From: an uncultured Cellulophaga sp.
GTDB taxonomy: Bacteria; Bacteroidota; Bacteroidia; Flavobacteriales; Flavobacteriaceae
Assembly (NCBI GenBank): GCA_947492955.1
Contig: CANLOV010000001.1
Span: forward strand, 310,001-374,000
Length of the DNA stretch: 64,000 nt
Reading direction: 5' to 3'
Positions 1 to 64,000 of this stretch are shown here, one piece after another (within the stretch, counting starts at the first letter, position 1; every line of letters begins with the position of its first letter). A program made the translations under genes and the position numbers. A model generated the notes under the pieces. It was not told the origin of the DNA. It was given only the letters and a program-made list of their open reading frames with translations, and did no database searches.

Positions 1-883
1 AATTAATTTTATTAGACCTCCAGTAATCCGAATAATGCTTTGGGAGATATTTAATGTTTTTGTCGTTATTTAATATTTCCGATTTGCTCTTATCAGCATA
101 GCGGCTAATCATTTCAAATATTCCCAGAGTTGGAGATACATAAATACCACTTGTTTTAATTTCTTTTGCTTTTTGCGTTAGAAATGTAATTGAGTTCCTC
201 TCTTCTTTTGTGAAAATATTCATAAATTCTTCAAGATGAGCTATCGATTTCATTCTTAAGGAGTACTCTAAAGGCAATTCTCTTTGTCCGTGACCTATGA
301 CTTCAATTTTTTCTTTATGGGCAAGTTCCAGTAATTTTAAATAAATATCTTTTGGTAAATTATCTGCAATTTTTAGATAATCGTAACCTCTTTTTTTATG
401 ATACTTTACTACAGGTTCTACAGAATCTATATGATTAAAATGAGTTCTTGTAAGATAAGGCCCAGTGGTGTAATAATGTGGAGATAACATAGAATTACTT
501 TGAGCAATTTCTCTTATTTTTATATGGTCTTGACCATCATATTCTGCCATGTTTCTTGCAGAGGTTATTCCATTTGCAATTAAAAGTTTAAACTCATTCT
601 CAATATTATTTTGTAGATGATAATGAGTTTCTGCCAGCCCAGGAATTAAATATTTACCAGCAGCTTCAATGGTAAGATCTATTTTATGAGCTACTGTTTT
701 AGAAGCTGGCTCAATTTTTAATATTTTACCATTTGCTATAATTACTCTTTGATTAATAATTATAGTGTCTGTATTCATTGGTATTACATTTACATGCTCA
801 AACGAAATTATTTTAGTTTGAGCTTTACAAATAGAAAATGAAATAAAAAATAGAATTAATAAACGATTTTTAAGTGTGTACAT
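1..883 (-). CDS. Secreted amidohydrolase-superfamily protein (3' end cut by window edge)
   Basis: The frame opens at the ATG whose complement is 881-883 and runs off the left edge without a stop, giving about 294 residues. It begins with a signal peptide (about residues 1-22, ending CKAQ). A beta-sandwich segment typical of imidazolonepropionase-like hydrolases follows, then PGLAETHYHL, which matches the PGLxDxHxHL metal-binding motif of the family (the HxH pair binds the first metal). A later GHG (in VIGHGQ) is in the place of a further metal-ligand histidine. The family hydrolyses C-N bonds in cyclic amides or peptides; the substrate here cannot be told. The missing C-terminal part should hold the last metal-ligand Asp. 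The AraC regulator at 972-2054 has the same orientation and may control it. Confidence 0.75.
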   Translation of the reverse strand, partial: MYTLKNRLLILFFISFSICKAQTKIISFEHVNVIPMNTDTIIINQRVIIANGKILKIEPASKTVAHKIDLTIEAAGKYLIPGLAETHYHLQNNIENEFKLLIANGITSARNMAEYDGQDHIKIREIAQSNSMLSPHYYTTGPYLTRTHFNHIDSVEPVVKYHKKRGYDYLKIADNLPKDIYLKLLELAHKEKIEVIGHGQRELPLEYSLRMKSIAHLEEFMNIFTKEERNSITFLTQKAKEIKTSGIYVSPTLGIFEMISRYADKSKSEILNNDKNIKYLPKHYSDYWRSNKIN

Positions 884-971
884 AATTTTTTTAATTTAAA
901 ATATATGTGCAAACCTATTGTGAAGTGTGTTTTGTATGGTTCGGTATTCTTCACTTTTGAGAAAATAGAAC

Positions 972-2054
972 CTATTGATTTCTGAACTCGCTAGGAGTTA
1001 GTCCTGTTTCTTTCTTAAAATTTGTGTAAAAGGATGTTTTTGAATTAAAACCACATTCTAAGCCTATGGAAAGTAAACTGTATTTATTAAACATAGGATT
1101 TTTAATCATTTCTTTTATATCCTTTACTCGGTAGGAGTTAATAAAGTCCGAAAAACTAATTGATGTGTTATTTTTTATAATCTGAGATAGGTGTCCGCTA
1201 CTTATTCCAAGTTGTTCCGCTACAGTATCTCTACTTAAGTTTGGATTATGATGTATTTTTTGTTCTTCTAATAAAATAATGAGCTTCTGAAAATGCGGAT
1301 TTTCTTTGCTTTCAGAAACAGGTGATTTATTTATTGATTTTTCTAAAATAGTACGTATTTCATATTGGTCATTTGATAGTTTAAATTGATATAAGCCTTT
1401 ATAGATTAGCCAATAAATAAAAACTGAGAGAAATGTCCACAAATAAGTTAAGGGCAATTTTTCTGAATACAAGAATCGATAGGTCTCTAATAGTATTCCA
1501 TATAATAGAATTAAAGAAAAAATAAACCAAAGATACTTTAACCATTTCTCACTTAGTTTAGTGTTTTTAAAAAAGGTGTATTTGTAAGAAAATAAAATCA
1601 TACAAATAGAAAAAACTATAGATAAAAAACTAATGCTCTTATAAAACAAAGAAATAGCATTTTTAATTATTTCAGGAAGATGATATAAATGAAATATTGT
1701 ACTTAAAGACACTATAATATTAAATAGGCTAAGAATAAAAAAAGGAAGAAATAGGATTTTTAGATTAATAGGTTTTATTGAAAACGCACTAGATGTTTTG
1801 TAAAAGAATATAAAATAGGTTAAAGGGTATAAAAATTGCCAAAGTGGTAAGTCCATTATATTTATGATAGTAGGATTTATTCCAATATCCCAGAACCAAT
1901 TATTTAAACCAACAATTGCAATTATTAATAAAGTAAAACCTAAATATTTATTATTAGCATTTCTAAAAAACTTTGATAATAAAATAACTAAACTTAAAAT
2001 AAAACAATGGAGAATTGTTATAAGTGTAAAAATTTCTAAAAAGGAAGTCTTCAT
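972..2054 (-). CDS. Membrane-anchored AraC-family transcriptional regulator
   Basis: A 360-residue protein. About seven hydrophobic segments fill residues 8-225; a short linker and a C-terminal AraC-type double helix-turn-helix follow (about residues 260-358). The second HTH has the family pattern in SIGLECGFNSKTSFYTNFKK and the typical GLTPSEFR ending. This layout, a multi-helix membrane sensor fused to an AraC DNA-binding domain, is common in Flavobacteriaceae. The ligand and targets are unknown. The amidohydrolase at 1-883 lies about 90 bp downstream on the same strand and is the obvious candidate target, which is inference from position only. Confidence 0.85.
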   Translation of the reverse strand: MKTSFLEIFTLITILHCFILSLVILLSKFFRNANNKYLGFTLLIIAIVGLNNWFWDIGINPTIINIMDLPLWQFLYPLTYFIFFYKTSSAFSIKPINLKILFLPFFILSLFNIIVSLSTIFHLYHLPEIIKNAISLFYKSISFLSIVFSICMILFSYKYTFFKNTKLSEKWLKYLWFIFSLILLYGILLETYRFLYSEKLPLTYLWTFLSVFIYWLIYKGLYQFKLSNDQYEIRTILEKSINKSPVSESKENPHFQKLIILLEEQKIHHNPNLSRDTVAEQLGISSGHLSQIIKNNTSISFSDFINSYRVKDIKEMIKNPMFNKYSLLSIGLECGFNSKTSFYTNFKKETGLTPSEFRNQ

Positions 2055-2174
2055 TAATGATAATCTGTTTTCAAATAACTTTGAAGTAATGATTTATAAC
2101 GGTTTAGCTATGCCTTAGTGTGGGGTTTAAAGGTAATGAACTTTCGTTTAAGTCTTAAGCCCATATTGTTTATG

Positions 2175-2549
2175 CTAATTTTCTGATTTATTATCTTTTA
2201 TCAATTCTTTATATTTAATTTTCAAGTCATTTATTTGATAAAATCCATCCATTTTTAGATTAAATTTTTCTAAAATCCATTTTCTGATGGTTTCAATATC
2301 TCCTACTAGAAATAGGTTCTCATACTCGTCTAAATCGTTCAATGTTTCAAACTCTGTAACTTCGCTAAAAATTTCGTCTCCCTGGTCAAAACTTCTTATA
2401 AAAGTAGCTTTGTAAGTAGAATCACTTTTTTCGAGCTTTATCCAATCAAATGTTCTACTTTCAAAATAAGTATCAACCTTTACAAAATGTGCAAGCTTTT
2501 TTCCTAACTTCAGGTATAATTCAATTTTGTTTTCGGGTATAATTTTCAT
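2175..2549 (-). CDS. Hypothetical protein, 124 aa
   Basis: A soluble, acidic 124-residue protein with no signal peptide or membrane segment, and I do not recognise a family. It has mixed alpha/beta composition and a Lys/Asn-rich C-terminus. The gene stands alone between two spacers. Its 5' side carries a 17-base inverted repeat (2567-2583) and a 23-base repeat (2591-2613) that recurs in front of the AraC gene at 4608. Single small genes of unknown function separated by such spacers are typical of accessory parts of Bacteroidota genomes. Confidence 0.6.
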   Translation of the reverse strand: MKIIPENKIELYLKLGKKLAHFVKVDTYFESRTFDWIKLEKSDSTYKATFIRSFDQGDEIFSEVTEFETLNDLDEYENLFLVGDIETIRKWILEKFNLKMDGFYQINDLKIKYKELIKDNKSEN

Positions 2550-2566
2550 TTTTAAATTTAATTATT

Positions 2567-2583
2567 CATAACGTAGTGTTATG
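2567..2583. repeat. Perfect 6-bp inverted repeat upstream of the 124-aa gene
   Basis: CATAAC (2567-2572) and GTTATG (2578-2583) are exact reverse complements around a 5-base loop. It sits 18-34 bases upstream of the start codon at 2549, so it could be an operator, a 5'-UTR hairpin, or part of a recombination site. Confidence 0.5.
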
Positions 2584-2590
2584 TATAGGC

Positions 2591-2613
2591 CACAAATTTT
2601 TATAGAAATATAG
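2591..2613 (-). repeat. 23-bp direct repeat, copy 1
   Basis: On the plus strand it reads CAC, R, then AATTTTTATAGAAATATAG (R is A here). It matches the copy at 4636-4658 at 22 of 23 positions. On the minus strand it lies about 42 bases upstream of the start of the 124-aa gene and contains TATATTTC, one base off the Bacteroidota -7 element, so it may be a shared promoter/5'-UTR element. A cassette-end sequence is the alternative. Confidence 0.5.
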
Positions 2614-2804
2614 AGGTTTTTAATGTATTGAGATGAAAATTGGAAACTAGATTACATATAGGTGCCATATGTTTTGCGTTTAGTCTTGTTTTAAACAAGA
2701 AGACTTTTATTCCAGAGTTATGTAATCTGATATAGCAATGTGATGGTGTTGGGTTGATGTAAGTGAATGCAATTCATTCTTTTTTACATTGTTGCCAGCT
2801 GGCT

Positions 2805-3200
2805 TTATTCTTTTTGTTTGATTGTTAGTTTGTTTATAAAAAACAATAGAATTAAAGAAAATACAACCATAAATAAAGCTCCGATATATAATGATCTGTC
2901 ATTCTGAATTACTCCAACAACAATATCTCCAAGGTTCATTACAAGATAAAATATATAAGATAATTTTAACATCGGAATAGATTTTCTAAATACAGAATAT
3001 AAAAAGATAAAACCAACTGTAAATTGCCTAACTGCCCACATTTGAATTAGGTAATCTATACCTTGAGTACTTAAATCGACCGTTTTAATTGCGTTTTCGG
3101 GGTTTAATAATAAAATAACACTTACAATAAATCCTAAGCTTGCAAATAGAATTGTTACTATCAAAATCCATAGAGGAATTTTGTCTTTAGTATTTTTCAT
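2805..3200 (-). CDS. Small four-helix membrane protein
   Basis: 131 residues with four hydrophobic segments (about residues 8-32, 56-70, 78-98 and 102-124) and short charged ends. Topology and size recall the small DoxX/DUF4345-like membrane proteins, but no motif lets me assign a family. The start codon overlaps the stop of the upstream SRPBCC gene (TAATG around 3198-3202), which implies translational coupling and a shared role. The AraC gene further upstream (3718-4608) probably begins the unit. Confidence 0.65.
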   Translation of the reverse strand: MKNTKDKIPLWILIVTILFASLGFIVSVILLLNPENAIKTVDLSTQGIDYLIQMWAVRQFTVGFIFLYSVFRKSIPMLKLSYIFYLVMNLGDIVVGVIQNDRSLYIGALFMVVFSLILLFFINKLTIKQKE

Positions 3201-3646
3201 TATTTAACTATTATTTTTTTCATCATTGGTATTACCATTTTCCAACCTTGTTTAGCTTCCTCAAATCTTTTTTCAGAATTATCTACTCCTTGAAAATCTC
3301 CTTGTGTAATGATTAGTTTACAGCCATTTTCTTGCGAGATTACTTCATAGGTTAAATTCACATAATTAGTTAAAATGTCGGTAATTCCCATATTTGGGTC
3401 AAATGTTGAAAATGTTACTTTTTTCTCTTTTTCGTATTCAATTATTTCTCCTTTAACATAAATAACTTCTTTTCCATCTTCGGTTTTTCCTTTCCAAATT
3501 ATAGGACTTCCTATTTTCCAATCAGATAATACTTCGCAACCAAACATGTATTGTTTAGTCATTTCTGGATTCGTTACTAAATTCCAAACTCTTTTTAAGT
3601 CAGATTTGAACGTAATAACCTCTTTAATAACCATTGGTTTTTTCAT
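3200..3646 (-). CDS. SRPBCC-fold (AHSA1/START-like) protein
   Basis: 148 residues matching the AHSA1-like branch of the SRPBCC superfamily. It has an N-terminal beta strand, then the DLKRVWNLVTNPEMTKQY helix, a W(K)xGS turn, a central sheet, and the long C-terminal helix with GWKMVIPMMKKI. These proteins bind hydrophobic ligands in a helix-grip cavity; the ligand is unknown here. In many Bacteroidota such genes pair with an HTH regulator, and here an AraC regulator lies 71 bp upstream in the same direction. The stop codon overlaps the start of the small membrane protein. Confidence 0.8.
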   Translation of the reverse strand: MKKPMVIKEVITFKSDLKRVWNLVTNPEMTKQYMFGCEVLSDWKIGSPIIWKGKTEDGKEVIYVKGEIIEYEKEKKVTFSTFDPNMGITDILTNYVNLTYEVISQENGCKLIITQGDFQGVDNSEKRFEEAKQGWKMVIPMMKKIIVK

Positions 3647-3717
3647 TTTCTGTAGTGTTTAAATTAACAATACAAATATGAAGCGTTCGCAATTTAATAT
3701 ATTACAGAATCGGGATT

Positions 3718-4608
3718 TTATCTTATATCATTGGGAGAAACGCCAAATTCTTTTTTAAATGCTGTTGAAAAATGTTGCGGAGAATTATAACCCGTTTCGT
3801 AGGCAATCTCTTTAGCTGATTTGTCTGTTCCTAAGAGTAATTTTTTAGCTAAACTCATTCTGTTTTTATGAATGTAACCGAAAATAGTAGTTCCAAATAG
3901 TTCTTTAAATCCTTTTTTTAACTTGTATTCGTTAATACCTGTTAGTTTAGATAACTGAACAATAGTTGGAGGATTATCAATTCTAGAAGTTAAAAGTTCT
4001 TTCGCTTCTATTAATTTCTTTTTGTCATTTTGACTTTTAATAAAAAGTGTATTTTCTTGTTTATCATATAAATCTGCTTGTAAAACAAGTAGTTCAATAC
4101 TCTTAGAAAGTAAAAATAAGTCTTTTAACTCTTTCTCATAAGAGCAGTTTATAATTTCGGTTATTACTTGTTGAATTTTAAAATTGTTGATTCTCCAATG
4201 ATTTGATAGAATGGAATTTTCTTTATTCAACACCTTGTCTGCAAATCTTTTTAATGGTTCATTTCCATTTTGTGCTATTTCAATGAATGATTCAGCAGTA
4301 AAATTGACACCAAAAGTTTCAATTCTTTGGCTTTTGTTTTCAACTTCAATTTCTAGTCCGTCCGAATACATAATGTTGTTATGACTGCCTGAAAGCTCAA
4401 AAGAACTACCAAGTTGTTCATAATTAAAATTGTAACTGCCCTGAAGTCCAAAATGCAGTCGCACCAAATCAGAATTGTTGATTGATTTAGTTTTGCCAAA
4501 AGTTTTATAATCAATAACATTATGGGCAATCGAAATATTGTCTAATTCCCAAGTTTTAGATATTCTATTTTCTATGTTATCGGTTTGGTTCATTGGTTTG
4601 TCTTGCAT
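3718..4608 (-). CDS. AraC-family transcriptional regulator (soluble)
   Basis: 296 residues. The N-terminal half (1-185) is a sensor domain without membrane segments. The C-terminal half has the AraC double HTH (about 195-296): first HTH in TIVQLSKLTGINEYKLKKGF, second in SAKEIAYETGYNSPQHFSTA, ending GVSPNDIR. The first-HTH sequence with KLKKGFKELFGTTIF resembles the PchR-like group of AraC proteins, whose known members sense siderophores; that comparison is a family resemblance, not proof. Met-6 is an alternative start. It heads a likely three-gene unit with the SRPBCC and small membrane proteins. Confidence 0.85.
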   Translation of the reverse strand: MQDKPMNQTDNIENRISKTWELDNISIAHNVIDYKTFGKTKSINNSDLVRLHFGLQGSYNFNYEQLGSSFELSGSHNNIMYSDGLEIEVENKSQRIETFGVNFTAESFIEIAQNGNEPLKRFADKVLNKENSILSNHWRINNFKIQQVITEIINCSYEKELKDLFLLSKSIELLVLQADLYDKQENTLFIKSQNDKKKLIEAKELLTSRIDNPPTIVQLSKLTGINEYKLKKGFKELFGTTIFGYIHKNRMSLAKKLLLGTDKSAKEIAYETGYNSPQHFSTAFKKEFGVSPNDIR

Positions 4609-4635
4609 GTAGGTAACTCGACACTATATGAAGTT

Positions 4636-4658
4636 CACGAATTTTTATAGAAATATAG
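4636..4658 (-). repeat. 23-bp direct repeat, copy 2
   Basis: The second copy of the element at 2591-2613, with G instead of A at position 4. It lies about 28 bases upstream of the AraC start at 4608, so both copies occupy the same position relative to a minus-strand gene. Confidence 0.5.
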
Positions 4659-4745
4659 GGAAAAACTTTTTCTTTTATAGGGGGATTAAAATTTGGTAAA
4701 AGATTGTACCCTACTTTATGTTTTGCATTATATAAATTATTGCTA

Positions 4746-5513
4746 TTAATTATTAGTAGATGAAAACTGTAGATTATCAACTGCCAAAGTATCTAAATTA
4801 GGTTTGTTATAAAGCCAAACCTGCTGTGTTTTTAGTTTTATACCTTGAATATTTTTTTCTTTATTATAAATGATATATTCGCCTCCTTTATTCTCGTTTT
4901 TTAATGAAGTGAATTTACACAATTGGAAAGCATTATTTTCTTTGCTAAAATAGAAATACCAAGACGGGTTTTTATCTAATGGTTTGTAATTTACTTTAAC
5001 TACATTGTAGCTAGTTCCCTTATATTTTCGTTCAAAAATGGTGTCATTAACAATAGCACTAGTATCTGCAAGTTTCATAGGTAAGCCAATGAGATAAGAA
5101 TAGTAATTTTTATTAAAAGTGATACTTTCACAGCCTATGAATCTTTTAAATTGTATAGTTTGTTCTTTCGTTATTTTATGAACGGGGTTTCTGTAGCAGG
5201 TATCATTTCTAATTTCTCCTTTAAATTCTATATTATCAATTATACTATGCATTTTAAAAACACCATTTTTATTGTTAAAGAAAAGTTTTTCGGAACTTTT
5301 TTCTTTAATTCCATTACTTTTCCATAGACTGGTGCTAATATGAACATTTGATTTAAAGTTTTTCCAATTTCCATCTGGATCATGGTATGCAATTGAATGT
5401 TTTATTAAATCTTTAGCCGTTTTAATATTGGGCAGAGTAGATTTTTTCTTTGCATTAGATTGGCAAGACAAAATTGAAAATATAAAGAAGATTAAAAAAT
5501 ATCGATTATTCAT
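4746..5513 (-). CDS. Lipoprotein, DUF6503-like
   Basis: 255 residues starting with a lipoprotein signal (FSILSCQS; Cys about residue 17). The segment AKDLIKHSIAYHDPDGNWKNF is the characteristic start of the DUF6503-type proteins common in Flavobacteriaceae, and the rest is beta-rich as expected for an outer-membrane-associated lipoprotein with a LolA/LolB-like half-barrel. The biochemical role is not known. It lies 45 bp upstream of the MscS gene on the same strand, and the two may be co-transcribed. Confidence 0.7.
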   Translation of the reverse strand: MNNRYFLIFFIFSILSCQSNAKKKSTLPNIKTAKDLIKHSIAYHDPDGNWKNFKSNVHISTSLWKSNGIKEKSSEKLFFNNKNGVFKMHSIIDNIEFKGEIRNDTCYRNPVHKITKEQTIQFKRFIGCESITFNKNYYSYLIGLPMKLADTSAIVNDTIFERKYKGTSYNVVKVNYKPLDKNPSWYFYFSKENNAFQLCKFTSLKNENKGGEYIIYNKEKNIQGIKLKTQQVWLYNKPNLDTLAVDNLQFSSTNN

Positions 5514-5557
5514 AATATATAGAACTTTATAAATGCCAAATAGGTTTCCTTATTTTT

Positions 5558-6391
5558 TTAAGAAGTACGTTCTTCTTTTGTATGTAATACGCGCTGTGGA
5601 AAAGGAATCTCTATTCCTGCTTCGTCAAATTTGTTTTTTAACTCTTCTAATACATGAAAGTGTGCCGCCCAAAATACGTCGTTATTAGCCCAAAAGCGTA
5701 AAGATAAGTTTACAGCACTATCTGCTAACTCGCCAACATAAACTTCGGGCGCAGGTTCTTTTAATATGTTTTCATTACGATTACATATGTCTAATAAAAT
5801 ATCTTTTGCAATTTTAATATTAGAATTATAACCAATACCAACAGTTATTCTATCCCTTCTGGTAGTTTCTTCGTTATAATTAATAATATTACTATTAGAT
5901 AATTGTCCGTTAGGAATAATAGCTACTTGGTTACCAAACGTATTTAATTTAGTGGTAAAAAGAGATATTTCTTTTACAGTGCCATCTATTCCTTGGGCAG
6001 AAATAAAATCTCCTATTTTAAATGGTTTAAAAATTAGTATTAATATACCACCTGCAAAGTTAGATAGGGATCCTTGCAATGCTAAACCAATGGTTAAACC
6101 CGCAGCACCTACCAAAGCAACTAAAGAAGAAGATTTTACACCCAATTCCGTAATAACCAATACAAATAATAATACATTTAAAGATATGCTAATGAAGCTT
6201 TGTAGAAATTTTTCTAATGTTAGGTCGTAATCTTTTTTTAGAAAAAAATTATGCACCATTCTGTTTAAAAATTTAACTACCCAATAGCCAACAAATAAGG
6301 TAATAATGGCTAGGATTAATCGTGGGTAAAAATCAAGAGTCCATTTGGTTAAGGCTTCTATGTGGTGTTGTATATCTGTAAAATCTTTCAT
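5558..6391 (-). CDS. Mechanosensitive ion channel, MscS family
   Basis: 277 residues, close to E. coli MscS (286). There are three N-terminal membrane helices (about 16-42, 62-82 and 88-120). The pore helix carries GAAGLTIGLALQGSLSNFAG, almost the E. coli pore sequence with its alternating Gly/Ala packing. The beta domain (PFKIGDFI, IPNGQLSNSNIINY) and the C-terminal alpha/beta domain (to about 265) follow. It is an inner-membrane channel that releases solutes upon hypo-osmotic shock. Most ligands of the family are simply membrane tension, so no partner is expected. Confidence 0.93.
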   Translation of the reverse strand: MKDFTDIQHHIEALTKWTLDFYPRLILAIITLFVGYWVVKFLNRMVHNFFLKKDYDLTLEKFLQSFISISLNVLLFVLVITELGVKSSSLVALVGAAGLTIGLALQGSLSNFAGGILILIFKPFKIGDFISAQGIDGTVKEISLFTTKLNTFGNQVAIIPNGQLSNSNIINYNEETTRRDRITVGIGYNSNIKIAKDILLDICNRNENILKEPAPEVYVGELADSAVNLSLRFWANNDVFWAAHFHVLEELKNKFDEAGIEIPFPQRVLHTKEERTS

Positions 6392-6403
6392 GTGAGCTAT
6401 AAA

Positions 6404-8518
6404 TTATTCGTTAAGCAAATTTAAAACTTTAGTACTTTCTTTTACGGGTAATTTACAAGTGCCATGCTGGCATACATACATAAGTGTATTTTCTTTAGAG
6501 AATCTGTTTTGTAATATTTCTAAATTGCTTTTTTCTTTTGTGCCAGCAATAATAGTATTCGGAAGATAATTTTGGGTTATTTCTTTGGCTTTTTGTTTGT
6601 AAGTATTGCCTACTATGGCTATTTCATAAAAATTTAGATTTTGGTATAGGGCTAAATGCATCCAATTGGCATGGCTGTAGGCATTCTTTTTAAAATTAGT
6701 TTGTACATTTTTAAACATTTGAGCGGCTATGGTATTATAGCTGTTATTTGGATAAAACTTATCTAACTTAAATAGGTTTTTAGCCATAATGGAGTTAGAT
6801 GCAGGGATAACATTATCGGTAGCCTCAATAGTTCTTCTAATAACAAAATCATCGTTTTTAGAAGTAAAAAAGAACATACCGCTATTGGGGTCTAAAAAGT
6901 TTACAATAGTATAGTCTGTTAATTTTTTGGCTTGCTGTAGCCATTTTTCATCAAAAGTAACTTCGTACAAACCAATAAAAGCATCTATTACTGTTGCGTA
7001 ATCTTCTAAATAACCATTAATAGAACTTTTACCATTTTTGTGATTGTGAAATAAACTACCCTCTTTTTGTAGTAATTCTTTAGTGATAAAATGAGCGTTT
7101 TTAAGTGCTAATTCTAAATAAGTTTCATCTTTTAAATAGCGGTAGGCATCTGTTAAACCTTTTAACATTAGCCCATTCCATGAAGTTAGAATTTTATCGT
7201 CTAATCTTGGTTTTTTTCTTTTATTACGTTCTGTTGCAAGTGTTGTTTTGGTATCGTTAATAATAGTATTTAATGCTTTAATTGTAATGTTGTGTTTTTT
7301 TGCAATGTCTGCATCTGTAGCATCTCTAATGAGCACATAGTTACCGTGCTCCCAGTAACCATAATTATTAATATTGTAGTAGTCTTTAAAAATTTTAAAA
7401 TTAATTTCACTCAAAAGATGCTCTAATTCATCTTCTGTCCAAACATAATAAGCTCCTTCTTCTAATTCGCCTGTTTCTGTTAAGCTATCTGCATCTAAAG
7501 AAGAATAAAACCCATAATTAGAATGCATTAATTCTGTAGCAATAAAATTAATGGTTTCTGCCGCTGTTTTTTTATAGAGTTCGTTTTTAGTTGCAGCATA
7601 AGCTTTGGAATATAAGCTTACAAGCAAGCCGTTATCATACAGCATTTTTTCAAAATGAGGAACATGCCATTTGGTATCTACTGCATATCTAGAAAATCCG
7701 CCACCGATATGGTCAAATATACCCCCATGTGCCATTCTTGTTAAAGTAGTATTTACGTATTCTAGAATATCATCATTACTTCTTGCTGTAGCATAGTGTA
7801 ATAAGAAATCTAAATTAGCAGGCATCATAAATTTTGGAGCTCGTTTGTTCCCTCCTAAAAAAGTATCGAAATAGGCAGACCAGTTTTTAACGGCTTTATC
7901 TAACTCTTCTAAAGCGTATAGCTCTTGAGTGGTGTTTTTTTCTATTAGATTAATAGTCTTAATTCCATCGGCTAAACTTTGTGCATATTCTTCAACTTTT
8001 ATATTATCGTTTTTATGAATATTAGCTAACTGCGTTAAAACTTTTATCCAATCTTGTTTTTTTACATAAGTAGCACCCCAAAATGGTCTGCCGTCTGGTA
8101 ATGCTACTATATTTAAGGGCCAACCGCCACTACCTGTCATCATTTGTAAGGCATCCATGTATATATGGTCTATATCTGGGCGTTCTTCTCTATCAATTTT
8201 AATATTAATGAAATTGTTATTCATTACAGTAGCAACTTCTTCGTCTTCGAAACACTCGTGCTCCATAACATGGCACCAATGGCAAGCTGCATAACCAATA
8301 CTTATTAATAGTGGTTTGTTTTCTTTTTTTGCACGTTCTAAAACTTTGGAGCTCCAAGCTTCCCATTGTACAGGGTTGTGTGCGTGTTGTAATAAATAAG
8401 GGCTTGTTTCTTTAATTAATGCATTGGTATGCTTATGTTGTGTCATTTGAGTTGCTTTTTGACTATAGCTATTAGCTATATAAAGGAAAAGAAATAGGAA
8501 AATGCTATTTTTAAACAT
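6404..8518 (-). CDS. YyaL/SSP411-type thioredoxin-domain protein (DUF255)
   Basis: 704 residues. An N-terminal DUF255 thioredoxin-like domain begins at [20 protein letters not shown], with CHWC (Cys 79 and 82) in the redox position. A long alpha/alpha-barrel region like that of glycosidases and N-acylglucosamine epimerases follows. The family is widespread, but its reaction is not established. I place the start at the ATG 8516-8518: the first in-frame ATG (8552-8554) lies in the T-run of the dodecin terminator. From this start the protein has a signal peptide ([19 protein letters not shown]), so it is probably periplasmic. A cytosolic form from the next Met (residue 25) cannot be excluded. 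Confidence 0.88.
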
Positions 8519-8553
8519 GAGTAAAGTTACGGTAAATAGGCTAAAATTTTGCA

Positions 8554-8583
8554 TAAAAAAAGCGCCAAGTAATGGCGCTCTTT
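8554..8583 (-). terminator. Terminator of the dodecin gene
   Basis: A 7-bp perfect stem AGCGCCA/TGGCGCT (8561-8579, loop AGTAA). On the minus strand it is followed by seven T (complement of 8554-8560). It separates dodecin from the YyaL gene and decides the start of the latter. Confidence 0.85.
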
Positions 8584-8603
8584 TATGTTTTTTGAAGTGA
8601 AAA

Positions 8604-8804
8604 TTATTTTACCTCAAATGTAATTTTAACGTTTACTCTAAAATCGGTAACCTTACCATCTTCTACAGCTGCACTCTGGTCTTGTATGTATACAGAACGA
8701 ATGTTTTTTACAGATTTAGATGCTTGTGCTACTGCTTTTTTTGTAGCATCTTCCCAGCTTTTTTCTGAGTTAGCTAATACTTCAATTACTTTTAAAATTG
8801 CCAT
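8604..8804 (-). CDS. Dodecin family flavin-binding protein
   Basis: 66 residues, the normal dodecin size. It shows [20 protein letters not shown] with the helix, then the strand [19 protein letters not shown] and the last strand [12 protein letters not shown]. Dodecins form hollow dodecamers that bind pairs of flavins (FMN or riboflavin, stacked against a Trp in archaeal members) and act as cytosolic flavin stores or buffers. The single Trp (residue 17) is in the helix. It has its own terminator and is probably a single-gene unit. Confidence 0.92.
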
Positions 8805-8874
8805 GAGTTAATGTTTAAAATGTTTCCTTAAAGTTAACAAATAAATTAAAACTTAAAAGTAAACGTGTGAAAAA

Positions 8875-9777
8875 TCAACCATTTATAGCAACTACTTCTC
8901 TTACTTTATCGCCCATCATGTTTTTTAACATGTTTTCAATACCATTTTTTAGAGTAAAAGTAGAAGATGGGCAGCCGCTGCATGCTCCTTGTAAAACAAC
9001 ATTCACAGTTTGTGTATCTTCGTCATAAGATTTAAATAATATATTACCACCATCACTTGCTACAGCAGGTTTTACATATTCTTCTAAAATATCTATAATT
9101 TGTTTAGAAACATCATCTACGTTATCATCTTGTATTAATGCAGCAGGTGCTTCGGCCTTTTTTTGTGAAATAGCATTTATAGATACTATTTCTTTACCCT
9201 GACTTATATAGTTTTGAATAAGTTCTCTTAATTCTAAGGAAATCTCATTCCAGTCTGCAACATCGTATTTTGTAACCGATACATAGTTTTCATCTAAAAA
9301 TACTTCTTTTACAAAGGGTAACTGAAAAAGAGCAGATGCTAAACCAGAATCTTTAGCTTCATCTATATTTTTAAATTCAAAAATAGTAGGTACAATTATT
9401 TTGTTGGCCACAAATTTCATAGCGGCTGGGTTAGGCGTACTTTCAGCATATACAGTTACAGGAGCTTTCTTTGTATTTTCATCTTCTACAACTACGGGGT
9501 CGCCACTGTTTAAATATTCTACTAACTGTTGTGCAACTTCATCTTGTACATCTTGCCACTCAACAATATCATAACGTTCTAAACCAATAAAGTTTCCAGA
9601 AATATATACTGTTTTTATAAAAGGTAAATAAAATAATTGTTGGGCTAAAGGAGAATTTTTAGCCTCATCAATATTTTTAAATTCGTAATTATTATTCTTG
9701 GTTATAAATTTATTAGTTTCAAATTTTAGTATCGCTGGGTTATTTGTTACTGAAACATTAATAGTATACTCTTCCAT
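8875..9777 (-). CDS. Nfu-type iron-sulfur cluster carrier with duplicated N-domain
   Basis: 300 residues. Two tandem Nfu N-terminal domains (about 2-88 and 107-195) share the pattern TPNPAAMKF...LFQLPFVKEVFL...YDVADW; in copy 1 this reads TNNPAILKF...LFYLPFIKTVYI...YDIVEW. A C-terminal NifU domain (about 220-298) has GACSGCP, whose two Cys bind the 4Fe-4S cluster shared at the homodimer interface. Nfu proteins accept clusters from the Suf machinery and pass them to apoproteins in the cytosol. The first copy of the N-domain is more diverged. The usual Nfu has one such domain. Confidence 0.9.
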   Translation of the reverse strand: MEEYTINVSVTNNPAILKFETNKFITKNNNYEFKNIDEAKNSPLAQQLFYLPFIKTVYISGNFIGLERYDIVEWQDVQDEVAQQLVEYLNSGDPVVVEDENTKKAPVTVYAESTPNPAAMKFVANKIIVPTIFEFKNIDEAKDSGLASALFQLPFVKEVFLDENYVSVTKYDVADWNEISLELRELIQNYISQGKEIVSINAISQKKAEAPAALIQDDNVDDVSKQIIDILEEYVKPAVASDGGNILFKSYDEDTQTVNVVLQGACSGCPSSTFTLKNGIENMLKNMMGDKVREVVAING

Positions 9778-9791
9778 GTATGTTTTTTTTA

Positions 9792-9799
9792 CAAAAGTA
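9792..9799 (-). promoter_or_regulatory. Candidate -7 element for the Nfu gene
   Basis: Minus-strand TACTTTTG matches the Bacteroidota -7 consensus TAnnTTTG exactly and lies 14 bases from the ATG at 9777. No clear -33 TTG is seen, so this is moderate. It implies a very short 5' UTR. Confidence 0.4.
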
Positions 9800-9835
9800 C
9801 GAAGTAATTCAATGCGTTTAAAGTATATAATAATG

Positions 9836-9865
9836 TTGTACTTTAAACGTTATACCTTATATTTA
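9836..9865 (+). promoter_or_regulatory. Candidate promoter of the orphan PorP gene
   Basis: TTG (9836-9838), 19 bases, then TATATTTA (9858-9865), one base off TAnnTTTG. The predicted transcript would begin near 9870, about 36 bases before the ATG at 9907. Confidence 0.45.
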
Positions 9866-9906
9866 ACCAGATTATGTAACCTTGTGTATACTCCAATAAA
9901 TTATAG

Positions 9907-10923
9907 ATGAGATATCTTTTACTTATTTTGTGTGCTTTTTTTGCCTTTAGCAATAGCTTAGTGGCACAAGAAGGAATTCCTGTGTATTTTGATTATTTAT
10001 CTGATAATTATTATTTGGTACACCCTTCTATGGCAGGTATTGGTGAAGGTGGTAAAATACGATTAACCGCCAGAAAACAATGGTTTGATGTAGATGAAGC
10101 GCCAAGTTTACAGACCTTAAATGCTCATTTTAGAGTAGGTGAGCGTAGTGGTGTAGGTGGTATACTTTTTAATGATGCTAACGGATATCATTCGCAAACT
10201 GGGGTTAAATTAACTTATGCACACCATTTAAGATTTGGAGGTGATGCTCGTAGTTTAAATCAGCTTTCTTTTGGTCTAAGTGGTGCAGTATTGCTTAGTA
10301 GTTTAGATGAAACTGAATTTAGATCTGTATTGCCTGATGATTTAATTACGGGAGTAAAAAATACAACCAGTTATTTTAATGTAGATATAGGGATGTCTTA
10401 TAATTTCTTAGAATTTTATGCGCATGCTACAGTATTAAATGCATTAAAGAGTGAACGCCAATTGTATCAAAGAGAAGATGCGGGTACTGGTTTAATTAGA
10501 GAAACTAATAATGTAAGAAGGTATTTATTATCTGCTGGTTATGTGTTTGGTAAGGGAGATTGGCAATTAGAGCCTTCCGTTTTGTTTCAGTTAACAGATT
10601 TTACCAAAGAAAAAGCAATTGATATAAATGCAAAAGTATACAGGAATGTAGATTTTGGTAAAGTATGGGCAGGTTTGTCTTACAGGAGAAGTTTTGATGG
10701 GGCACAGTTTTTAGTAAACGGAGATTTAAGAGAACAACGTTTACAGTTATTTACACCTATTGCAGGAGTAAACTATAAGAAGTTTATGTTTTCTTATAAT
10801 TATTCTTACCAGTCTGGAGATATTCGTATTGGTAGTGGTGGTTTTCATCAGATTACTTTAGGCTACGATTTTGGTCAATCGGAAAAAAGGTATGATTGTA
10901 ATTGCCCTGCAATTAACTACTAA
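9907..10923 (+). CDS. PorP/SprF family outer-membrane protein
   Basis: 338 residues with a signal peptide (about 1-20, LVAQ). The start of the mature protein, IPVYFDYLSDNYYLVHPSMAG, is the family hallmark, and the rest is beta-barrel-like up to GGFHQITLGYDFG. SprF is needed in Flavobacterium johnsoniae for secretion of the adhesin SprB by the T9SS and is believed to tether type B substrates in the outer membrane. Such genes usually sit beside an adhesin gene; here the neighbours are Nfu (divergent) and the VWA lipoprotein (convergent), so it is an orphan copy. A second one lies at 20158-21147. Confidence 0.88.
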   Translation: MRYLLLILCAFFAFSNSLVAQEGIPVYFDYLSDNYYLVHPSMAGIGEGGKIRLTARKQWFDVDEAPSLQTLNAHFRVGERSGVGGILFNDANGYHSQTGVKLTYAHHLRFGGDARSLNQLSFGLSGAVLLSSLDETEFRSVLPDDLITGVKNTTSYFNVDIGMSYNFLEFYAHATVLNALKSERQLYQREDAGTGLIRETNNVRRYLLSAGYVFGKGDWQLEPSVLFQLTDFTKEKAIDINAKVYRNVDFGKVWAGLSYRRSFDGAQFLVNGDLREQRLQLFTPIAGVNYKKFMFSYNYSYQSGDIRIGSGGFHQITLGYDFGQSEKRYDCNCPAINY

Positions 10924-10961
10924 AAAAATGAGCTTGCTGTTTAAAACAACAAACCCATTTT
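10924..10961. terminator. Imperfect bidirectional terminator between PorP and VWA genes
   Basis: A long imperfect hairpin between AAATGaGcTTGcTGTT and AACAaCAAaCcCATTT, with A/T runs at both sides. It lies between convergent genes and could serve both. Confidence 0.45.
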
Positions 10962-10987
10962 ACAAACACTAATCCAAACAACTTCTT

Positions 10988-12172
10988 TTATTTAGTATCC
11001 CATTTATAATTTTTCTTTGCAGCTTGCTTTTGTATGGCATTTAGCATTGCATTTTCTAATTCCCCTTTAGCTTCTTGCTTTTTGTTTTGGGTAATGTATG
11101 TCTCTCTTTTTTTATTTAATTCTTTAATTTCTTTTTGGACTTTAATACGTTCTGCTTTTTTCTCGTTTATATAGGCTTTAATTTCTGTTTCAGATTTGTT
11201 TTTTAATTCTGTTGGTAAATCTTCTTTTTTTACTTCTGAAACTTTAAAATCTTTATCATCTGCAGCATCTACTAAATCCCAAGTAGCATTTTTATATAAT
11301 CTAGAGCTTTTACTTACGGCTCTTTTTACAACCACTTCATCTTCCAATTCCATTGCATTCATATCTTGTGCTACTTGTTTTTGTTTTTTAGCAATACCCA
11401 ATGTTCCATAGGATACATAGGTTTTGTTTAATTTAGAATTGAGTTTAATAATATCATCATCATAAGGAGTATCTATATGTACTACTTGCTTATTGTGGTC
11501 TATGGCTATATATTCTCCGCCTGTTAATAGTGCACCATTTTTCCAATTACTAGAAACACCTTGCTGATAACTACCACAGAAAATAGTATTTACAACAATA
11601 TCTTTTTCTTTGGCATTGGTAACGGCATCTTTATAATTTAATTTTCCTTGAGAAAACGGTTCGTTGCCAGCGATAAAAATCATTTTAAGGTTATCTGGAT
11701 TTTTACCCCACTCTAATTGTTTTAAAGAGGTTTGTATTACTTGTCCACAGTATTCTTCGCCACCATTGGTTGTCAATGAGAATAATTTTTCAGAAATCTC
11801 ATCTAAATCACTACTAAAATTTAATACTTGTTGTATATAACCTTCGCCAGAAGGTAAATCGTCGTTGCCATATTGGTATAAAGCAATTTGTAATTGTGGT
11901 CTTTTTTCGTTGCCACATTTAACATAAGAAAATTTATTAACGATATCCCATAGTTGTGCTTTTGCTTGGTTTATGAGTCCGTCCATACTGTTACTGGTAT
12001 CTAACAGTAATGCAATTTTTACATATTGTTCTACAGGTTTATCATCTTCAATTTTAACATGAGCTATTATAGTTTTAGTGTCTATTTTTTTTGTTTTTCC
12101 TTCACAACCTGTAATTGTGGTAACCGATAGTAACATTAATCCTAATCCTAAAATATTTTTTATAGTTTTCAT
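10988..12172 (-). CDS. VWA-domain lipoprotein
   Basis: 394 residues. I set the start at the ATG 12170-12172: from there the protein has a lipoprotein signal with TITGC (Cys 23), while the upstream in-frame extension would lie inside the DUF4349 gene. The VWA domain starts at IALLLDTSNSM; DTSNS (residues 58-62) is the MIDAS metal motif. A Lys/Glu-rich, probably coiled C-terminal tail (about 300-394) follows. It is likely anchored in the envelope and binds a partner through Mg-dependent VWA contacts; the partner is unknown. It lies 20 bp downstream of the DUF4349 gene, probably in one operon. Confidence 0.85.
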   Translation of the reverse strand: MKTIKNILGLGLMLLSVTTITGCEGKTKKIDTKTIIAHVKIEDDKPVEQYVKIALLLDTSNSMDGLINQAKAQLWDIVNKFSYVKCGNEKRPQLQIALYQYGNDDLPSGEGYIQQVLNFSSDLDEISEKLFSLTTNGGEEYCGQVIQTSLKQLEWGKNPDNLKMIFIAGNEPFSQGKLNYKDAVTNAKEKDIVVNTIFCGSYQQGVSSNWKNGALLTGGEYIAIDHNKQVVHIDTPYDDDIIKLNSKLNKTYVSYGTLGIAKKQKQVAQDMNAMELEDEVVVKRAVSKSSRLYKNATWDLVDAADDKDFKVSEVKKEDLPTELKNKSETEIKAYINEKKAERIKVQKEIKELNKKRETYITQNKKQEAKGELENAMLNAIQKQAAKKNYKWDTK

Positions 12173-12192
12173 TTCTTCTAATTTTAAAATTT

Positions 12193-13035
12193 CTATTGTT
12201 TGTTTTTTATAAGAGTTTTTGTTTTTTCTATTACTAAGAGTAATATATAGGCAAAGAGAACCGCAAAGCATAAAGATGCTATAAGTTGTAAATAAGTAAT
12301 GATTGTCCATTCTAACGCATTCGTTATTCTGTATGAAAAACTTAATTTAGTTACATTTTGTTCGGATAAGGAGAATTGTATAGTGCAGAATTCATTTTCA
12401 CTATCAAAGCTTCCTAGGCTAACGCCTAAATCTTGTAATTGCTGTTCAATTTCTAAGATTCTATTTTCTAAAAGAATATGTTCATCTATTTTACCTCCTT
12501 TTAATTTTAAATCTATAAGTGAGGCTCTTATTTTTTCTAAGGAAGCCTTTTTAGCATTTAATTCTTTGTATTCGTTTGTTTTATCTTTTTTTGTAATCTG
12601 TTTAGTTTGTACATTCCCTATTTTAACAAGTTGTTTGTACATGGCATCAAAATTCTTAGGTGGTACACCAATATGTAAGTTAAGCTTGCGATTACCCAGA
12701 TTTCCTTTATTTTCTTCGAACTGAATAAGTGCATCAAAATCTTTAATTTGTTTGCGTATTAGCTGTTCTTCAAAATCATATTTGTTAGATTTTGTGTCTA
12801 TAGTGGCTATTTTTTCATATTTCTGGTCAACTTTTATAGGTGAATTTTGTGGGGTGTTAGTTTGGTATTTTTTAGAAGCATAATTTCTTCTTAAGTCAAC
12901 AGTGTGTTCAGATATTTCATTTAGAATAATAGGAGTTGTAGCCGTTGTTTTTTCACCATAAATTAATTTGTAAACAAAGAGAGTAACAAATACTAGTGCT
13001 AAAATTGATATTACTTTTTTTATAGATTTTCTCAT
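12193..13035 (-). CDS. DUF4349-domain membrane protein
   Basis: 280 residues with one N-terminal membrane helix (about 9-25), an extracytoplasmic middle part with a long Lys/Glu-rich coiled coil (about 155-205), and a C-terminal membrane helix (about 247-270). The order (beta part, KLNLHIGVPPKNFDAM, VQTKQITKKDKTNEY, coiled coil, TM) is that of DUF4349. The role is not known. It is probably co-transcribed with the VWA lipoprotein downstream, and the two may form an envelope complex (inference). Confidence 0.8.
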   Translation of the reverse strand: MRKSIKKVISILALVFVTLFVYKLIYGEKTTATTPIILNEISEHTVDLRRNYASKKYQTNTPQNSPIKVDQKYEKIATIDTKSNKYDFEEQLIRKQIKDFDALIQFEENKGNLGNRKLNLHIGVPPKNFDAMYKQLVKIGNVQTKQITKKDKTNEYKELNAKKASLEKIRASLIDLKLKGGKIDEHILLENRILEIEQQLQDLGVSLGSFDSENEFCTIQFSLSEQNVTKLSFSYRITNALEWTIITYLQLIASLCFAVLFAYILLLVIEKTKTLIKNKQ

Positions 13036-13239
13036 TTCTTTTATTTTCTGAGATAAAAGTATTTTTAAAAGAGTTGCATAAAAAGGTAGAATGAGCGAAT
13101 AGCTATTTTGAATGAGTAAACATGTTGTTTAAATGTATAATAGGGCATAATCAGTAAGCTAAATGGCTATTTTACGCGTTTACCCATTTTTTAAAACCAT
13201 TTAAAGTGATTAAGTTTATCCTAGATTAATAGAAAATGA

Positions 13240-15438
13240 ATGCAAAAGTGTAGGTACATACTCATAATATTTCTTTGTAGTTTTTTTACTGTTTTTTCTC
13301 AAGTACAAGAAAGTAAGGAGCAGTTTGAGATTAAAGGTTCTGTAAAAGGCAGAGAAAAAGGTACGCCAATTGCTGGGGTATTTGTGTCTACAGATTGGGG
13401 TAGGCAAACAACAACAGATATATTTGGAGAATTTAAAATTAAGGTTAAAGTTGGGGATATTTTAATTATAGAAAGCCCAGAACTAGAAACAATACGGTAT
13501 ACTATAAAAAATAATGAGGATGTAGATGTATTGGTAGAAGGCTATGAAAAAAGCGTATTTAATAGTAAAACCTCCAAATCTCGTGGTGTTTCTTATAATA
13601 GCCTATTAGATTCTGCTAATTATTATAAGAAGAAAGATATTAAAAAGAGTATTGATTTTATAACAAAATCAATAGCGCAATTAGGTAAAAGAGCCGATAA
13701 AGAAAGGTTGGCAACTGCTTTAACAACATTGGGCGAGGTATACCAACACTATAAACAATACGATCTAGCTATTGCTAATTATAAAGATGCTTTAGAAGCC
13801 CAAAGAACAACTAAAACAACATTGCTTTTAGGAAAAGCTTATTTGTTAAATGGAGACTATAAAAAAGCAGAAGCTACTTTTTTACCATTAACAAAAGTAA
13901 GGAGTCGTATTCCCTATGAACAAATTCAGGTTTATGAGGGCATGGGAGATGCATATAAGGGGCTTGGTAATGTAAATAAATCGGTAGCTTTTTATAATGA
14001 GGGAATTTTAATAGCAAGCAAAAATAGAATTACACATAAATTAACCGATTTAAATTCTAAAATAGCAGAAGCTTACGAAAAAGATAATAAGTCTGTAGAG
14101 GCCCAAGGTTATTATAACAATTCTTTAGAGTTAGCTAAAAAACAAACCCCTAAAAGAGCTATAAAAGAAAAAGATAAAGTTGCAGATTTTTATAATAAAG
14201 AGAGCAAGTACGATGATGAAATACAATTAAGAAAGGAAAGCTTAGAAGAGTTAAATACTTTGCCAGGAGGAATAATTAAAGAGGAGATAAATAGTGTAGA
14301 TGAAGAAATTATATCTAAGCAACGTATTAATTATAAAATAGCCAATGCATATATAGCCCAAGAAGCATATAATGAAGCAATACCATATTTAGAAAAAAGT
14401 ATTAAAGAGGCAGGTGATGATGATGATTTAGTGGTGCAAAAAGATGCTACAAGTAAGCTTTCAGATGTTTATGGTAGAATAGGGGAATATTCTAAAGCTT
14501 TTGAAACCTATAAGAAATACAAAGAAGTTACAGATACGCTATACTTTAGAAAAGAGCAAGAAATTGCCAGAGCCGCAAGATTTAATAGGGAAATAGCCTC
14601 AAAACAAAGTCGCATTTCTGGATTAGAACAAGAGCGAGAATTGTCTCAGAGTAAATACGATTTAGCATTAACAAGTCAGGAGCTTACAAGAGAAAGTAAT
14701 AAACGACAAAAATGGATTATTTATTCTTTAATTTTTGGAATGTTATTATTGGGGTTAGCTGCTTTTTTCTTTTATAGGAGTAATGAGAAACAAAAATTAG
14801 CTAATAATTTATTGGCATTAAAGTCGCTTCGTTCACAAATGAATCCTCATTTTATTTTTAATGCGTTAAACTCTGTAAATAATTATATAGCCAAGAGCGA
14901 TGAGCGTAGCGCTAACAGGTATTTAAGTGAATTTTCTACATTAATGCGTGCTGTTTTAGAAAATTCTGAGGAAGATTACATATCGCTATCAAAAGAATTA
15001 GAATTATTAAAATTATATACAAAACTAGAACATTCGCGTTTTGCAGATAAGTTCGATTATGAGATTGTAGTAGATGAGCACATAGATATAGATGCTTATA
15101 AAATACCGCCAATGCTGCTTCAGCCCTATATAGAAAATGCAATATGGCACGGATTAAGATATAAAGACGAAAAAGGATTTTTAAAAATCAGCTTAACGCA
15201 AGAAAATATAAATAAGATACTTATAACAATTACAGATAATGGGATAGGGAGAAAAAAATCGGCGGAATTAAAAACATCAAACCAAAAGAAACAAAAATCT
15301 AAAGGTATGGGGAATATTAAAAAAAGGGTTGCTATTTTAAACGATATGTATAAAGATAAGGTAGCAGTGCATATTTCCGATTTAAATAATGAAGAAAGTA
15401 CAGGGACTATTGTAAAATTTAGCTTAAAAAAAGAGTAA
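13240..15438 (+). CDS. TPR-containing sensor histidine kinase (His_kinase family)
   Basis: 732 residues. Signal peptide (1-20); a carboxypeptidase-regulatory-like beta domain (about 28-88, IKGSVKGREKGTPIAGVFV); a TPR array (about 110-430); a coiled segment; a single membrane helix (about 491-512); and a cytoplasmic LytS-type kinase domain. The phospho-acceptor is His 537 in SQMNPHFIFNALNSV. The ATPase part has PPMLLQPYIENAIWHG and DNGIGRKKS. Its partner is the LytTR regulator that starts inside its stop codon (TAATG at 15436-15440). The periplasmic TPR and regulatory-like domains suggest it senses an envelope protein or cell-wall signal. Confidence 0.93.
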   Translation: MQKCRYILIIFLCSFFTVFSQVQESKEQFEIKGSVKGREKGTPIAGVFVSTDWGRQTTTDIFGEFKIKVKVGDILIIESPELETIRYTIKNNEDVDVLVEGYEKSVFNSKTSKSRGVSYNSLLDSANYYKKKDIKKSIDFITKSIAQLGKRADKERLATALTTLGEVYQHYKQYDLAIANYKDALEAQRTTKTTLLLGKAYLLNGDYKKAEATFLPLTKVRSRIPYEQIQVYEGMGDAYKGLGNVNKSVAFYNEGILIASKNRITHKLTDLNSKIAEAYEKDNKSVEAQGYYNNSLELAKKQTPKRAIKEKDKVADFYNKESKYDDEIQLRKESLEELNTLPGGIIKEEINSVDEEIISKQRINYKIANAYIAQEAYNEAIPYLEKSIKEAGDDDDLVVQKDATSKLSDVYGRIGEYSKAFETYKKYKEVTDTLYFRKEQEIARAARFNREIASKQSRISGLEQERELSQSKYDLALTSQELTRESNKRQKWIIYSLIFGMLLLGLAAFFFYRSNEKQKLANNLLALKSLRSQMNPHFIFNALNSVNNYIAKSDERSANRYLSEFSTLMRAVLENSEEDYISLSKELELLKLYTKLEHSRFADKFDYEIVVDEHIDIDAYKIPPMLLQPYIENAIWHGLRYKDEKGFLKISLTQENINKILITITDNGIGRKKSAELKTSNQKKQKSKGMGNIKKRVAILNDMYKDKVAVHISDLNNEESTGTIVKFSLKKE

Positions 15439-16169
15439 TGAAATTAAATGCAATACTAATAGAGGATGAAAGTAATAGTAGAGAAATTCTACGAAACTAC
15501 TTAGCTAAATACTGTACTAATGTAAATTTAGTAGGAGAAGCAGCTACTATAAAAGAAGGGTTGGATCTTATAAGTAAAGAAAACCTAGATTTAATTTTTT
15601 TAGATGTAGAAATGCCTTTTGGAAATGCTTTTGATTTGCTAGAACAAGTTCCAGACCGTACGTTCGAGACGGTTTTTGTAACGGCATACAACCAGTATGC
15701 CATGGATGCATTAAATAACCATGCCGCTTATTATTTAATGAAACCTATAAATATAGATGAGTTAATAAAAGCGGTAGATTATGTTACCGATATTAGAAAA
15801 AAAGAAAATGCTTTAGAAGACCAGATATTAAAGTCAAAATTAAATAAAGTAGATGGGAAAATAACATTGCCACAACAAGATGGTTTTCAGGTGTTAAACG
15901 TTTCGGATATTTTGTATTGTAAAGCAGATGATAATTATACAGAAATATATCTCGAAAATAAAAAGCTGTTGGTAAGTAAAACTTTAAAATATTTTGAAGA
16001 TATACTGGCTAGTTATTCTTTTGCTAGGATACATAAATCTTATTTGGTTAATGTAAATGAGATAACAAAGTACAGAAAAGGAAAAGGAGGAAGTGTTGTA
16101 ATTACTAATGGTAAAGAGCTATTAGTGTCTGCTTCTAAGAAAAAAGATTTATTAGCTTATTTTGAATAA
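15438..16169 (+). CDS. LytTR-family response regulator
   Basis: 243 residues. A receiver domain (1-120) with acidic pair E9/D10, the phospho-acceptor Asp 56 in IFLDVEMP and Lys about 102 (YYLMKPI). A LytTR DNA-binding domain follows (about 140-240), with DILYCKADDNYTEIYL and FARIHKSYLVN. It is the cognate output of the upstream kinase by overlap and family pairing. LytTR regulators usually bind pairs of short direct repeats; I did not find its target. Confidence 0.94.
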   Translation: MKLNAILIEDESNSREILRNYLAKYCTNVNLVGEAATIKEGLDLISKENLDLIFLDVEMPFGNAFDLLEQVPDRTFETVFVTAYNQYAMDALNNHAAYYLMKPINIDELIKAVDYVTDIRKKENALEDQILKSKLNKVDGKITLPQQDGFQVLNVSDILYCKADDNYTEIYLENKKLLVSKTLKYFEDILASYSFARIHKSYLVNVNEITKYRKGKGGSVVITNGKELLVSASKKKDLLAYFE

Positions 16170-16170
16170 T

Positions 16171-16686
16171 ATGATATTAAAAACAATTAACGGAAAAACT
16201 CCAGTTATAAGTGATGATTGTTTTGTGGCAGAAAACGCTACTATTGTTGGTGATGTTACTATGGGTAAACAATGCAGTATATGGTATAATGCAGTGTTGC
16301 GTGGAGATGTGCATTTTATAAAAATGGGGAATAAAGTAAACATACAGGATGGAGCAGTAGTACACTGTACATATCAAAAACACCCAACCACTATAGGTAA
16401 TAATGTTTCTGTAGGGCATAATGCTATTGTGCATGGCTGTACTATTAAGGATAATGTGTTAATAGGTATGGGGAGTATAGTTATGGACGATTGTGTGGTA
16501 GAAAGTAATAGTATTATTGCTGCGGGTGCGGTACTTACAAAAGGTACACATGTGCCCTCTGGAACTATATTTGCTGGTATGCCAGCAAAGAAAATAAAAG
16601 ATGTTAGCCCAGAATTAACTAGTGATGAGATAGACCGTATAGCCAATAATTACGTAAAATATTCTGGTTGGTTTAAAGAAGATTAG
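16171..16686 (+). CDS. Gamma-carbonic anhydrase-like hexapeptide-repeat protein
   Basis: 171 residues of left-handed beta-helix repeats. Zn-ligand His candidates are in VVHCTYQ and VGHNAIVHGC, as in gamma-class carbonic anhydrases and the YrdA/PaaY group. Expected to act as a trimer in the cytosol; whether it hydrates CO2 is not certain for this subgroup. I choose the ATG at 16171 (MILKTING) over a TTG nine bases upstream that would overlap the LytTR stop. It follows the regulator gene by one base and may be co-transcribed. Confidence 0.9.
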   Translation: MILKTINGKTPVISDDCFVAENATIVGDVTMGKQCSIWYNAVLRGDVHFIKMGNKVNIQDGAVVHCTYQKHPTTIGNNVSVGHNAIVHGCTIKDNVLIGMGSIVMDDCVVESNSIIAAGAVLTKGTHVPSGTIFAGMPAKKIKDVSPELTSDEIDRIANNYVKYSGWFKED

Positions 16687-16822
16687 AAAATTTATGCTTT
16701 GTGTAAGCAAAGGAGGACTATAATTTGTTTAAATCGGCCTTATACTGGGGATTTATTTTACGGTCTGTTATTTATAGAAAACTTTTATAATCCTTATTTT
16801 CGCAGCACTAAAAATAAAAAAA

Positions 16823-17704
16823 ATGAATGCATATATATTTCCTGGTCAAGGAGCACAGTTTGTAGGGATGGGTTTAGATTTATATCAAAACTATCCTTTA
16901 GCACAAGAAATGTTCGAAAAAGCAAATGAAATTCTTGGGTTTTCTATTACAGATATTATGTTTGAAGGAACAAAAGAAGATTTAATGCAAACAAAGGTTA
17001 CACAGCCTGCTATTTTTCTTCATTCTGTAATACTGAGTAAAGTAATGGGAGATAGCTTTAAACCAGAAATGGTTGCAGGACATTCGCTAGGAGAGTTTTC
17101 TGCTTTGGTAGCTAATGGAGTTTTAAATTTTGAGGACGGTTTAAAATTAGTGTCAAAGCGAGCATTAGCCATGCAGAAAGCATGTGAAGCACAAAAAAGT
17201 ACCATGGCTGCAGTATTGGGCTTAGAAGATAAGCTGGTAGAAGATGTTTGTGATGCTATAGAGGGTGTTGTTGTAGCTGCAAATTATAATTGCCCAGGGC
17301 AGTTGGTAATTTCTGGAGAAGTAGAAGCTATAAATAAAGCCTGTGAAAAATTAAAAGAAGCAGGAGCTCGCAGAGCATTGGTTTTACCAGTAGGAGGAGC
17401 TTTTCATTCACCATTAATGGAGCCAGCAAGAGAAGAATTAGCGGCAGCAATTGAAGCTACTACTTTTAATGCTCCAAGATGTCCTATCTACCAAAACGTA
17501 ACAACAACGGCAGTAACAAATGCTGAGGATATTAAAAAGAATTTGATATTACAATTAACAGCACCAGTTAAGTGGACACAGAGTGTGCAAAATATGATAA
17601 AAGATGGAGCTTTGTTATTTACAGAAATTGGTCCAGGAAAAGTGCTTCAAGGCTTAGTTAAGAAAATAGAAAAAACAGCAGAAACAACTTCTGTAGTCTT
17701 ATAA
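16823..17704 (+). CDS. fabD: Malonyl-CoA:ACP transacylase
   Basis: 293 residues, normal FabD length. FPGQGAQ at the N-terminus, the nucleophile Ser 88 in AGHSLGEFSA, Arg in the KRALAMQ segment, and the catalytic His in PVGGAFHSPLM. It transfers malonyl from CoA to acyl carrier protein at the start of fatty-acid elongation in the cytosol. A TTTA-N20-TATTTTCG sequence just upstream (16771-16802) resembles the Bacteroidota promoter with one mismatch in each element. The gene seems to be a single transcription unit. Confidence 0.96.
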   Translation: MNAYIFPGQGAQFVGMGLDLYQNYPLAQEMFEKANEILGFSITDIMFEGTKEDLMQTKVTQPAIFLHSVILSKVMGDSFKPEMVAGHSLGEFSALVANGVLNFEDGLKLVSKRALAMQKACEAQKSTMAAVLGLEDKLVEDVCDAIEGVVVAANYNCPGQLVISGEVEAINKACEKLKEAGARRALVLPVGGAFHSPLMEPAREELAAAIEATTFNAPRCPIYQNVTTTAVTNAEDIKKNLILQLTAPVKWTQSVQNMIKDGALLFTEIGPGKVLQGLVKKIEKTAETTSVVL

Positions 17705-17858
17705 CTAGTAGCTTTGTCGATGAAATACGGTATTTAAACAAAAAAAAAATCATTTAACCTTTATTATTGGTCTAACGGAGGTTTTTTTATTAATATTGAT
17801 GATTAATTTTTCATTATGGCATGTTAATTGAGCCTTTGGATTTTTGAAATAAATTAAG

Positions 17859-20150
17859 ATGAAATTACAACCTTTTACTAATTTCTTTTCTGGAATGTCA
17901 AAAATTAAAGTTAAACATATATTTGTTGTAACTTTATTCTTTTTGTGCTCCAAAGGGTATTCACAAGAAACTGTTTTTCTTTTATTTGCACCTCCTGTAG
18001 ATTTAACAGCATCAGAAACACCAGTAGATGAGGGTAAGTTTCAGGTTCGTTTAAGTGCAGCTAATCCATTTAGTAGAGATATAGTAGTTAGAGCAGAAAT
18101 TAGTGGTACTGCAACTTTAAACTCTGATTATTCTTTAGAAAATATAAGTAACACTGGAGTTATAAGATTCGCACCTGGAGAATTTGTTAAAGATATTAAT
18201 GTAGTTGATATTATTGATGATGATTTAATAGAGGGAGGTGAAACAGTAGTTTTAACGCTTTTAAGTGTAAATGTTGACAGTTACGTAATAAATTCAACCA
18301 TTGATGATAGTGTTTCATTAACAATTGTAGATAATGATGCTTGTATTACTATAAATAACGCTCCCGAATTAGATACATCTATTCCTACAATTTTTTGTGA
18401 TATAATAAATCAAGATTTAAATGAGTATGTAACAAATGTGGCACCAGTTGGTTCAGTACTTACTTGGAGTACATCATCAGATTTGTTAGACGAAGATGCT
18501 CATCTTCTAAATACAGTAGTAAGTGCACCAGGAAGATATAATGGTTTCTTTTATAATGTAGCAGATAGGTGTGCTGGGCCACCATTGAGTGTTGAACTTC
18601 AAATATTTGATACCCCAATAGTAGAAGGTACAACAGGTATGCAAGCTTGTGGAGCATCAGAATTTACATTAGAAGCAAGAGTAAGTGCAGGAGGGACCTT
18701 AAGTTGGTATGATAGTGAAGTGGGAGGCACGTTATTAGGTACAGGTACTATTTTTAATACACCAGAGCTTAGCACAACAACAACTTATTATGTAGATGCA
18801 ACGGCTAATGGTTGTACTTCGGAAAGAGTTGCAGTAGTTGCTACTGTTAATATTCAACCATCTGTTGGTGCAATAACAGATACTATGGTTTGTAGTATCT
18901 CTAGAAACGGAAGAGAAACAACCGTAGATTTAGATACCACAATAAATGGGGCAGATGAAGGAACTTGGTCTATTACAACAGATCCTTCTGGTAGTGTAGT
19001 GATAGGAGTAGATAATATAGTGAATTTTGAAGGCTTAATAAGTGGGGATTATGTGTTTACTTATACAACAACAGTTGCCTTAGCACCGTGTACAAACGTA
19101 TCTGGCACCCTTACTGTTAATGTATCTACCTGTACTGTAGATAGTGACAATGATGGGGTTAATGATGATGATGAACAAGACATAGGAACACTAGTAGATA
19201 ATCCAGATACGGATGGCGATGGTATAAATGATGGGGATGAAATAGGAGATAATTTAGCAGCTCCTATAGATACAGATAGTGATGGCATTATAGATGCATT
19301 AGAGTCTAATATTTTAGATGCAGACGGGGACATGGTATTTGATCAATTAGACCCCGCAAATACTGATCCATGTAATCCAAATCCTTCTGCAGGAGTATGT
19401 GATACAGATGGAGATGGAATAACAGATGGAGATGAAATAGCAAATGATACAGATCCTTTAGATGCATGTGACCCTAATCTTACGCCAGCATGTATGCCAG
19501 ATCCTATAGATTTACAAGTAGAAAAAACAGCAGACAAATTAGAAGTAAATGTAGAAGATGAACTTGTTTTTATAATTACTTTAACGAATTTATCAGCAGA
19601 TAGAATTTTAGATGTGGAGGTTGGGGATTTACTAGAGTCTCCATTTATCTATGTTTCTCATGAGACTTCTATTGGAGATTATGATGCGTTAACAGGTCTT
19701 TGGACTATTAATGAGATTCTTGAGAATGAAGAGCACACATTAACAATAACGGTAACTATAGGAGCAATCAGTGATGGAGATTATGAAAATACAGTAACTG
19801 TTTTAGCTAATTTTCCAGACGATAGTGATTTAACTAATAATGAAGATGCAGTTACAATAACTGTAAGTTCTCGTTCTAATAATGATTGTGGATTTCTTTT
19901 TAATCAGTTTTCGCCAAATTCAGATGGAACGAATGATTTATTAAGAATAAACTGTATAGAAAACTATCCTGATAATACTTTGGAAGTCTATGATAGGTAT
20001 GGGAATATAGTTTATGAAACAAAAGGTTATGATAATACTTGGGATGGTACAGGTAAAAATGGAGATTTACCAAAAGGCACTTATTTTTATATATTAAATC
20101 TTGGAGATGGTTCTGATGTTACAAAAGGTTGGATTCAAATCATAAGATAA
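17859..20150 (+). CDS. T9SS type B sorted surface adhesin (Calx-beta, TSP3-like repeats, DUF11, CHU_C)
   Basis: 763 residues. Signal peptide (best from Met 13, to about 37); Calx-beta domain (about 45-165) ending in LTIVDNDAC; Ig-like segments (about 170-425); Asp-rich thrombospondin type 3-like calcium repeats (about 426-545, DSDNDGVND, DTDGDGI); a DUF11 domain (about 550-670); and the type B C-terminal domain (about 678-763, FSPNSDGTNDLLRI, LEVYDRYGNIVYE, WDGTGKNGDLPKGTYFY). That last domain directs secretion by the T9SS and attachment at the surface. The locus is completed by PorP and OmpA proteins downstream, spaced 7 and 13 bp apart. Confidence 0.92.
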   Translation: MKLQPFTNFFSGMSKIKVKHIFVVTLFFLCSKGYSQETVFLLFAPPVDLTASETPVDEGKFQVRLSAANPFSRDIVVRAEISGTATLNSDYSLENISNTGVIRFAPGEFVKDINVVDIIDDDLIEGGETVVLTLLSVNVDSYVINSTIDDSVSLTIVDNDACITINNAPELDTSIPTIFCDIINQDLNEYVTNVAPVGSVLTWSTSSDLLDEDAHLLNTVVSAPGRYNGFFYNVADRCAGPPLSVELQIFDTPIVEGTTGMQACGASEFTLEARVSAGGTLSWYDSEVGGTLLGTGTIFNTPELSTTTTYYVDATANGCTSERVAVVATVNIQPSVGAITDTMVCSISRNGRETTVDLDTTINGADEGTWSITTDPSGSVVIGVDNIVNFEGLISGDYVFTYTTTVALAPCTNVSGTLTVNVSTCTVDSDNDGVNDDDEQDIGTLVDNPDTDGDGINDGDEIGDNLAAPIDTDSDGIIDALESNILDADGDMVFDQLDPANTDPCNPNPSAGVCDTDGDGITDGDEIANDTDPLDACDPNLTPACMPDPIDLQVEKTADKLEVNVEDELVFIITLTNLSADRILDVEVGDLLESPFIYVSHETSIGDYDALTGLWTINEILENEEHTLTITVTIGAISDGDYENTVTVLANFPDDSDLTNNEDAVTITVSSRSNNDCGFLFNQFSPNSDGTNDLLRINCIENYPDNTLEVYDRYGNIVYETKGYDNTWDGTGKNGDLPKGTYFYILNLGDGSDVTKGWIQIIR

Positions 20151-20157
20151 TAAAGTT

Positions 20158-21147
20158 ATGATTAAAAAAAGAAGTATAGTTAGCTGTAAAGCAATCTTTA
20201 TATATAGTATCCTATTATTAGGAATTGGTACATTGTACGGGCAAAAAGAACCGCAATATACACAGTATATGTATAATATAGGGAGTTTTAATTCTGCATA
20301 CGTAGGAACTACAGAGACACCAGAAATTTCGTTGTTATATAGAGCACAATGGATAGATATCCCAGGTGCGCCAAGAACTATTAGAGCGGGGTTAAATTTA
20401 CCATTAGCTAATGAGAAAAACGGATTAGGTTTTAATATTATTAACGATGAATTAGGGCCAGCAACTCATACATACATAGATGCAGCTTATTCGTTTCAGG
20501 TATTGTTATCAGAAAACACAAAGTTATCTTTTGGTGTAAATGCAGGTGGTTCCTTATTAAATATGGATTTTAATAAAGGAAGTTTTGAGTTCGAAAATGA
20601 ACCATTACTAAATTCCCAATCACTTAGTAAGTTTTATCCAACAGTAGGAGCTGGTACTTTTATGTATTCTGATGATTGGTATTTAGGAGTCTCCGTGCCT
20701 AACTTTATAACAGATGTAGCTTATAATGATGAGATAAAAACTGTATTAGAAGATAAAATTCAGTTTAATTTTATTGGAGGTTATGTTTTTAATATATCAG
20801 ACGGTTTTAAATTTAAACCTGCTTTTTTAATTAATTATTTAAAAGGAGCACCTACAAATATTAATGTATCGTCTAATTTTTTAATAAGTAATGTGGTTAC
20901 TTTAGGGGCATCTTATAAATTAGATACATCAATAAGTGCATTGGCAGGGATACAAATATCTAATAGTTTGTTTTTTGGGTATTCTTATGATTACAATACT
21001 AATGGATTGGTAAATTTTAATAGCGGTTCCCACGAGGCTATATTAAAGTTTTACATTGGTAAAAAAGGAAGTGTTAGAAATTCTAATAATAATTCGAAAA
21101 GTACAAAAGGGCAACCTAAACAAATAGATACCCCAAGATTTTTCTAA
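20158..21147 (+). CDS. PorP/SprF family outer-membrane protein
   Basis: 329 residues with a long signal peptide (about 1-28) and mature start EPQYTQYMYNIGSFNSAYVG, typical of the family, then a beta-barrel to SGSHEAILKFYIG. PorP/SprF proteins accompany type B T9SS substrates and are needed for their export or anchoring. It starts 7 bp after the adhesin stop, so the adhesin is its probable client. The C-terminal tail is Ser/Asn/Lys-rich and perhaps disordered. Confidence 0.92.
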   Translation: MIKKRSIVSCKAIFIYSILLLGIGTLYGQKEPQYTQYMYNIGSFNSAYVGTTETPEISLLYRAQWIDIPGAPRTIRAGLNLPLANEKNGLGFNIINDELGPATHTYIDAAYSFQVLLSENTKLSFGVNAGGSLLNMDFNKGSFEFENEPLLNSQSLSKFYPTVGAGTFMYSDDWYLGVSVPNFITDVAYNDEIKTVLEDKIQFNFIGGYVFNISDGFKFKPAFLINYLKGAPTNINVSSNFLISNVVTLGASYKLDTSISALAGIQISNSLFFGYSYDYNTNGLVNFNSGSHEAILKFYIGKKGSVRNSNNNSKSTKGQPKQIDTPRFF

Positions 21148-21160
21148 AAATAGTTTACAG

Positions 21161-23113
21161 ATGAAATTTAAAACTGTTTTATGGTGTTTTTTAGTAGCAA
21201 CTACAGTTAGTATTGCACAAGGGAAAAAATCTAAAGGAGATTTTCTTTTTTACGAATATCAGTATAAAGGCGCTATTACTGCCTACGAAAAAGAGCTTAG
21301 CAAAAAGAAACTTACAGGGCAACAATATTTAAACCTAGCAGATTCTTACCTTAAAGTGGGTAATTTTAAGCGTGCTTCAAAAATATATTTAGATATATAT
21401 GAATTAGAGGTGTCTAAGAAAGACTCTGCAGGTATTATGTCTAACCATAGATTTAATAAATTACTGCAAAGTTTATCTGGGATTTCAGAAAAAGAAAAAA
21501 TAGATAAATTATTAAAAGTTAGAAAAACATTTTCTTCACCAGAATTAATGGAGAACGCTAATTTTAATAGTGAATTATTAGCTTCTAATGCGGCATCAGA
21601 ATTAGAATTCGAAATATTTAATTTAGAGGTAAACAGTCCGCAATCAGATTTTTCACCTTCATTTTATAATGATAAAATACTTTTTACAAGTGGTCGTCCT
21701 CAGAAATCAAGGAAAGTCTATGAGCCATCAGGAGAATCGTATTTAGATATTTTTGTAGCCAAAGTAAGATCAGAAGGTAATGCCGTAAATGCAAATTCTT
21801 TTACAGGAATCCCAAGTAGTGATTTTCATAGAGCAACACCTTTTTATTCTAAAGAGTTAAATAACATATTTTACATGCTTTCTAATACCAAGAAAGGAAA
21901 ATTAGCATTTAATGATAAAGGAAAGAATGCGCTAGCAATTGGTAAAACAAACGGTATAGGAGATTTTAGTTTTTTATTAAAAGATTTAAGTGTATCATTT
22001 TACTACCCGTTTTATGATGTTGCAACTTCTAAATTGTATTTTGCTGCAGACTTTGAGGATAGTTACGGAGGTACGGATATTTATTATGTGCATACAAATC
22101 ATGGTCAAATTATGTCTGCGCCAATAAATCTAGGTCCTACTGTAAACACTCCAGGTAATGAAATTGCTCCTTATGTTTTTGAAAATAGTCTATATTTTTC
22201 TTCAGATATTTTTTATGGGTTAGGAGGTATGGATATTTATAAATCTAATTTACGAGAAGATGATACTTTTAGTATCCCGGTAAATTTAGGTAATGGTATT
22301 AACTCTACATATGATGATTTTGGGTTTATTATAAAAAATAATACTAATAATGGTCTTATAGGTTATTTTTCTTCTAATAGAGAAGGAGGAAAAGGGAATG
22401 ACGATATATATGGATATACTGTAGCCGAAAAACCAGGGATTAAAACAATTTTAATAGAAGGAAGTGTTGTAAATACATCTACCAAAAAAGGCATTAGTAA
22501 TGCTTTAGTAGAGGTTTTTGATGCTAGTGGGAAAAGTGTTAAAAAAAATTACTCAAAGGATGATGGTTTTTATCAGTTTGAAATTCCATGGGAAGATGCT
22601 ATTCATATAAAAGTAACAAAAGAGCGTTATTCTAATTTTTCAGAGTTATATACTAAAGAAGAAATAGAGGAACTTCAAAAAGGAACTTTAGATGTAAAAG
22701 TTTCTTTATTAGATGATTTGGTAGAAGAGAGAGAGGGACAAACAGTTGTTAAATTAAATAAATTTTATTTTAGAAAAGGTAAAAGTGAAATTACTTCTTA
22801 TATAGCTAAAGAGTTAGATAATGTTGTCGATGTAATTAAAAATTTTCCTCAATTACAATTACGTATAGAATCTCATACTGATAGCCGTTTAGGAGGTAGT
22901 ACCAACTTTAGAATATCCCAGAAACGATCAGATGCTATTAAAAAATATTTAATAGATAATGGAGTGCCAAATTCAAATATTCTTTACGCTGTTGGATATG
23001 GAGAAGATAATTTGATTAATAAGTGTAAAAACGGTGTTTTCTGTTTAGATGTACAACATAAAGAAAATGAACGCTCTTTAATCGTAGTGTTAAATTATAA
23101 TGTACTTTATTAA
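21161..23113 (+). CDS. OmpA-family protein with PD40-like propeller (SprE/gliding-type)
   Basis: 650 residues. Signal peptide (1-19); short TPR region (about 25-110); a WD40-like PD40 propeller (about 155-425, SDFSPSFYNDKILFTSGR, NEIAPYVFENSLYFSSD); a carboxypeptidase-regulatory domain (about 428-505); and a C-terminal OmpA peptidoglycan-binding domain (about 525-650, LQLRIESHTDSRLGG, ISQKRSDAIKKYL). It is the usual third gene of adhesin-PorP-OmpA loci and likely links the surface complex to peptidoglycan (inference from domain roles). Confidence 0.92.
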   Translation: MKFKTVLWCFLVATTVSIAQGKKSKGDFLFYEYQYKGAITAYEKELSKKKLTGQQYLNLADSYLKVGNFKRASKIYLDIYELEVSKKDSAGIMSNHRFNKLLQSLSGISEKEKIDKLLKVRKTFSSPELMENANFNSELLASNAASELEFEIFNLEVNSPQSDFSPSFYNDKILFTSGRPQKSRKVYEPSGESYLDIFVAKVRSEGNAVNANSFTGIPSSDFHRATPFYSKELNNIFYMLSNTKKGKLAFNDKGKNALAIGKTNGIGDFSFLLKDLSVSFYYPFYDVATSKLYFAADFEDSYGGTDIYYVHTNHGQIMSAPINLGPTVNTPGNEIAPYVFENSLYFSSDIFYGLGGMDIYKSNLREDDTFSIPVNLGNGINSTYDDFGFIIKNNTNNGLIGYFSSNREGGKGNDDIYGYTVAEKPGIKTILIEGSVVNTSTKKGISNALVEVFDASGKSVKKNYSKDDGFYQFEIPWEDAIHIKVTKERYSNFSELYTKEEIEELQKGTLDVKVSLLDDLVEEREGQTVVKLNKFYFRKGKSEITSYIAKELDNVVDVIKNFPQLQLRIESHTDSRLGGSTNFRISQKRSDAIKKYLIDNGVPNSNILYAVGYGEDNLINKCKNGVFCLDVQHKENERSLIVVLNYNVLY

Positions 23114-23114
23114 T

Positions 23115-24383
23115 TTAAAATAGAACTATCCAAAAATAATAAATAGAAAATAAGGAAAGGAATACTATTCCTATATAAGCGAGTAATTGCAATCCTTTTT
23201 TAGGTTGGTCTGTAATTGGAATTTCTTTGCTCATTACATTTTTTAAATTCATATAACCAATAATTGGAGCTATTACAAAAGATACAAAAGTAGCTAATGC
23301 TACTAATTGCCCCATATTAGCACCAAACCCAGTAATTACTATAAAATTGATGATTGCCAGTATAATAATTGTTATGGCAAAATATCTTTGTTTTGTGTTT
23401 TTTTGTTGCCTGTTAGATAATTGTCCTACAATATCAATACTAACTCTCGCGATGGCATCATGTGCAGTCATACATGTACTAAACATAGTAGCAAATGCTG
23501 CAAAAGCAATAAAAGGATAAGTCCAATTGCCAATATTAGTGGTAAATAGGGTAATTAATTGATTTGCAAAAGTTACAGCACTACTGCTTATTTTTGTGTT
23601 GGATCCATATAATGTCATCCAGCCAATAATTAAAAAGAAAACAGCAAGTATAGCAGTTAAAAAATAGCCAATATTAAATTCTAATAGAGCTTCTTTTAAA
23701 GGGAGTTTTTTATGTTTATTAAGTTTTAATTTTTCTATACTCCACATGCTTACCCAGCTAGAGGCTTCAACAGTAGTAGGCATCCATCCTATAAGACCTA
23801 TTAAAAATAATATGCCTACTTCGTTAAAAATAACAGGTGTTTTAAAATCAGATGCTAAGGTAATAGGACCTTTGTTAATAACAGAAATGGTTGTAATTAA
23901 AAGTGCTATAAATAAGATGGATATTACTAATTTTAAAGAGCGCTCTAAAAAAGTGTATTTTCCTATAATAAGTAATATGCTAATGAAAATAAATAAGCTT
24001 AATGCTACAGTGTTTTGATATGTATTTGGTATTTGAAATAAATTCATAAATAAACCAGTAGTCACAATATATAAGGCGGCTAAAATTGTAAAAGTAGACA
24101 CCAATGTAATAAGCGCATAAAACCATAAATATCCTTTTCCTCTATATAGATAACCTTCAATAAGAGTTTTGTTAGTTATATTGGTGTAACGAATGCCAAA
24201 CTCAAAAAAAGGATATTTAAGTATATTAGCAAGTATATTAGCAAGTATAATAGGAATAATCATAATCCATCCATATTGAGCTCCAGCTTTGGTAGATAAA
24301 ACTAAATGAGAAGTTCCAATGGCCATACTGGCAAAAAGTAAACCAGGCCCCAAGTTTTTTAGGAGGATTTTTATTGTAGACAT
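23115..24383 (-). CDS. Nramp-family transporter lacking the canonical metal-binding motifs
   Basis: 422 residues with about 11 membrane helices. Helix 1 begins LGPGLLFASMAIGTSHLV: where Mn/Fe Nramps carry DPGN, this has GTSH (23-26). In the helix 6 region the MPH motif is WMPTTVEAS (about residue 200). The fold match is clear, but metal-coordinating Asp, Asn and His are absent, so manganese/iron uptake cannot be assumed. Members of the superfamily with other substrates (Mg, Al) also deviate here. Convergent with the OmpA gene, with two bases between stops. Confidence 0.85.
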   Translation of the reverse strand: MSTIKILLKNLGPGLLFASMAIGTSHLVLSTKAGAQYGWIMIIPIILANILANILKYPFFEFGIRYTNITNKTLIEGYLYRGKGYLWFYALITLVSTFTILAALYIVTTGLFMNLFQIPNTYQNTVALSLFIFISILLIIGKYTFLERSLKLVISILFIALLITTISVINKGPITLASDFKTPVIFNEVGILFLIGLIGWMPTTVEASSWVSMWSIEKLKLNKHKKLPLKEALLEFNIGYFLTAILAVFFLIIGWMTLYGSNTKISSSAVTFANQLITLFTTNIGNWTYPFIAFAAFATMFSTCMTAHDAIARVSIDIVGQLSNRQQKNTKQRYFAITIIILAIINFIVITGFGANMGQLVALATFVSFVIAPIIGYMNLKNVMSKEIPITDQPKKGLQLLAYIGIVFLSLFSIYYFWIVLF

Positions 24384-24438
24384 AGAAGTTGGTAGTTTAT
24401 TTAGTAAAAACTAAAATATATAAACTACAAATAACAAA

Positions 24439-25074
24439 CTATTTAATTTCTATTTTATCTCCGTAGAATTTTGGTTGTTTATTTGTAGTTAAATCTATAA
24501 AAACTTTTACACGGGCAAAATATTCGCGAATCTTTACTTTTAAACCATATTTGCCAGCGATGTCTTTAGCGTTAAAACCTATAGCGTGTAATCCTTTTTT
24601 TTCGGCTAAATAAATGGCGCGTTCATTATGGAATTTTTGAGAGATAATAGTAACACTATCCAACCCAAAAATGGCTTTGGCTCTAACCATGGAGTCTAAT
24701 GTTCTAAACCCAGCATAATCTAAAAATATTTTATTTTTTGGGATTCCTCTTTTTATAAGGTCTTTTTTAAAATGTGTAGGTTCATCGTAATACTTACTAC
24801 TGTTATCACCGCTAACTAAAATAAAGTCTATTTTTCCAGCTTTATAGAGCGCTACAGTAGCATCAATTCTATGTGTGTAATAAAGATTAGGTTTGCCACC
24901 TTTTAGTTTTCTGGCAGTTCCTAAAACAAGTCCGACTTTATTTTTTGGAATATTTTCAGCGTGGCTAAATGTTTTTTCTACGGCAGCTTCTTTTATAGTG
25001 TAATTACTTAGAAATAATAAAGTAATAACAATTGTAAGAATTAAAAGAGTAATTAAGAAAAGCTTCTTTTTCAT
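24439..25074 (-). CDS. SanA/YdcF-like DUF218 envelope protein
   Basis: 211 residues with one N-terminal membrane helix (about 5-23) and a DUF218 domain: VGLVLGTARKLKGGKPN, RIDATVALYKAGKIDFILVSGDN, DYAGFRTLDSMVRAK and IISQKFHNERAIYLA. SanA of E. coli is linked to envelope integrity and vancomycin tolerance at high temperature; the molecular reaction is not known. The single helix suggests a periplasm-facing, inner-membrane anchored protein. It lies 55 bp upstream of the Nramp gene in the same direction. Confidence 0.88.
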   Translation of the reverse strand: MKKKLFLITLLILTIVITLLFLSNYTIKEAAVEKTFSHAENIPKNKVGLVLGTARKLKGGKPNLYYTHRIDATVALYKAGKIDFILVSGDNSSKYYDEPTHFKKDLIKRGIPKNKIFLDYAGFRTLDSMVRAKAIFGLDSVTIISQKFHNERAIYLAEKKGLHAIGFNAKDIAGKYGLKVKIREYFARVKVFIDLTTNKQPKFYGDKIEIK

Positions 25075-25618
25075 AAAGTATAAAGGTACAGTAAAAGGTT
25101 TCTTTTTAGAGAATTTAAATCTGTTAAATATATTTCTATCAGGTTTAAAATAGACAAGTCTTTTCTGCTAATAGAAATAAATACTTTGCTAAAATCATTA
25201 TTAAAAAGTAAAATAGTAATTATTTACGATTTGTAAAGGTTGATAATTAGTTTGTCTAAGTTAAGTTTTTTCTATACGCGATTGTTAATGTGTGCTACCC
25301 ATTTTTATAAAAAAGAGGTCTTAATATAGTAGTAGTTATACAAGCAAACCATTACTAATAGTATTTATAATAATTTATACGCTAAAGTTGTTGGTAGCTG
25401 TGTAATTCATTAATGAATAAATAGATAAAATAGAAAGTACTTTTTGTTGTTGTTTTTGAGAAAATCGTATTGTTTTTTACGAGAAAAAGATAATAGTTTT
25501 ATTGAGAAATAAGCAAATGTTGTTTTAGCAATTCCTCAGAGTAATAATTTATAAGATGAAATATTTAATATGATAATTTTTTATAGAAGAAGATAGAAAT
25601 AAGTAATATAAGGACATA
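25075..25618. other. Long intergenic spacer before bglX
   Basis: 544 bases between divergent SanA and bglX, very AT-rich. I find no ORF with good codon structure, no RNA-like hairpin and no repeat. The only weak signals are TTTG-containing words (e.g. TACGATTTG at 25225-25233) without a well spaced partner. Presumably it holds the promoters of both genes and any operator for the glucosidase. Confidence 0.5.
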
Positions 25619-27898
25619 ATGAAGAAAATAGTTTATACACTAGTAGCAATAATTATAGTACAAAATATAGGTATGGCGCAGCAGAAAGAAAAAAAATATA
25701 GTAAAGAGGAAATTACTATTAAAGTTGAAGCATTGCTTAAAAAAATGACTATTGAAGAAAAGGTAGGTCAAATGAACCAGTATAACGGATTTTGGGATGT
25801 AACTGGTCCGGTTCCAGAAGAAGGTAATGCAGAAAAAAAATATGAGCATTTAAGAAAAGGGTGGGTAGGCTCAATGTTAACAGTAAGAGGAGCAAAAGAA
25901 GTAAGAGCAGTACAAAAGATTGTTACAGAAGAATCACGACTTGGAATACCATTAATTATTGGTTTTGATGTGATACACGGATATAAAACATTAAGCCCTA
26001 TTCCGTTAGCAGAGGCAGCAAGTTGGGATTTAGAAGCCATTAAAAAATCTGCTGAAGTTGCAGCAGCAGAAGCATCTGCATCTGGTATAAACTGGACATT
26101 TGGTCCTATGGTAGATATAGCGAGAGATGCCCGTTGGGGTCGTGTAATGGAGGGTGCTGGTGAAGACCCATTTTTAGGAAGTAGAGTGGCTGAAGCTCGT
26201 GTAAAAGGGTTTCAAGGAGAGAATTTGGCTGCAGTAAATACAATTGCTGCTTGTGCCAAGCATTTTGCAGCTTATGGTTTTGCAGAATCAGGAAAAGAGT
26301 ATAATACAGCAGATATAGGTACATCTACATTACATAATATAGTTTTACCACCTTTTAAAGCAGCTGTAGATGCTGGCGTAAAAACATTAATGAATTCTTT
26401 TAACGAATTAAACGGAGTGCCAGTTACAGGAAGCTCTTATTTACAACGAGATATTTTAAAAGGTAAATGGGGTTTTAAAGGCTTTGTAATTTCAGACTGG
26501 GCATCTATTAATGAGTTAATTTATTGGGGACATGCGAAAGATAAACGAGAAGCAGCAAAAATAGCTTCTATAGCTGGTTCCGATATGGATATGGAAGGGC
26601 ATGTGTACATACAAGAATTAGCTCAACTTGTTAAAGACGGTGTTGTAAAAGAAAGTATATTAGACGATGCGGTAAGACGTATTTTAACTGTGAAATATGA
26701 ATTAGGTTTGTTTGATAACCCCTATAAGTATTGTGATGAGAAGCTTGAAAAGGAAACCATAGGAAACCCAAAGCACCATGAAGCGGTATTAGATGTAGCT
26801 AAAAAATCGATAGTTTTATTAAAGAATGATACACAACTATTGCCTTTAAAGAAAGAAGGGCAGAAAATAGCTTTGATAGGAGCTCTAGCCGCAGATAAAA
26901 ATAGCCCTTTAGGAAGTTGGAGAATTGCATCGGATGATCATACAGCCATTTCTGTTTTAGAAGGTTTGCAAGCATATAAAGGAAATTCACTGGTTTATAA
27001 AAAAGGAGCAGATGTATCTGTTGGTAAAACAGCATTTACACAAGAAGTAGCGATTAATGAGACGGATAAAAGTGGATTCGAAGAAGCTAAATTAGCAGCT
27101 AAAGATGCAGATGTGGTTATTATGGTATTAGGAGAGCATGGTTTTCAATCTGGAGAAGGAAGAAGTAGAACCAATTTACAATTGCCAGGAGTACAACAAG
27201 AATTGTTAGAAGAAGTGTATAAAGTAAACCCAAATATTGTTTTGGTATTAAATAATGGACGCCCTTTGGCAATTTCATGGGCAAATGAGCATATTCCAAC
27301 TATTTTAGAAGCATGGCAATTAGGAACACAAACAGGAAATGCTGTTGCGCAAGTAATTTATGGAGATTATAACCCTAGTGGAAAATTGCCAATGAGTTTT
27401 CCAAGAAATGTAGGTCAGGTGCCTATTTATTATAACCACAAAAGTACGGGCAGAAATAATAAGGAAGCGCATGTATTTTGGTCTCATTATATAGATGTCG
27501 AAAAAACACCATTATACCCTTTTGGACACGGATTAAGTTACACCACTTTTGAATATTCAGATTTAAAATTAGATAAGAGTTTATATAGTATAGGAGAAGA
27601 TGTTCATGTGTCGCTAAAAATTAAAAATACAGGTAATGTAAAAGGAAAAGAAGTGGTGCAACTCTATATTAGAGATTTGTTTGGTAGTGTAACAAGACCT
27701 GTAAAAGAATTAAAAGGGTTTGAGTTAACCGAATTAGAACCGGGAGAGACAAAAACAATACAGTTTGTTTTAAATAAAGAAACTTTAGGTTTTTATAATA
27801 ATAGTGAGGAATATATTGTGGAGCCAGGAGATTTTAAGGTATTCGTAGGAGGTAGTTCTTACACAAAATTAGAAGCGGATTTTACGCTGAAAGAGTAA
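25619..27898 (+). CDS. bglX: Periplasmic beta-glucosidase, GH3 family
   Basis: 759 residues, the BglX size. Signal peptide (1-20, MAQ); GH3 N-domain (about 45-370) with the nucleophile Asp 293 in GFVISDWASINE; GH3 C-domain (about 405-625) with GEHGFQSGEGRSR, where a Glu serves as acid/base in the family; and a fibronectin-like C-terminal domain (about 670-750). It hydrolyses beta-glucosides in the periplasm; 1,3- or 1,4-linked oligosaccharides (laminarin, cellobiose) are typical substrates in marine flavobacteria. No SusCD pair or other glycosidase lies nearby, so the substrate is open. Confidence 0.93.
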   Translation: MKKIVYTLVAIIIVQNIGMAQQKEKKYSKEEITIKVEALLKKMTIEEKVGQMNQYNGFWDVTGPVPEEGNAEKKYEHLRKGWVGSMLTVRGAKEVRAVQKIVTEESRLGIPLIIGFDVIHGYKTLSPIPLAEAASWDLEAIKKSAEVAAAEASASGINWTFGPMVDIARDARWGRVMEGAGEDPFLGSRVAEARVKGFQGENLAAVNTIAACAKHFAAYGFAESGKEYNTADIGTSTLHNIVLPPFKAAVDAGVKTLMNSFNELNGVPVTGSSYLQRDILKGKWGFKGFVISDWASINELIYWGHAKDKREAAKIASIAGSDMDMEGHVYIQELAQLVKDGVVKESILDDAVRRILTVKYELGLFDNPYKYCDEKLEKETIGNPKHHEAVLDVAKKSIVLLKNDTQLLPLKKEGQKIALIGALAADKNSPLGSWRIASDDHTAISVLEGLQAYKGNSLVYKKGADVSVGKTAFTQEVAINETDKSGFEEAKLAAKDADVVIMVLGEHGFQSGEGRSRTNLQLPGVQQELLEEVYKVNPNIVLVLNNGRPLAISWANEHIPTILEAWQLGTQTGNAVAQVIYGDYNPSGKLPMSFPRNVGQVPIYYNHKSTGRNNKEAHVFWSHYIDVEKTPLYPFGHGLSYTTFEYSDLKLDKSLYSIGEDVHVSLKIKNTGNVKGKEVVQLYIRDLFGSVTRPVKELKGFELTELEPGETKTIQFVLNKETLGFYNNSEEYIVEPGDFKVFVGGSSYTKLEADFTLKE

Positions 27899-27921
27899 AG
27901 GTGAAAAATATGATAAGTTCT

Positions 27922-27955
27922 AAAGTCAGATACTTTTTTAGTGTCTGACTTTTTT
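27922..27955 (+). terminator. Rho-independent terminator of bglX
   Basis: AAAGTCAGATAC pairs with GTGTCTGACTTT (one T-G wobble, loop TTTTTTA), with a T-run to 27955. It lies 23 bases after the bglX stop. Confidence 0.8.
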
Positions 27956-28057
27956 AGTTTTTATGTTATGATAAAAAAATAAATATAGATAGTCTCGTAG
28001 GGAAATAAGATTTTTAACGTCTTATCAAAAACAACATTGTAAAATTAAATGTTAGTT

Positions 28058-29335
28058 ATGAAGAGAAGGTTAGTACTAGTTTTTTTATTGTTTTTTGGTA
28101 TTGCATCACAAGCACAGAAAATAGATGAATTAAAAATAACAGGCTTAAAACGAACAAAAGAATCATTTATAAGGAAAATTGTAAAAGTAAAAGAAAATAC
28201 GGTTTACGATTCTCTTATAGTAGCAAATGATATAGAAAGGTTAAAACGATTACCCGGAATAGCAAGTGCTTCATTTACCTTTGATAAAAAGGAGGCAGAT
28301 GTTAATGTGTTAACCTATAGTATTGTAGAAAACTTTACTATAATACCTGCAATACGTATTTCTACGGCCAATAATGGCGATTTTGCATTTAGACTATCAA
28401 TTTTTGAATTTAATTTATTAGGAAATAATCAATTAATTGGAGGTTTTTATGAGAGAGATGTGTTTAATTCTTATGGTGTATACTATGAGCATCCATTTTT
28501 GTTTAGCAATAAATTAGGAATAGGTTTTAGCTATAAAGATGTAACCACCCAAGAACCCATATTTTTTGATGCAGGAGATGAAAATTATAGATTTTCAAAT
28601 AAAGCTATAGAAGGGAAACTACTTTTTTCTTTTGATTTTAATAATGAAGCAGAATTAGGATTAAGTTATATAAATGAAAGATATGAACTTATTAATAGTG
28701 ATATGGGAGTTGTTACCCCAATATCATTACAAGCAGATAAATTAAATTATAGAGCGCAATATACTTATGTAGACGTAGATATAGATTATCAATATTTTAA
28801 CGGTTTTACAAGTGAATTTACTGCACAGTATTTTCAGTTTTTAAAAGGAGGAGATGGAGCTCAAGAATTTTTAAATAACTTTCTTTCATTAAGAAACGAT
28901 TTCATCTATTATAAAAAAATAAAGCAAAGAGGTAATTGGGCTACTCGTTTGCGTTTAGCAGCAGCAATTGGGAATGAAGATTCCCCATTTGCACCATTTA
29001 CATTAGATAACCAATTAAATATCAGGGGTGTAGGTAATACCGTGGATCGGGGAACAGCAGCAATTGTGTTAAATACAGAATATAGACAAACACTTTTAGA
29101 AAAAGGATGGTTTGTAATACAAGGAAATGCTTTTGTAGACGCAGGTTCGTGGAGAACACCCGGAAATAATATTTCAGAATTATTTAATGGGAGTTCAACC
29201 AAACTATACCCAGGTTTAGGCATTCGTTTTATACACAAGAAAATATTTAATGCTGTATTTAGATTAGATTATGGTGTTGGGGTCTCTAAAAATTCTACAA
29301 ACGGAATAACCTTTGGGATAGGACAGTATTTTTAA
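28058..29335 (+). CDS. Small Omp85/BamA-TamA-like outer-membrane protein with one POTRA domain
   Basis: 425 residues from the ATG at 28058 (an in-frame ATG nine bases upstream would disrupt the signal peptide n-region). Signal peptide KRRLVLVFLLFFGIASQAQ, one POTRA domain (about 20-95: IDELKITGLKRTKESFIRKI...LKRLPGIASASF), and a surface-antigen beta-barrel to the terminal residue Phe (FGIGQYF). BamA has five POTRAs, TamA three. This short form is seen in Bacteroidota, where its partner and cargo are not known. Confidence 0.83.
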   Translation: MKRRLVLVFLLFFGIASQAQKIDELKITGLKRTKESFIRKIVKVKENTVYDSLIVANDIERLKRLPGIASASFTFDKKEADVNVLTYSIVENFTIIPAIRISTANNGDFAFRLSIFEFNLLGNNQLIGGFYERDVFNSYGVYYEHPFLFSNKLGIGFSYKDVTTQEPIFFDAGDENYRFSNKAIEGKLLFSFDFNNEAELGLSYINERYELINSDMGVVTPISLQADKLNYRAQYTYVDVDIDYQYFNGFTSEFTAQYFQFLKGGDGAQEFLNNFLSLRNDFIYYKKIKQRGNWATRLRLAAAIGNEDSPFAPFTLDNQLNIRGVGNTVDRGTAAIVLNTEYRQTLLEKGWFVIQGNAFVDAGSWRTPGNNISELFNGSSTKLYPGLGIRFIHKKIFNAVFRLDYGVGVSKNSTNGITFGIGQYF

Positions 29336-29417
29336 TTTTGTATCCTAGCTTGTTATGGAGCTAATTTATATATAGAATTATTATGTGTAAATATTAGTAA
29401 TGTTCAGTTGAGCGATT

Positions 29418-29425
29418 TATTTTTG
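29418..29425 (+). promoter_or_regulatory. Candidate -7 element for metF
   Basis: TATTTTTG is an exact match to TAnnTTTG, 20 bases upstream of the ATG at 29445; the -33 side is weak (TTAG). No SAM or cobalamin riboswitch-like structure is apparent in the about 110-base leader. Confidence 0.4.
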
Positions 29426-29444
29426 TGAATTATATAGATTTTTC

Positions 29445-30398
29445 ATGAAAGTTACAGATCATATTAAAAATGCAAAAGGAGATACTTTGTTCTCTTTTGA
29501 AATTGTTCCTCCAGTAAAGGGAAAAAACATACAAGAATTATATGATAATATAGATCCGTTAATGGAGTTTAAACCTCCGTTTATAGATGTAACTACTTCT
29601 AGAGAAGAGTATGTTTATATAGAGAAAGATGGTTTGTTTGATCGTAGAATTACACGTATGCGTCCAGGTACTGTAGGTATTTGTGCGGCAATTAAACATA
29701 AATTTAATGTAGATACAATTCCGCATGTACTATGTGGAGGTTTTACTAAAGAAGAAACAGAATATTTATTGGTAGATTGTCATTATTTAGGAATAGATAA
29801 TTTAATGGCATTGCGTGGAGACCCAATGAAAGGGGAAAAGTATTTTAAAGCTACTAAAGGCGGAAATAATTATGCTTTTGATTTGGTAAAGCAAATAGCG
29901 GCAATGAATGAAGGTCATTTTTTACATGAAGATGTAGAAATGAAAAATAGACCAGATTTTTGTATTGGTGTAGCAGGTTATCCAGAAAAGCACATAGAAG
30001 CTCCTAGTATGGAAGCAGATTTAAAAAGATTAAAAGAAAAAGTAGATGCAGGAGCCGATTATGTGGTAACGCAAATGTTTTTTGATAATCAACGTTATTT
30101 TAAATTTGTAGAAGCAGCAAGGGAAGTAGGGATAACAGTACCTATAATTCCTGGAATTAAACCCGTAGCGGTAAAACGTCACTTGCAAATGTTGCCTCAG
30201 GTTTTTTGGTTAGATATGCCACAACATTTAATTAGTGCTATAGAAAAAGCAAAAGATAATAAAGAGGTAAGGCAAATAGGAGTAGAGTTTGCAGTACAAC
30301 AATCTAAAGAATTGTTAGATTATGGTGTGCCTGTTTTACATTACTATTCTATGGGTAAATCAGATAATATAAAAGCAATAGCAAGCGAATTGTTTTAA
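29445..30398 (+). CDS. metF: 5,10-methylenetetrahydrofolate reductase
   Basis: 317 residues, standard MetF length. FSFEIVPPVKGKNIQELY carries the catalytic Glu, then ITRMRPGTVGICAAIKHKF, DNLMALRGDP, VAGYPEKHIEAP and DAGADYVVTQMFFDN, all as in the FAD-dependent TIM-barrel enzyme. It makes 5-methyl-THF for methionine synthesis in the cytosol. The synthesis partner (metH) is not in the window. Confidence 0.96.
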   Translation: MKVTDHIKNAKGDTLFSFEIVPPVKGKNIQELYDNIDPLMEFKPPFIDVTTSREEYVYIEKDGLFDRRITRMRPGTVGICAAIKHKFNVDTIPHVLCGGFTKEETEYLLVDCHYLGIDNLMALRGDPMKGEKYFKATKGGNNYAFDLVKQIAAMNEGHFLHEDVEMKNRPDFCIGVAGYPEKHIEAPSMEADLKRLKEKVDAGADYVVTQMFFDNQRYFKFVEAAREVGITVPIIPGIKPVAVKRHLQMLPQVFWLDMPQHLISAIEKAKDNKEVRQIGVEFAVQQSKELLDYGVPVLHYYSMGKSDNIKAIASELF

Positions 30399-30456
30399 TT
30401 ACAAGCTTAACTATTATTAAAAATTTGATAATGGTTAATTTGCTATTTTTAAGCCC

Positions 30457-31554
30457 ATGAACATAAGAGCATTAATTGTATTACTATTTACGGTAGGTTG
30501 CTGTTTTTCTCAGCAATCAGAAATGTCTAAAAAGTATACAATAGATATTAACCAGTTTAATGGTTCTATTCTTTTACATAACCCAGATATTACACACTTA
30601 ATAACGGCTCATCCAGGAGGTGTTATATTGGGTTATAATCGTAAAACTTATGGAGCTAAAGAATGGGAAGCATTGTATAATTATCCAGATGTAGGCTATT
30701 CGTTCATATATCAGAATATGAATAATGGCACTCTGGGGAGTAATTACGGTCTATATGCGCATTATAATTTTTACTTTTTTAAAAGGAATCTGCAATTTAG
30801 AATAGGACAGGGAATAGCTTATAATACAAATCCTTATGATAAAGTAACTAACTTTAGAAATAATGCATACGGGACAAAGTTTTTAAGTTCTACATTTTTA
30901 ATGTTAAACTATCACAAAGAAAATATTTTTAAAGGATTAGGCTTTAAAACAGGTTTGTCGGTAATTCATTATTCTAATGCAAATGTAAAATCACCAAATA
31001 CATCAACCAATACTTTAGCATTAAATGTAGGACTCGTATACGATTTAGACGGAGGAAAAGAAATTGCTTATATTCCTGTAGAGAAGAAAAAAATAACAGA
31101 ACCTATACGATATAATATCGCTTTTAGAACTGGTATTAATGAGAGCGATGTGGTTAATTCTGGGCAATTCCCTTTTTATATTATATCGGGCTATGCAGAT
31201 AAACGATTGGGCAGAAAAAGTGCTGTACAAATAGGAACAGATGTATTTTTTTCTAACTTTTTAAAAGGCTTAATAGATTTGCAAGCAGTAGCATTTCCAG
31301 AAAGTAATGTTTCTGGAGACGAAGATTTTAAACGAGTAGGCGTTTTTATAGGACACGAGCTTTTTATTAGTAAAATGTCATTAATTTCTCAGTTAGGGTA
31401 TTATGTATATTATCCTTTTGATTTTGAAGGAAGAGTTTATAATAGATTGGGGATGAAACGTTATTTTGGAGATAAAATATACGGTTCTCTTACCTTAAAA
31501 TCCCATGGGGCGGCTGCCGAAGCAGTAGAATTTGGGATAGGGATACGATTGTAA
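30457..31554 (+). CDS. PagL-like acyloxyacyl hydrolase (lipid A 3-O-deacylase)
   Basis: 365 residues with a signal peptide (about 1-18) and beta-barrel pattern. The segment LSVIHYSNANVKSPN includes His 171 and Ser 173 in the HxSN arrangement of PagL, the outer-membrane deacylase that removes the 3-O acyl chain of lipid A. The protein is about twice the length of Pseudomonas PagL (150 residues in its mature form), with an added barrel-like C-terminal half (from about 215), as is usual for the Bacteroidota members. It likely changes lipid A and so the surface charge or immunogenicity; the substrate is inferred. Confidence 0.82.
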   Translation: MNIRALIVLLFTVGCCFSQQSEMSKKYTIDINQFNGSILLHNPDITHLITAHPGGVILGYNRKTYGAKEWEALYNYPDVGYSFIYQNMNNGTLGSNYGLYAHYNFYFFKRNLQFRIGQGIAYNTNPYDKVTNFRNNAYGTKFLSSTFLMLNYHKENIFKGLGFKTGLSVIHYSNANVKSPNTSTNTLALNVGLVYDLDGGKEIAYIPVEKKKITEPIRYNIAFRTGINESDVVNSGQFPFYIISGYADKRLGRKSAVQIGTDVFFSNFLKGLIDLQAVAFPESNVSGDEDFKRVGVFIGHELFISKMSLISQLGYYVYYPFDFEGRVYNRLGMKRYFGDKIYGSLTLKSHGAAAEAVEFGIGIRL

Positions 31555-31557
31555 AAG

Positions 31558-32337
31558 ATGTGTAGAATGCAAGTAAAACATATATATAGTAGAATTGCAA
31601 TAGTATTTTTATCCATGCTAATTTATAGTTGTAATGGAGAAAATGTAGGCGATTGTTTTCAGAATGCAGGTGAAATTATAAGAGAAGAAGTTGTTGTTAC
31701 AGAGTTTACTAAAATAACAGTGTTTCCTAATGTGCAGTTAGTTTTAAAAGACGGAGCTACTACCAAAGTTGAAATAGAAACAGGAGAGTTTTTACGAAAT
31801 GAAGTTACTGCTGTAGTAACAGACGGTAGATTGGTATTAGAAAATACAAACGACTGTAATTACGTGCGAAACTATGGGCTTACTAAAGTATATGTAACTG
31901 CGCCTAATATAACAGAGATAAGAAGTAGTACTGGTTTGCCAATTGTAAGCGATGGTGTTTTAAGCTACTCTAGTTTAAGATTGTTATCGGAAAGTTTTCA
32001 AAATCCAGAAGCAGATACTACAGATGGTGAATTTAATTTAGAAGTAGCAGCACAAAATATTTCTATTGTATCTAACGGAATAGCCTATTTTAAATTAAAA
32101 GGTACTACGCAAAATTTTAATATAAATATAGCAGCTGGTGATTCTAGAGTAGAAGCACAAGAATTAGTGGCAAATAACATCACATTAAATCATAGAGGAA
32201 CTAATGATTTATTATTAAATCCTCAGCAATCTTTAAAAGGAAGTATAAAGGCAACAGGAGATGTAATTAGTTATAGTCGTCCGCCAATAATAGAAGTTGA
32301 TGAGCTTTTTAGAGGAAAGCTTACCTTTAAGGATTAA
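31558..32337 (+). CDS. Lipoprotein with GIN (DUF2807) head domain
   Basis: 259 residues. Lipoprotein signal with LIYSCNG (Cys about 25). The body is a right-handed beta-helix of the GIN/DUF2807 type: [24 protein letters not shown], then short repeats of [37 protein letters not shown]. The function of GIN domains is unknown. It starts 3 bp after the PagL-like gene and 12 bp before the serine hydrolase, so it is in their operon. Met 4 is an equally good start. Confidence 0.82.
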
Positions 32338-32349
32338 TATCCGTTTCTG

Positions 32350-33435
32350 TTGAAAGCTATTCTATCATATTTAAAAAATGTTTTTTCTTCCAAAAAAGAA
32401 CTAATAGAGCGCCCTCAGCTATCTGGCTTAGATAAGGCAGATGCACTATTACAGAAATTAATAGACGATAGAAAAATTCCAGGATTAGCAATTGCGGTAG
32501 CTAACAAAAGTAAAACCTATTTTGAAAAAGGATATGGCTATGCAGATCTAGAAAAGCAATTGCCAATTAATCCTAAAGAGACTATTTTTAGAATTGCAAG
32601 TGTTTCTAAACCCATTGCAGCTACAGCATTAGCGCATATGGTGGCAGAAAAGCAAATAGATTTAGATGCATCATTATATAGCTATGTCCCTTATTTTCCT
32701 AAAAAGGAATGGGATTTTAGCATTCGTCAGTTAGCAAATCATACAGCAGGGATTCGTAGTTATAAAGGAATGGAATATGGTTTAAATAAGCCCTATTCTA
32801 TAAAAGAAGGGATTACTATTTTTAAGAATGACAATCTGTTATTTAAACCGGGCACAGATTATCATTACAATAGTTTCGATTGGGTTTTAATTTCATTAGC
32901 AATGCAAGAAGTTAGCGGAATTCCCTTTAATAAGTATGTGCAAGAAAAAGTATTGCATCCGCTAGGGATGAAAAATACAAAACCAGAAATTACAACAAGT
33001 TCAGCGTATTCAAATTTCTATTCTAGAAACCGACTTGGTTTTAGAGAAGCTATTTCTGTAAATAATTTGTATAAATTAGCGGGTGGGGGCTATGTTTCTA
33101 CTACAGAAGATATTATTAAACTAGGGCAAGCCTATTTAAATAAAGAGGTTTTAAGTAATGACATAATAGAGCAGTTTATAACATCAGAAGTTATAGCTAA
33201 TAAACCTACTTATTATGGTTTAGGGTGGCAAGTAAGTGCCGATAAAAAAGGAAATCCGTATTATGGGCATATAGGCAATGGTGTTGGTGGTTATTCTAAT
33301 TTTTATATATACCCTAAAGAGCAATTAGTAATTTCTATTTTGGTAAATTGTACCAATCCTAATATACAAGAAGAGTTAGATGAGGTTATCGCTATTTTTG
33401 TTTCAGAGGCTCAAAAAAATAATGTAGTAACATAA
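32350..33435 (+). CDS. Serine hydrolase, class C beta-lactamase/LACTB-like
   Basis: 361 residues with SVSK (Ser 84 and Lys 87) as nucleophile/base, and GHIGNGVGG in place of the KTG motif. The YxN motif is YNS in HYNSFDW, as seen in LACTB-like peptidases rather than true beta-lactamases. There is no signal peptide, so it is cytosolic or exported by an unusual route. The start is a TTG (32350-32352): no ATG occurs before the conserved region. Probably a peptidase or esterase; a beta-lactamase role is unsupported. Third gene of the PagL-GIN unit. Confidence 0.84.
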   Translation: MKAILSYLKNVFSSKKELIERPQLSGLDKADALLQKLIDDRKIPGLAIAVANKSKTYFEKGYGYADLEKQLPINPKETIFRIASVSKPIAATALAHMVAEKQIDLDASLYSYVPYFPKKEWDFSIRQLANHTAGIRSYKGMEYGLNKPYSIKEGITIFKNDNLLFKPGTDYHYNSFDWVLISLAMQEVSGIPFNKYVQEKVLHPLGMKNTKPEITTSSAYSNFYSRNRLGFREAISVNNLYKLAGGGYVSTTEDIIKLGQAYLNKEVLSNDIIEQFITSEVIANKPTYYGLGWQVSADKKGNPYYGHIGNGVGGYSNFYIYPKEQLVISILVNCTNPNIQEELDEVIAIFVSEAQKNNVVT

Positions 33436-33458
33436 TAAACCTTATTTAAATAATAAAT

Positions 33459-34442
33459 ATGAGTGCAAAAAAAATATTGTTAACGAGGATATATCCAAAG
33501 GTAGCTAGTGATTTATTAGAAGAAAATGGGTTTTTAGTTACAAAATGGGATAAAGAAAGACCTATGACCTCAAAAGAATTAATAGAGAATTCAAAAGGGC
33601 ATGATGCTATACTTTGTACTTTAACAGATACAATTAAGGAACAATTTTTTAAAGAATGTACTACTGTAAAAATGGTTTCACAGTTTGCAGTAGGGTACGA
33701 TAATATTGCTATTTCAGAAGCTACTAGACTTGGTATTCCTGTGGGGTATACGCCAGATGCGGTGAGCGAACCTACGGCAGATATTGCATTTGGTTTAATG
33801 ATTGCTACAGCTCGTAAAATGTTTTACTTGCATAAATCTATTTTAAAAGGAGAATGGGGGTATTTTAAGCCTAATTCAGATTTAGGTTTAACCTTAAAAA
33901 ACAAAACATTAGGAATATTTGGCCTGGGACGTATAGGTATAGAAACAGCTAAACTTTGTAAGGGAGCTTATAATATGGATATAATATATCATAACCGTAG
34001 TAGAAATAAACAAGCTGAAGCAGAATTAGGAGCTACCTATGTAGATTTTAATACATTATTATCGCAAAGCGATATTGTATCGGTACATTGTGCACTAACA
34101 CCAGAAACAAAAGAATTATTTAATAAAGAAGTATTTAGTAAGATGAAATCTACAGCTATATTTATAAATACAGCTCGTGGATTAGTCCATAATGAAACAG
34201 ATTTAATTGAAGCTTTACAAAAAGGGGAGATATGGGGAGCAGGATTAGATGTAACAAACCCTGAGCCAATGCAAACAGAAAACCCATTATTACAAATGGA
34301 AAATGTAACTGTATTACCGCATGTAGGTTCTGGTACTATAGATGCCAGAGATGAAATGTCTCGTATGTCAGCTACCAATATTATAGAATTCTTTAAAAAT
34401 AGAGCAGTACCATATATTGTAAACCCAGAAGTATTACAATAA
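33459..34442 (+). CDS. D-2-hydroxyacid dehydrogenase (glyoxylate/hydroxypyruvate reductase-like)
   Basis: 327 residues, the D-2-hydroxyacid dehydrogenase fold. NAD-binding GIFGLGRIGIETA, then the catalytic Arg in NTARGLVHN, Glu/Asp in GLDVTNPEP and His in LPHVGSGT. Closest in form to the D-glycerate dehydrogenase/GhrB branch (glyoxylate to glycolate, hydroxypyruvate to D-glycerate). The substrate is not fixed by sequence. It lies 23 bp after the serine hydrolase. Confidence 0.9.
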   Translation: MSAKKILLTRIYPKVASDLLEENGFLVTKWDKERPMTSKELIENSKGHDAILCTLTDTIKEQFFKECTTVKMVSQFAVGYDNIAISEATRLGIPVGYTPDAVSEPTADIAFGLMIATARKMFYLHKSILKGEWGYFKPNSDLGLTLKNKTLGIFGLGRIGIETAKLCKGAYNMDIIYHNRSRNKQAEAELGATYVDFNTLLSQSDIVSVHCALTPETKELFNKEVFSKMKSTAIFINTARGLVHNETDLIEALQKGEIWGAGLDVTNPEPMQTENPLLQMENVTVLPHVGSGTIDARDEMSRMSATNIIEFFKNRAVPYIVNPEVLQ

Positions 34443-34455
34443 CGAACTTAAAAAA

Positions 34456-35409
34456 ATGCCATCAAAAAAAAGAGAACACCCGAAAGAGAAGGTAGAATTG
34501 CATAAACGCAATAAACATCGTAATCGCTATAATTTTAAAGAGTTAATAAAAACTTGTCCTGAATTAACATCCTTCGTTGCTCCAAATAAATACGGAGACG
34601 AATCCATAAATTTTTTTAACCCTGAAGCAGTAAAAATGTTGAATAAAGCATTACTGCAACATTATTATGGCATTGATTATTGGGATGTTCCTAAAGGTTA
34701 TTTGTGTCCGCCAATACCAGGTAGAGCAGATTATATACATTATATAGCAGATTTGTTAGCGGCTAAATATGATGGAGATATTCCTAAAGGAAAAAAGATT
34801 GTATGTTTAGATGTAGGAGTTGGCGCAAATTGTGTATACCCAATTATAGGTAATAAAGAATATGGCTGGTCTTTTGTAGGAACAGATATAGATGAGGTGG
34901 CGGTAAATTCTGCAACTAAAATAGTTGAAGAAAACAAATCTTTAAGTTCTAATGTAACCATAAGATTGCAAGAAAATAAGAGAAACTTTTTTCAAGGTAT
35001 TATTAAATCAAATGAAAAAATAGATGTAACTATATGTAATCCTCCTTTTCATGCTTCTGCAGCAGATGCAATGGCTAGTACCAGAAGAAAAGTTAAAAAT
35101 TTAACCAATAAAAAAGTAGCTAAACCCGTGCTTAATTTTGGAGGGCAAAGCAATGAACTGTGGTGTAAAGGTGGTGAGCTAAAATTTGTGCAAGATATGA
35201 TCTATGAAAGTAGAAAGTTTGGAGCATCTTGTCTTTGGTTTACTACTCTAATATCAAAAGAATCAAACTTAAATACAATTTATAAGCTTTTAGAAAAAGT
35301 TAACGCTGTAGAAGTAAAAACGCAATATATGGGACAAGGAAATAAAATAAGTAGAATTGTTGCCTGGACGTTTTTAGAAGAAAAACAGCATAAAGAATGG
35401 GTAGGCTAA
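34456..35409 (+). CDS. rlmF: 23S rRNA (adenine(1618)-N6)-methyltransferase
   Basis: 317 residues; N-terminal basic stretch, RNRYNFKELIKTCPEL, the PGRADYIHYIADLL region, AdoMet loop DVGVGANCVYPIIG and the catalytic NPPF motif (VTICNPPFHAS) of N6-adenine methyltransferases. This set is specific for RlmF (YbiN), which methylates A1618 of 23S rRNA. Co-directional with the dehydrogenase 13 bp upstream. Confidence 0.94.
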   Translation: MPSKKREHPKEKVELHKRNKHRNRYNFKELIKTCPELTSFVAPNKYGDESINFFNPEAVKMLNKALLQHYYGIDYWDVPKGYLCPPIPGRADYIHYIADLLAAKYDGDIPKGKKIVCLDVGVGANCVYPIIGNKEYGWSFVGTDIDEVAVNSATKIVEENKSLSSNVTIRLQENKRNFFQGIIKSNEKIDVTICNPPFHASAADAMASTRRKVKNLTNKKVAKPVLNFGGQSNELWCKGGELKFVQDMIYESRKFGASCLWFTTLISKESNLNTIYKLLEKVNAVEVKTQYMGQGNKISRIVAWTFLEEKQHKEWVG

Positions 35410-35423
35410 CACTTTAATAAATA

Positions 35424-35452
35424 ACGCCCTTGTTTTTTGTGTACAAGAGCGT
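35424..35452. terminator. Hairpin between convergent rlmF and DUF1573 genes
   Basis: ACGCCCTTGT/ACAAGAGCGT with one mismatch, loop of nine bases. No long T-run on either side, but it lies between convergent stops, so it is probably a shared terminator. Confidence 0.5.
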
Positions 35453-35478
35453 AGTGTTAAATAGTTTTTGTGTTTATA

Positions 35479-35904
35479 CTAGAGTGAGTTTTTTAAAACT
35501 TCTCCTTTAATTTTTAACACCTGATTCTCATTTTTAGCATTAGAAATTACAGTAATACTTTTAGTGAAAGCACCGATTCTATTCGTAGCATATTTAACTT
35601 TAATTTCATTAGATTTCCCTGGTAAAATTGCTGTTTTAGGATATAAAGGAACAGTACAACCACAAGTTGTTTTTACTTCAGATATTACCACAGGTGCATT
35701 GCCTGTATTTGTAAATGTGAAAACACGTTCTCCATTATCGTTTTGAACTATAGAGCCATAATCGATCTCTTCTGTAGTAAAGGTGAGTTTTCCAATTTTA
35801 TGGGTACTCGATTTTTGTGCACTAGCAAAGCTAAATAGTAGTAAGCATGTAATAAGTGTTAATTTAGAAGCAATACTTTTTAATGTGTTAACTGAGTAAT
35901 TCAT
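35479..35904 (-). CDS. DUF1573 periplasmic protein
   Basis: 141 residues with signal peptide (about 1-29) and a single Ig-like DUF1573 domain: ITTEEIDYGSIVQNDNGERVFTF is the pattern, with FTNTGNAPVVISEVKTTCGCTVP. The TTCGCT pair of Cys is typical of the family. No catalytic residues are known; the domain is common in Bacteroidota periplasmic proteins. It stands alone. Confidence 0.88.
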   Translation of the reverse strand: MNYSVNTLKSIASKLTLITCLLLFSFASAQKSSTHKIGKLTFTTEEIDYGSIVQNDNGERVFTFTNTGNAPVVISEVKTTCGCTVPLYPKTAILPGKSNEIKVKYATNRIGAFTKSITVISNAKNENQVLKIKGEVLKNSL

Positions 35905-36014
35905 AATTATATTTTTAATGATTAATACAGTTACAAACTTCAGAATAGGTGTTGTAAATACAATAAAATATAGGGTTGAAAAAGGGTCTAGTACCTAGGT
36001 TGATTTTTTTTAAA

Positions 36015-37058
36015 CTAGTTGTTAAATAACTCTTTAATGTCTGTTCTAGACTGTATGTTTAATTTTTTATAGATATTATTTAGATGTGTTTTAACGGTGC
36101 TAACACTTACAAATAGTTCTTGTGCAATTTCTTTATTTGTTTTATTGTTTAATAATAAGTCTACTATTTTTTGTTCTTGTTTTGTTAATTGTTCTTTAGC
36201 AGTTAAAGTTTCTTTAGATTTTTTCTTTTTGTTTTGATATAAAAACCAAATATTTAACAGAACAGAAATAACTAAAAGTATGCCTACGAATTTAGACCAA
36301 TTAATGGAAGAGGTATTATGTGTGTTTAAAGTAAATTTATCGGCAGCTAATTCCGTTTTGTATTGTTTAGTGTAGTTTGTATTTGGATACGTTTTTTGTA
36401 AACGCTGTAATAATTCATCGTAATATAAATTGGTGGAGAGGTCTTCTAAATAATAGCTATAAAAAGGAGCGCTTTTATGAGTTAAAAAATCATAAATGTA
36501 AATTTCGGCTAATGGCTCGTTAAGATTTTTGCCATATTCTTGAAGCTTTTTAAACCATTTTCTATTGTTTAATTTTCTGTTAGCTTCACTTCTAAACGAA
36601 GCGTAATCAAAAGCCATATCATCTTTTAAAATATCGATATCTATAAGCGATGTGGTGCTTTTGTTCTTAGATTTAATTTCACAAAACATTTCGCTGTCAA
36701 AAGCAAAAGGAAAGCTAATGGTGTCGGTGTTTTTTGCTATAAATAAAATAGCTTTACTGTTGTTACAGTGCTCGTTAAAATGATTTTTATCTCCCTTAAA
36801 GCAATTATCAACATGAATTTTATAAATTCTATTTTTAAGCTCTAATTGATTGTCAGAAAACTCAAAATACCCAGTGCTATCAGCAGTTACTTTAGCAATA
36901 ATTTGCTCGGTATAAATGCCATCAATTTTTCTATAATCTTCAATTAAGGAAAGATAAACACTATTCTGCCATGTATCACTATCTATAGACCCAGAAAAAT
37001 GATATTGTGCATTTGCATTTAATATAAAAAATAGAGTAGCTAGTAACAGTAAACGCAT
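36015..37058 (-). CDS. Membrane-bound one-component LuxR-type regulator
   Basis: 347 residues. Signal-peptide-like N-terminus (1-17), an extracytoplasmic beta-rich sensor (about 20-250, with HFSGSIDSDTWQNSVYLSL resembling a DUF4369-type domain), a membrane helix (about 253-273), and a cytoplasmic LuxR/GerE HTH (about 283-345, LTKQEQKIVDLLLNNKTNKEIA, VSTVKTHLNNIYKKL). It therefore reads a periplasmic signal and binds DNA directly. The target is unknown; the barrel gene directly downstream in the opposite... position (37098-37688, same strand, upstream by 39 bp) is a candidate partner. Confidence 0.85.
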   Translation of the reverse strand: MRLLLLATLFFILNANAQYHFSGSIDSDTWQNSVYLSLIEDYRKIDGIYTEQIIAKVTADSTGYFEFSDNQLELKNRIYKIHVDNCFKGDKNHFNEHCNNSKAILFIAKNTDTISFPFAFDSEMFCEIKSKNKSTTSLIDIDILKDDMAFDYASFRSEANRKLNNRKWFKKLQEYGKNLNEPLAEIYIYDFLTHKSAPFYSYYLEDLSTNLYYDELLQRLQKTYPNTNYTKQYKTELAADKFTLNTHNTSSINWSKFVGILLVISVLLNIWFLYQNKKKKSKETLTAKEQLTKQEQKIVDLLLNNKTNKEIAQELFVSVSTVKTHLNNIYKKLNIQSRTDIKELFNN

Positions 37059-37097
37059 ACTACTAAACTACTCTAAATTATTTAATTATTGTAAAAT

Positions 37098-37688
37098 CTA
37101 TTTTAATAAATGACGTACTCCAACTCCTATATACGGAAACGTACGATTTTGAAATTGATTAGGAGAGATGGTAATAACTTTACTAAAACCCTGTTCCAAA
37201 CCACCATTTATATCTAGCAAAAGATTATCTTTTAAATTAAGTTTTAAGCCAATACCTCCTTGTGCTCCAAGATCAAAATTACCAGCATCATCAATATCGT
37301 TATCATTAACCTTTGCACTAAGTAAATAGGATAAAGAAGGACCAAAACTAAAATAGGGATGTACTTTTTTGTTTTTAGTTAAAAAGTAAATTCTAGGTGT
37401 TATGTAAAGAGATACATAGTTGAAGCTGGTTTTAAAATTCTCATTATCACTACTAATTCCTTTACCTCCTTTAGCAGTGTATCCTAATTTACCTAAAACA
37501 GTAAAATTTTTAAAAATTAAAAATTCACTGGTAGCAAAAGCAGCAAAGTTGATTGTTTTTTTAGAAGAATTTCCTTCGTATGCTAGTTGTGATGAATTTA
37601 GACCTAATTCTCCTCCGACTTCTAATACTTGACTATTACTTGTAAATGGTAGCAGTAATAGCAATGCAATAATTACTATTGGTTTCAT
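37098..37688 (-). CDS. Outer-membrane beta-barrel protein (PorT/OmpW-like fold)
   Basis: 196 residues with a signal peptide (1-19, SNSQ) and eight to ten amphipathic strands typical of small outer-membrane barrels. It ends in an aromatic/basic FPYIGVGVRHLLK. Precise family not assigned. It sits 39 bp upstream of the LuxR regulator on the same strand; possibly an operon with sensing of the envelope. Confidence 0.75.
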   Translation of the reverse strand: MKPIVIIALLLLLPFTSNSQVLEVGGELGLNSSQLAYEGNSSKKTINFAAFATSEFLIFKNFTVLGKLGYTAKGGKGISSDNENFKTSFNYVSLYITPRIYFLTKNKKVHPYFSFGPSLSYLLSAKVNDNDIDDAGNFDLGAQGGIGLKLNLKDNLLLDINGGLEQGFSKVITISPNQFQNRTFPYIGVGVRHLLK

Positions 37689-37810
37689 ATAGTGTTTGTT
37701 TTCATTTTCTCAGGTGCTAAATAAGTGTTATTTAGTTTGTTGTAAAAAAAACTACTTTGAAACTAACTATAAATTAGTTGTTCTGCATAGCGTAAGTTAT
37801 TAGCAGAAAT

Positions 37811-38167
37811 TTAGGCGTATTGTTTTATATATTTGATCTGGTTTTTAGTTAACCTGTTTGATAAGATGCCGAAAAAAGAACTAGTGCTTATGATAATTCC
37901 ACCAACAATACATATATAACTAAAAGAAGAAGAGTTATTAGCTAATATCCCGATAACAATTGTAATTAGCCCAAAAATGAACTGTTTTAGGCATTTTTTG
38001 TAAGTTCTGTGCTTAATTTTTAACATAAGGTCTTCATTCATAACCTTTTTAAATTGATCATTACTAATTAAGTTGTCGCTTTTTAATCGAATTAATTTTT
38101 CTTTTACTTCTACATGAGTCAATTTAAATCGTTCACTAGTTAATAGTTTTTCATTTACTATATTCAT
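37811..38167 (-). CDS. Hypothetical two-helix membrane protein
   Basis: 118 residues: a soluble helical N-terminus (1-55, SERFKLTHVEVKEKLIRL) and two membrane helices (about 65-82 and 84-104) near the C-terminus. I do not recognise a family. It lies 33 bp downstream of gldA on the same strand, so it may be translated from the gldA transcript. Confidence 0.6.
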   Translation of the reverse strand: MNIVNEKLLTSERFKLTHVEVKEKLIRLKSDNLISNDQFKKVMNEDLMLKIKHRTYKKCLKQFIFGLITIVIGILANNSSSFSYICIVGGIIISTSSFFGILSNRLTKNQIKYIKQYA

Positions 38168-38200
38168 TTTAGGTAAAATAGAATGATATCAAAATAAATA

Positions 38201-39094
38201 TTACTGTGTTAACTCTGTAAACAAGCTTTCTAAATTTTTATTTTTTCGGCTTAATTGTAGCGTTTTTAATTGGTTATCATGCGCAAAGTCAAAAACAACA
38301 GGGCGCATGTCTGTAGTAGTGTTAAATGTAATTTCGTAATTAAACCCGCCTATATTTTTTACTTTGATGGCATGCGGTAATTTTTTTAGAAATGCTTCTT
38401 CAACCCTAAAATCAAACTCAATCTCTATAATTTGTTCTTCTTCGGTTCTAAGTTCGTTTAGTTTTTTATCAGCAACTAATACTCCTTTGTTAATAATAAG
38501 AACGCGATCGCAAACAGCCTCTACTTCTTTCATGATGTGTGTAGAAAGTAAAATAGTTTTTTCTTTACTAATGTCTTTAATTAGTTTTCGTATTTCTAGC
38601 AGTTGGTTAGGGTCTAAGCCTGTAGTAGGTTCATCTAATATAAGTACATCGGGGTTATGTAATAGTGCAGCAGCTAAACCTACACGTTGTCTGTAACCTT
38701 TAGAAAGCTCACTTATTTTTTTATGAGCTTCAGGCTGTAAACCTGTTTGTATTATAACCTCTGCTATTCTGTTTTTGGGTGTTTTGTAAACATCGGCATT
38801 AAAAGCTAAATATTCTTTTACATACATGTCTAAGTAAAGCGGATTGTGTTCTGGTAAGTAGCCAATGCTTTTTTGTACATTTTGTTTATCAGTGATAACA
38901 TCAAAAGAATTTACATTAGCTTCACCTTCATCAGTTGTATGGTAGGTGGTTAAAATTTTCATCATCGTAGACTTTCCTGCTCCATTAGGACCTAAAAAGC
39001 CAACAATTTCACCTTTGTTTATAGAAAAAGATATATTATCCAGTGCTTTTTGAGTTCCAAAACTTTTAGTGATGTTAGTAACCGTTATAGACAT
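38201..39094 (-). CDS. gldA: Gliding-motility ABC transporter ATP-binding protein GldA
   Basis: 297 residues. SITVTNITKSFGTQKALDNISF, Walker A GPNGAGKST (about 36-44), signature LSKGYRQRVGLA, Walker B VLILDEPTTGLDP and H-loop LLSTHIM; the C-terminal extension to residue 297 is like Flavobacterium GldA. GldA works with the permeases GldF and GldG; these are not in the window. In F. johnsoniae, gldA is needed for gliding, though the transporter's substrate is unknown. Confidence 0.9.
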   Translation of the reverse strand: MSITVTNITKSFGTQKALDNISFSINKGEIVGFLGPNGAGKSTMMKILTTYHTTDEGEANVNSFDVITDKQNVQKSIGYLPEHNPLYLDMYVKEYLAFNADVYKTPKNRIAEVIIQTGLQPEAHKKISELSKGYRQRVGLAAALLHNPDVLILDEPTTGLDPNQLLEIRKLIKDISKEKTILLSTHIMKEVEAVCDRVLIINKGVLVADKKLNELRTEEEQIIEIEFDFRVEEAFLKKLPHAIKVKNIGGFNYEITFNTTTDMRPVVFDFAHDNQLKTLQLSRKNKNLESLFTELTQ

Positions 39095-39117
39095 AGTGTG
39101 TTATTAGTATAATAGTG

Positions 39118-39148
39118 TAAAAATAGAAATCGTATGGAGTTGTTACAA
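39118..39148 (-). promoter_or_regulatory. Candidate promoter of gldA
   Basis: On the minus strand: TTG (complement of 39146-39148), 20 bases, TATTTTTA (complement of 39118-39125), one base off TAnnTTTG. It would give a 5' UTR of about 17 bases before the ATG at 39094. Confidence 0.45.
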
Positions 39149-39238
39149 GGAAATATGAAAATCTTAGTATGTAAATATGTGTATTAGTTAACTTTAGCAG
39201 TTAAGAATGTTATTTTTTTAAAAAACAGTTATATATTA

Positions 39239-39268
39239 TTTGTATATTAAATATAATAATTATCTTAG
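39239..39268 (+). promoter_or_regulatory. Candidate promoter of the aromatic amino acid operon
   Basis: TTTG (39239-39242), 18 bases, TATCTTAG (39261-39268), one base from TAnnTTTG. Transcription would begin around 39272, only a few bases before the leader-peptide ATG at 39278. Confidence 0.45.
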
Positions 39269-39277
39269 CCCCGATTT

Positions 39278-39355
39278 ATGAAAGCAACACAAAAGTATTT
39301 TTGGAATGGTTTTAACTTTTACTTCTTTTTTAAAAGAAGTATGGGACTGTTCTAA
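39278..39355 (+). CDS. Phe/Tyr/Trp-rich leader peptide of the pheA operon (attenuator)
   Basis: A 25-codon ORF, ATG 39278 to TAA 39353-39355. It has 7 Phe (residues 8, 12, 14, 16, 17, 18, 25), 2 Tyr (7, 15) and 1 Trp (9): 10 aromatic of 25. The codons TTT, TTC, TAC, TTT, TTT cluster at 39317-39331. A hairpin ACTTCTTTT/AAAAGAAGT (39321-39340) overlaps the Phe codons, a terminator follows at 39379-39413, and GGGACT (39343-39348) can pair with AGTTCC (39384-39389) of that terminator. This is the layout of E. coli pheL. Stalled ribosomes at low charged tRNA-Phe would favour readthrough into pheA. Confidence 0.85.
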   Translation: MKATQKYFWNGFNFYFFFKRSMGLF

Positions 39356-39378
39356 CATATTTTAAAAATATATAATAG

Positions 39379-39413
39379 AAAAAAGTTCCGATAGAAATCG
39401 GAACTTTTTTTTT
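39379..39413 (+). terminator. Attenuator terminator in front of pheA
   Basis: A perfect GTTCCGAT/ATCGGAAC stem (39385-39404, loop AGAA), preceded by A6 and followed by T9 (39405-39413). It stands between the leader peptide and pheA (ATG 39477), with no gene ending nearby for it to serve, which marks it as a conditional terminator. Confidence 0.88.
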
Positions 39414-39476
39414 ATATAAAATTAAAGTATAGAGTATTTGGTTTATGTTGTGTTAATTAGGGAGTTGTAAATAAAA

Positions 39477-40304
39477 ATGAGTTTAAAAATAGCAATACAA
39501 GGTATAAAAGGTTCTAACCATCATCAGGTGGCTAAAACATACTTTGGTGATGCCGTAGCTGTAGAGGAATGTATGTCTTTCGATAGTTTGGTAGATAGCT
39601 TACTAACAAAAGAGTCAGACCAAGGTATTATGGCAATAGAAAATTCTATTGCAGGTTCTATTATTCCTAATTATGCATTAGTTTATAATAACAATTTACA
39701 TATTGTTGGAGAATATTATTTAAATATTCATCATAATTTAATGGTGTTGAAAGGACAAAAAATAGAGGATATTAAAGAAGTACATTCTCATCCTATGGCA
39801 TTGTTACAATGTAAGAAGTTTTTTAAGCAGTACCCTAGTATTAAATTGGTAGAAGATATAGATACAGCAGAGACCGCTAAGAGAATTCAGGATAATCAGC
39901 TTAAAAATATAGCTGCTATTGCACCAAAAGTAGCAGCAGATTTATACGATTTAGAAATAGTTTCAGACGATATACAAACGATAAAGAATAATTCTACCCG
40001 ATTTATTATCGTAAAAACAAAGAATAAAGCATTACCAGAGATAGAAATTAATAAAGCATCACTGCGTTTTGTGTTGGATCATAAAAGAGGCAGTTTGGCT
40101 ACGGTATTGAATGTAATGAGCGATTGTAATTTAAATTTAACTAAGATACAGTCATTACCAGTAATAGAACAGCCATGGAAATATGCATTTTTTGTAGATG
40201 TTACTTTTGATGTATATGAAAATTTTGCAAAAGCAAAGGCATTATTAGAAATAATGGCAGAGGAGTTTAGAATATTAGGGGCTTATAAAAACGGACGGCT
40301 ATGA
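39477..40304 (+). CDS. pheA: Prephenate dehydratase with C-terminal ACT domain
   Basis: 275 residues. Catalytic domain (about 1-180) with IAIQGIKGSNHHQVAKTYF and NNSTRFIIV, where the Thr-Arg-Phe motif is catalytic, and an ACT regulatory domain (about 195-270). It turns prephenate into phenylpyruvate in phenylalanine synthesis. The ACT motif usually written ESRP reads QSLP here (KIQSLPVIEQPWKYAFF), so the Arg linked to Phe inhibition in other members is Leu. First gene of the four-gene aromatic operon; stop overlaps the next start (ATGA, 40301-40304). Confidence 0.94.
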   Translation: MSLKIAIQGIKGSNHHQVAKTYFGDAVAVEECMSFDSLVDSLLTKESDQGIMAIENSIAGSIIPNYALVYNNNLHIVGEYYLNIHHNLMVLKGQKIEDIKEVHSHPMALLQCKKFFKQYPSIKLVEDIDTAETAKRIQDNQLKNIAAIAPKVAADLYDLEIVSDDIQTIKNNSTRFIIVKTKNKALPEIEINKASLRFVLDHKRGSLATVLNVMSDCNLNLTKIQSLPVIEQPWKYAFFVDVTFDVYENFAKAKALLEIMAEEFRILGAYKNGRL

Positions 40305-41446
40305 TTAGTACAGCTGATAGATTAAATACGATAGAAGAATATTATTTCTCTAAAAAATTAAGAGAAGTACGTGGTTTGGTTACGGCTGGTAAGCCTATTA
40401 TTAATATGGGAATTGGTAGTCCTGATTTAGCACCATCTAATGAAGTTTTAGAAGCTATAAAAATAGCGGTTTTAGATAAAGGGGCACACCAATACCAAAG
40501 TTACCAAGGTTTACCAGAATTAAGAGAAGCTATAGCAGATTTTTATAAGGTAAGTTTTAATGTTGCTCTAAATCCTATGGATGAGGTATTGCCGTTAATG
40601 GGTTCTAAAGAAGGAATAATGCATATTAGTATGGCATTTTTAAACCCTGGGGATGAGGCATTAATACCTAATCCAGGTTATCCTACTTACACATCTGTTA
40701 CTAATTTGGTAGGGGCAAAACCTAAATATTATAATTTAAAAGAAGCTAATAATTGGTTTCCAAATTTAGAAGAATTAGCAGCGCAAGACTTGTCTAAAGT
40801 AAAGATTATGTGGTTAGGTTACCCGCATATGCCAACAGGAGCCACGGCAACTATAGAACAGTTAAAAGAATTGATTAATTTTGCACGCCAGAATAACATA
40901 TTATTGGTAAACGATAATCCATATAGTTTTGTGTTAAATAATAATCCAAAGAGTATTTTGGAGATACAAGGAGCTAAGGAAGTTGCATTAGAATTAAACT
41001 CTCTAAGTAAAACGTTTAATATGGCAGGTTGGCGCGTAGGAATGGTAATGGGGAGTAAAGCCAATATTACTGCAGTATTAAAAGTTAAAAGTAATATGGA
41101 TTCTGGAATGTTTTATGGCGTACAAAAAGGAGCTATAGCAGCATTAAAGAGTGGTAAAGATTGGTTTAAAAAGCTAAATAAAGTATATACTTCTCGTAGA
41201 GAGTTAATGTATACGTTAGCAGATAAATTAAACTGTATATATGATAAAAATGCTGTAGGTATGTTTGTTTGGGCTAAGTTACCAGAAGGCATATCATCCG
41301 CAGAAGAATTTGTAGATAGTGTATTGTACGATAAAGATATATTTATAGCGCCAGGAACTATTTTTGGTAGTAACGGAGAAGGTTATATACGATTTTCTTT
41401 ATGTGTAACAGAAGATAAAATTAAAGAAGCAATAGCAAGGTTTTAA
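40301..41446 (+). CDS. PLP-dependent aminotransferase (class I/II), aromatic or prephenate type
   Basis: 381 residues, fold type I. NMGIGSPDLAPS, the substrate loop GSKEGIMHISMAFLNPGDE, PNPGYPTY, the NDNPYSFV Asp region, the PLP Lys in LNSLSKTFNMAGWRVG, and the C-terminal RFSLC Arg. Position between pheA and tyrA points to the amination of phenylpyruvate and 4-hydroxyphenylpyruvate, or of prephenate itself (arogenate route). Sequence alone does not choose between them. It uses no other operon signal. Confidence 0.88.
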   Translation: MISTADRLNTIEEYYFSKKLREVRGLVTAGKPIINMGIGSPDLAPSNEVLEAIKIAVLDKGAHQYQSYQGLPELREAIADFYKVSFNVALNPMDEVLPLMGSKEGIMHISMAFLNPGDEALIPNPGYPTYTSVTNLVGAKPKYYNLKEANNWFPNLEELAAQDLSKVKIMWLGYPHMPTGATATIEQLKELINFARQNNILLVNDNPYSFVLNNNPKSILEIQGAKEVALELNSLSKTFNMAGWRVGMVMGSKANITAVLKVKSNMDSGMFYGVQKGAIAALKSGKDWFKKLNKVYTSRRELMYTLADKLNCIYDKNAVGMFVWAKLPEGISSAEEFVDSVLYDKDIFIAPGTIFGSNGEGYIRFSLCVTEDKIKEAIARF

Positions 41447-41494
41447 ATTAGGATAAAGAAGAATAGGTAATTGTTTTTCTTATGTTGAAGTAAT

Positions 41495-42355
41495 ATGAAT
41501 GTATTTGTAATTGGTATAGGGTTAATAGGAGGTTCCATGGTAAAGGACATTAAAGAGTTTTCCTCTGATGTTACTATTTATGGGGTTGATATTAATGATG
41601 CACATTTAGAAGAAGCTTTATCGTTAAATATTATAGACGAAAAAGCAACTTTTAAAGATTTAGCTATTGCCGATGTTGTAATTGTTACCATACCTGTAGA
41701 TGTTATGGTGGTAGAATTACCAAAAATACTAGATGTTGTTTCGGATAATGCAGTGGTTATAGATGCAGGTTCTACAAAGTCATTAATATGTAAAACAGTA
41801 GAAAATCATCCAAAGCGAAGAAATTTTTTAGCTTGCCACCCCATAGCAGGGACAGAATTTTCTGGGCCATCAGCAGCTATTAAAGGCTTGTATAATGGGA
41901 AAACAAATATTATTTGCGAAGTAGAAAAAACAGCATTTAAATTACAAGAAAAGGCATTAGCTTTGTTTCAGCAAATGGGAATGCGTATTAGGTATATGAA
42001 TCCTGAAGCGCATGATAAGCACATAGCATATGTTTCGCATTTGTCTCACATTAGTTCTTTTATGTTAGGCAAAACAGTTATAAACAAAGAAAAGAACGAA
42101 CGCGATATTTTTGATATGGCAGGAAGTGGTTTTGAAAGTACAGTGCGCTTGGCAAAAAGTTCCCCAGCAATGTGGGCACCAATTTTTAAGCATAACAAGC
42201 AAAATGTAATAGAAACCCTAGAGGAATATATCTCTAATTTAGATGCTTTTAAACAAATGCTTTTAGAAGACGATTACGAAGGTATTTACAGAGAAATGAA
42301 CAATACCAATAGGATAAAAGAAATATTAACAGGAATACCACTAAATAAAAAATAG
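41495..42355 (+). CDS. tyrA: Prephenate dehydrogenase
   Basis: 286 residues, NAD-binding GIGLIGGSMVKDI at the N-terminus, then the helical dimerisation domain with HPIAGTEFSGPSAAIKGLYNG and the catalytic His, and SHLSHISSFMLG. It turns prephenate into 4-hydroxyphenylpyruvate (or arogenate to tyrosine). Length and motifs are normal; no ACT domain. Lies 48 bp after the aminotransferase and 8 bp before the DAHP synthase. Confidence 0.94.
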   Translation: MNVFVIGIGLIGGSMVKDIKEFSSDVTIYGVDINDAHLEEALSLNIIDEKATFKDLAIADVVIVTIPVDVMVVELPKILDVVSDNAVVIDAGSTKSLICKTVENHPKRRNFLACHPIAGTEFSGPSAAIKGLYNGKTNIICEVEKTAFKLQEKALALFQQMGMRIRYMNPEAHDKHIAYVSHLSHISSFMLGKTVINKEKNERDIFDMAGSGFESTVRLAKSSPAMWAPIFKHNKQNVIETLEEYISNLDAFKQMLLEDDYEGIYREMNNTNRIKEILTGIPLNKK

Positions 42356-42363
42356 GTAAAGTA

Positions 42364-43446
42364 ATGGAAAATTCAAAACAAATGAGAACATGGTTGGATG
42401 ATATGAACCTAGATCATCCACTAGTGATAGCAGGGCCATGTAGCGCAGAAACCGAGGAGCAAGTGCTGAAAATTGCACACGAACTAAAAGATACTGATGT
42501 TAGTTATTTTAGAGCAGGTATATGGAAGCCAAGAACGCGCCCTGGTAATTTTGAAGGAGTAGGAGCTTTAGGCTTAAAATGGTTGCAAAAAGTTAAAGAA
42601 GAAACAGGAATGAAAACCTGTACGGAAGTAGCTAATGCGGCACATGTAAAATTAGCTTTAGAGCACGATATAGATTTGTTATGGATTGGAGCTCGTTCTA
42701 CAGTTTCACCATTTATTATGCAAGATATTGCAGATGCTTTAGAGGGAACAGATAAGATAGTATTAGTTAAGAACCCTGTAAATCCAGATTTAGCATTATG
42801 GTTAGGTGGTATAGAGCGTTTGCATACCGCTGGTATTAAAAAATTAGGAGCAATACATAGAGGTTTTTCTACTTACGAAAAAACGAAGTATAGAAATACT
42901 CCAGAATGGCAATTAGCGATTGATTTTCAAACGAAATTTCCAGATTTACCTTTAATAAATGATCCTTCTCATATTACAGGAAATAGAGAAATGATTTTTG
43001 ATGTATGTCAGACTGCATTAGATTTAAATTTTGATGGATTAATGATTGAAACTCATTTTGATCCAGATAATGCATGGAGTGATGCTGCGCAGCAAGTAAC
43101 GCCAACAAAATTAGTTGAGATTATGAAGGATTTAAAAATCCGTAAAGAATCTGGACAAGAAGAAGCGTTTAAAGCTGAGTTAGGTAAATTACGTGCTCAG
43201 ATAGATGTTATCGATAATCAGGTAATTGATGTTCTTGGGAAAAGAATGAAGATTTCTGATACCATTGGTGCACTTAAAAAAGAGCAAAATGTTGCTGTTT
43301 TACAAAGCGACAGATGGAATACAATTTTAGGTAAAATGATTCTTGAAGGAGAATCTAAAGGATTAAGCGAGGAGTTTGTTTTAAAAATGTTTAAAGCAAT
43401 TCATCAAGAATCTATTAATCATCAAGAAAAAGTCTTAAAGGCTTAA
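42364..43446 (+). CDS. Fused DAHP synthase (type I-beta) / AroQ chorismate mutase
   Basis: 360 residues. N-terminal DAHP synthase (about 1-265): VIAGPCSAETEEQV, FRAGIWKPRTRPGNFEGVG, LVKNPVNPDLALW, HRGFSTYEK, DPSHITGNRE. C-terminal AroQ helical chorismate mutase (about 275-360): AELGKLRAQIDVIDNQVI, GKRMKISDTIGALKKEQNV. This order (synthase-mutase) is found in Bacteroidota, e.g. Porphyromonas gingivalis, where fusion gives feedback control by prephenate. It supplies both the first step of the shikimate route and the chorismate to prephenate step used by pheA and tyrA. Confidence 0.93.
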   Translation: MENSKQMRTWLDDMNLDHPLVIAGPCSAETEEQVLKIAHELKDTDVSYFRAGIWKPRTRPGNFEGVGALGLKWLQKVKEETGMKTCTEVANAAHVKLALEHDIDLLWIGARSTVSPFIMQDIADALEGTDKIVLVKNPVNPDLALWLGGIERLHTAGIKKLGAIHRGFSTYEKTKYRNTPEWQLAIDFQTKFPDLPLINDPSHITGNREMIFDVCQTALDLNFDGLMIETHFDPDNAWSDAAQQVTPTKLVEIMKDLKIRKESGQEEAFKAELGKLRAQIDVIDNQVIDVLGKRMKISDTIGALKKEQNVAVLQSDRWNTILGKMILEGESKGLSEEFVLKMFKAIHQESINHQEKVLKA

Positions 43447-43465
43447 GAAAATAAATAAGTGGTAT

Positions 43466-43498
43466 TAAAAAATCCCAGCATTTCTGCTGGGATTTTTT
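43466..43498. terminator. Terminator at the end of the aromatic operon
   Basis: A perfect ATCCCAGCA/TGCTGGGAT stem (43472-43493, loop TTTC) with A-run before and T-run after. It serves both the operon and the convergent gene at 43519-43959. Confidence 0.9.
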
Positions 43499-43518
43499 GT
43501 TTTTACTTCATAAGTATA

Positions 43519-43959
43519 TTATTTTTTAAATATATATCTGGTAATAAAAATACCTTGTCCATCTCCTTTGCCACCTTCACTTTCTACAGCACTGGTTACA
43601 AAAGCGAGTTCCCATCCTTCGGCAACCATAGCATTTATTTTTGAAGTTATAATAGCATCATTAGCTGCAATGTTTTGGAAACGAATACCGCCAATATTGT
43701 AAAAATTAAGAAGTTTAGTTTCATCAAAACCTTTTACTCTTATTTCTCCACGTTTAGATTTGTTACGCGTATTATCTTCAGCTGTTTGTGTAGAAGTGTA
43801 TTTTTTATAATCTTTTTCTTCATTGGCACTAATAAGTCTAGATCGGCCTAATCCACTAGAAACTATAGATTCTACACTAGTAATTACTTTAAATTGTTGA
43901 GCACTAACTTCAATATTTGTAGCTAAAGCTATAATTGCAATAAATAGAATTTTTTTCAT
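43519..43959 (-). CDS. Secreted protein with DUF4177-like C-terminus
   Basis: 146 residues from the ATG 43957-43959, where a signal peptide starts (KKILFIAIIALATNIEVSAQ); an upstream in-frame ATG adds 10 polar residues. The end MVAEGWELAFVTSAV...GIFITRYIFKK fits the DUF4177-like pattern (AEGWELV ... YIFKK). The middle is Lys/Glu/Ser-rich and probably surface-exposed. Function unknown. The neighbour at 44123-44932 is also secreted, and both could share a promoter. Confidence 0.68.
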   Translation of the reverse strand: MKKILFIAIIALATNIEVSAQQFKVITSVESIVSSGLGRSRLISANEEKDYKKYTSTQTAEDNTRNKSKRGEIRVKGFDETKLLNFYNIGGIRFQNIAANDAIITSKINAMVAEGWELAFVTSAVESEGGKGDGQGIFITRYIFKK

Positions 43960-44061
43960 GATATTATCTTTATTTACAATTAAAGACAACTAAATATATT
44001 AAGGGTTGCATTGTTTCATGAGAAAATTATGGTAAGCAGTATACTTTTTTAGAAAATGGGT

Positions 44062-44098
44062 AAAAAAAATCTCAGCATATAAAATATGCTGAGATTTT
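44062..44098 (-). terminator. Terminator of the 269-aa secreted protein gene
   Basis: A perfect hairpin CTCAGCATAT/ATATGCTGAG (44071-44093), extended by A/T pairs, with a run of eight T on the minus strand (complement of 44062-44069). Confidence 0.82.
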
Positions 44099-44122
44099 AA
44101 TGTTGTTGTAAATTTATGTGTT

Positions 44123-44932
44123 CTACTGAATAGAAAAATCAAAAACAGATTGGTTAGATCTTCCTCCAGGAACTTGTCCTTGGTAAAAGAAAGCATATTC
44201 ACCAGGTTCTAATGTTTCAGCTACTACCTTAAATTTGTTCGATTCTATTTCTTCTATAGAAAAAGGAAGTGCTTTTTTTGGGTCAACACCACTACTACTA
44301 CTTAATGAATTACCTTTTCCAGTAATAACTTCTCTTAAGTTCTTTTTTTCTCTAACAGTTAATTTTATTAAAACAAATTCGTTAGGAGAAGAAGCCGTTC
44401 TAAACCACCAATTAAATAAATCACCACCACCTTGTTGTGTCTGCATATTATCTACATCAGCAGTAGAAACATCAAATAAGAATGTGAATTCTGGTCTGTT
44501 ATTCTTAATTACATTGTTAGAAGTTGCTTTTGGTAATGCAGATTTTTGCTTAGAATTTATAAATCCAGAAACTAATTTTTGTGCAGCAGCATTTGTTCTA
44601 GTTCCAGAAAAAACAGAAGGTTGAATTAATTTTTGTTTGCCTTCCGTAGTTGTGTAGTATATTCCAGTTTTAGACTTTGTATTGTGTTTAGACTTCTGCA
44701 TTATTAATGAAATAACGTTAGAAGAAACTCCTGCTTGTTTTAATTTTGATAAATCGGATATAGAAGCATCAAATTTTACATTAGAAGAGTTAATTTTGTC
44801 TATTATCATATGGTCATCAAATCCAAGTTCTTGCATTTGAATTACAGATTCATTAGTGATTGTTTCTTGCGCAATTGTTGCTAAAGAAAAGAAAAGGGCA
44901 AATAATAAAGTTACTTTTTTAAAAATGCTCAT
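44123..44932 (-). CDS. Hypothetical secreted protein with short helical repeat domain
   Basis: 269 residues with signal peptide (1-21, ATIAQ). Then a small helical domain (about 28-75, TNESVIQMQELGFDDHMIIDKI...FDASISDLSKLKQAGVSSNVISLI) of a type seen at the start of several Bacteroidota secreted proteins, and a beta-rich region (about 110-269) ending FDFSIQ. Function unknown. The first domain resembles the repeated V(S)xAVIxxM helix pair of SHOCT-like modules, but I cannot assign it. Confidence 0.7.
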   Translation of the reverse strand: MSIFKKVTLLFALFFSLATIAQETITNESVIQMQELGFDDHMIIDKINSSNVKFDASISDLSKLKQAGVSSNVISLIMQKSKHNTKSKTGIYYTTTEGKQKLIQPSVFSGTRTNAAAQKLVSGFINSKQKSALPKATSNNVIKNNRPEFTFLFDVSTADVDNMQTQQGGGDLFNWWFRTASSPNEFVLIKLTVREKKNLREVITGKGNSLSSSSGVDPKKALPFSIEEIESNKFKVVAETLEPGEYAFFYQGQVPGGRSNQSVFDFSIQ

Positions 44933-45011
44933 TGTTGTCGGTTTATTTTGTTTTTATTAAAACAAAATAAACGTTTTTTTTTGAATTGTAGTGTCAAATG
45001 ATTATTGTTTC

Positions 45012-45043
45012 TTTGTTACAGTTGTATTATTAGTTAATTTTTG
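45012..45043 (+). promoter_or_regulatory. Candidate promoter of rsgA
   Basis: TTTG (45012-45015), 19 bases, TAATTTTTG (45035-45043). The start is expected near 45048, two or three bases before the rsgA ATG at 45051, so the transcript would be nearly leaderless. Confidence 0.5.
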
Positions 45044-45050
45044 AGTATAA

Positions 45051-46001
45051 ATGGTTGGTGTTGTATATAAATCTACAGGAAGTTGGTATACCGTTAAAAC
45101 GGAAGAGGGCAATTTCTATGAATGTAGAATAAAAGGGAAATTCCGACTAAAAGGAATAAAAAGCACTAACCCCATAGCAGTAGGAGATGTTGTAGAGTTT
45201 GATGTTGAGCAAATAGCAGAAGAAACAAATGCTGTTATAACAAAAATAAGAGACCGAAAAAATTATATAGTACGCAAATCTGTAAACCTATCTAAGCAAA
45301 CACATGTTATTGCCGCTAATTTAGATGTTGTTTTTTTAATGGTAACATTAAATAATCCGCCAACATCAACAAGTTTTATAGATCGTTTTTTAGTTACATC
45401 CAATGCTTATGAAATTCCTACGGTATTACTTTTTAATAAGATAGATACTTATAATGAAGAAGAGTTGTTAGAAATAAAATATTTAGCAGCCTTATATAGG
45501 CAAATAGGATATGAGTGTATAGGAATATCGGCAAAGATAGGTAAAAATATAGATAAGGTTAAAGAATTAATGCAAGGGAAAATAAGTATGTTTTCTGGGC
45601 ATTCTGGAGTAGGTAAATCTACTTTAATAAACAGTATAGAGCCTAAATTAGATTTAAGAACAGCTATTATTTCTCAACAACACTTGCAAGGGCAACATAC
45701 AACAACCTTTGCCGAAATGTTCGATTTAGATTTTGGAGCTAGTATTATAGATACACCAGGAATAAAAGGTTTTGGTATAGTAGATATGGAAAAGGAAGAA
45801 ATAGGAGACTATTTTCCTGAGTTCTTTAAATTAAAAAATAATTGTAAGTTTAATAATTGCCTGCATACAGATGAGCCTAAATGTGCAATTAAAGATGCCT
45901 TAGAAAAAGACGAAATAGCTTGGAGTAGGTATAAAAGTTACATGCAAATGATAACTGGTGAAGAAGAGCATTACCGAACAGATATTCATAATAAAAAATA
46001 A
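45051..46001 (+). CDS. rsgA: Ribosome small-subunit-dependent GTPase RsgA
   Basis: 316 residues. An OB-fold domain (1-70), the circularly permuted GTPase (G4 NKID about 125, G1 GHSGVGKST about 183-191, G3 DTPGI), and the C-terminal zinc domain with CKFNNCLHTDEPKC ligands. It completes 30S assembly in the cytosol. It overlaps dtd by one base (TAATG), a pairing common in Flavobacteriaceae. Confidence 0.95.
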   Translation: MVGVVYKSTGSWYTVKTEEGNFYECRIKGKFRLKGIKSTNPIAVGDVVEFDVEQIAEETNAVITKIRDRKNYIVRKSVNLSKQTHVIAANLDVVFLMVTLNNPPTSTSFIDRFLVTSNAYEIPTVLLFNKIDTYNEEELLEIKYLAALYRQIGYECIGISAKIGKNIDKVKELMQGKISMFSGHSGVGKSTLINSIEPKLDLRTAIISQQHLQGQHTTTFAEMFDLDFGASIIDTPGIKGFGIVDMEKEEIGDYFPEFFKLKNNCKFNNCLHTDEPKCAIKDALEKDEIAWSRYKSYMQMITGEEEHYRTDIHNKK

Positions 46002-46453
46002 TGAAAGCTGTAATACAGAGAGTTTCAAGGGCTAGTGTAACAGTAGAAAGTAATATAGTATCGGCTATAAGTAATGGACTTTTAATTTTTGTAGGCGTAG
46101 AAGATAACGATACTATGGAGGATGTAGTATGGCTGTCTAAAAAAGTAGTGAACTTAAGGATTTTTAATGATGACGAAGGAGTCATGAATAAATCATTATT
46201 AGCTGTAAATGGTGATTCAATAATAGTAAGTCAGTTTACTTTACAGGCTTCTACTAAAAAAGGAAACAGACCTTCTTATATAAAAGCATCTAAGCCAATC
46301 ATTGCAGTTCCTATATATGAAGCTTTTATTAAAAGCGTAGAAAATGAGTTGGGTAAAAAAGTAGGTTCAGGAGTTTTTGGGGCAGATATGAAGGTGGAAT
46401 TACTCAACGACGGACCTGTAACTATACTTATAGATACAAAAAATAAAGAATAG
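46001..46453 (+). CDS. dtd: D-aminoacyl-tRNA deacylase
   Basis: 150 residues. The two Dtd motifs are present: SQFTL (about residues 79-83, VSQFTLQAST) and the C-terminal GVFGADMKVELLNDGPVTI. It clears D-aminoacyl-tRNA (and Gly-tRNA-Ala) using RNA-based catalysis at the dimer interface. Confidence 0.96.
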   Translation: MKAVIQRVSRASVTVESNIVSAISNGLLIFVGVEDNDTMEDVVWLSKKVVNLRIFNDDEGVMNKSLLAVNGDSIIVSQFTLQASTKKGNRPSYIKASKPIIAVPIYEAFIKSVENELGKKVGSGVFGADMKVELLNDGPVTILIDTKNKE

Positions 46454-46476
46454 TATACATTTTATACATTTTTTTC

Positions 46477-46507
46477 TTTGATAAGGTAAGAAAATTAGTA
46501 ACTTTTC
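46477..46507 (+). promoter_or_regulatory. Candidate promoter of the DUF3857 pair
   Basis: TTTG (46477-46480), 18 bases, TAACTTTTCG (46499-46508). The -7 element differs from TAnnTTTG by one base. The UTR would be about 30 bases. Confidence 0.42.
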
Positions 46508-46543
46508 GTTTTTATTTTACCAAACCGATTTATACCAATTTTA

Positions 46544-48460
46544 ATGCGCTTATTCTTTATTATATGCCTTGCATTATGTCTTCAAAATGCAAAGGCTCAA
46601 GATTTTCATTATTCTTATAATTCTATAGATGCAACTCTTATTGAGAATGCAGATGCAGTGGTGCGTTTAGATGAGATGTTTGTGGAGATCCCGGCTGTAG
46701 ATCAAATCATAGTAAAAAATAAAAGGGTTGTAACAGTTTTAAATAAAAAAGGAGATAAGCATATTCATGCGCGAGCTTGGTATAATGAAGGAAGAAAAGT
46801 CAAAAATATACAAGCTATAATTTACAATGCGGAAGGCGTAGAAATAGATAAAGTCAAAGAAAAAGATTTTAAAGATGTTAGTGCTGTTAGTGGAGGTACG
46901 TTGTATTCAGATTCAAGGGTAAAGTACATGGAGTATACACCAACGCAGTACCCTTATACGGTTGTGTTTACTAGTGAAATAATGTCTAAAAATACTGGTT
47001 TTGTTCCATCTTGGTATTTTATAGATGGTTACCGAGTTAGTGTGGAGAAAAGTGTTTTTCGGGTTACTTATGATGGTAGTGTAGGTATTCTTAATAAAGA
47101 ATATAATTTTAATGAAAAAATTATAAATAAAAGTAAAGAAGGTGATTTAAGTTATGTTGCAGAAAATTTAAAAGCAATTAAATATGAACGTTTAAGTCCT
47201 AATTCTAGAAATTTTTTTCCAAGGCTAATGGTAGCTCCTAAGAATTTTAATTACGAAGGTTATATAGGGAATACAGGAGATTGGAGGACTATTGGTAAGT
47301 GGATGTATGATGAATTATTGGAAAATAGAGTTGAGCTTTCTGAAAGTACTAAGAAAAAAGTAAAAAAAATGGTATCAGGGGTTGATGATGTAAAAGAAAA
47401 GGTGAAAATAATATATAAATATGTGCAAGACAATACTCGATATATAAGCGTTCAAGAAGGAATAGGTGGTATCCAGCCAATAAAGGCAATAGATGTTGAT
47501 AGGGTGAAATATGGTGATTGTAAAGGATTGACAAATTATACAAAGGCACTTTTGCAAGTTGCTGATATTAATGCTAATTACACTAGAGTTTATGCTTCAA
47601 GAAATAATCAACAAGATATTGATAAAAATTTCCCGACATTTTTAGGACAAACAAATCATGTCATATTAAATGTGCCTATTGAAAATGAAGAAGATGTTTG
47701 GTTGGAATGTACTAGTCAAATAATGCCGTTTAATTTTTTAGGTGATTTTACAGATGATAGAAATGTTTTTGTAATTACACCTGAAGGAGGTAAAATTATA
47801 AAAACACCTGCATATATAAATGAGGATAATTATAAAAAAACGGAAGCAGTATATACTGTAAATGAAAGAGGAGATATATCTGGAGATATAATAATTACTA
47901 CTAAAGGGATACAATATGATGATAGGTTTTATTTAGAAGAAAAGAAAGAGGAAGATATTATAAAGCAATATAAAGATTACTGGAAAGGAATTAATAATTT
48001 GAAGCTTAATAAACATGAGTTTTCTAATGATAGAGATGATGTAGTTTTTACTGAAAAAGTAAAACTAGAAGCAACTAGTTATGGAACATTAAGTGGTGAT
48101 AGATTGTTATTTGTTGTAAACGCATTTAACAAAAACACAAGTGTTCCTGATAGATATAGAAATAGAAAATTACCTTTTGAAATACAAAGAGGTTATTTAG
48201 ACGAAGATGAGTTTTTAGTAAGAATACCAGAGAATTATACAATAGAATCTTTCCCTGAGTCAAAAGATATAGAAACCAATTATGGAAAATATTCAATTTC
48301 TTTAGAACTACAAGAAGGCAAAAAATCAATCCTTTACAAAAGAAGCTTACTTATAAAAAAAGGTATGTACCCAAAAGAAGCTTATGCAGACTATAGAGAT
48401 TTTAGAAAGCAAGTAGCGCGTGCAGAAAACTCAAAGATAGTACTAGTAAAAGCAAAGTAA
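46544..48460 (+). CDS. DUF3857/transglutaminase-like secreted protein (first paralog)
   Basis: 638 residues with a signal peptide (1-18). DUF3857 beta domain (about 50-210), transglutaminase-like domain (about 275-395) and DUF3858-like beta domain. The transglutaminase Cys is present in GDCKGLTNY (about residue 327) and the His in TNHVIL; the third residue is Glu in WLECTSQ rather than Asp. Such proteins are common in Bacteroidota envelopes; substrates are unknown. It is probably co-transcribed with the next gene, which starts 20 bp after its stop. Confidence 0.85.
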   Translation: MRLFFIICLALCLQNAKAQDFHYSYNSIDATLIENADAVVRLDEMFVEIPAVDQIIVKNKRVVTVLNKKGDKHIHARAWYNEGRKVKNIQAIIYNAEGVEIDKVKEKDFKDVSAVSGGTLYSDSRVKYMEYTPTQYPYTVVFTSEIMSKNTGFVPSWYFIDGYRVSVEKSVFRVTYDGSVGILNKEYNFNEKIINKSKEGDLSYVAENLKAIKYERLSPNSRNFFPRLMVAPKNFNYEGYIGNTGDWRTIGKWMYDELLENRVELSESTKKKVKKMVSGVDDVKEKVKIIYKYVQDNTRYISVQEGIGGIQPIKAIDVDRVKYGDCKGLTNYTKALLQVADINANYTRVYASRNNQQDIDKNFPTFLGQTNHVILNVPIENEEDVWLECTSQIMPFNFLGDFTDDRNVFVITPEGGKIIKTPAYINEDNYKKTEAVYTVNERGDISGDIIITTKGIQYDDRFYLEEKKEEDIIKQYKDYWKGINNLKLNKHEFSNDRDDVVFTEKVKLEATSYGTLSGDRLLFVVNAFNKNTSVPDRYRNRKLPFEIQRGYLDEDEFLVRIPENYTIESFPESKDIETNYGKYSISLELQEGKKSILYKRSLLIKKGMYPKEAYADYRDFRKQVARAENSKIVLVKAK

Positions 48461-48480
48461 AATTTAAGAACTATAAAACA

Positions 48481-50481
48481 ATGAATAATAGTATAAAATT
48501 ATTAGGGTTCTTTTTATTAGTGTCCTATGGGCTAACAGCTCAGAATGTAAAGTTTGGAAAAGTTTCAAAAGAAGAATTGTTAGAAACAAAGTATGAAAAA
48601 GATACAACTGCTTCAGCTTTAGTGTTATATAGGAATTTAAGTTTAAACTATAATTATTCTCAGAATACCGGGTTTGATGTTGTTACAAATGTTAGAGAGC
48701 GAATTAAAATTTATAATAAAGAAGGTTTTAGGTATGCAACTATAAGAGAAAGGTTATATAAAGCAAGTAGTGAGGAAGAATCTATTTCTGGATTAAAAGC
48801 TTATAGCTATAATATAGAGAATAATGAAATAGTTAAAAGTAAATTGAAGGGTTCTGATGTCTTTAAAGAGAATGTGAGTAAATATTATAAAGAAGAAAAG
48901 TTTACCATGCCTAATGTAAAAGAAGGAACTGTCATTGAATATGAGTATCAAATACATTCGCCATTTGCTTATTCTATTGATGAGATTTTTTTACAATATG
49001 ATATCCCAATAAAAAAACAAGAAATAAGAATAGCAACACCAGAATATTTTTCTTTTAAACCTAATATGAAAGGGTATTTGCTTGTTATTCCAAAGCAATC
49101 AAGAAAATCTGATAAAATAATATTTAAGTCAAAAACGAGAAACAATAATGTAACAAGTTATGATTATAATACACAAGATTATATAGTTGATGTGGTAGAA
49201 TATAATATGAATAATGTTCCTGCTTTAAAAGAAGAACCGTTTGTAAATAATATGAATAATTATAGGTCTAGCGTTAATTATGAGTTGCAATATGTTCAGT
49301 TTCCAAGGCAGACTATGGAAACATATACCACAACCTGGGAAAGTGTGGTAAAGAAAATTTATGAGAGTGATAATTTTGGCGGACAATTAAAATTGACAGG
49401 TTATTTTAAAAAGCCGTTAGTGGAAATTATAAAGAATGCATCTAGCCTAGAAGAAAAATTGGGAGTAATTTTTTTTCATGTTCAAGGGCATATGAATTGG
49501 AATAAATATTATGGTAAGTACGCAGATTTAGGAGTAAAAAAGGCATATAAAGAAAAAACAGGTAGTGTGGCAGATATTAATTTAATGTTAGTGGCTATGC
49601 TAAGAGAAGTAGGTATAGATGCTAATCCTGTTTTAGTAAGTACAAGAAGTCATGGAGTGCCAATGTTTCCAACAAATGAAGGTTTTAATTATGTTATAGC
49701 AGCGGCTAAAATAGGAGATAATGTTATTTTAATGGATGCATCAAATAAATACACAAAGCCAAATTTATTAGCTACCAGAGCATTAAATTGGTTTGGGAGG
49801 TTAGTAAAAAAAGATGGTACTTCTTATGCAATCTCTACATTTCCTAAAAAACTATCTAGGGAAATATGTATGATGCAGTTGAATCTTAATGAGAATGGAG
49901 ATTTAGAAGGTAAAATGAGAAAAACATATACTGATTATAATGCGTATGTTTTTAGAAATAAAAATGGAAGCACTTCGGAAGATGATTATTTAGAAAATCT
50001 AGAAAATGAAAATAATGGTATGGAAATTTCTAATTATGAAATTGAAAACAAGGCATTTATTGGTAAACCAATAATGGAAAAATTTGATGTGTCTATAGAA
50101 TCACAAGCAGATGTAATAGGGGATAAAATTTATTTTTCACCACTTTTTTTTAATACAAAAAAAGAAAATCCTTTTAAATTAGAAGAAAGAAATTATCCGA
50201 TAGATTTTACATTTCCATGGCAAGAAAAATATACTGTAAATATTACTATTCCAGATGGCTATAAGGTAGAGTCAATACCAGAAAGTATTAAGCTTGGTTT
50301 AGAAGATAATATAGGAAAGTTTGTGTATAACATTGTTGCAAAAGGTAACCAGTTACAAATAGTGGTAGATTTAAAAGTAAATTCAGCAATAATACCAGCA
50401 CAAAATTATCTAGGAATTAAAGAATTTTATAAAAAAGTAATAGAAAAAGAAACAGAAAAAGTAGTTTTATCTAAAATTTAG
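48481..50481 (+). CDS. DUF3857 secreted protein, transglutaminase-dead paralog
   Basis: 666 residues with signal peptide (1-20, GLTAQ) and the same order as the upstream gene. At the transglutaminase site GDC is replaced by GSV (TGSVADINL) and NHV by NYV (NEGFNYVIA), while the acidic residue is kept (ILMDASNKY). With neither Cys nor His it cannot be a transglutaminase or protease of this family; it may be a binding partner of the first paralog. Ends 4 bp before the MazG-like gene. Confidence 0.85.
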   Translation: MNNSIKLLGFFLLVSYGLTAQNVKFGKVSKEELLETKYEKDTTASALVLYRNLSLNYNYSQNTGFDVVTNVRERIKIYNKEGFRYATIRERLYKASSEEESISGLKAYSYNIENNEIVKSKLKGSDVFKENVSKYYKEEKFTMPNVKEGTVIEYEYQIHSPFAYSIDEIFLQYDIPIKKQEIRIATPEYFSFKPNMKGYLLVIPKQSRKSDKIIFKSKTRNNNVTSYDYNTQDYIVDVVEYNMNNVPALKEEPFVNNMNNYRSSVNYELQYVQFPRQTMETYTTTWESVVKKIYESDNFGGQLKLTGYFKKPLVEIIKNASSLEEKLGVIFFHVQGHMNWNKYYGKYADLGVKKAYKEKTGSVADINLMLVAMLREVGIDANPVLVSTRSHGVPMFPTNEGFNYVIAAAKIGDNVILMDASNKYTKPNLLATRALNWFGRLVKKDGTSYAISTFPKKLSREICMMQLNLNENGDLEGKMRKTYTDYNAYVFRNKNGSTSEDDYLENLENENNGMEISNYEIENKAFIGKPIMEKFDVSIESQADVIGDKIYFSPLFFNTKKENPFKLEERNYPIDFTFPWQEKYTVNITIPDGYKVESIPESIKLGLEDNIGKFVYNIVAKGNQLQIVVDLKVNSAIIPAQNYLGIKEFYKKVIEKETEKVVLSKI

Positions 50482-50485
50482 ATAA

Positions 50486-50812
50486 ATGAATATAAAAGAT
50501 GCACAGTTAACCGTAGACAATTGGATAAAAGACCATGGTGTTCGTTATTTTAATGAATTAACGAATATGGCACAGTTAACAGAAGAAGTAGGAGAGGTAG
50601 CTAGGATAATAGCACGCAGGTATGGAGAGCAGAGTGAAAAAGAGTCTGATAAAGGGAAAGATTTAGGAGAAGAGTTAGCAGATGTACTTTTTGTGGTTTT
50701 GTGTTTGGCTAACCAAACTGGGGTAGATTTACAAAAAGCGTTTGATGCTAAATTAGATTTAAAAACAAAGCGTGATCATGATCGGCATCAGAACAATAAA
50801 AAGCTTAAATAA
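50486..50812 (+). CDS. MazG-like nucleotide pyrophosphohydrolase
   Basis: 108 residues, MazG/NTP-PPase fold. LTEEVGEVARIIARR and EELADVLFVVLCLAN give the EExxE...ExxD Mg-binding set. It would hydrolyse a nucleoside triphosphate to the monophosphate in the cytosol; the substrate is unclear. Four bases after the second DUF3857 gene. Confidence 0.9.
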   Translation: MNIKDAQLTVDNWIKDHGVRYFNELTNMAQLTEEVGEVARIIARRYGEQSEKESDKGKDLGEELADVLFVVLCLANQTGVDLQKAFDAKLDLKTKRDHDRHQNNKKLK

Positions 50813-50890
50813 TAGTATATTTGCATTTCTATTTTTTTAGCAACTAGATAAAATTATTTTTAGTAGCTATAATTTTAAAAATACAATACC

Positions 50891-52120
50891 TTGAAACTAC
50901 ACTTATCTACTCAGTCCAATTATAAAATACAAAAAGATATAAGAATAACAGGCTCTAAAAGTGAGTCTAACAGGCTTTTATTGTTACAAGCATTATATCC
51001 TACAATAGAAATTAGTAATGTATCTAATTCGGATGATGCACAAGTAATGGCAAAAGGATTAGGGATAAGTAATGGCGAGGTAGATATACACCATGCAGGA
51101 ACGGCAATGCGTTTTTTAACTGCTTATTTTGCTTCGCAAGAAGGTAAAGAAGTAGTGTTAACAGGCTCTAAACGTATGACAGAGCGCCCTATAAAAGTAT
51201 TAGTGGAAGCTTTACAAGATTTAGGAGCAGATATATCTTATGTTAATCAAGAAGGGTATCCTCCAATAAAAATTACAGGAAAAACTTTAGTAAAAGATAA
51301 AGTTAGTTTACCAGCTAATATTAGTAGTCAATACATATCGGCACTACTTTTAATAGCACCTAGTTTAGAAAACGGAATAGAATTAGAGTTGGTAGGTAAA
51401 ATAACATCTGTACCATATATAAAAATGACCTTGGCTTTACTGTCTCAAATAGGTGTTAATAGTTCTTTTAATGGTAATATAGTAAAAGTAGCGCCTAAAA
51501 AAGAAGTAGGGAAAACAGCCTTAGTGGTAGAGTCAGATTGGAGTTCGGCATCATACTTCTATAGTATAGTAGCTATGGGTAAAGTAGGTACGGAAGTTTC
51601 CTTATCGGCATATAAAAAAGACAGTTTACAAGGAGATAGTGTATTGTCAGAAATCTATACTTCTTTTGGGGTATCTACTACTTATAAAGAAAATACAGTT
51701 ATTCTAAAAAAAGAAGAGGAAAATAAAAATAATAAAGTAACATTCGATTTGTCTAATGCTCCAGATATAGCGCAGACTATAGCGGTTACCTGTTTTGGTT
51801 TAGGTGTGGCATGTCATTTAACAGGGCTGCATACGCTTAAAATTAAGGAAACAGATAGGTTAGAGGCTTTAAAAGCAGAATTATCTAAATTGGGAGCGCA
51901 GATATCAGTTACGGATAAGACACTAACATTAGAAGCTTCAGGTACTATAAATAATGAAGTTGCTATAGATACCTATAATGATCATAGAATGGCAATGGCA
52001 TTTGCGCCATTGGCTTTAAAAACTAGTATTTTAATTAACGATGCAGAGGTAGTTTCTAAGTCGTATCCAGATTTTTGGAAAGATATGGAAACCTTAGAAA
52101 TTAATGTTAAAAATATTTAA
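50891..52120 (+). CDS. aroA: 3-phosphoshikimate 1-carboxyvinyltransferase (EPSP synthase)
   Basis: 409 residues; start is TTG at 50891, since no ATG precedes the conserved ITGSKSESNRLLLLQ. Other motifs: HAGTAMRFLTAYFA, SKRMTERPIKVLVEALQDLG, SSQYISALLLIAP, WSSASYFYSI, KETDRLEALKAEL, and DHRMAMAFAPLAL. It joins shikimate-3-phosphate and PEP, one of the shikimate steps feeding chorismate for the 39.5-43.4 kb operon. LxGxGTAxRx is replaced by HAGTAMRFL, normal for Bacteroidota. Confidence 0.94.
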   Translation: MKLHLSTQSNYKIQKDIRITGSKSESNRLLLLQALYPTIEISNVSNSDDAQVMAKGLGISNGEVDIHHAGTAMRFLTAYFASQEGKEVVLTGSKRMTERPIKVLVEALQDLGADISYVNQEGYPPIKITGKTLVKDKVSLPANISSQYISALLLIAPSLENGIELELVGKITSVPYIKMTLALLSQIGVNSSFNGNIVKVAPKKEVGKTALVVESDWSSASYFYSIVAMGKVGTEVSLSAYKKDSLQGDSVLSEIYTSFGVSTTYKENTVILKKEEENKNNKVTFDLSNAPDIAQTIAVTCFGLGVACHLTGLHTLKIKETDRLEALKAELSKLGAQISVTDKTLTLEASGTINNEVAIDTYNDHRMAMAFAPLALKTSILINDAEVVSKSYPDFWKDMETLEINVKNI

Positions 52121-52132
52121 TTAGGGATTTAC

Positions 52133-52164
52133 TTGACAACCCCCTAGTTGGAATTGTATATTTG
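52133..52164 (+). promoter_or_regulatory. Promoter of queA (good match)
   Basis: TTG (52133-52135), 21 bases, TATATTTG (52157-52164), then CTGCCGC. This is an excellent match to the Bacteroidota TTTG-N19-21-TAnnTTTG form. The transcript would start about 52169, with a 30-base UTR before the ATG at 52199. Confidence 0.62.
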
Positions 52165-52198
52165 CTGCCGCAAAAAACTGCTAACGAAAACTTTATAA

Positions 52199-53248
52199 AT
52201 GAAATTATCAAACTTTAATTTTGAATTACCAGACGATTTATTAGCGGAATATCCTGCAGAAAACAGGGATGAGTCTAAATTAATGGTAATCCATAGAGAA
52301 ACAGGAAAAATTGAGCACAAAATGTTCAAAGACCTTATTAATTATTTTGATGAGGGAGATGTTATGGTATTAAATAACACCAAAGTTTTTCCAGCTCGTT
52401 TATATGGTAATAAAGAAAAGACAGGAGCAAGGATAGAAGTATTCTTGTTAAGAGAGTTAAATGAAGAGCAACGTCTTTGGGATGTATTAGTAGATCCAGC
52501 CAGAAAAATAAGAATTGGTAATAAGTTGTATTTCGGTGATGATGATACTTTAGTAGCTGAGGTTATAGATAATACTACATCTAGAGGTAGAACATTACGT
52601 TTTTTATATGATGGTTCTTATACAGATTTTAGAAGAAAATTAAGAGAATTAGGAGAAACACCATTACCTAAGTATATTAAGAGAGACGTAGAGCCAGAAG
52701 ATGAGGATCGCTACCAAACTATTTATGCAAAGCATGAAGGAGCGGTTGCGGCACCAACAGCAGGACTACATTTTTCTAAGCACCTTTTAAAAAGGTTAGA
52801 AATTAAAGGAGTAGATTTTGCAGAGTTAACATTACACGTAGGTCTTGGAACTTTTAATCCAGTTGAAGTAGAAGATTTGTCTAAGCACAAAATGGATAGT
52901 GAAGAGTTAGTTATAGATGAAAAAGCAACAGAGGTTGTTAATAATGCTAAAAATAACAAAAGAAAAATTTGTGCAGTAGGTACAACAGTAATGAGAGGCT
53001 TGGAAAGTGCTGTATCATCTAATCAAATGTTGAATACGTATGAAGGGTGGACAAATAAGTTTATATTTCCTCCATATGATTTTAGCATAGCTAACTGTAT
53101 GGTAACTAATTTCCATTTGCCTAAATCTACTTTATTAATGATGGTTTCTGCATTTATTGGTCACGATTTAATGAAAAAAGCATACAAAGAAGCAATTCTG
53201 GAGAAATATGAGTTTTACTCATATGGAGATGCAATGCTAATTATATAG
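52199..53248 (+). CDS. queA: S-adenosylmethionine:tRNA ribosyltransferase-isomerase
   Basis: 349 residues. [75 protein letters not shown] and THLPKSTLL-like [17 protein letters not shown] are all QueA hallmarks. It adds the cyclopentene precursor in queuosine synthesis of tRNA. Confidence 0.96.
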
Positions 53249-53306
53249 ACATTTCATTTGTTAATCGCTTTAGTAGTTAAGGTGGTTTAATAAACATTAA
53301 ATAAAT

Positions 53307-53351
53307 AAAAAATCCCGCTTTATAGAAATACTTAAAGTTGGGATTTTTTTT
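53307..53351 (+). terminator. Terminator of queA
   Basis: An A6 run, a stem of ATCCC...CTTTA against TAAAG...GGGAT with an inner mismatch, then a T-run (53344-53351). Position is between queA and rlmN, so the two are separate units. Confidence 0.72.
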
Positions 53352-53378
53352 GAATATTACTTTACAGTAGTCGCCATT

Positions 53379-54422
53379 GTGAAAAAAACAGAAAAAAAAG
53401 ACATACGAGCCTTAACTAAGGAGCAATTAAGGGCATTCTTTGTAGCTAATGGAGATAAAGCTTTTAGGGGTAACCAGGTATACGAGTGGTTGTGGCAAAA
53501 ATCTGCTCATAGTTTTGAGGCAATGACAAATGTTTCTAAGGAAACAAGAGAAATGTTAGAAGCTAATTTTGTAATAAATCATATAAAAGTAGATTTAATG
53601 CAACGTAGCAAAGATGGTACTATTAAAAATGCTGTGCGATTGCATGATGATTTAATTGTAGAGTCTGTATTAATACCAACAAAAACAAGGACTACGGCTT
53701 GTGTTTCTAGTCAGGTAGGTTGTAGTTTAGATTGTAAGTTTTGTGCTACTGCGCGCTTAAAGCGTATGCGAAATTTAAATCCAGATGAAATTTACGACCA
53801 AGTTGTTGCAATAGATAATGAGAGTAGATTATATTTTGATAGACCTTTGAGTAATATTGTTTTTATGGGTATGGGAGAGCCGCTCATGAATTATAATAAT
53901 GTGTTAAAGGCAATAGATAAAATAACATCTCCAGAAGGTTTAGGGATGTCGCCAAGAAGGATAACGGTATCCACATCGGGTGTGCCTAAAATGATCCGTA
54001 AAATGGCAGATGAAGAGGTGAAGTTTAAGTTGGCAGTATCATTACACTCCGCTATAGATGAAATAAGGACCTCTATAATGCCTTTTAATGCTAATTTTAC
54101 TTTAGCGGAGTTGCGTAAATCATTGCAGTATTGGTATGGAAAAACTAAAAGTAGAATTACATACGAGTATGTAGTTTGGAACGGAATAAACGACACTAAA
54201 AAAGATGCCGATGCTTTAGTGAACTTCTGTAAATTTGCACCTTCTAAAGTAAATTTAATAGAGTACAATCCTATAGATGACGGAGAATTTCAGCAAGCAT
54301 CTAATAGTGCAATAGAACAATATGTAGAAACATTAGAAAACGCAGGGATAACAGTAACGGTACGTAGATCTAGAGGTAAAGATATAGATGCAGCCTGCGG
54401 TCAATTAGCTAATAAATCATAA
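53379..54422 (+). CDS. rlmN: Dual-specificity RNA (adenine-C2)-methyltransferase RlmN
   Basis: 347 residues, starting at GTG (53379-53381). The N-terminal domain has EQLRAFFVANGDKAFRGNQVYEWLW. The radical-SAM motif is CSLDCKFCAT (CxxxCxxC), then MGMGEPLMNYNNV, STSGVPKMI and the C-terminal catalytic Cys in RSRGKDIDAACGQLA. It methylates A2503 of 23S rRNA and A37 of tRNA with a 4Fe-4S cluster. Confidence 0.95.
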   Translation: MKKTEKKDIRALTKEQLRAFFVANGDKAFRGNQVYEWLWQKSAHSFEAMTNVSKETREMLEANFVINHIKVDLMQRSKDGTIKNAVRLHDDLIVESVLIPTKTRTTACVSSQVGCSLDCKFCATARLKRMRNLNPDEIYDQVVAIDNESRLYFDRPLSNIVFMGMGEPLMNYNNVLKAIDKITSPEGLGMSPRRITVSTSGVPKMIRKMADEEVKFKLAVSLHSAIDEIRTSIMPFNANFTLAELRKSLQYWYGKTKSRITYEYVVWNGINDTKKDADALVNFCKFAPSKVNLIEYNPIDDGEFQQASNSAIEQYVETLENAGITVTVRRSRGKDIDAACGQLANKS

Positions 54423-54526
54423 TATTAATTTTTTAGCTATGCATGCTCTTTTAATAGTAACTACCTTTTAAATTTTAGTTAGCTTTACAGAACCAAACTA
54501 TTTTGTCTTATTAGAGGCTTGTATCA

Positions 54527-55504
54527 ATGAAAATTGTAGCGCAAATAAAGGAACCAGTTAGTGAAGAAATGGAAATTTTTGAGAAAAAATTCCATGAAGC
54601 AATGTCTTCAAAAGTAGCGCTACTTAACAGAATTACATATTATATAGTAAATAGAAAGGGGAAGCAAATGCGTCCCATGTTTGTCTTTTTAACAGCTAAA
54701 TTATTAGCTAATGGAGAGGTGAATGAACGTACTTATCGTGGAGCATCTGTAATAGAATTAATACATACAGCCACTTTAGTTCACGACGATGTGGTAGATG
54801 AAAGTAATAAACGCCGTGGTTTTTTCTCTATAAATGCACTCTGGAAAAATAAGATAGCTGTTTTGGTTGGCGATTATTTGCTTTCTAAAGGTTTGTTATT
54901 GTCTATAGATAATGGGGATTTCGATTTGTTAAAAATCATATCTGTTGCGGTTAGAGAGATGAGTGAAGGAGAATTGTTGCAGATAGAAAAAGCTAGGCGC
55001 TTAGATATTACAGAAGAAGTTTATTATGATATTATACGTCAGAAGACGGCAACTTTAATTGCTGCTTGTTGTAGTTTAGGAGCTTGCTCTGTAAAGCCAG
55101 AATCTAAAGAAGTTGAAATTTTTCGCAAGTTTGGCGAATTGTGCGGAATGGCATTTCAAATAAAAGATGACTTGTTTGATTATGGAGAAACAAAAATAGG
55201 AAAGCCAACAGGTATAGATATTAAAGAGCAAAAAATGACCTTGCCACTAATATATGTATTAAACACTTGTTCTAAACAAGAAAAAAAGTGGCTTATAAAC
55301 TCTGTAAAGAATCACAATAAAGATAAAAAGCGAGTAAAAGAAGTTATTGCTTTTGTAAAGCAACATGGAGGATTGGCTTATGCAGAAACAAAAATGATGG
55401 CTTTTAAAGAAGAGGCGTTGGCATTGTTAAGTACTTACCCAGATTCCGAATACAAAAACTCACTAGAATTAATGGTGAATTATGTGGTTGATAGGAAAAA
55501 ATAA
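54527..55504 (+). CDS. Long-chain polyprenyl diphosphate synthase
   Basis: 325 residues. First Asp-rich motif HDDVVDE (about 86-92), KMRP-like GKQMRPMFVFL, second Asp-rich motif QIKDDLFDYGE. The residue before the first motif is small (Val/Leu), suggesting a long product such as the octaprenyl or heptaprenyl tail of menaquinone. Product length is not certain. Cytosolic or membrane-associated. Confidence 0.9.
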   Translation: MKIVAQIKEPVSEEMEIFEKKFHEAMSSKVALLNRITYYIVNRKGKQMRPMFVFLTAKLLANGEVNERTYRGASVIELIHTATLVHDDVVDESNKRRGFFSINALWKNKIAVLVGDYLLSKGLLLSIDNGDFDLLKIISVAVREMSEGELLQIEKARRLDITEEVYYDIIRQKTATLIAACCSLGACSVKPESKEVEIFRKFGELCGMAFQIKDDLFDYGETKIGKPTGIDIKEQKMTLPLIYVLNTCSKQEKKWLINSVKNHNKDKKRVKEVIAFVKQHGGLAYAETKMMAFKEEALALLSTYPDSEYKNSLELMVNYVVDRKK

Positions 55505-55580
55505 TTAAAATAAAACTGCATTAGGCAACCATTTCAAAGTAAAACGCGTCTATAGATATAGAAGACAATCTTATAAGGCT

Positions 55581-56144
55581 TTGAAAATTATTACACTTTA
55601 TAAAAACGAAACCAAGCTTATAAAAAAAGCAGCAACTAGCAACAGTGAAGCACAGCGTTTTATATATGAGAAATACGCTCCTAAAATGTTAGGTGTGTGT
55701 AGGCAATATATAAAAGACTTGCAATTTGCCGAAGATGTAATGGTGGGAGGTTTTGTAAAAGTTTTTTTAAATCTAAATAAATTTAAATTTCAAGGAAGTT
55801 TTGAGGGGTGGATTAGAAAAATAATGGTGAGAGAAAGTATAAGCTACTTAAGAAAAAAACAATTTGTAGTCTATGATGATACTTTGTGTGATGAAAATAG
55901 TTTTTCGGAGGATAATGATACTTCTTATTTTGAAGTAGAGCATATTCAGAATTTAATAGATGGTTTACCGCAAGGATATAAAATGGTTTTTGTTTTGTAT
56001 GCTATAGAAGGTTATAAGCATAAAGAAATAGCAGAAATATTAGAAATAGCAGAAAGTACTTCAAAATCACAATTGTTTAAAGCCAGGTTGTTACTTCAAA
56101 AGAAATTAAAAGAAAAAAACACTATTGGGTATGGAGTCAGATAA
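55581..56144 (+). CDS. ECF-type RNA polymerase sigma factor
   Basis: 187 residues with a TTG start (55581-55583). Region 2: SEAQRFIYEKYAPKMLGVCRQYIKDLQFAEDVMVGGFVKVFLNLNKFKFQGSFEGWIRKIMVRESISYLRKK. Region 4: GLPQGYKMVFVLYAIEGYKHKEIAEILEIAESTSKSQLFKARLLLQKKL. It is thus a sigma-70 family ECF factor of the Bacteroidota type. Its gene overlaps the next one by 14 bp, so that protein is presumably its anti-sigma partner. Confidence 0.93.
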   Translation: MKIITLYKNETKLIKKAATSNSEAQRFIYEKYAPKMLGVCRQYIKDLQFAEDVMVGGFVKVFLNLNKFKFQGSFEGWIRKIMVRESISYLRKKQFVVYDDTLCDENSFSEDNDTSYFEVEHIQNLIDGLPQGYKMVFVLYAIEGYKHKEIAEILEIAESTSKSQLFKARLLLQKKLKEKNTIGYGVR

Positions 56145-56892
56145 AATAGAAAAACATATACAAAAAGTTTTTAAAGAACGAGAAATACAGCCTTCTAATC
56201 AGGCGTGGGAAAAATTAAGCAACCAATTAAGTACTTCTAATCAATCTCAGAATAAGGGATATGTGTGGTATGGTGTTGCAGCAAGTCTTATTGGTATTTT
56301 AGTGCTGTCTATATTGTATATTAATAGTAGTGATACCAAAATTACACCTGCTATTGAAGTAGTAGATACACCCAAAGAAGCAATAAAAGAAAGTGCTGAT
56401 TTTAATACAGATGTATTGTTAGAAGATACTATTGTCAGCATTAAAGAGGTGGAGGTTCCTGAAAATATAATTCAGAATACTATTAAAAAAGAATCAATAA
56501 ACAGTAATGAGTTAGTAAGTGTAGTTTCTGGTGTAGAAGGTGAAATTACCCCACAAAAAGAAAGCTTAGTACTAAAAGATTTAGATATTAGGAATGAATT
56601 GCCACGTAAAATTATTGATTCAAAAGTTTTAGAAGTTGTTACTAAAGTAAATTTTCTAGAAGAGAATAATGATACTTTAACAGACGCCGAGGTAGATTCA
56701 TTATTGCGTAATGCGCAAAGAGAGATTATAGCTAACAAGTTATTTAGGGAAAGTAATAATAGTGTAGATGCTATGGCTTTGTTAGCAACTGTAGAGGGGG
56801 AGTTAGATACATCATTTAGAGATCAAATTTTCGAAACATTAAAAACGGGCTTTCTAAAAGCAAGAACGGCTTTAGCTGATCGTAATAATTAG
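56131..56892 (+). CDS. Putative anti-sigma factor with single membrane helix
   Basis: 253 residues from ATG 56131; a TTG two codons upstream is an alternative. An N-terminal cytoplasmic part (1-42, ESDKIEKHIQKVFKEREIQPSNQAWEKL), one membrane helix (about 45-62), and a Thr/Val-rich periplasmic region (about 63-253) with no recognisable enzyme. The sequence is not similar to a canonical zinc anti-sigma, but position and topology fit. It belongs to the same group as the frequent DUF-type membrane partners of Bacteroidota ECF factors. Confidence 0.75.
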   Translation: MESDKIEKHIQKVFKEREIQPSNQAWEKLSNQLSTSNQSQNKGYVWYGVAASLIGILVLSILYINSSDTKITPAIEVVDTPKEAIKESADFNTDVLLEDTIVSIKEVEVPENIIQNTIKKESINSNELVSVVSGVEGEITPQKESLVLKDLDIRNELPRKIIDSKVLEVVTKVNFLEENNDTLTDAEVDSLLRNAQREIIANKLFRESNNSVDAMALLATVEGELDTSFRDQIFETLKTGFLKARTALADRNN

Positions 56893-57021
56893 TTTGTTCA
56901 TTAATCATTACTATAGTTTTCGTTACCTCGCTCTATTTTAGAGTGGTCTTGTTGTGCTATTTAATTAAACCGCAGGAATTAATAGAACATTTCGCCTTCA
57001 ATAACTTAGATGTTGTATTTT

Positions 57022-58977
57022 ATGAAAAAAAATTATCAAATAGCAATTATAGCTTTATTTGTTTTTGCAATTAACTATGGTCAAGAATTTAATGCGGGGT
57101 ATACAATAGTAAGCCTAAAAGACAAAAGCAGAACTTACAAACCTAAAGCAACAATTACAGATAGTTTGTATTATAGGCCTATAGACTTGGATATTTGGTA
57201 TCCATCAAACCAAAAAGGAGAGCAAGTATTAACATTTGGATATTTATTTAAACAACTAGAACTGCGTGCTAATAAATATCAAGAAGAAACAGATTATTCT
57301 GGAGTAACAGAAGAACTAGCTCAGTTTTTTGTTGCAGAAATGGGTGTGTCTGCAAAAGCAAAGCATTTGTTAGATATAAAAACTAATAGTTTTTTAAATG
57401 TAAAACCATCACAAGAAAAATATCCGCTAATTATATATATGTCGGGTATTAACGGAATGGGGTTTGAGAATTACAAAATATTAGAAAACTTAGCTAAAAA
57501 TGGTTTTATAGTCGTTTCTATTTCGTCAATAGGTCGTTATCCAGGAGATATGACAAACGAAATAGGTGATACTTTAGAGCAAGTTTATGATGCAGAGTTT
57601 GCCTTAAAGTATTTGAGGAATAATAGCAATTTTGATATTGATTTTAATAATATTGGAGTATTAGCTTGTAGTTGGGGAGGAATAAGTACTGCTATACTTA
57701 CCAATAAAAACCAGGATATAAAAGCTATGGTTTCATTAGATGGTACAGAAACTCACTACTTTGGAGAAGAGTTGGATACAAACCTTTATGCTAATGGAGC
57801 AACTACTGAGGAGAACGACCAATTTATTAGAGAAATACAAGACACAATGCTTCTTAATGTAGGAAAACAAAACATCAAATATTTATATTTTGAAAGTGGC
57901 GATAAGCTAGATGAATTTACGCCAACAGGAGAATATCATTATTTTAAAAAACTAACTTCTGAAAAATATTATTTACGATTTACAAATAGTTTACATGCAG
58001 ATTTTACGTGTATTCCTTCTATCTTGAAATCCTCTAAGCATTCTGTTGCAATCTATGAAAATATTGAGGGTTCTACCATTAGTTTTTTCAATAAAACCTT
58101 GGGTAAAAAAGATGTCTTTAATAAAAGCTGGCAAAGATTATTATCATTAGATTATACAACTGACGAAACTTACGATATTTCTAAAAAAACAGAAATAATA
58201 GAAAACATATCGGGTAAAATTATAGACGCAAAAACAAAAGCCCCTATACCATATGTTAATATTGGTATTTTAAATGGTACAACAGGAACTGTAACGGATA
58301 AAAAGGGTGCTTTTATGTTAGAAATAAAGGATCAATCTGTAAATGATACATTAAGAATTTCAATGATAGGTTATAAGCCAGTTGAGTTATTAATAAAAGA
58401 TATAAAACCAAAAAAACAATTTTTATCAATTAAGTTAGAGGAAGAAATTAGCAAATTAAATGAGGTGGTAGTTACCGCTAAAGTAATTAAGAAAAAAGTA
58501 CTTGGTAATAAAACCAAATCAAAATTTTTAAATGCAGGTTTTAGTTATGACCAATTGGGTGCAGAAATGGGTATTAAAATAAATATACGAAAAACCCCAA
58601 CATTTGTAGATGCCTTCAATTTTAATATTAGTCAGAACAGATTAAGTACAAGGTCTATCTTTAGATTAAATTTTTATTCGATAAAGAATAGGAAGCCCTT
58701 CGAAAATATTTTAAACGAAAACATACTAGCGGCAATAAAACCAAAACAAACAGGGCTAATTACAGTAGATCTTAAACCCTATGATATTGTTTTAAATGAT
58801 GATGTAATTGTAACTCTTGAATGGGTAGATAACGATGGGGAAAACAAAAAGCATGAAGCTATCTTTTTTTCACTTGGTTTAATGGCAAATGGAACATTGC
58901 ATAAAGAATCGAGTCAGGCTAAATTTAGAAAATTTGGTAGTTTGGGAGTGGGGTTCAATATAAATGTAAGGTATTAA
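57022..58977 (+). CDS. Alpha/beta-hydrolase fused to carboxypeptidase-regulatory-like domain
   Basis: 651 residues from ATG 57022 (signal peptide KKNYQIAIIALFVFAINYGQ). N-terminal alpha/beta-hydrolase (about 35-390): DIWYPSN, PLIIYMSGINGMG, IGVLACSWGGIST with nucleophile Ser. Then a carboxypeptidase-regulatory domain (about 398-480: ISGKIIDAKTKAPIPYVNIGILNGTTG, LNEVVVTAK) and a C-terminal beta domain. The hydrolase part resembles platelet-activating-factor acetylhydrolase/dienelactone types; the substrate is unknown. The fusion and the sigma-factor neighbour suggest an inducible envelope enzyme. Confidence 0.8.
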   Translation: MKKNYQIAIIALFVFAINYGQEFNAGYTIVSLKDKSRTYKPKATITDSLYYRPIDLDIWYPSNQKGEQVLTFGYLFKQLELRANKYQEETDYSGVTEELAQFFVAEMGVSAKAKHLLDIKTNSFLNVKPSQEKYPLIIYMSGINGMGFENYKILENLAKNGFIVVSISSIGRYPGDMTNEIGDTLEQVYDAEFALKYLRNNSNFDIDFNNIGVLACSWGGISTAILTNKNQDIKAMVSLDGTETHYFGEELDTNLYANGATTEENDQFIREIQDTMLLNVGKQNIKYLYFESGDKLDEFTPTGEYHYFKKLTSEKYYLRFTNSLHADFTCIPSILKSSKHSVAIYENIEGSTISFFNKTLGKKDVFNKSWQRLLSLDYTTDETYDISKKTEIIENISGKIIDAKTKAPIPYVNIGILNGTTGTVTDKKGAFMLEIKDQSVNDTLRISMIGYKPVELLIKDIKPKKQFLSIKLEEEISKLNEVVVTAKVIKKKVLGNKTKSKFLNAGFSYDQLGAEMGIKINIRKTPTFVDAFNFNISQNRLSTRSIFRLNFYSIKNRKPFENILNENILAAIKPKQTGLITVDLKPYDIVLNDDVIVTLEWVDNDGENKKHEAIFFSLGLMANGTLHKESSQAKFRKFGSLGVGFNINVRY

Positions 58978-59021
58978 ATGCTAATTACTAAATCATTGTT
59001 CGCTATTTAAAATTAATCAAT

Positions 59022-60095
59022 ATGAGAAAAATTATTTTTTATTCTGTACTCGTTTTATTGTTATGTGTTCATAGCATGAGTGCTCAGGAAACAGAAGAGT
59101 ACAAGAGAAAAATTGAAGTGTTAAAAGAATTAAAAAATCAAATAGCAGCACAAGAGAAGGAAGTGCTAAAGATAGAAGTAGAAGATATTAATAAACGTTT
59201 AAAAAGTGGAGATATTACTAAAAATAATGCTACAATTTTAAAAGAAGCAGCAGCAAAAAAACGAGCATTAAATATAGAAAATAGACTAGAAATAGTAGAT
59301 AATAGAATTTTGTTATTAGAAAGAAATAAAGGAAATAATTTAGTATTAGTAGAAAAAGATAGTTTGAAGCCTGGTACAATTGGTTTTTCTATTAATGTTA
59401 ATGGAAAGCCAGTTTTTTTTAATGAAGATATCAAGAAAAAAGAAGTGAAATATGATCAGCGGACCTATTCTGATTTTGTATTTGCTCTAGGTTTAAATAA
59501 TGCTATTATGGATGGGGAATCTTTAGAAGATACTCCTTATAAAGTAGGGGGGAGTAATTTTTTTGAATTAGGATGGCAATGGAGAACTAGGGTGTTTAAA
59601 AGTACTAATTTTGTACGGTTTAATTATGGCGTTTCTTTTCAATTTAATAATTTAAAACCTAATAATAACCAATACTTTGTGGTTAATAATGTAAACAAAA
59701 CTGTTTTGCAAGATTTTGATAGGGATTTGGTTAAGTCTAAATTTAAAATGAGCAATCTGGTTTTTCCAATACATCTAGAATTTGGACCTTCTCATTATAA
59801 AAAATCGGAAGAAAAAATCCGTTATCATTTAAAAAATAAATTTAGAATTGGTATTGGTGCTTATGGAGGTTTTAATATAGGAACACGCCAAAAAATAAAA
59901 TACATGCAAGACGGAGAACGTATAAAAGAAAAGTTTAAAAGGAATTATAATAGGAGTGATTTTATATATGGTTTAAGCGCTTATACGGGTTTTGAAGGTG
60001 TATTATTATATATGAAGTACGATCTAAACCCAATTTTTAAAAATGCAGATGTTAAGCAAAACAATATCTCTTTAGGTTTCAGATTCGATTTGTAA
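59022..60095 (+). CDS. Outer-membrane barrel protein with N-terminal coiled coil
   Basis: 357 residues: signal peptide (1-21, SMSAQ); a Lys/Glu-rich coiled coil (about 25-110, EEYKRKIEVLKELKNQIAAQEK); and a beta-barrel (about 150-357) ending in LGFRFDL, a typical C-terminal aromatic/Leu signal for outer-membrane insertion. Function unknown. The coiled coil would reach into the periplasm. Last of the sigma/anti-sigma/hydrolase group; likely part of the regulon. Confidence 0.75.
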   Translation: MRKIIFYSVLVLLLCVHSMSAQETEEYKRKIEVLKELKNQIAAQEKEVLKIEVEDINKRLKSGDITKNNATILKEAAAKKRALNIENRLEIVDNRILLLERNKGNNLVLVEKDSLKPGTIGFSINVNGKPVFFNEDIKKKEVKYDQRTYSDFVFALGLNNAIMDGESLEDTPYKVGGSNFFELGWQWRTRVFKSTNFVRFNYGVSFQFNNLKPNNNQYFVVNNVNKTVLQDFDRDLVKSKFKMSNLVFPIHLEFGPSHYKKSEEKIRYHLKNKFRIGIGAYGGFNIGTRQKIKYMQDGERIKEKFKRNYNRSDFIYGLSAYTGFEGVLLYMKYDLNPIFKNADVKQNNISLGFRFDL

Positions 60096-60157
60096 CATAC
60101 AAATGGTATAACTTTATCATTTCGATTATCTTTACATGCTTGCATAAATAAAAAATA

Positions 60158-62140
60158 TTGATTTCAAAATCTACCATAGATAAAGTATATGAAACTGCTC
60201 GTTTAGAGGAGGTAATTGGTGATTTTGTAAACTTAAAAAAATCAGGAGCTAATTTTAAAGGCTTAAGTCCGTTTACAGACGAGCGTTCGCCAAGTTTTAT
60301 GGTATCTCCAGTTAAACAAATCTGGAAAGATTTTAGTAGTGGTAAGGGGGGTAATATGGTAGCTTTTTTAATGGAACACGAGCATTTTTCGTATCCAGAA
60401 GCTATTAAATATCTTGCTAAAAAGTACAATATAGAAGTAGAGGAAACTGAGCAAACAAACGAGCAAAAAGCAGAGGCTAGTGAGCGAGAGAGTATGTACT
60501 TGGTTTCAGAATATGCACAAAAATATTTTTCAGAAGTACTTTGGGAAAAAGAATTAGGAAAAGCCATAGGGCTTAGTTATTTTAAAGAACGTGGCTTTAC
60601 AGAAGAAACCATAAAAAAGTTTGGTTTAGGTTATTGTTTGGATCAATGGGATGCTTTTACCAATGAAGCTTTAGAGAAAAAATACCAATTAAATTATTTA
60701 GAAAAAACAGGGCTTACGATTGTTAAAGAAGATGCAACTAACCCCAATAATCCTAGAAAGTTTGATCGTTTTAAAGGTCGTGTAATGTTTCCTATACATT
60801 CTATGAGTGGGCGTGTTTTGGGTTTTGGAGGACGTATTTTAACAAGTGATAAAAAAGCAGCTAAGTATCTAAATTCACCAGAGAGCGATATATATCATAA
60901 GAGTAAAGTCTTGTATGGTATTTATTATGCAAAGCAAGCAATAGCAAAAGAAGATAATTGTTATTTGGTAGAAGGTTATACAGATGTTATTCAGTTTTAT
61001 CAGAGAGGAATACATAATGTTGTAGCATCTAGTGGTACGGCATTAACATCGGATCAAATAAGATTAGTAAATAGGCTAACAAAAAATATAACGGTTCTTT
61101 TTGATGGTGATGCGGCGGGTTTAAGAGCTTCGCTTAGGGGTATAGATTTAATTTTAGAACAGGGAATGAATGTTAAGGTATGTACATTCCCAGAAGGAGA
61201 AGATCCAGATAGTTTTTCTAAAAATAACGCTTATGAAGATGTAGTGCTTTATCTTCAGGAAAAATCACAAGACTTTATTCAGTTTAAAGCATCTTTATTA
61301 GTTAAAGAGTCTGCTAATGACCCTATAAAAAAGGCAGAAACAGTTCGAGAAATTGTTAATAGTATAGCTAAAATTCCTGATCAAATAAAAAGGGAAATAT
61401 ATATACAAGAGTGCGCACAAATAATGACAATATCAGAAGATGTATTGTTTAATACTTTAGCGCAAATAGGAAAAAAAGGAGCTGTAGAGGCTTCAAAAAA
61501 AGCCAAGCAAGAGCAAAAAGAAAATGCGTTTAATGTTGTAAAAAACGAGCAGCCAGCCAGAAAGGTTGATGTGCAATATGAATTAGAACGTAAAATAATA
61601 GAGGTATTGCTGTTATATGGTAACGAACAACAAGAATTTGAAGATTTAGTTTTAAAAGAAAATGATACTGGAGATTTGGTTTTAGAGCCAGAAAAGTTAG
61701 AGGCTAAGGTGTATGAGAAAATATATTTAGATCTTCAGGAAGATGAAATAGAATTAGCGCACGAAAATTTTAGAAATATATATGCTAAATTAATAGGTGC
61801 TTTAAACGAAAAAGATGATTTTACTATAAATACATTTATTTCGGACCTGGATCAAGATATGGTTTCTGAAATTTCCTCTATATTAATGGAAGAAGAAAAA
61901 TATACCTTACATAATTGGTCTACAAAAGATATTTATCCTAAAAGTAAAGATGTAGGAGTAGCACAATTAGTGAGTGAGACTATTTTGACATTACGTTGCT
62001 ATTTAATTAAAATGAGAGTTTCTTCTCTACATGGAAATATAGAGGGGAAAAACTTTGATAAAGAAATTTTAGAAGAAATAATGAGCTATCAGCAATTAAA
62101 TACCTTATTAAAAAAGAAATTAAATAGAGTACTTTCTTAA
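60158..62140 (+). CDS. dnaG: DNA primase with degenerate zinc-binding domain
   Basis: 660 residues, TTG start (60158-60160). The N-terminal CHC2-like domain (1-100) keeps the fold pattern (GLSPFTDERSPSFMVSPVKQ) but not the ligands: positions of the usual Cys/His/Cys/Cys are S37, T40, D58 and S61. The catalytic core has TOPRIM: VEGYTDVIQFYQRG, VVASSGTALTSDQ, LFDGDAAGLRA. The C-terminal region (about 440-660) is the helicase-interacting part. It makes RNA primers for replication. A shared terminator separates it from the convergent regulator. Confidence 0.94.
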   Translation: MISKSTIDKVYETARLEEVIGDFVNLKKSGANFKGLSPFTDERSPSFMVSPVKQIWKDFSSGKGGNMVAFLMEHEHFSYPEAIKYLAKKYNIEVEETEQTNEQKAEASERESMYLVSEYAQKYFSEVLWEKELGKAIGLSYFKERGFTEETIKKFGLGYCLDQWDAFTNEALEKKYQLNYLEKTGLTIVKEDATNPNNPRKFDRFKGRVMFPIHSMSGRVLGFGGRILTSDKKAAKYLNSPESDIYHKSKVLYGIYYAKQAIAKEDNCYLVEGYTDVIQFYQRGIHNVVASSGTALTSDQIRLVNRLTKNITVLFDGDAAGLRASLRGIDLILEQGMNVKVCTFPEGEDPDSFSKNNAYEDVVLYLQEKSQDFIQFKASLLVKESANDPIKKAETVREIVNSIAKIPDQIKREIYIQECAQIMTISEDVLFNTLAQIGKKGAVEASKKAKQEQKENAFNVVKNEQPARKVDVQYELERKIIEVLLLYGNEQQEFEDLVLKENDTGDLVLEPEKLEAKVYEKIYLDLQEDEIELAHENFRNIYAKLIGALNEKDDFTINTFISDLDQDMVSEISSILMEEEKYTLHNWSTKDIYPKSKDVGVAQLVSETILTLRCYLIKMRVSSLHGNIEGKNFDKEILEEIMSYQQLNTLLKKKLNRVLS

Positions 62141-62143
62141 AAC

Positions 62144-62172
62144 AAAAAAACCTAGCACTGCTAGGTTTTTTT
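62144..62172. terminator. Bidirectional terminator between dnaG and the NarL-type regulator
   Basis: A perfect CCTAGC/GCTAGG stem (loop ACT), extended by A7 on the left and T7 on the right. It serves dnaG on the plus strand and the regulator on the minus strand. Confidence 0.88.
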
Positions 62173-62193
62173 GTTTTACTTTTAAAAAGAATC

Positions 62194-62823
62194 TTAATAT
62201 AATTCTAAAGCTTTAGCTTGTTGTAATAAATCTACAAGATTATCTACATTAAGCTTTTTCATTAATCTAGCCTTATAAGTACTAACAGTCTTTTCGTTTA
62301 GGTTTAATCCTAAGGCTACGTCTTTGTTACGTTTACCGCTTGCTAATAACTTAAGAACTTCTACTTCTCTAGAAGAAAGTTTTCTAAAGAATCTTCTAGG
62401 TTTTTGAGTTCCTTCGTCAAAGGCTAAACGCTGAGCAAGCTCATTGGTAATAAACATATTACCTTCGCTTACCTTTTTAACAGCAGTAATGATATAATCA
62501 ATATCTGCAACTTTAGATAAATATCCGTAAGCACCAGCTCTAATAGTACTTAATGCGTAAACATCTTCCGATTGTCCACTGTAAATTAGTACTTTTACAT
62601 CAGGATATTCTGTCTTTATTTTTCTTAATGCGGCTATACCATTAATTTCAGGTATATCCATTTCCATCATAACAACATCAGGAGTATCACTTTCTAATCT
62701 GTTAAATAATTCGGTAGTATTTGATACATCATCAATTACTTTAAAATCATTAGACGTGCTTAAAGCGTGCTTTATCCCTAGTCTTACTATTGGATGATTG
62801 TCTGCAATTAAAACTTTAATCAT
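62194..62823 (-). CDS. NarL/FixJ-type response regulator with Glu at the phospho-acceptor site
   Basis: 209 residues. Receiver domain (1-118) with acidic pocket A7/D8 (one of the pair is not acidic), VVMMEMDIPEING in the phospho-acceptor strand, and Lys 104 (YGYLSKV). Four residues before the Pro, where the family carries Asp, this protein has Glu 54. LuxR HTH (about 143-205, LSSREVEVLKLLASGKRNKDVA, NEKTVSTYKARLMKKLNV). No kinase gene is next to it. If Glu mimics the phosphorylated state, it would be constitutively active (inference). Confidence 0.9.
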   Translation of the reverse strand: MIKVLIADNHPIVRLGIKHALSTSNDFKVIDDVSNTTELFNRLESDTPDVVMMEMDIPEINGIAALRKIKTEYPDVKVLIYSGQSEDVYALSTIRAGAYGYLSKVADIDYIITAVKKVSEGNMFITNELAQRLAFDEGTQKPRRFFRKLSSREVEVLKLLASGKRNKDVALGLNLNEKTVSTYKARLMKKLNVDNLVDLLQQAKALELY

Positions 62824-62939
62824 TGTGTGGGTTGTTTTTCTAGTATTTAACTTGAGTTACTTTGTCGTCTAAAAAGACTGACACGCAATGTAGGGTTAAA
62901 TAATCTAATTTCTTACTTCAAATGTGATTTATTTTATTT

Positions 62940-62961
62940 AAAAAACGAAATTTTTCGTATT
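62940..62961 (-). terminator. Candidate terminator of nadE
   Basis: Minus-strand hairpin of ACGAAA/TTTCGT (62944-62957, loop TT), followed by a T-run of at least five (complement of 62940-62944). Small and thus moderate. Confidence 0.4.
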
Positions 62962-62997
62962 TTATTCGATTTAATTACCTGATTCCTAGTTTATCGG

Positions 62998-63786
62998 TCA
63001 TTTTAGTGACTCTGGAATCTCACAAACTGGTATCGGAACCATTTTATGCTTGTTAGAAGAATTAAACCTGTCAAAGATAATAAAAACTTCTTTTTCTCTA
63101 CCACTAAAATCTTCAGAAACTTTCCCTAGGTCTTTCTGAGCCATTGCCCACTCTAGCTCTGGGTAAGATGCTCCTATTTGATCTTCATCTGTTCTGTCGT
63201 CTCCCCACAAACCATCTGTAGGAGGTGCCTTTATTATTTCGTTATTTATTCCTAATTCATTTGAAATTTTGTAAACCTCTGTCTTTAATAAATCTGCTAT
63301 AGGGCTTAAATCTACACCGCCATCACCATATTTTGTATAGAAACCTACACCAAAATCTTCTACTTTATTACCTGTTCCGGCAACTAAGTAACCTTCTAAA
63401 GCAGCAAAATAATATAAAGAGGTCATTCTTAATCTTGCGCGCGTATTGGCTAAAGACATAAATCTGTCTGCTTCATTATCTACTTTTGGCAAAGCATCAA
63501 CAAGGCTGTCGAAAACTGGAGTAAGATTTACGAGTTGTCTTTTTACGTTCGGAAAATTATCTTGTAACCATTGTATATGGTTGGCTGCTCTGGTTACTTG
63601 GTTTTCTGCTTGGTGTATAGGCATTTCTAGACATAATAGTTCTAGTCCTGTTTTAGCACATAATGTAGAAGTTACCGCTGAATCTATTCCGCCAGAAATA
63701 CCGATTACAAATCCTTTTATATTTGCTTTTGTTGCATAATCTTTTAGCCAATTAACAATATGGTCAATTACTTTTTCTGTTTGCAT
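62998..63786 (-). CDS. nadE: NH3-dependent NAD+ synthetase
   Basis: 262 residues, the short NadE without an amidase domain. The ATP-PPase loop GISGGIDSAVTS (about 29-40), then GTGNKVEDFGVGFYTKYGDGG, DLSPIADLLKTEVY and PPTDGLWGDDRTDEDQIGASY. It makes NAD+ from nicotinic acid adenine dinucleotide, ATP and ammonia in the cytosol. Divergent to gldB, the same arrangement as in several gliding flavobacteria. Confidence 0.95.
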   Translation of the reverse strand: MQTEKVIDHIVNWLKDYATKANIKGFVIGISGGIDSAVTSTLCAKTGLELLCLEMPIHQAENQVTRAANHIQWLQDNFPNVKRQLVNLTPVFDSLVDALPKVDNEADRFMSLANTRARLRMTSLYYFAALEGYLVAGTGNKVEDFGVGFYTKYGDGGVDLSPIADLLKTEVYKISNELGINNEIIKAPPTDGLWGDDRTDEDQIGASYPELEWAMAQKDLGKVSEDFSGREKEVFIIFDRFNSSNKHKMVPIPVCEIPESLK

Positions 63787-63814
63787 AGGAGTCTTTTATT
63801 TAGTTGAAAACAAT

Positions 63815-63822
63815 TAACTTTG
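63815..63822 (+). promoter_or_regulatory. Candidate -7 element for gldB
   Basis: TAACTTTG fits TAnnTTTG exactly, 30 bases before the ATG at 63853. The -33 side is weak (TTTT at 63793-63796). Confidence 0.4.
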
Positions 63823-63852
63823 CCTGTAAAAATAAAGCCTACAAGCTAAAAA

Positions 63853-64000
63853 ATGAAGAATAAAAGAAATTACTTTTTTAATAAAATATTGATTATACCA
63901 CTTTTACTGGTCTTAATTGTATTGTCTGGATGCGAATTGAGTAAAAAAGAAGGGGTTGATGTTTCTGATATTAAGTTAGACATAAAGGTTTTACGTTTTG
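63853..64000 (+). CDS. gldB: Gliding-motility lipoprotein GldB (5' part, cut by window edge)
   Basis: The first 49 residues of a gene that runs off the right edge. A lipoprotein signal ends in VLSGCEL (Cys 27). The mature start, SKKEGVDVSDIKLDIKVLRF, agrees with GldB (a short charged linker, then a strand like VDFKVERF). GldB is an essential gliding and T9SS-related lipoprotein in F. johnsoniae. The divergent nadE supports the call. The remaining sequence is outside the window. Confidence 0.78.
   Translation, partial: MKNKRNYFFNKILIIPLLLVLIVLSGCELSKKEGVDVSDIKLDIKVLRF

Follow-up and report, generated by a model that had tools for sequence, protein, structure and literature searches.

A predicted ribosome-mediated attenuator of the pheA operon in a Cellulophaga sp. 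and its conservation among Bacteroidia

Introduction

In E. coli, the pheL-pheA and trpL attenuators combine a leader peptide rich in the amino acid made by the pathway, mutually exclusive RNA pairings (1:2, 2:3 and 3:4) and an intrinsic terminator. To our knowledge, gene regulation in the Bacteroidia has been little studied.

The attenuation mechanism is a classic one and has already been predicted for the pheA operon within the phylum. For the B. thetaiotaomicron operon pheA > hisHb > aroA-aroQ > tyrA, a putative attenuator was listed in 2005 (PMC1173090, Table 7), the table entry being drawn from a prediction website. For F. psychrophilum, the passages of PMC9723704 (2021) dealing with 5' elements report strong clues for leader-peptide attenuation before amino-acid operons, and place pheA among the structured 5' elements that are kept in other genera and have no Rfam hits. 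Leader-peptide-like sORFs of B. thetaiotaomicron are mentioned in general terms in portions of PMC7366714, and the reference list of PMC4833913 includes an entry by Lopatovskaya and others on the attenuation of amino-acid operons; the available portions of PMC4833913 and PMC2864571 yielded nothing on a pheA leader element. Our searches of open-licence PMC papers turned up no account of leaders of this kind ahead of DAHP synthase or phenylalanine hydroxylase genes. We have analysed a stretch of 64,000 nucleotides (the window), for which an initial annotation had proposed an attenuator of the pheL-pheA type ahead of pheA, and have compared its leader region with those of relatives.

Results

Operon and genome setting

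The window is part of a 3.87 Mb assembly whose named relatives, as judged from pheA, include Maribacter, Arenibacter and other Flavobacteriaceae. The operon lies on the plus strand and starts with pheA, coding for prephenate dehydratase (PDT, 39477..40304), followed by a class I/II aminotransferase gene (40301..41446) that overlaps the pheA stop, by tyrA, coding for prephenate dehydrogenase (41495..42355), and by a DAHP synthase-chorismate mutase fusion (DAHPS-CM, 42364..43446) as the fourth gene, while gldA (38201-39094, minus strand) is the divergent neighbour of the leader and the operon. The fusion is the only DAHP synthase detected in its own genome, in which the other DAHP_synth_1 protein is a KDO-8-P synthase and no class II DAHP synthase was detected. 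The aminotransferase has its top scores against LL-diaminopimelate aminotransferase models, yet these fall under the cut-offs of the models; judged from context, an aromatic aminotransferase role is the likelier one.

A search of this genome with the RNA covariance model described below returned no second copy of the element. A His-codon pattern gave 142 forward and 73 reverse matches in the same genome and was discarded as too loose for use; at the hisG locus (L153) no ATG-initiated ORF shorter than 40 aa with at least 4 His was found, a hisG 5' element being named for F. psychrophilum in the passages cited above (PMC9723704).

Leader peptide and promoter

The leader peptide ORF (39278..39355, plus strand, 25 codons) translates as MKATQKYFWNGFNFYFFFKRSMGLF and contains 7 Phe, 2 Tyr and 1 Trp, with an aromatic cluster at codons 7-18 that is kept in relatives. 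This composition, read from the sequence and its translation, is as the initial annotation had given it, and the segments GGGACT and AGTTCC, the terminator and the pheA start discussed below are likewise present where they had been placed. The last Phe codon (Phe-25, 39350-39352) sits beyond segment 2, which leaves six Phe codons, both Tyr codons and the Trp codon able to sense.

Upstream of the leader, the putative promoter (39240..39268, plus strand) consists of TTG at 39240-39242, an 18-nt spacer and the box TATCTTAG at 39261-39268, and fits the promoter type of the group, the layout TTG-N18-TAnnTTAG being common to most relatives. Searching with E. coli promoter hexamers gave 6 matches, against 8.1 expected, and did not recover this putative promoter. 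The box ends 9 nt upstream of the leader ATG. In the 66 of 71 distinct rows of relatives (see below) that have a good -7 box, this distance has a median of 18 nt and a range of 2-24, the values of 2 and 6 perhaps being caused by a wrong start or box call; six rows, the window included, have 9-10 nt. In alignment A1 the ATG of the window stands 6 columns upstream of that of the nearest rows, inside their 5'UTR. These distances indicate that a very short 5'UTR is typical of the predicted leaders, with the window near the short end, and not unusual as had initially been thought. In most family rows the -7 box ends in TTAG, as in the window, and TTTG is commoner in distant rows.

Alternative RNA structures

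The first structure, 1:2 or anti-antiterminator (39292..39363, plus strand), is a long stem formed by the helices 39292-39298/39357-39363 and 39301-39314/39342-39355 and the apical helix 39320-39328/39333-39341. It has a folding energy of -21.4 kcal/mol (z -4.2), and it includes segment 2 and the stop codon. The pause hairpin of the initial annotation does exist as its apical hairpin (39320..39341, -7.7 kcal/mol), which reaches -3 kcal/mol or lower in 67/71 rows, but it is only the tip of this stem and not the whole first structure; the reading in which 1:2 would be the apical hairpin alone, non-exclusive with 2:3, was rejected on this ground. Segment 2 (GGGACT, 39343..39348, plus strand) can pair with the core of segment 3 (AGTTCC, 39384..39389), to which we add a second helix between 39350-39354 and 39376-39380, the whole antiterminator amounting to -10.1 kcal/mol. 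Alternatively, segment 3 pairs with segment 4 in the intrinsic terminator (39377..39414 with its U tract; stem 39377-39392/39397-39412), which taken alone has -17.1 kcal/mol. The stretch 39379-39410 looks terminator-like on the minus strand too, and might serve transcripts from both sides.

The competing folds that the initial annotation had called for have been computed. Placing the ribosome at codon 18 leaves RNA that, as long as segment 4 has yet to be transcribed, folds into 2:3 (-10.1 kcal/mol); placing it at the stop codon leaves no fold at all before the terminator appears (-18.1). If the ribosome stalls at Trp-9, the apical hairpin and 2:3 remain (-17.8), which means that Trp can act too. 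In ribosome-free RNA extending up to segment 3, the combination of apical hairpin and 2:3 (-23.7) beats 1:2 (-21.4), so that termination need not follow when translation is absent. All the cases tried have the terminator as their best fold after segment 4 has been added, from which it follows that the choice between folds must be kinetic.

Conservation of the element in relatives

Among 100 relatives, the genome of the window counted with them, 74 have a pheA gene, which was likewise detected in 14 named contigs, and upstream DNA was taken from 72 of the 73 other relatives. Loci of G095 and G226, both with pheA matches, did not enter the comparison. In the first set the gene start could be located at 82 loci, of which 14 were named, 8 automatic and 60 fetched, some places being represented twice. 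By one fixed criterion an aromatic leader is present in 79/82 of these pheA upstream regions, compared with 3/82 reverse strands and 10.6% of dinucleotide shuffles. Of the three loci scored as leaderless, L066 and L081 have no leader by this criterion, and L051 was so scored at first, the element of G030 being located about 520 nt upstream of pheA. The DNA between attenuator and pheA at L051 and L167 (G030), about 520 nt of extra sequence, carries repeated hairpin-forming stretches. After dropping the three loci and the sequence duplicates, 71 distinct rows were retained.

A second set numbered 48 loci, with 6 from the family, 9 from the order and 33 from the class. Of these, 40 could be scored, 8/48 being dropped since their gene start was not located. 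The leader is found in 28 of the 40, against 4 reverse strands and 6.4% of shuffles, and the remaining 12 have none by the criterion; among class members outside the order the count is 19/29. An intrinsic terminator lies between leader and first gene in all 71 rows of the first set and all 28 of the second.

From 48 of the 71 rows we have built alignment A1 and a covariance model, which matches 98 of 120 family genomes taken one per genus, a count with rough E-values that includes the own genome and some genomes that supplied model rows. Among the weak matches inspected, those at L160, L162, L165 and L223-L228 precede an ORF that resembles PheA by eye; the ones at L159, L161, L163 and L164 are unlike the element on inspection, and so are the weak second model matches in G259, G322, G026 and G022. 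At the gathering score Rfam gave no match in the window, and a permissive search returned 20 sub-threshold matches in the region with no amino-acid leader among them.

Covariation of the three pairings

The pairings were analysed with an alignment-free test, in which the segments of each row are folded with their own partner and compared with partners from other rows. In the 71 rows the matched and permuted energies are, respectively, -13.35 and -9.0 kcal/mol for the outer arms of 1:2, -11.95 and -8.79 kcal/mol for 2:3, and -14.77 and -10.17 kcal/mol for 3:4, with 0/500 permutations as strong in each case; the control pairing 1:3 gives -3.6 against -3.39, with 37/500 as strong. Upon reduction to 20 dereplicated rows, each pairing remains at 0/500 and the control at 18/500. 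In the 71-row test segment 2 had been picked by its pairing to the terminator arm of the same row, which biases the result toward matched values; when the best 2:3 helix is chosen anew for each permuted partner, the scores are 18.1 and 14.55 (0/1000). The 28 new rows of the second set give 18.95 against 13.16 for the 2:3 score and -13.08 against -8.91 for 1:2 (0/500 both), with 443/500 for the control. The permutation tests support the antiterminator proposed at the outset.

Counting of paired columns in a MAFFT alignment, in the register of the window, gives a less clear outcome for the antiterminator: 77.1% of cells are paired and controls are not clearly beaten, as 49/500 shuffles match this share and a slide of +1 scores slightly higher in covariation. 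RNAalifold likewise reports the terminator only and no antiterminator. A suggested cause is that the 2:3 words differ by lineage (GGGAC/GTCCC, CGAGAC/GTCTCG, AGCGGGA/TCCCGCT) and that the register shifts as well. In the terminator columns 98.6% of cells are paired and four pairs have changed on both sides, and the apical hairpin reaches 86.2% with mixed controls. The 1:2 region has a median folding-energy z of -3.2 relative to shuffles, with z < -2 in 61/71 rows. Overall, the leader, the promoter and the three pairings are kept, with matching change between lineages; conservation of leader and stems, on which the initial annotation had made its proposal depend, was checked and found for both.

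Predicted ribosome position and amino acids sensed

Counting from where the last aromatic codon begins, segment 2 is 8-16 nt away (median 13) in the 71 rows, and its own start falls between 25 nt before and 7 nt after the position at which the stop codon begins. Under the footprint assumed, a ribosome at the stop codon would fully cover segment 2 in 66/71 rows. For a ribosome at the last aromatic codon, the outcome depends on how far it is taken to reach beyond the start of the A-site codon: with 10 nt segment 2 would be wholly exposed in 69 of 71 rows, with 12 nt in 38 and with 14 nt in 8; from this decrease, the first base or two of segment 2 may be covered in many rows.

Codons for Phe and for Tyr are present before segment 2 in 71/71 rows, and for Trp in 49/71; in the pheA leaders taken together Trp occurs in 59/99. 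This composition fits a predicted input led by Phe, with Tyr and Trp contributing, in line with what had first been suggested, and the fact that DAHPS-CM is apparently the sole DAHP synthase would explain the Trp input.

Leaders in genomes without detected prephenate dehydratase

PF00800 was not detected in G044, G050, G059 and G292, the last of which is only 82% complete, whereas a control search was positive in 14/14 genomes. Each of the four has a short aromatic ORF and a terminator before another aromatic gene. In G044 (L230, 793-3998) the order is gldA (divergent), leader MKPIYNFSKAWWHMFQNIR with a Trp-Trp pair, DAHPS-CM and rsgA, which is the locus of the window minus pheA, the aminotransferase and tyrA, an absence established at the level of the locus. 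DAHPS-CM is also preceded by leader MTNNNTWWSNSKFYLKR in G050, and Tyr-rich leaders precede a Biopterin_H (phenylalanine hydroxylase-like) gene in G059 (L157, MKNLNNTYYYYPILTRRIGQ) and G292 (L196, MKTNRIYTIYMYTFYHRWRAR).

A Trp-Trp pair occurs in 2/4 of these leaders and YYYY in 1/4, in both cases against 0/99 pheA leaders, a codon comparison that was made after the pattern had been noticed and in which the pheA leaders, unlike the other four, had been chosen with at least 5 aromatics. The Phe share of the aromatics is 0.40, 0.25, 0 and 0.17 in G044, G050, G059 and G292, respectively; the lowest pheA leaders have 0.29-0.40, so that G044 falls inside their range. Relative to shuffles, 2:3 is clear in G059 (2/500 as high) and G292 (8/500) and weak in G050 (32/500) and G044 (53/500), and the 1:2 region has z values of -2.2 (G044), -4.2 (G050), -4.1 (G059) and -1.7 (G292). 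DAHPS-CM was sought in 25 of the 26 genomes that gave no pheA match, and of these only G044 and G050 have a clear leader with terminator in front of it; the DAHPS-CM genes of G039, G058 and G059 have no clear one. The hydroxylase comparison covers four short hydroxylases, frames of about 400-690 aa that are hydroxylase-like being left out, and within it the short hydroxylases of G267 and G021, which both keep PDT, have no leader with terminator.

From these sequences, we propose, at about even odds, that the element is an old Bacteroidia module whose stall codons would have been re-tuned to whichever amino acid is still produced downstream, with Phe/Tyr(/Trp) before pheA, Trp-Trp before DAHPS-CM where pheA is gone and Tyr-rich leaders before hydroxylase-like genes.

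Discussion

The anatomy of the element, its conservation and the co-variation of its three pairings together lead us to conclude, with a probability of about 0.9, that it acts as a ribosome-mediated transcription attenuator of the pheA operon. In the proposed mechanism, RNA polymerase would start a few bases upstream of the leader ATG, followed by a ribosome. Should charged tRNA-Phe (or -Tyr, or -Trp) be scarce, the ribosome would stall in the cluster at codons 7-18 and open 1:2; with codon 18 in the A site its front edge would lie at about 39341, leaving segment 2 free to pair with segment 3. The terminator would then not form in time, and readthrough would allow transcription of pheA, the aminotransferase gene, tyrA and DAHPS-CM. 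When charged tRNAs are ample, the ribosome would advance to the stop codon (39353-39355) and cover segment 2, so that the 3:4 terminator would fold and transcription would stop near 39414.

Three other explanations deserve consideration. The terminated leader RNA or the peptide might also act in trans, besides or instead of the control in cis: a short RNA would indeed be released, and trans-acting leader RNAs and peptides have precedent in other bacteria. The start and tail of the peptide vary between relatives, which speaks against a conserved role of this kind, and we hold it to be very unlikely. Another explanation, which we find improbable in the extreme, is that the switch is set not by a stalled ribosome but by the binding of some ligand, protein or tRNA to the leader RNA, the ORF being incidental. 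Sequence alone cannot tell which agent sets the switch, and the ribosome-free structures are near balance; nevertheless, the conserved stretch consists of codons, and in the cluster of 25 near rows 9/13 distinct substitutions stay aromatic compared with 18/90 possible ones. Moreover, while the start and tail of the leader vary, the spacing between the cluster and segment 2 remains 8-16 nt, and the codons differ where the downstream gene differs. Finally, chance, by which an AT-rich spacer would carry an accidental TTT-rich ORF and a terminator belonging to something else, is hardly credible: TTT-rich ORFs are common in such DNA, with 10.6% of shuffles scoring as leaders, but the 79/82 regions against 3/82 reverse strands, the co-variation of three pairings and the aromatic residues kept by the cluster substitutions all go against it.

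Read as an attenuator set by a stalled ribosome, the element has several implications. The covariation evidence points to a leader-peptide attenuator of the Proteobacteria type standing ahead of the principal aromatic operon across many Bacteroidia. In the genome of the window, a single leader may control the sole DAHP synthase detected, and the element lends itself well to description as a new Rfam family. The cases of possible re-tuning are the part worth following: if re-tuning is true, the leader codons would reveal, species by species, which aromatic end product is limiting, and the pathway-loss cases are natural experiments in which, if they hold, the codons follow the product as ribosome-mediated sensing predicts.

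In comparison with known systems, the predicted element resembles E. coli pheL-pheA in having a leader peptide, mutually exclusive pairings and an intrinsic terminator followed by pheA. It differs from pheL-pheA and trpL in that its leader mixes Phe, Tyr and Trp codons instead of being devoted to one amino acid, its operon includes the only DAHP synthase detected, its 5'UTR is very short with no Shine-Dalgarno site needed, and curated leader models do not match its sequence. With the B. thetaiotaomicron pheA operon it shares operon content and phylum, the entry there being a table line without leader peptide, sensing codons or species comparison (PMC1173090, Table 7). Another counterpart is the pheA 5' element of F. 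psychrophilum, which has gene and family in common with the window; relative to the passages describing it (PMC9723704), the present work adds the window's genome, the covariation tests and the putatively re-tuned leaders.
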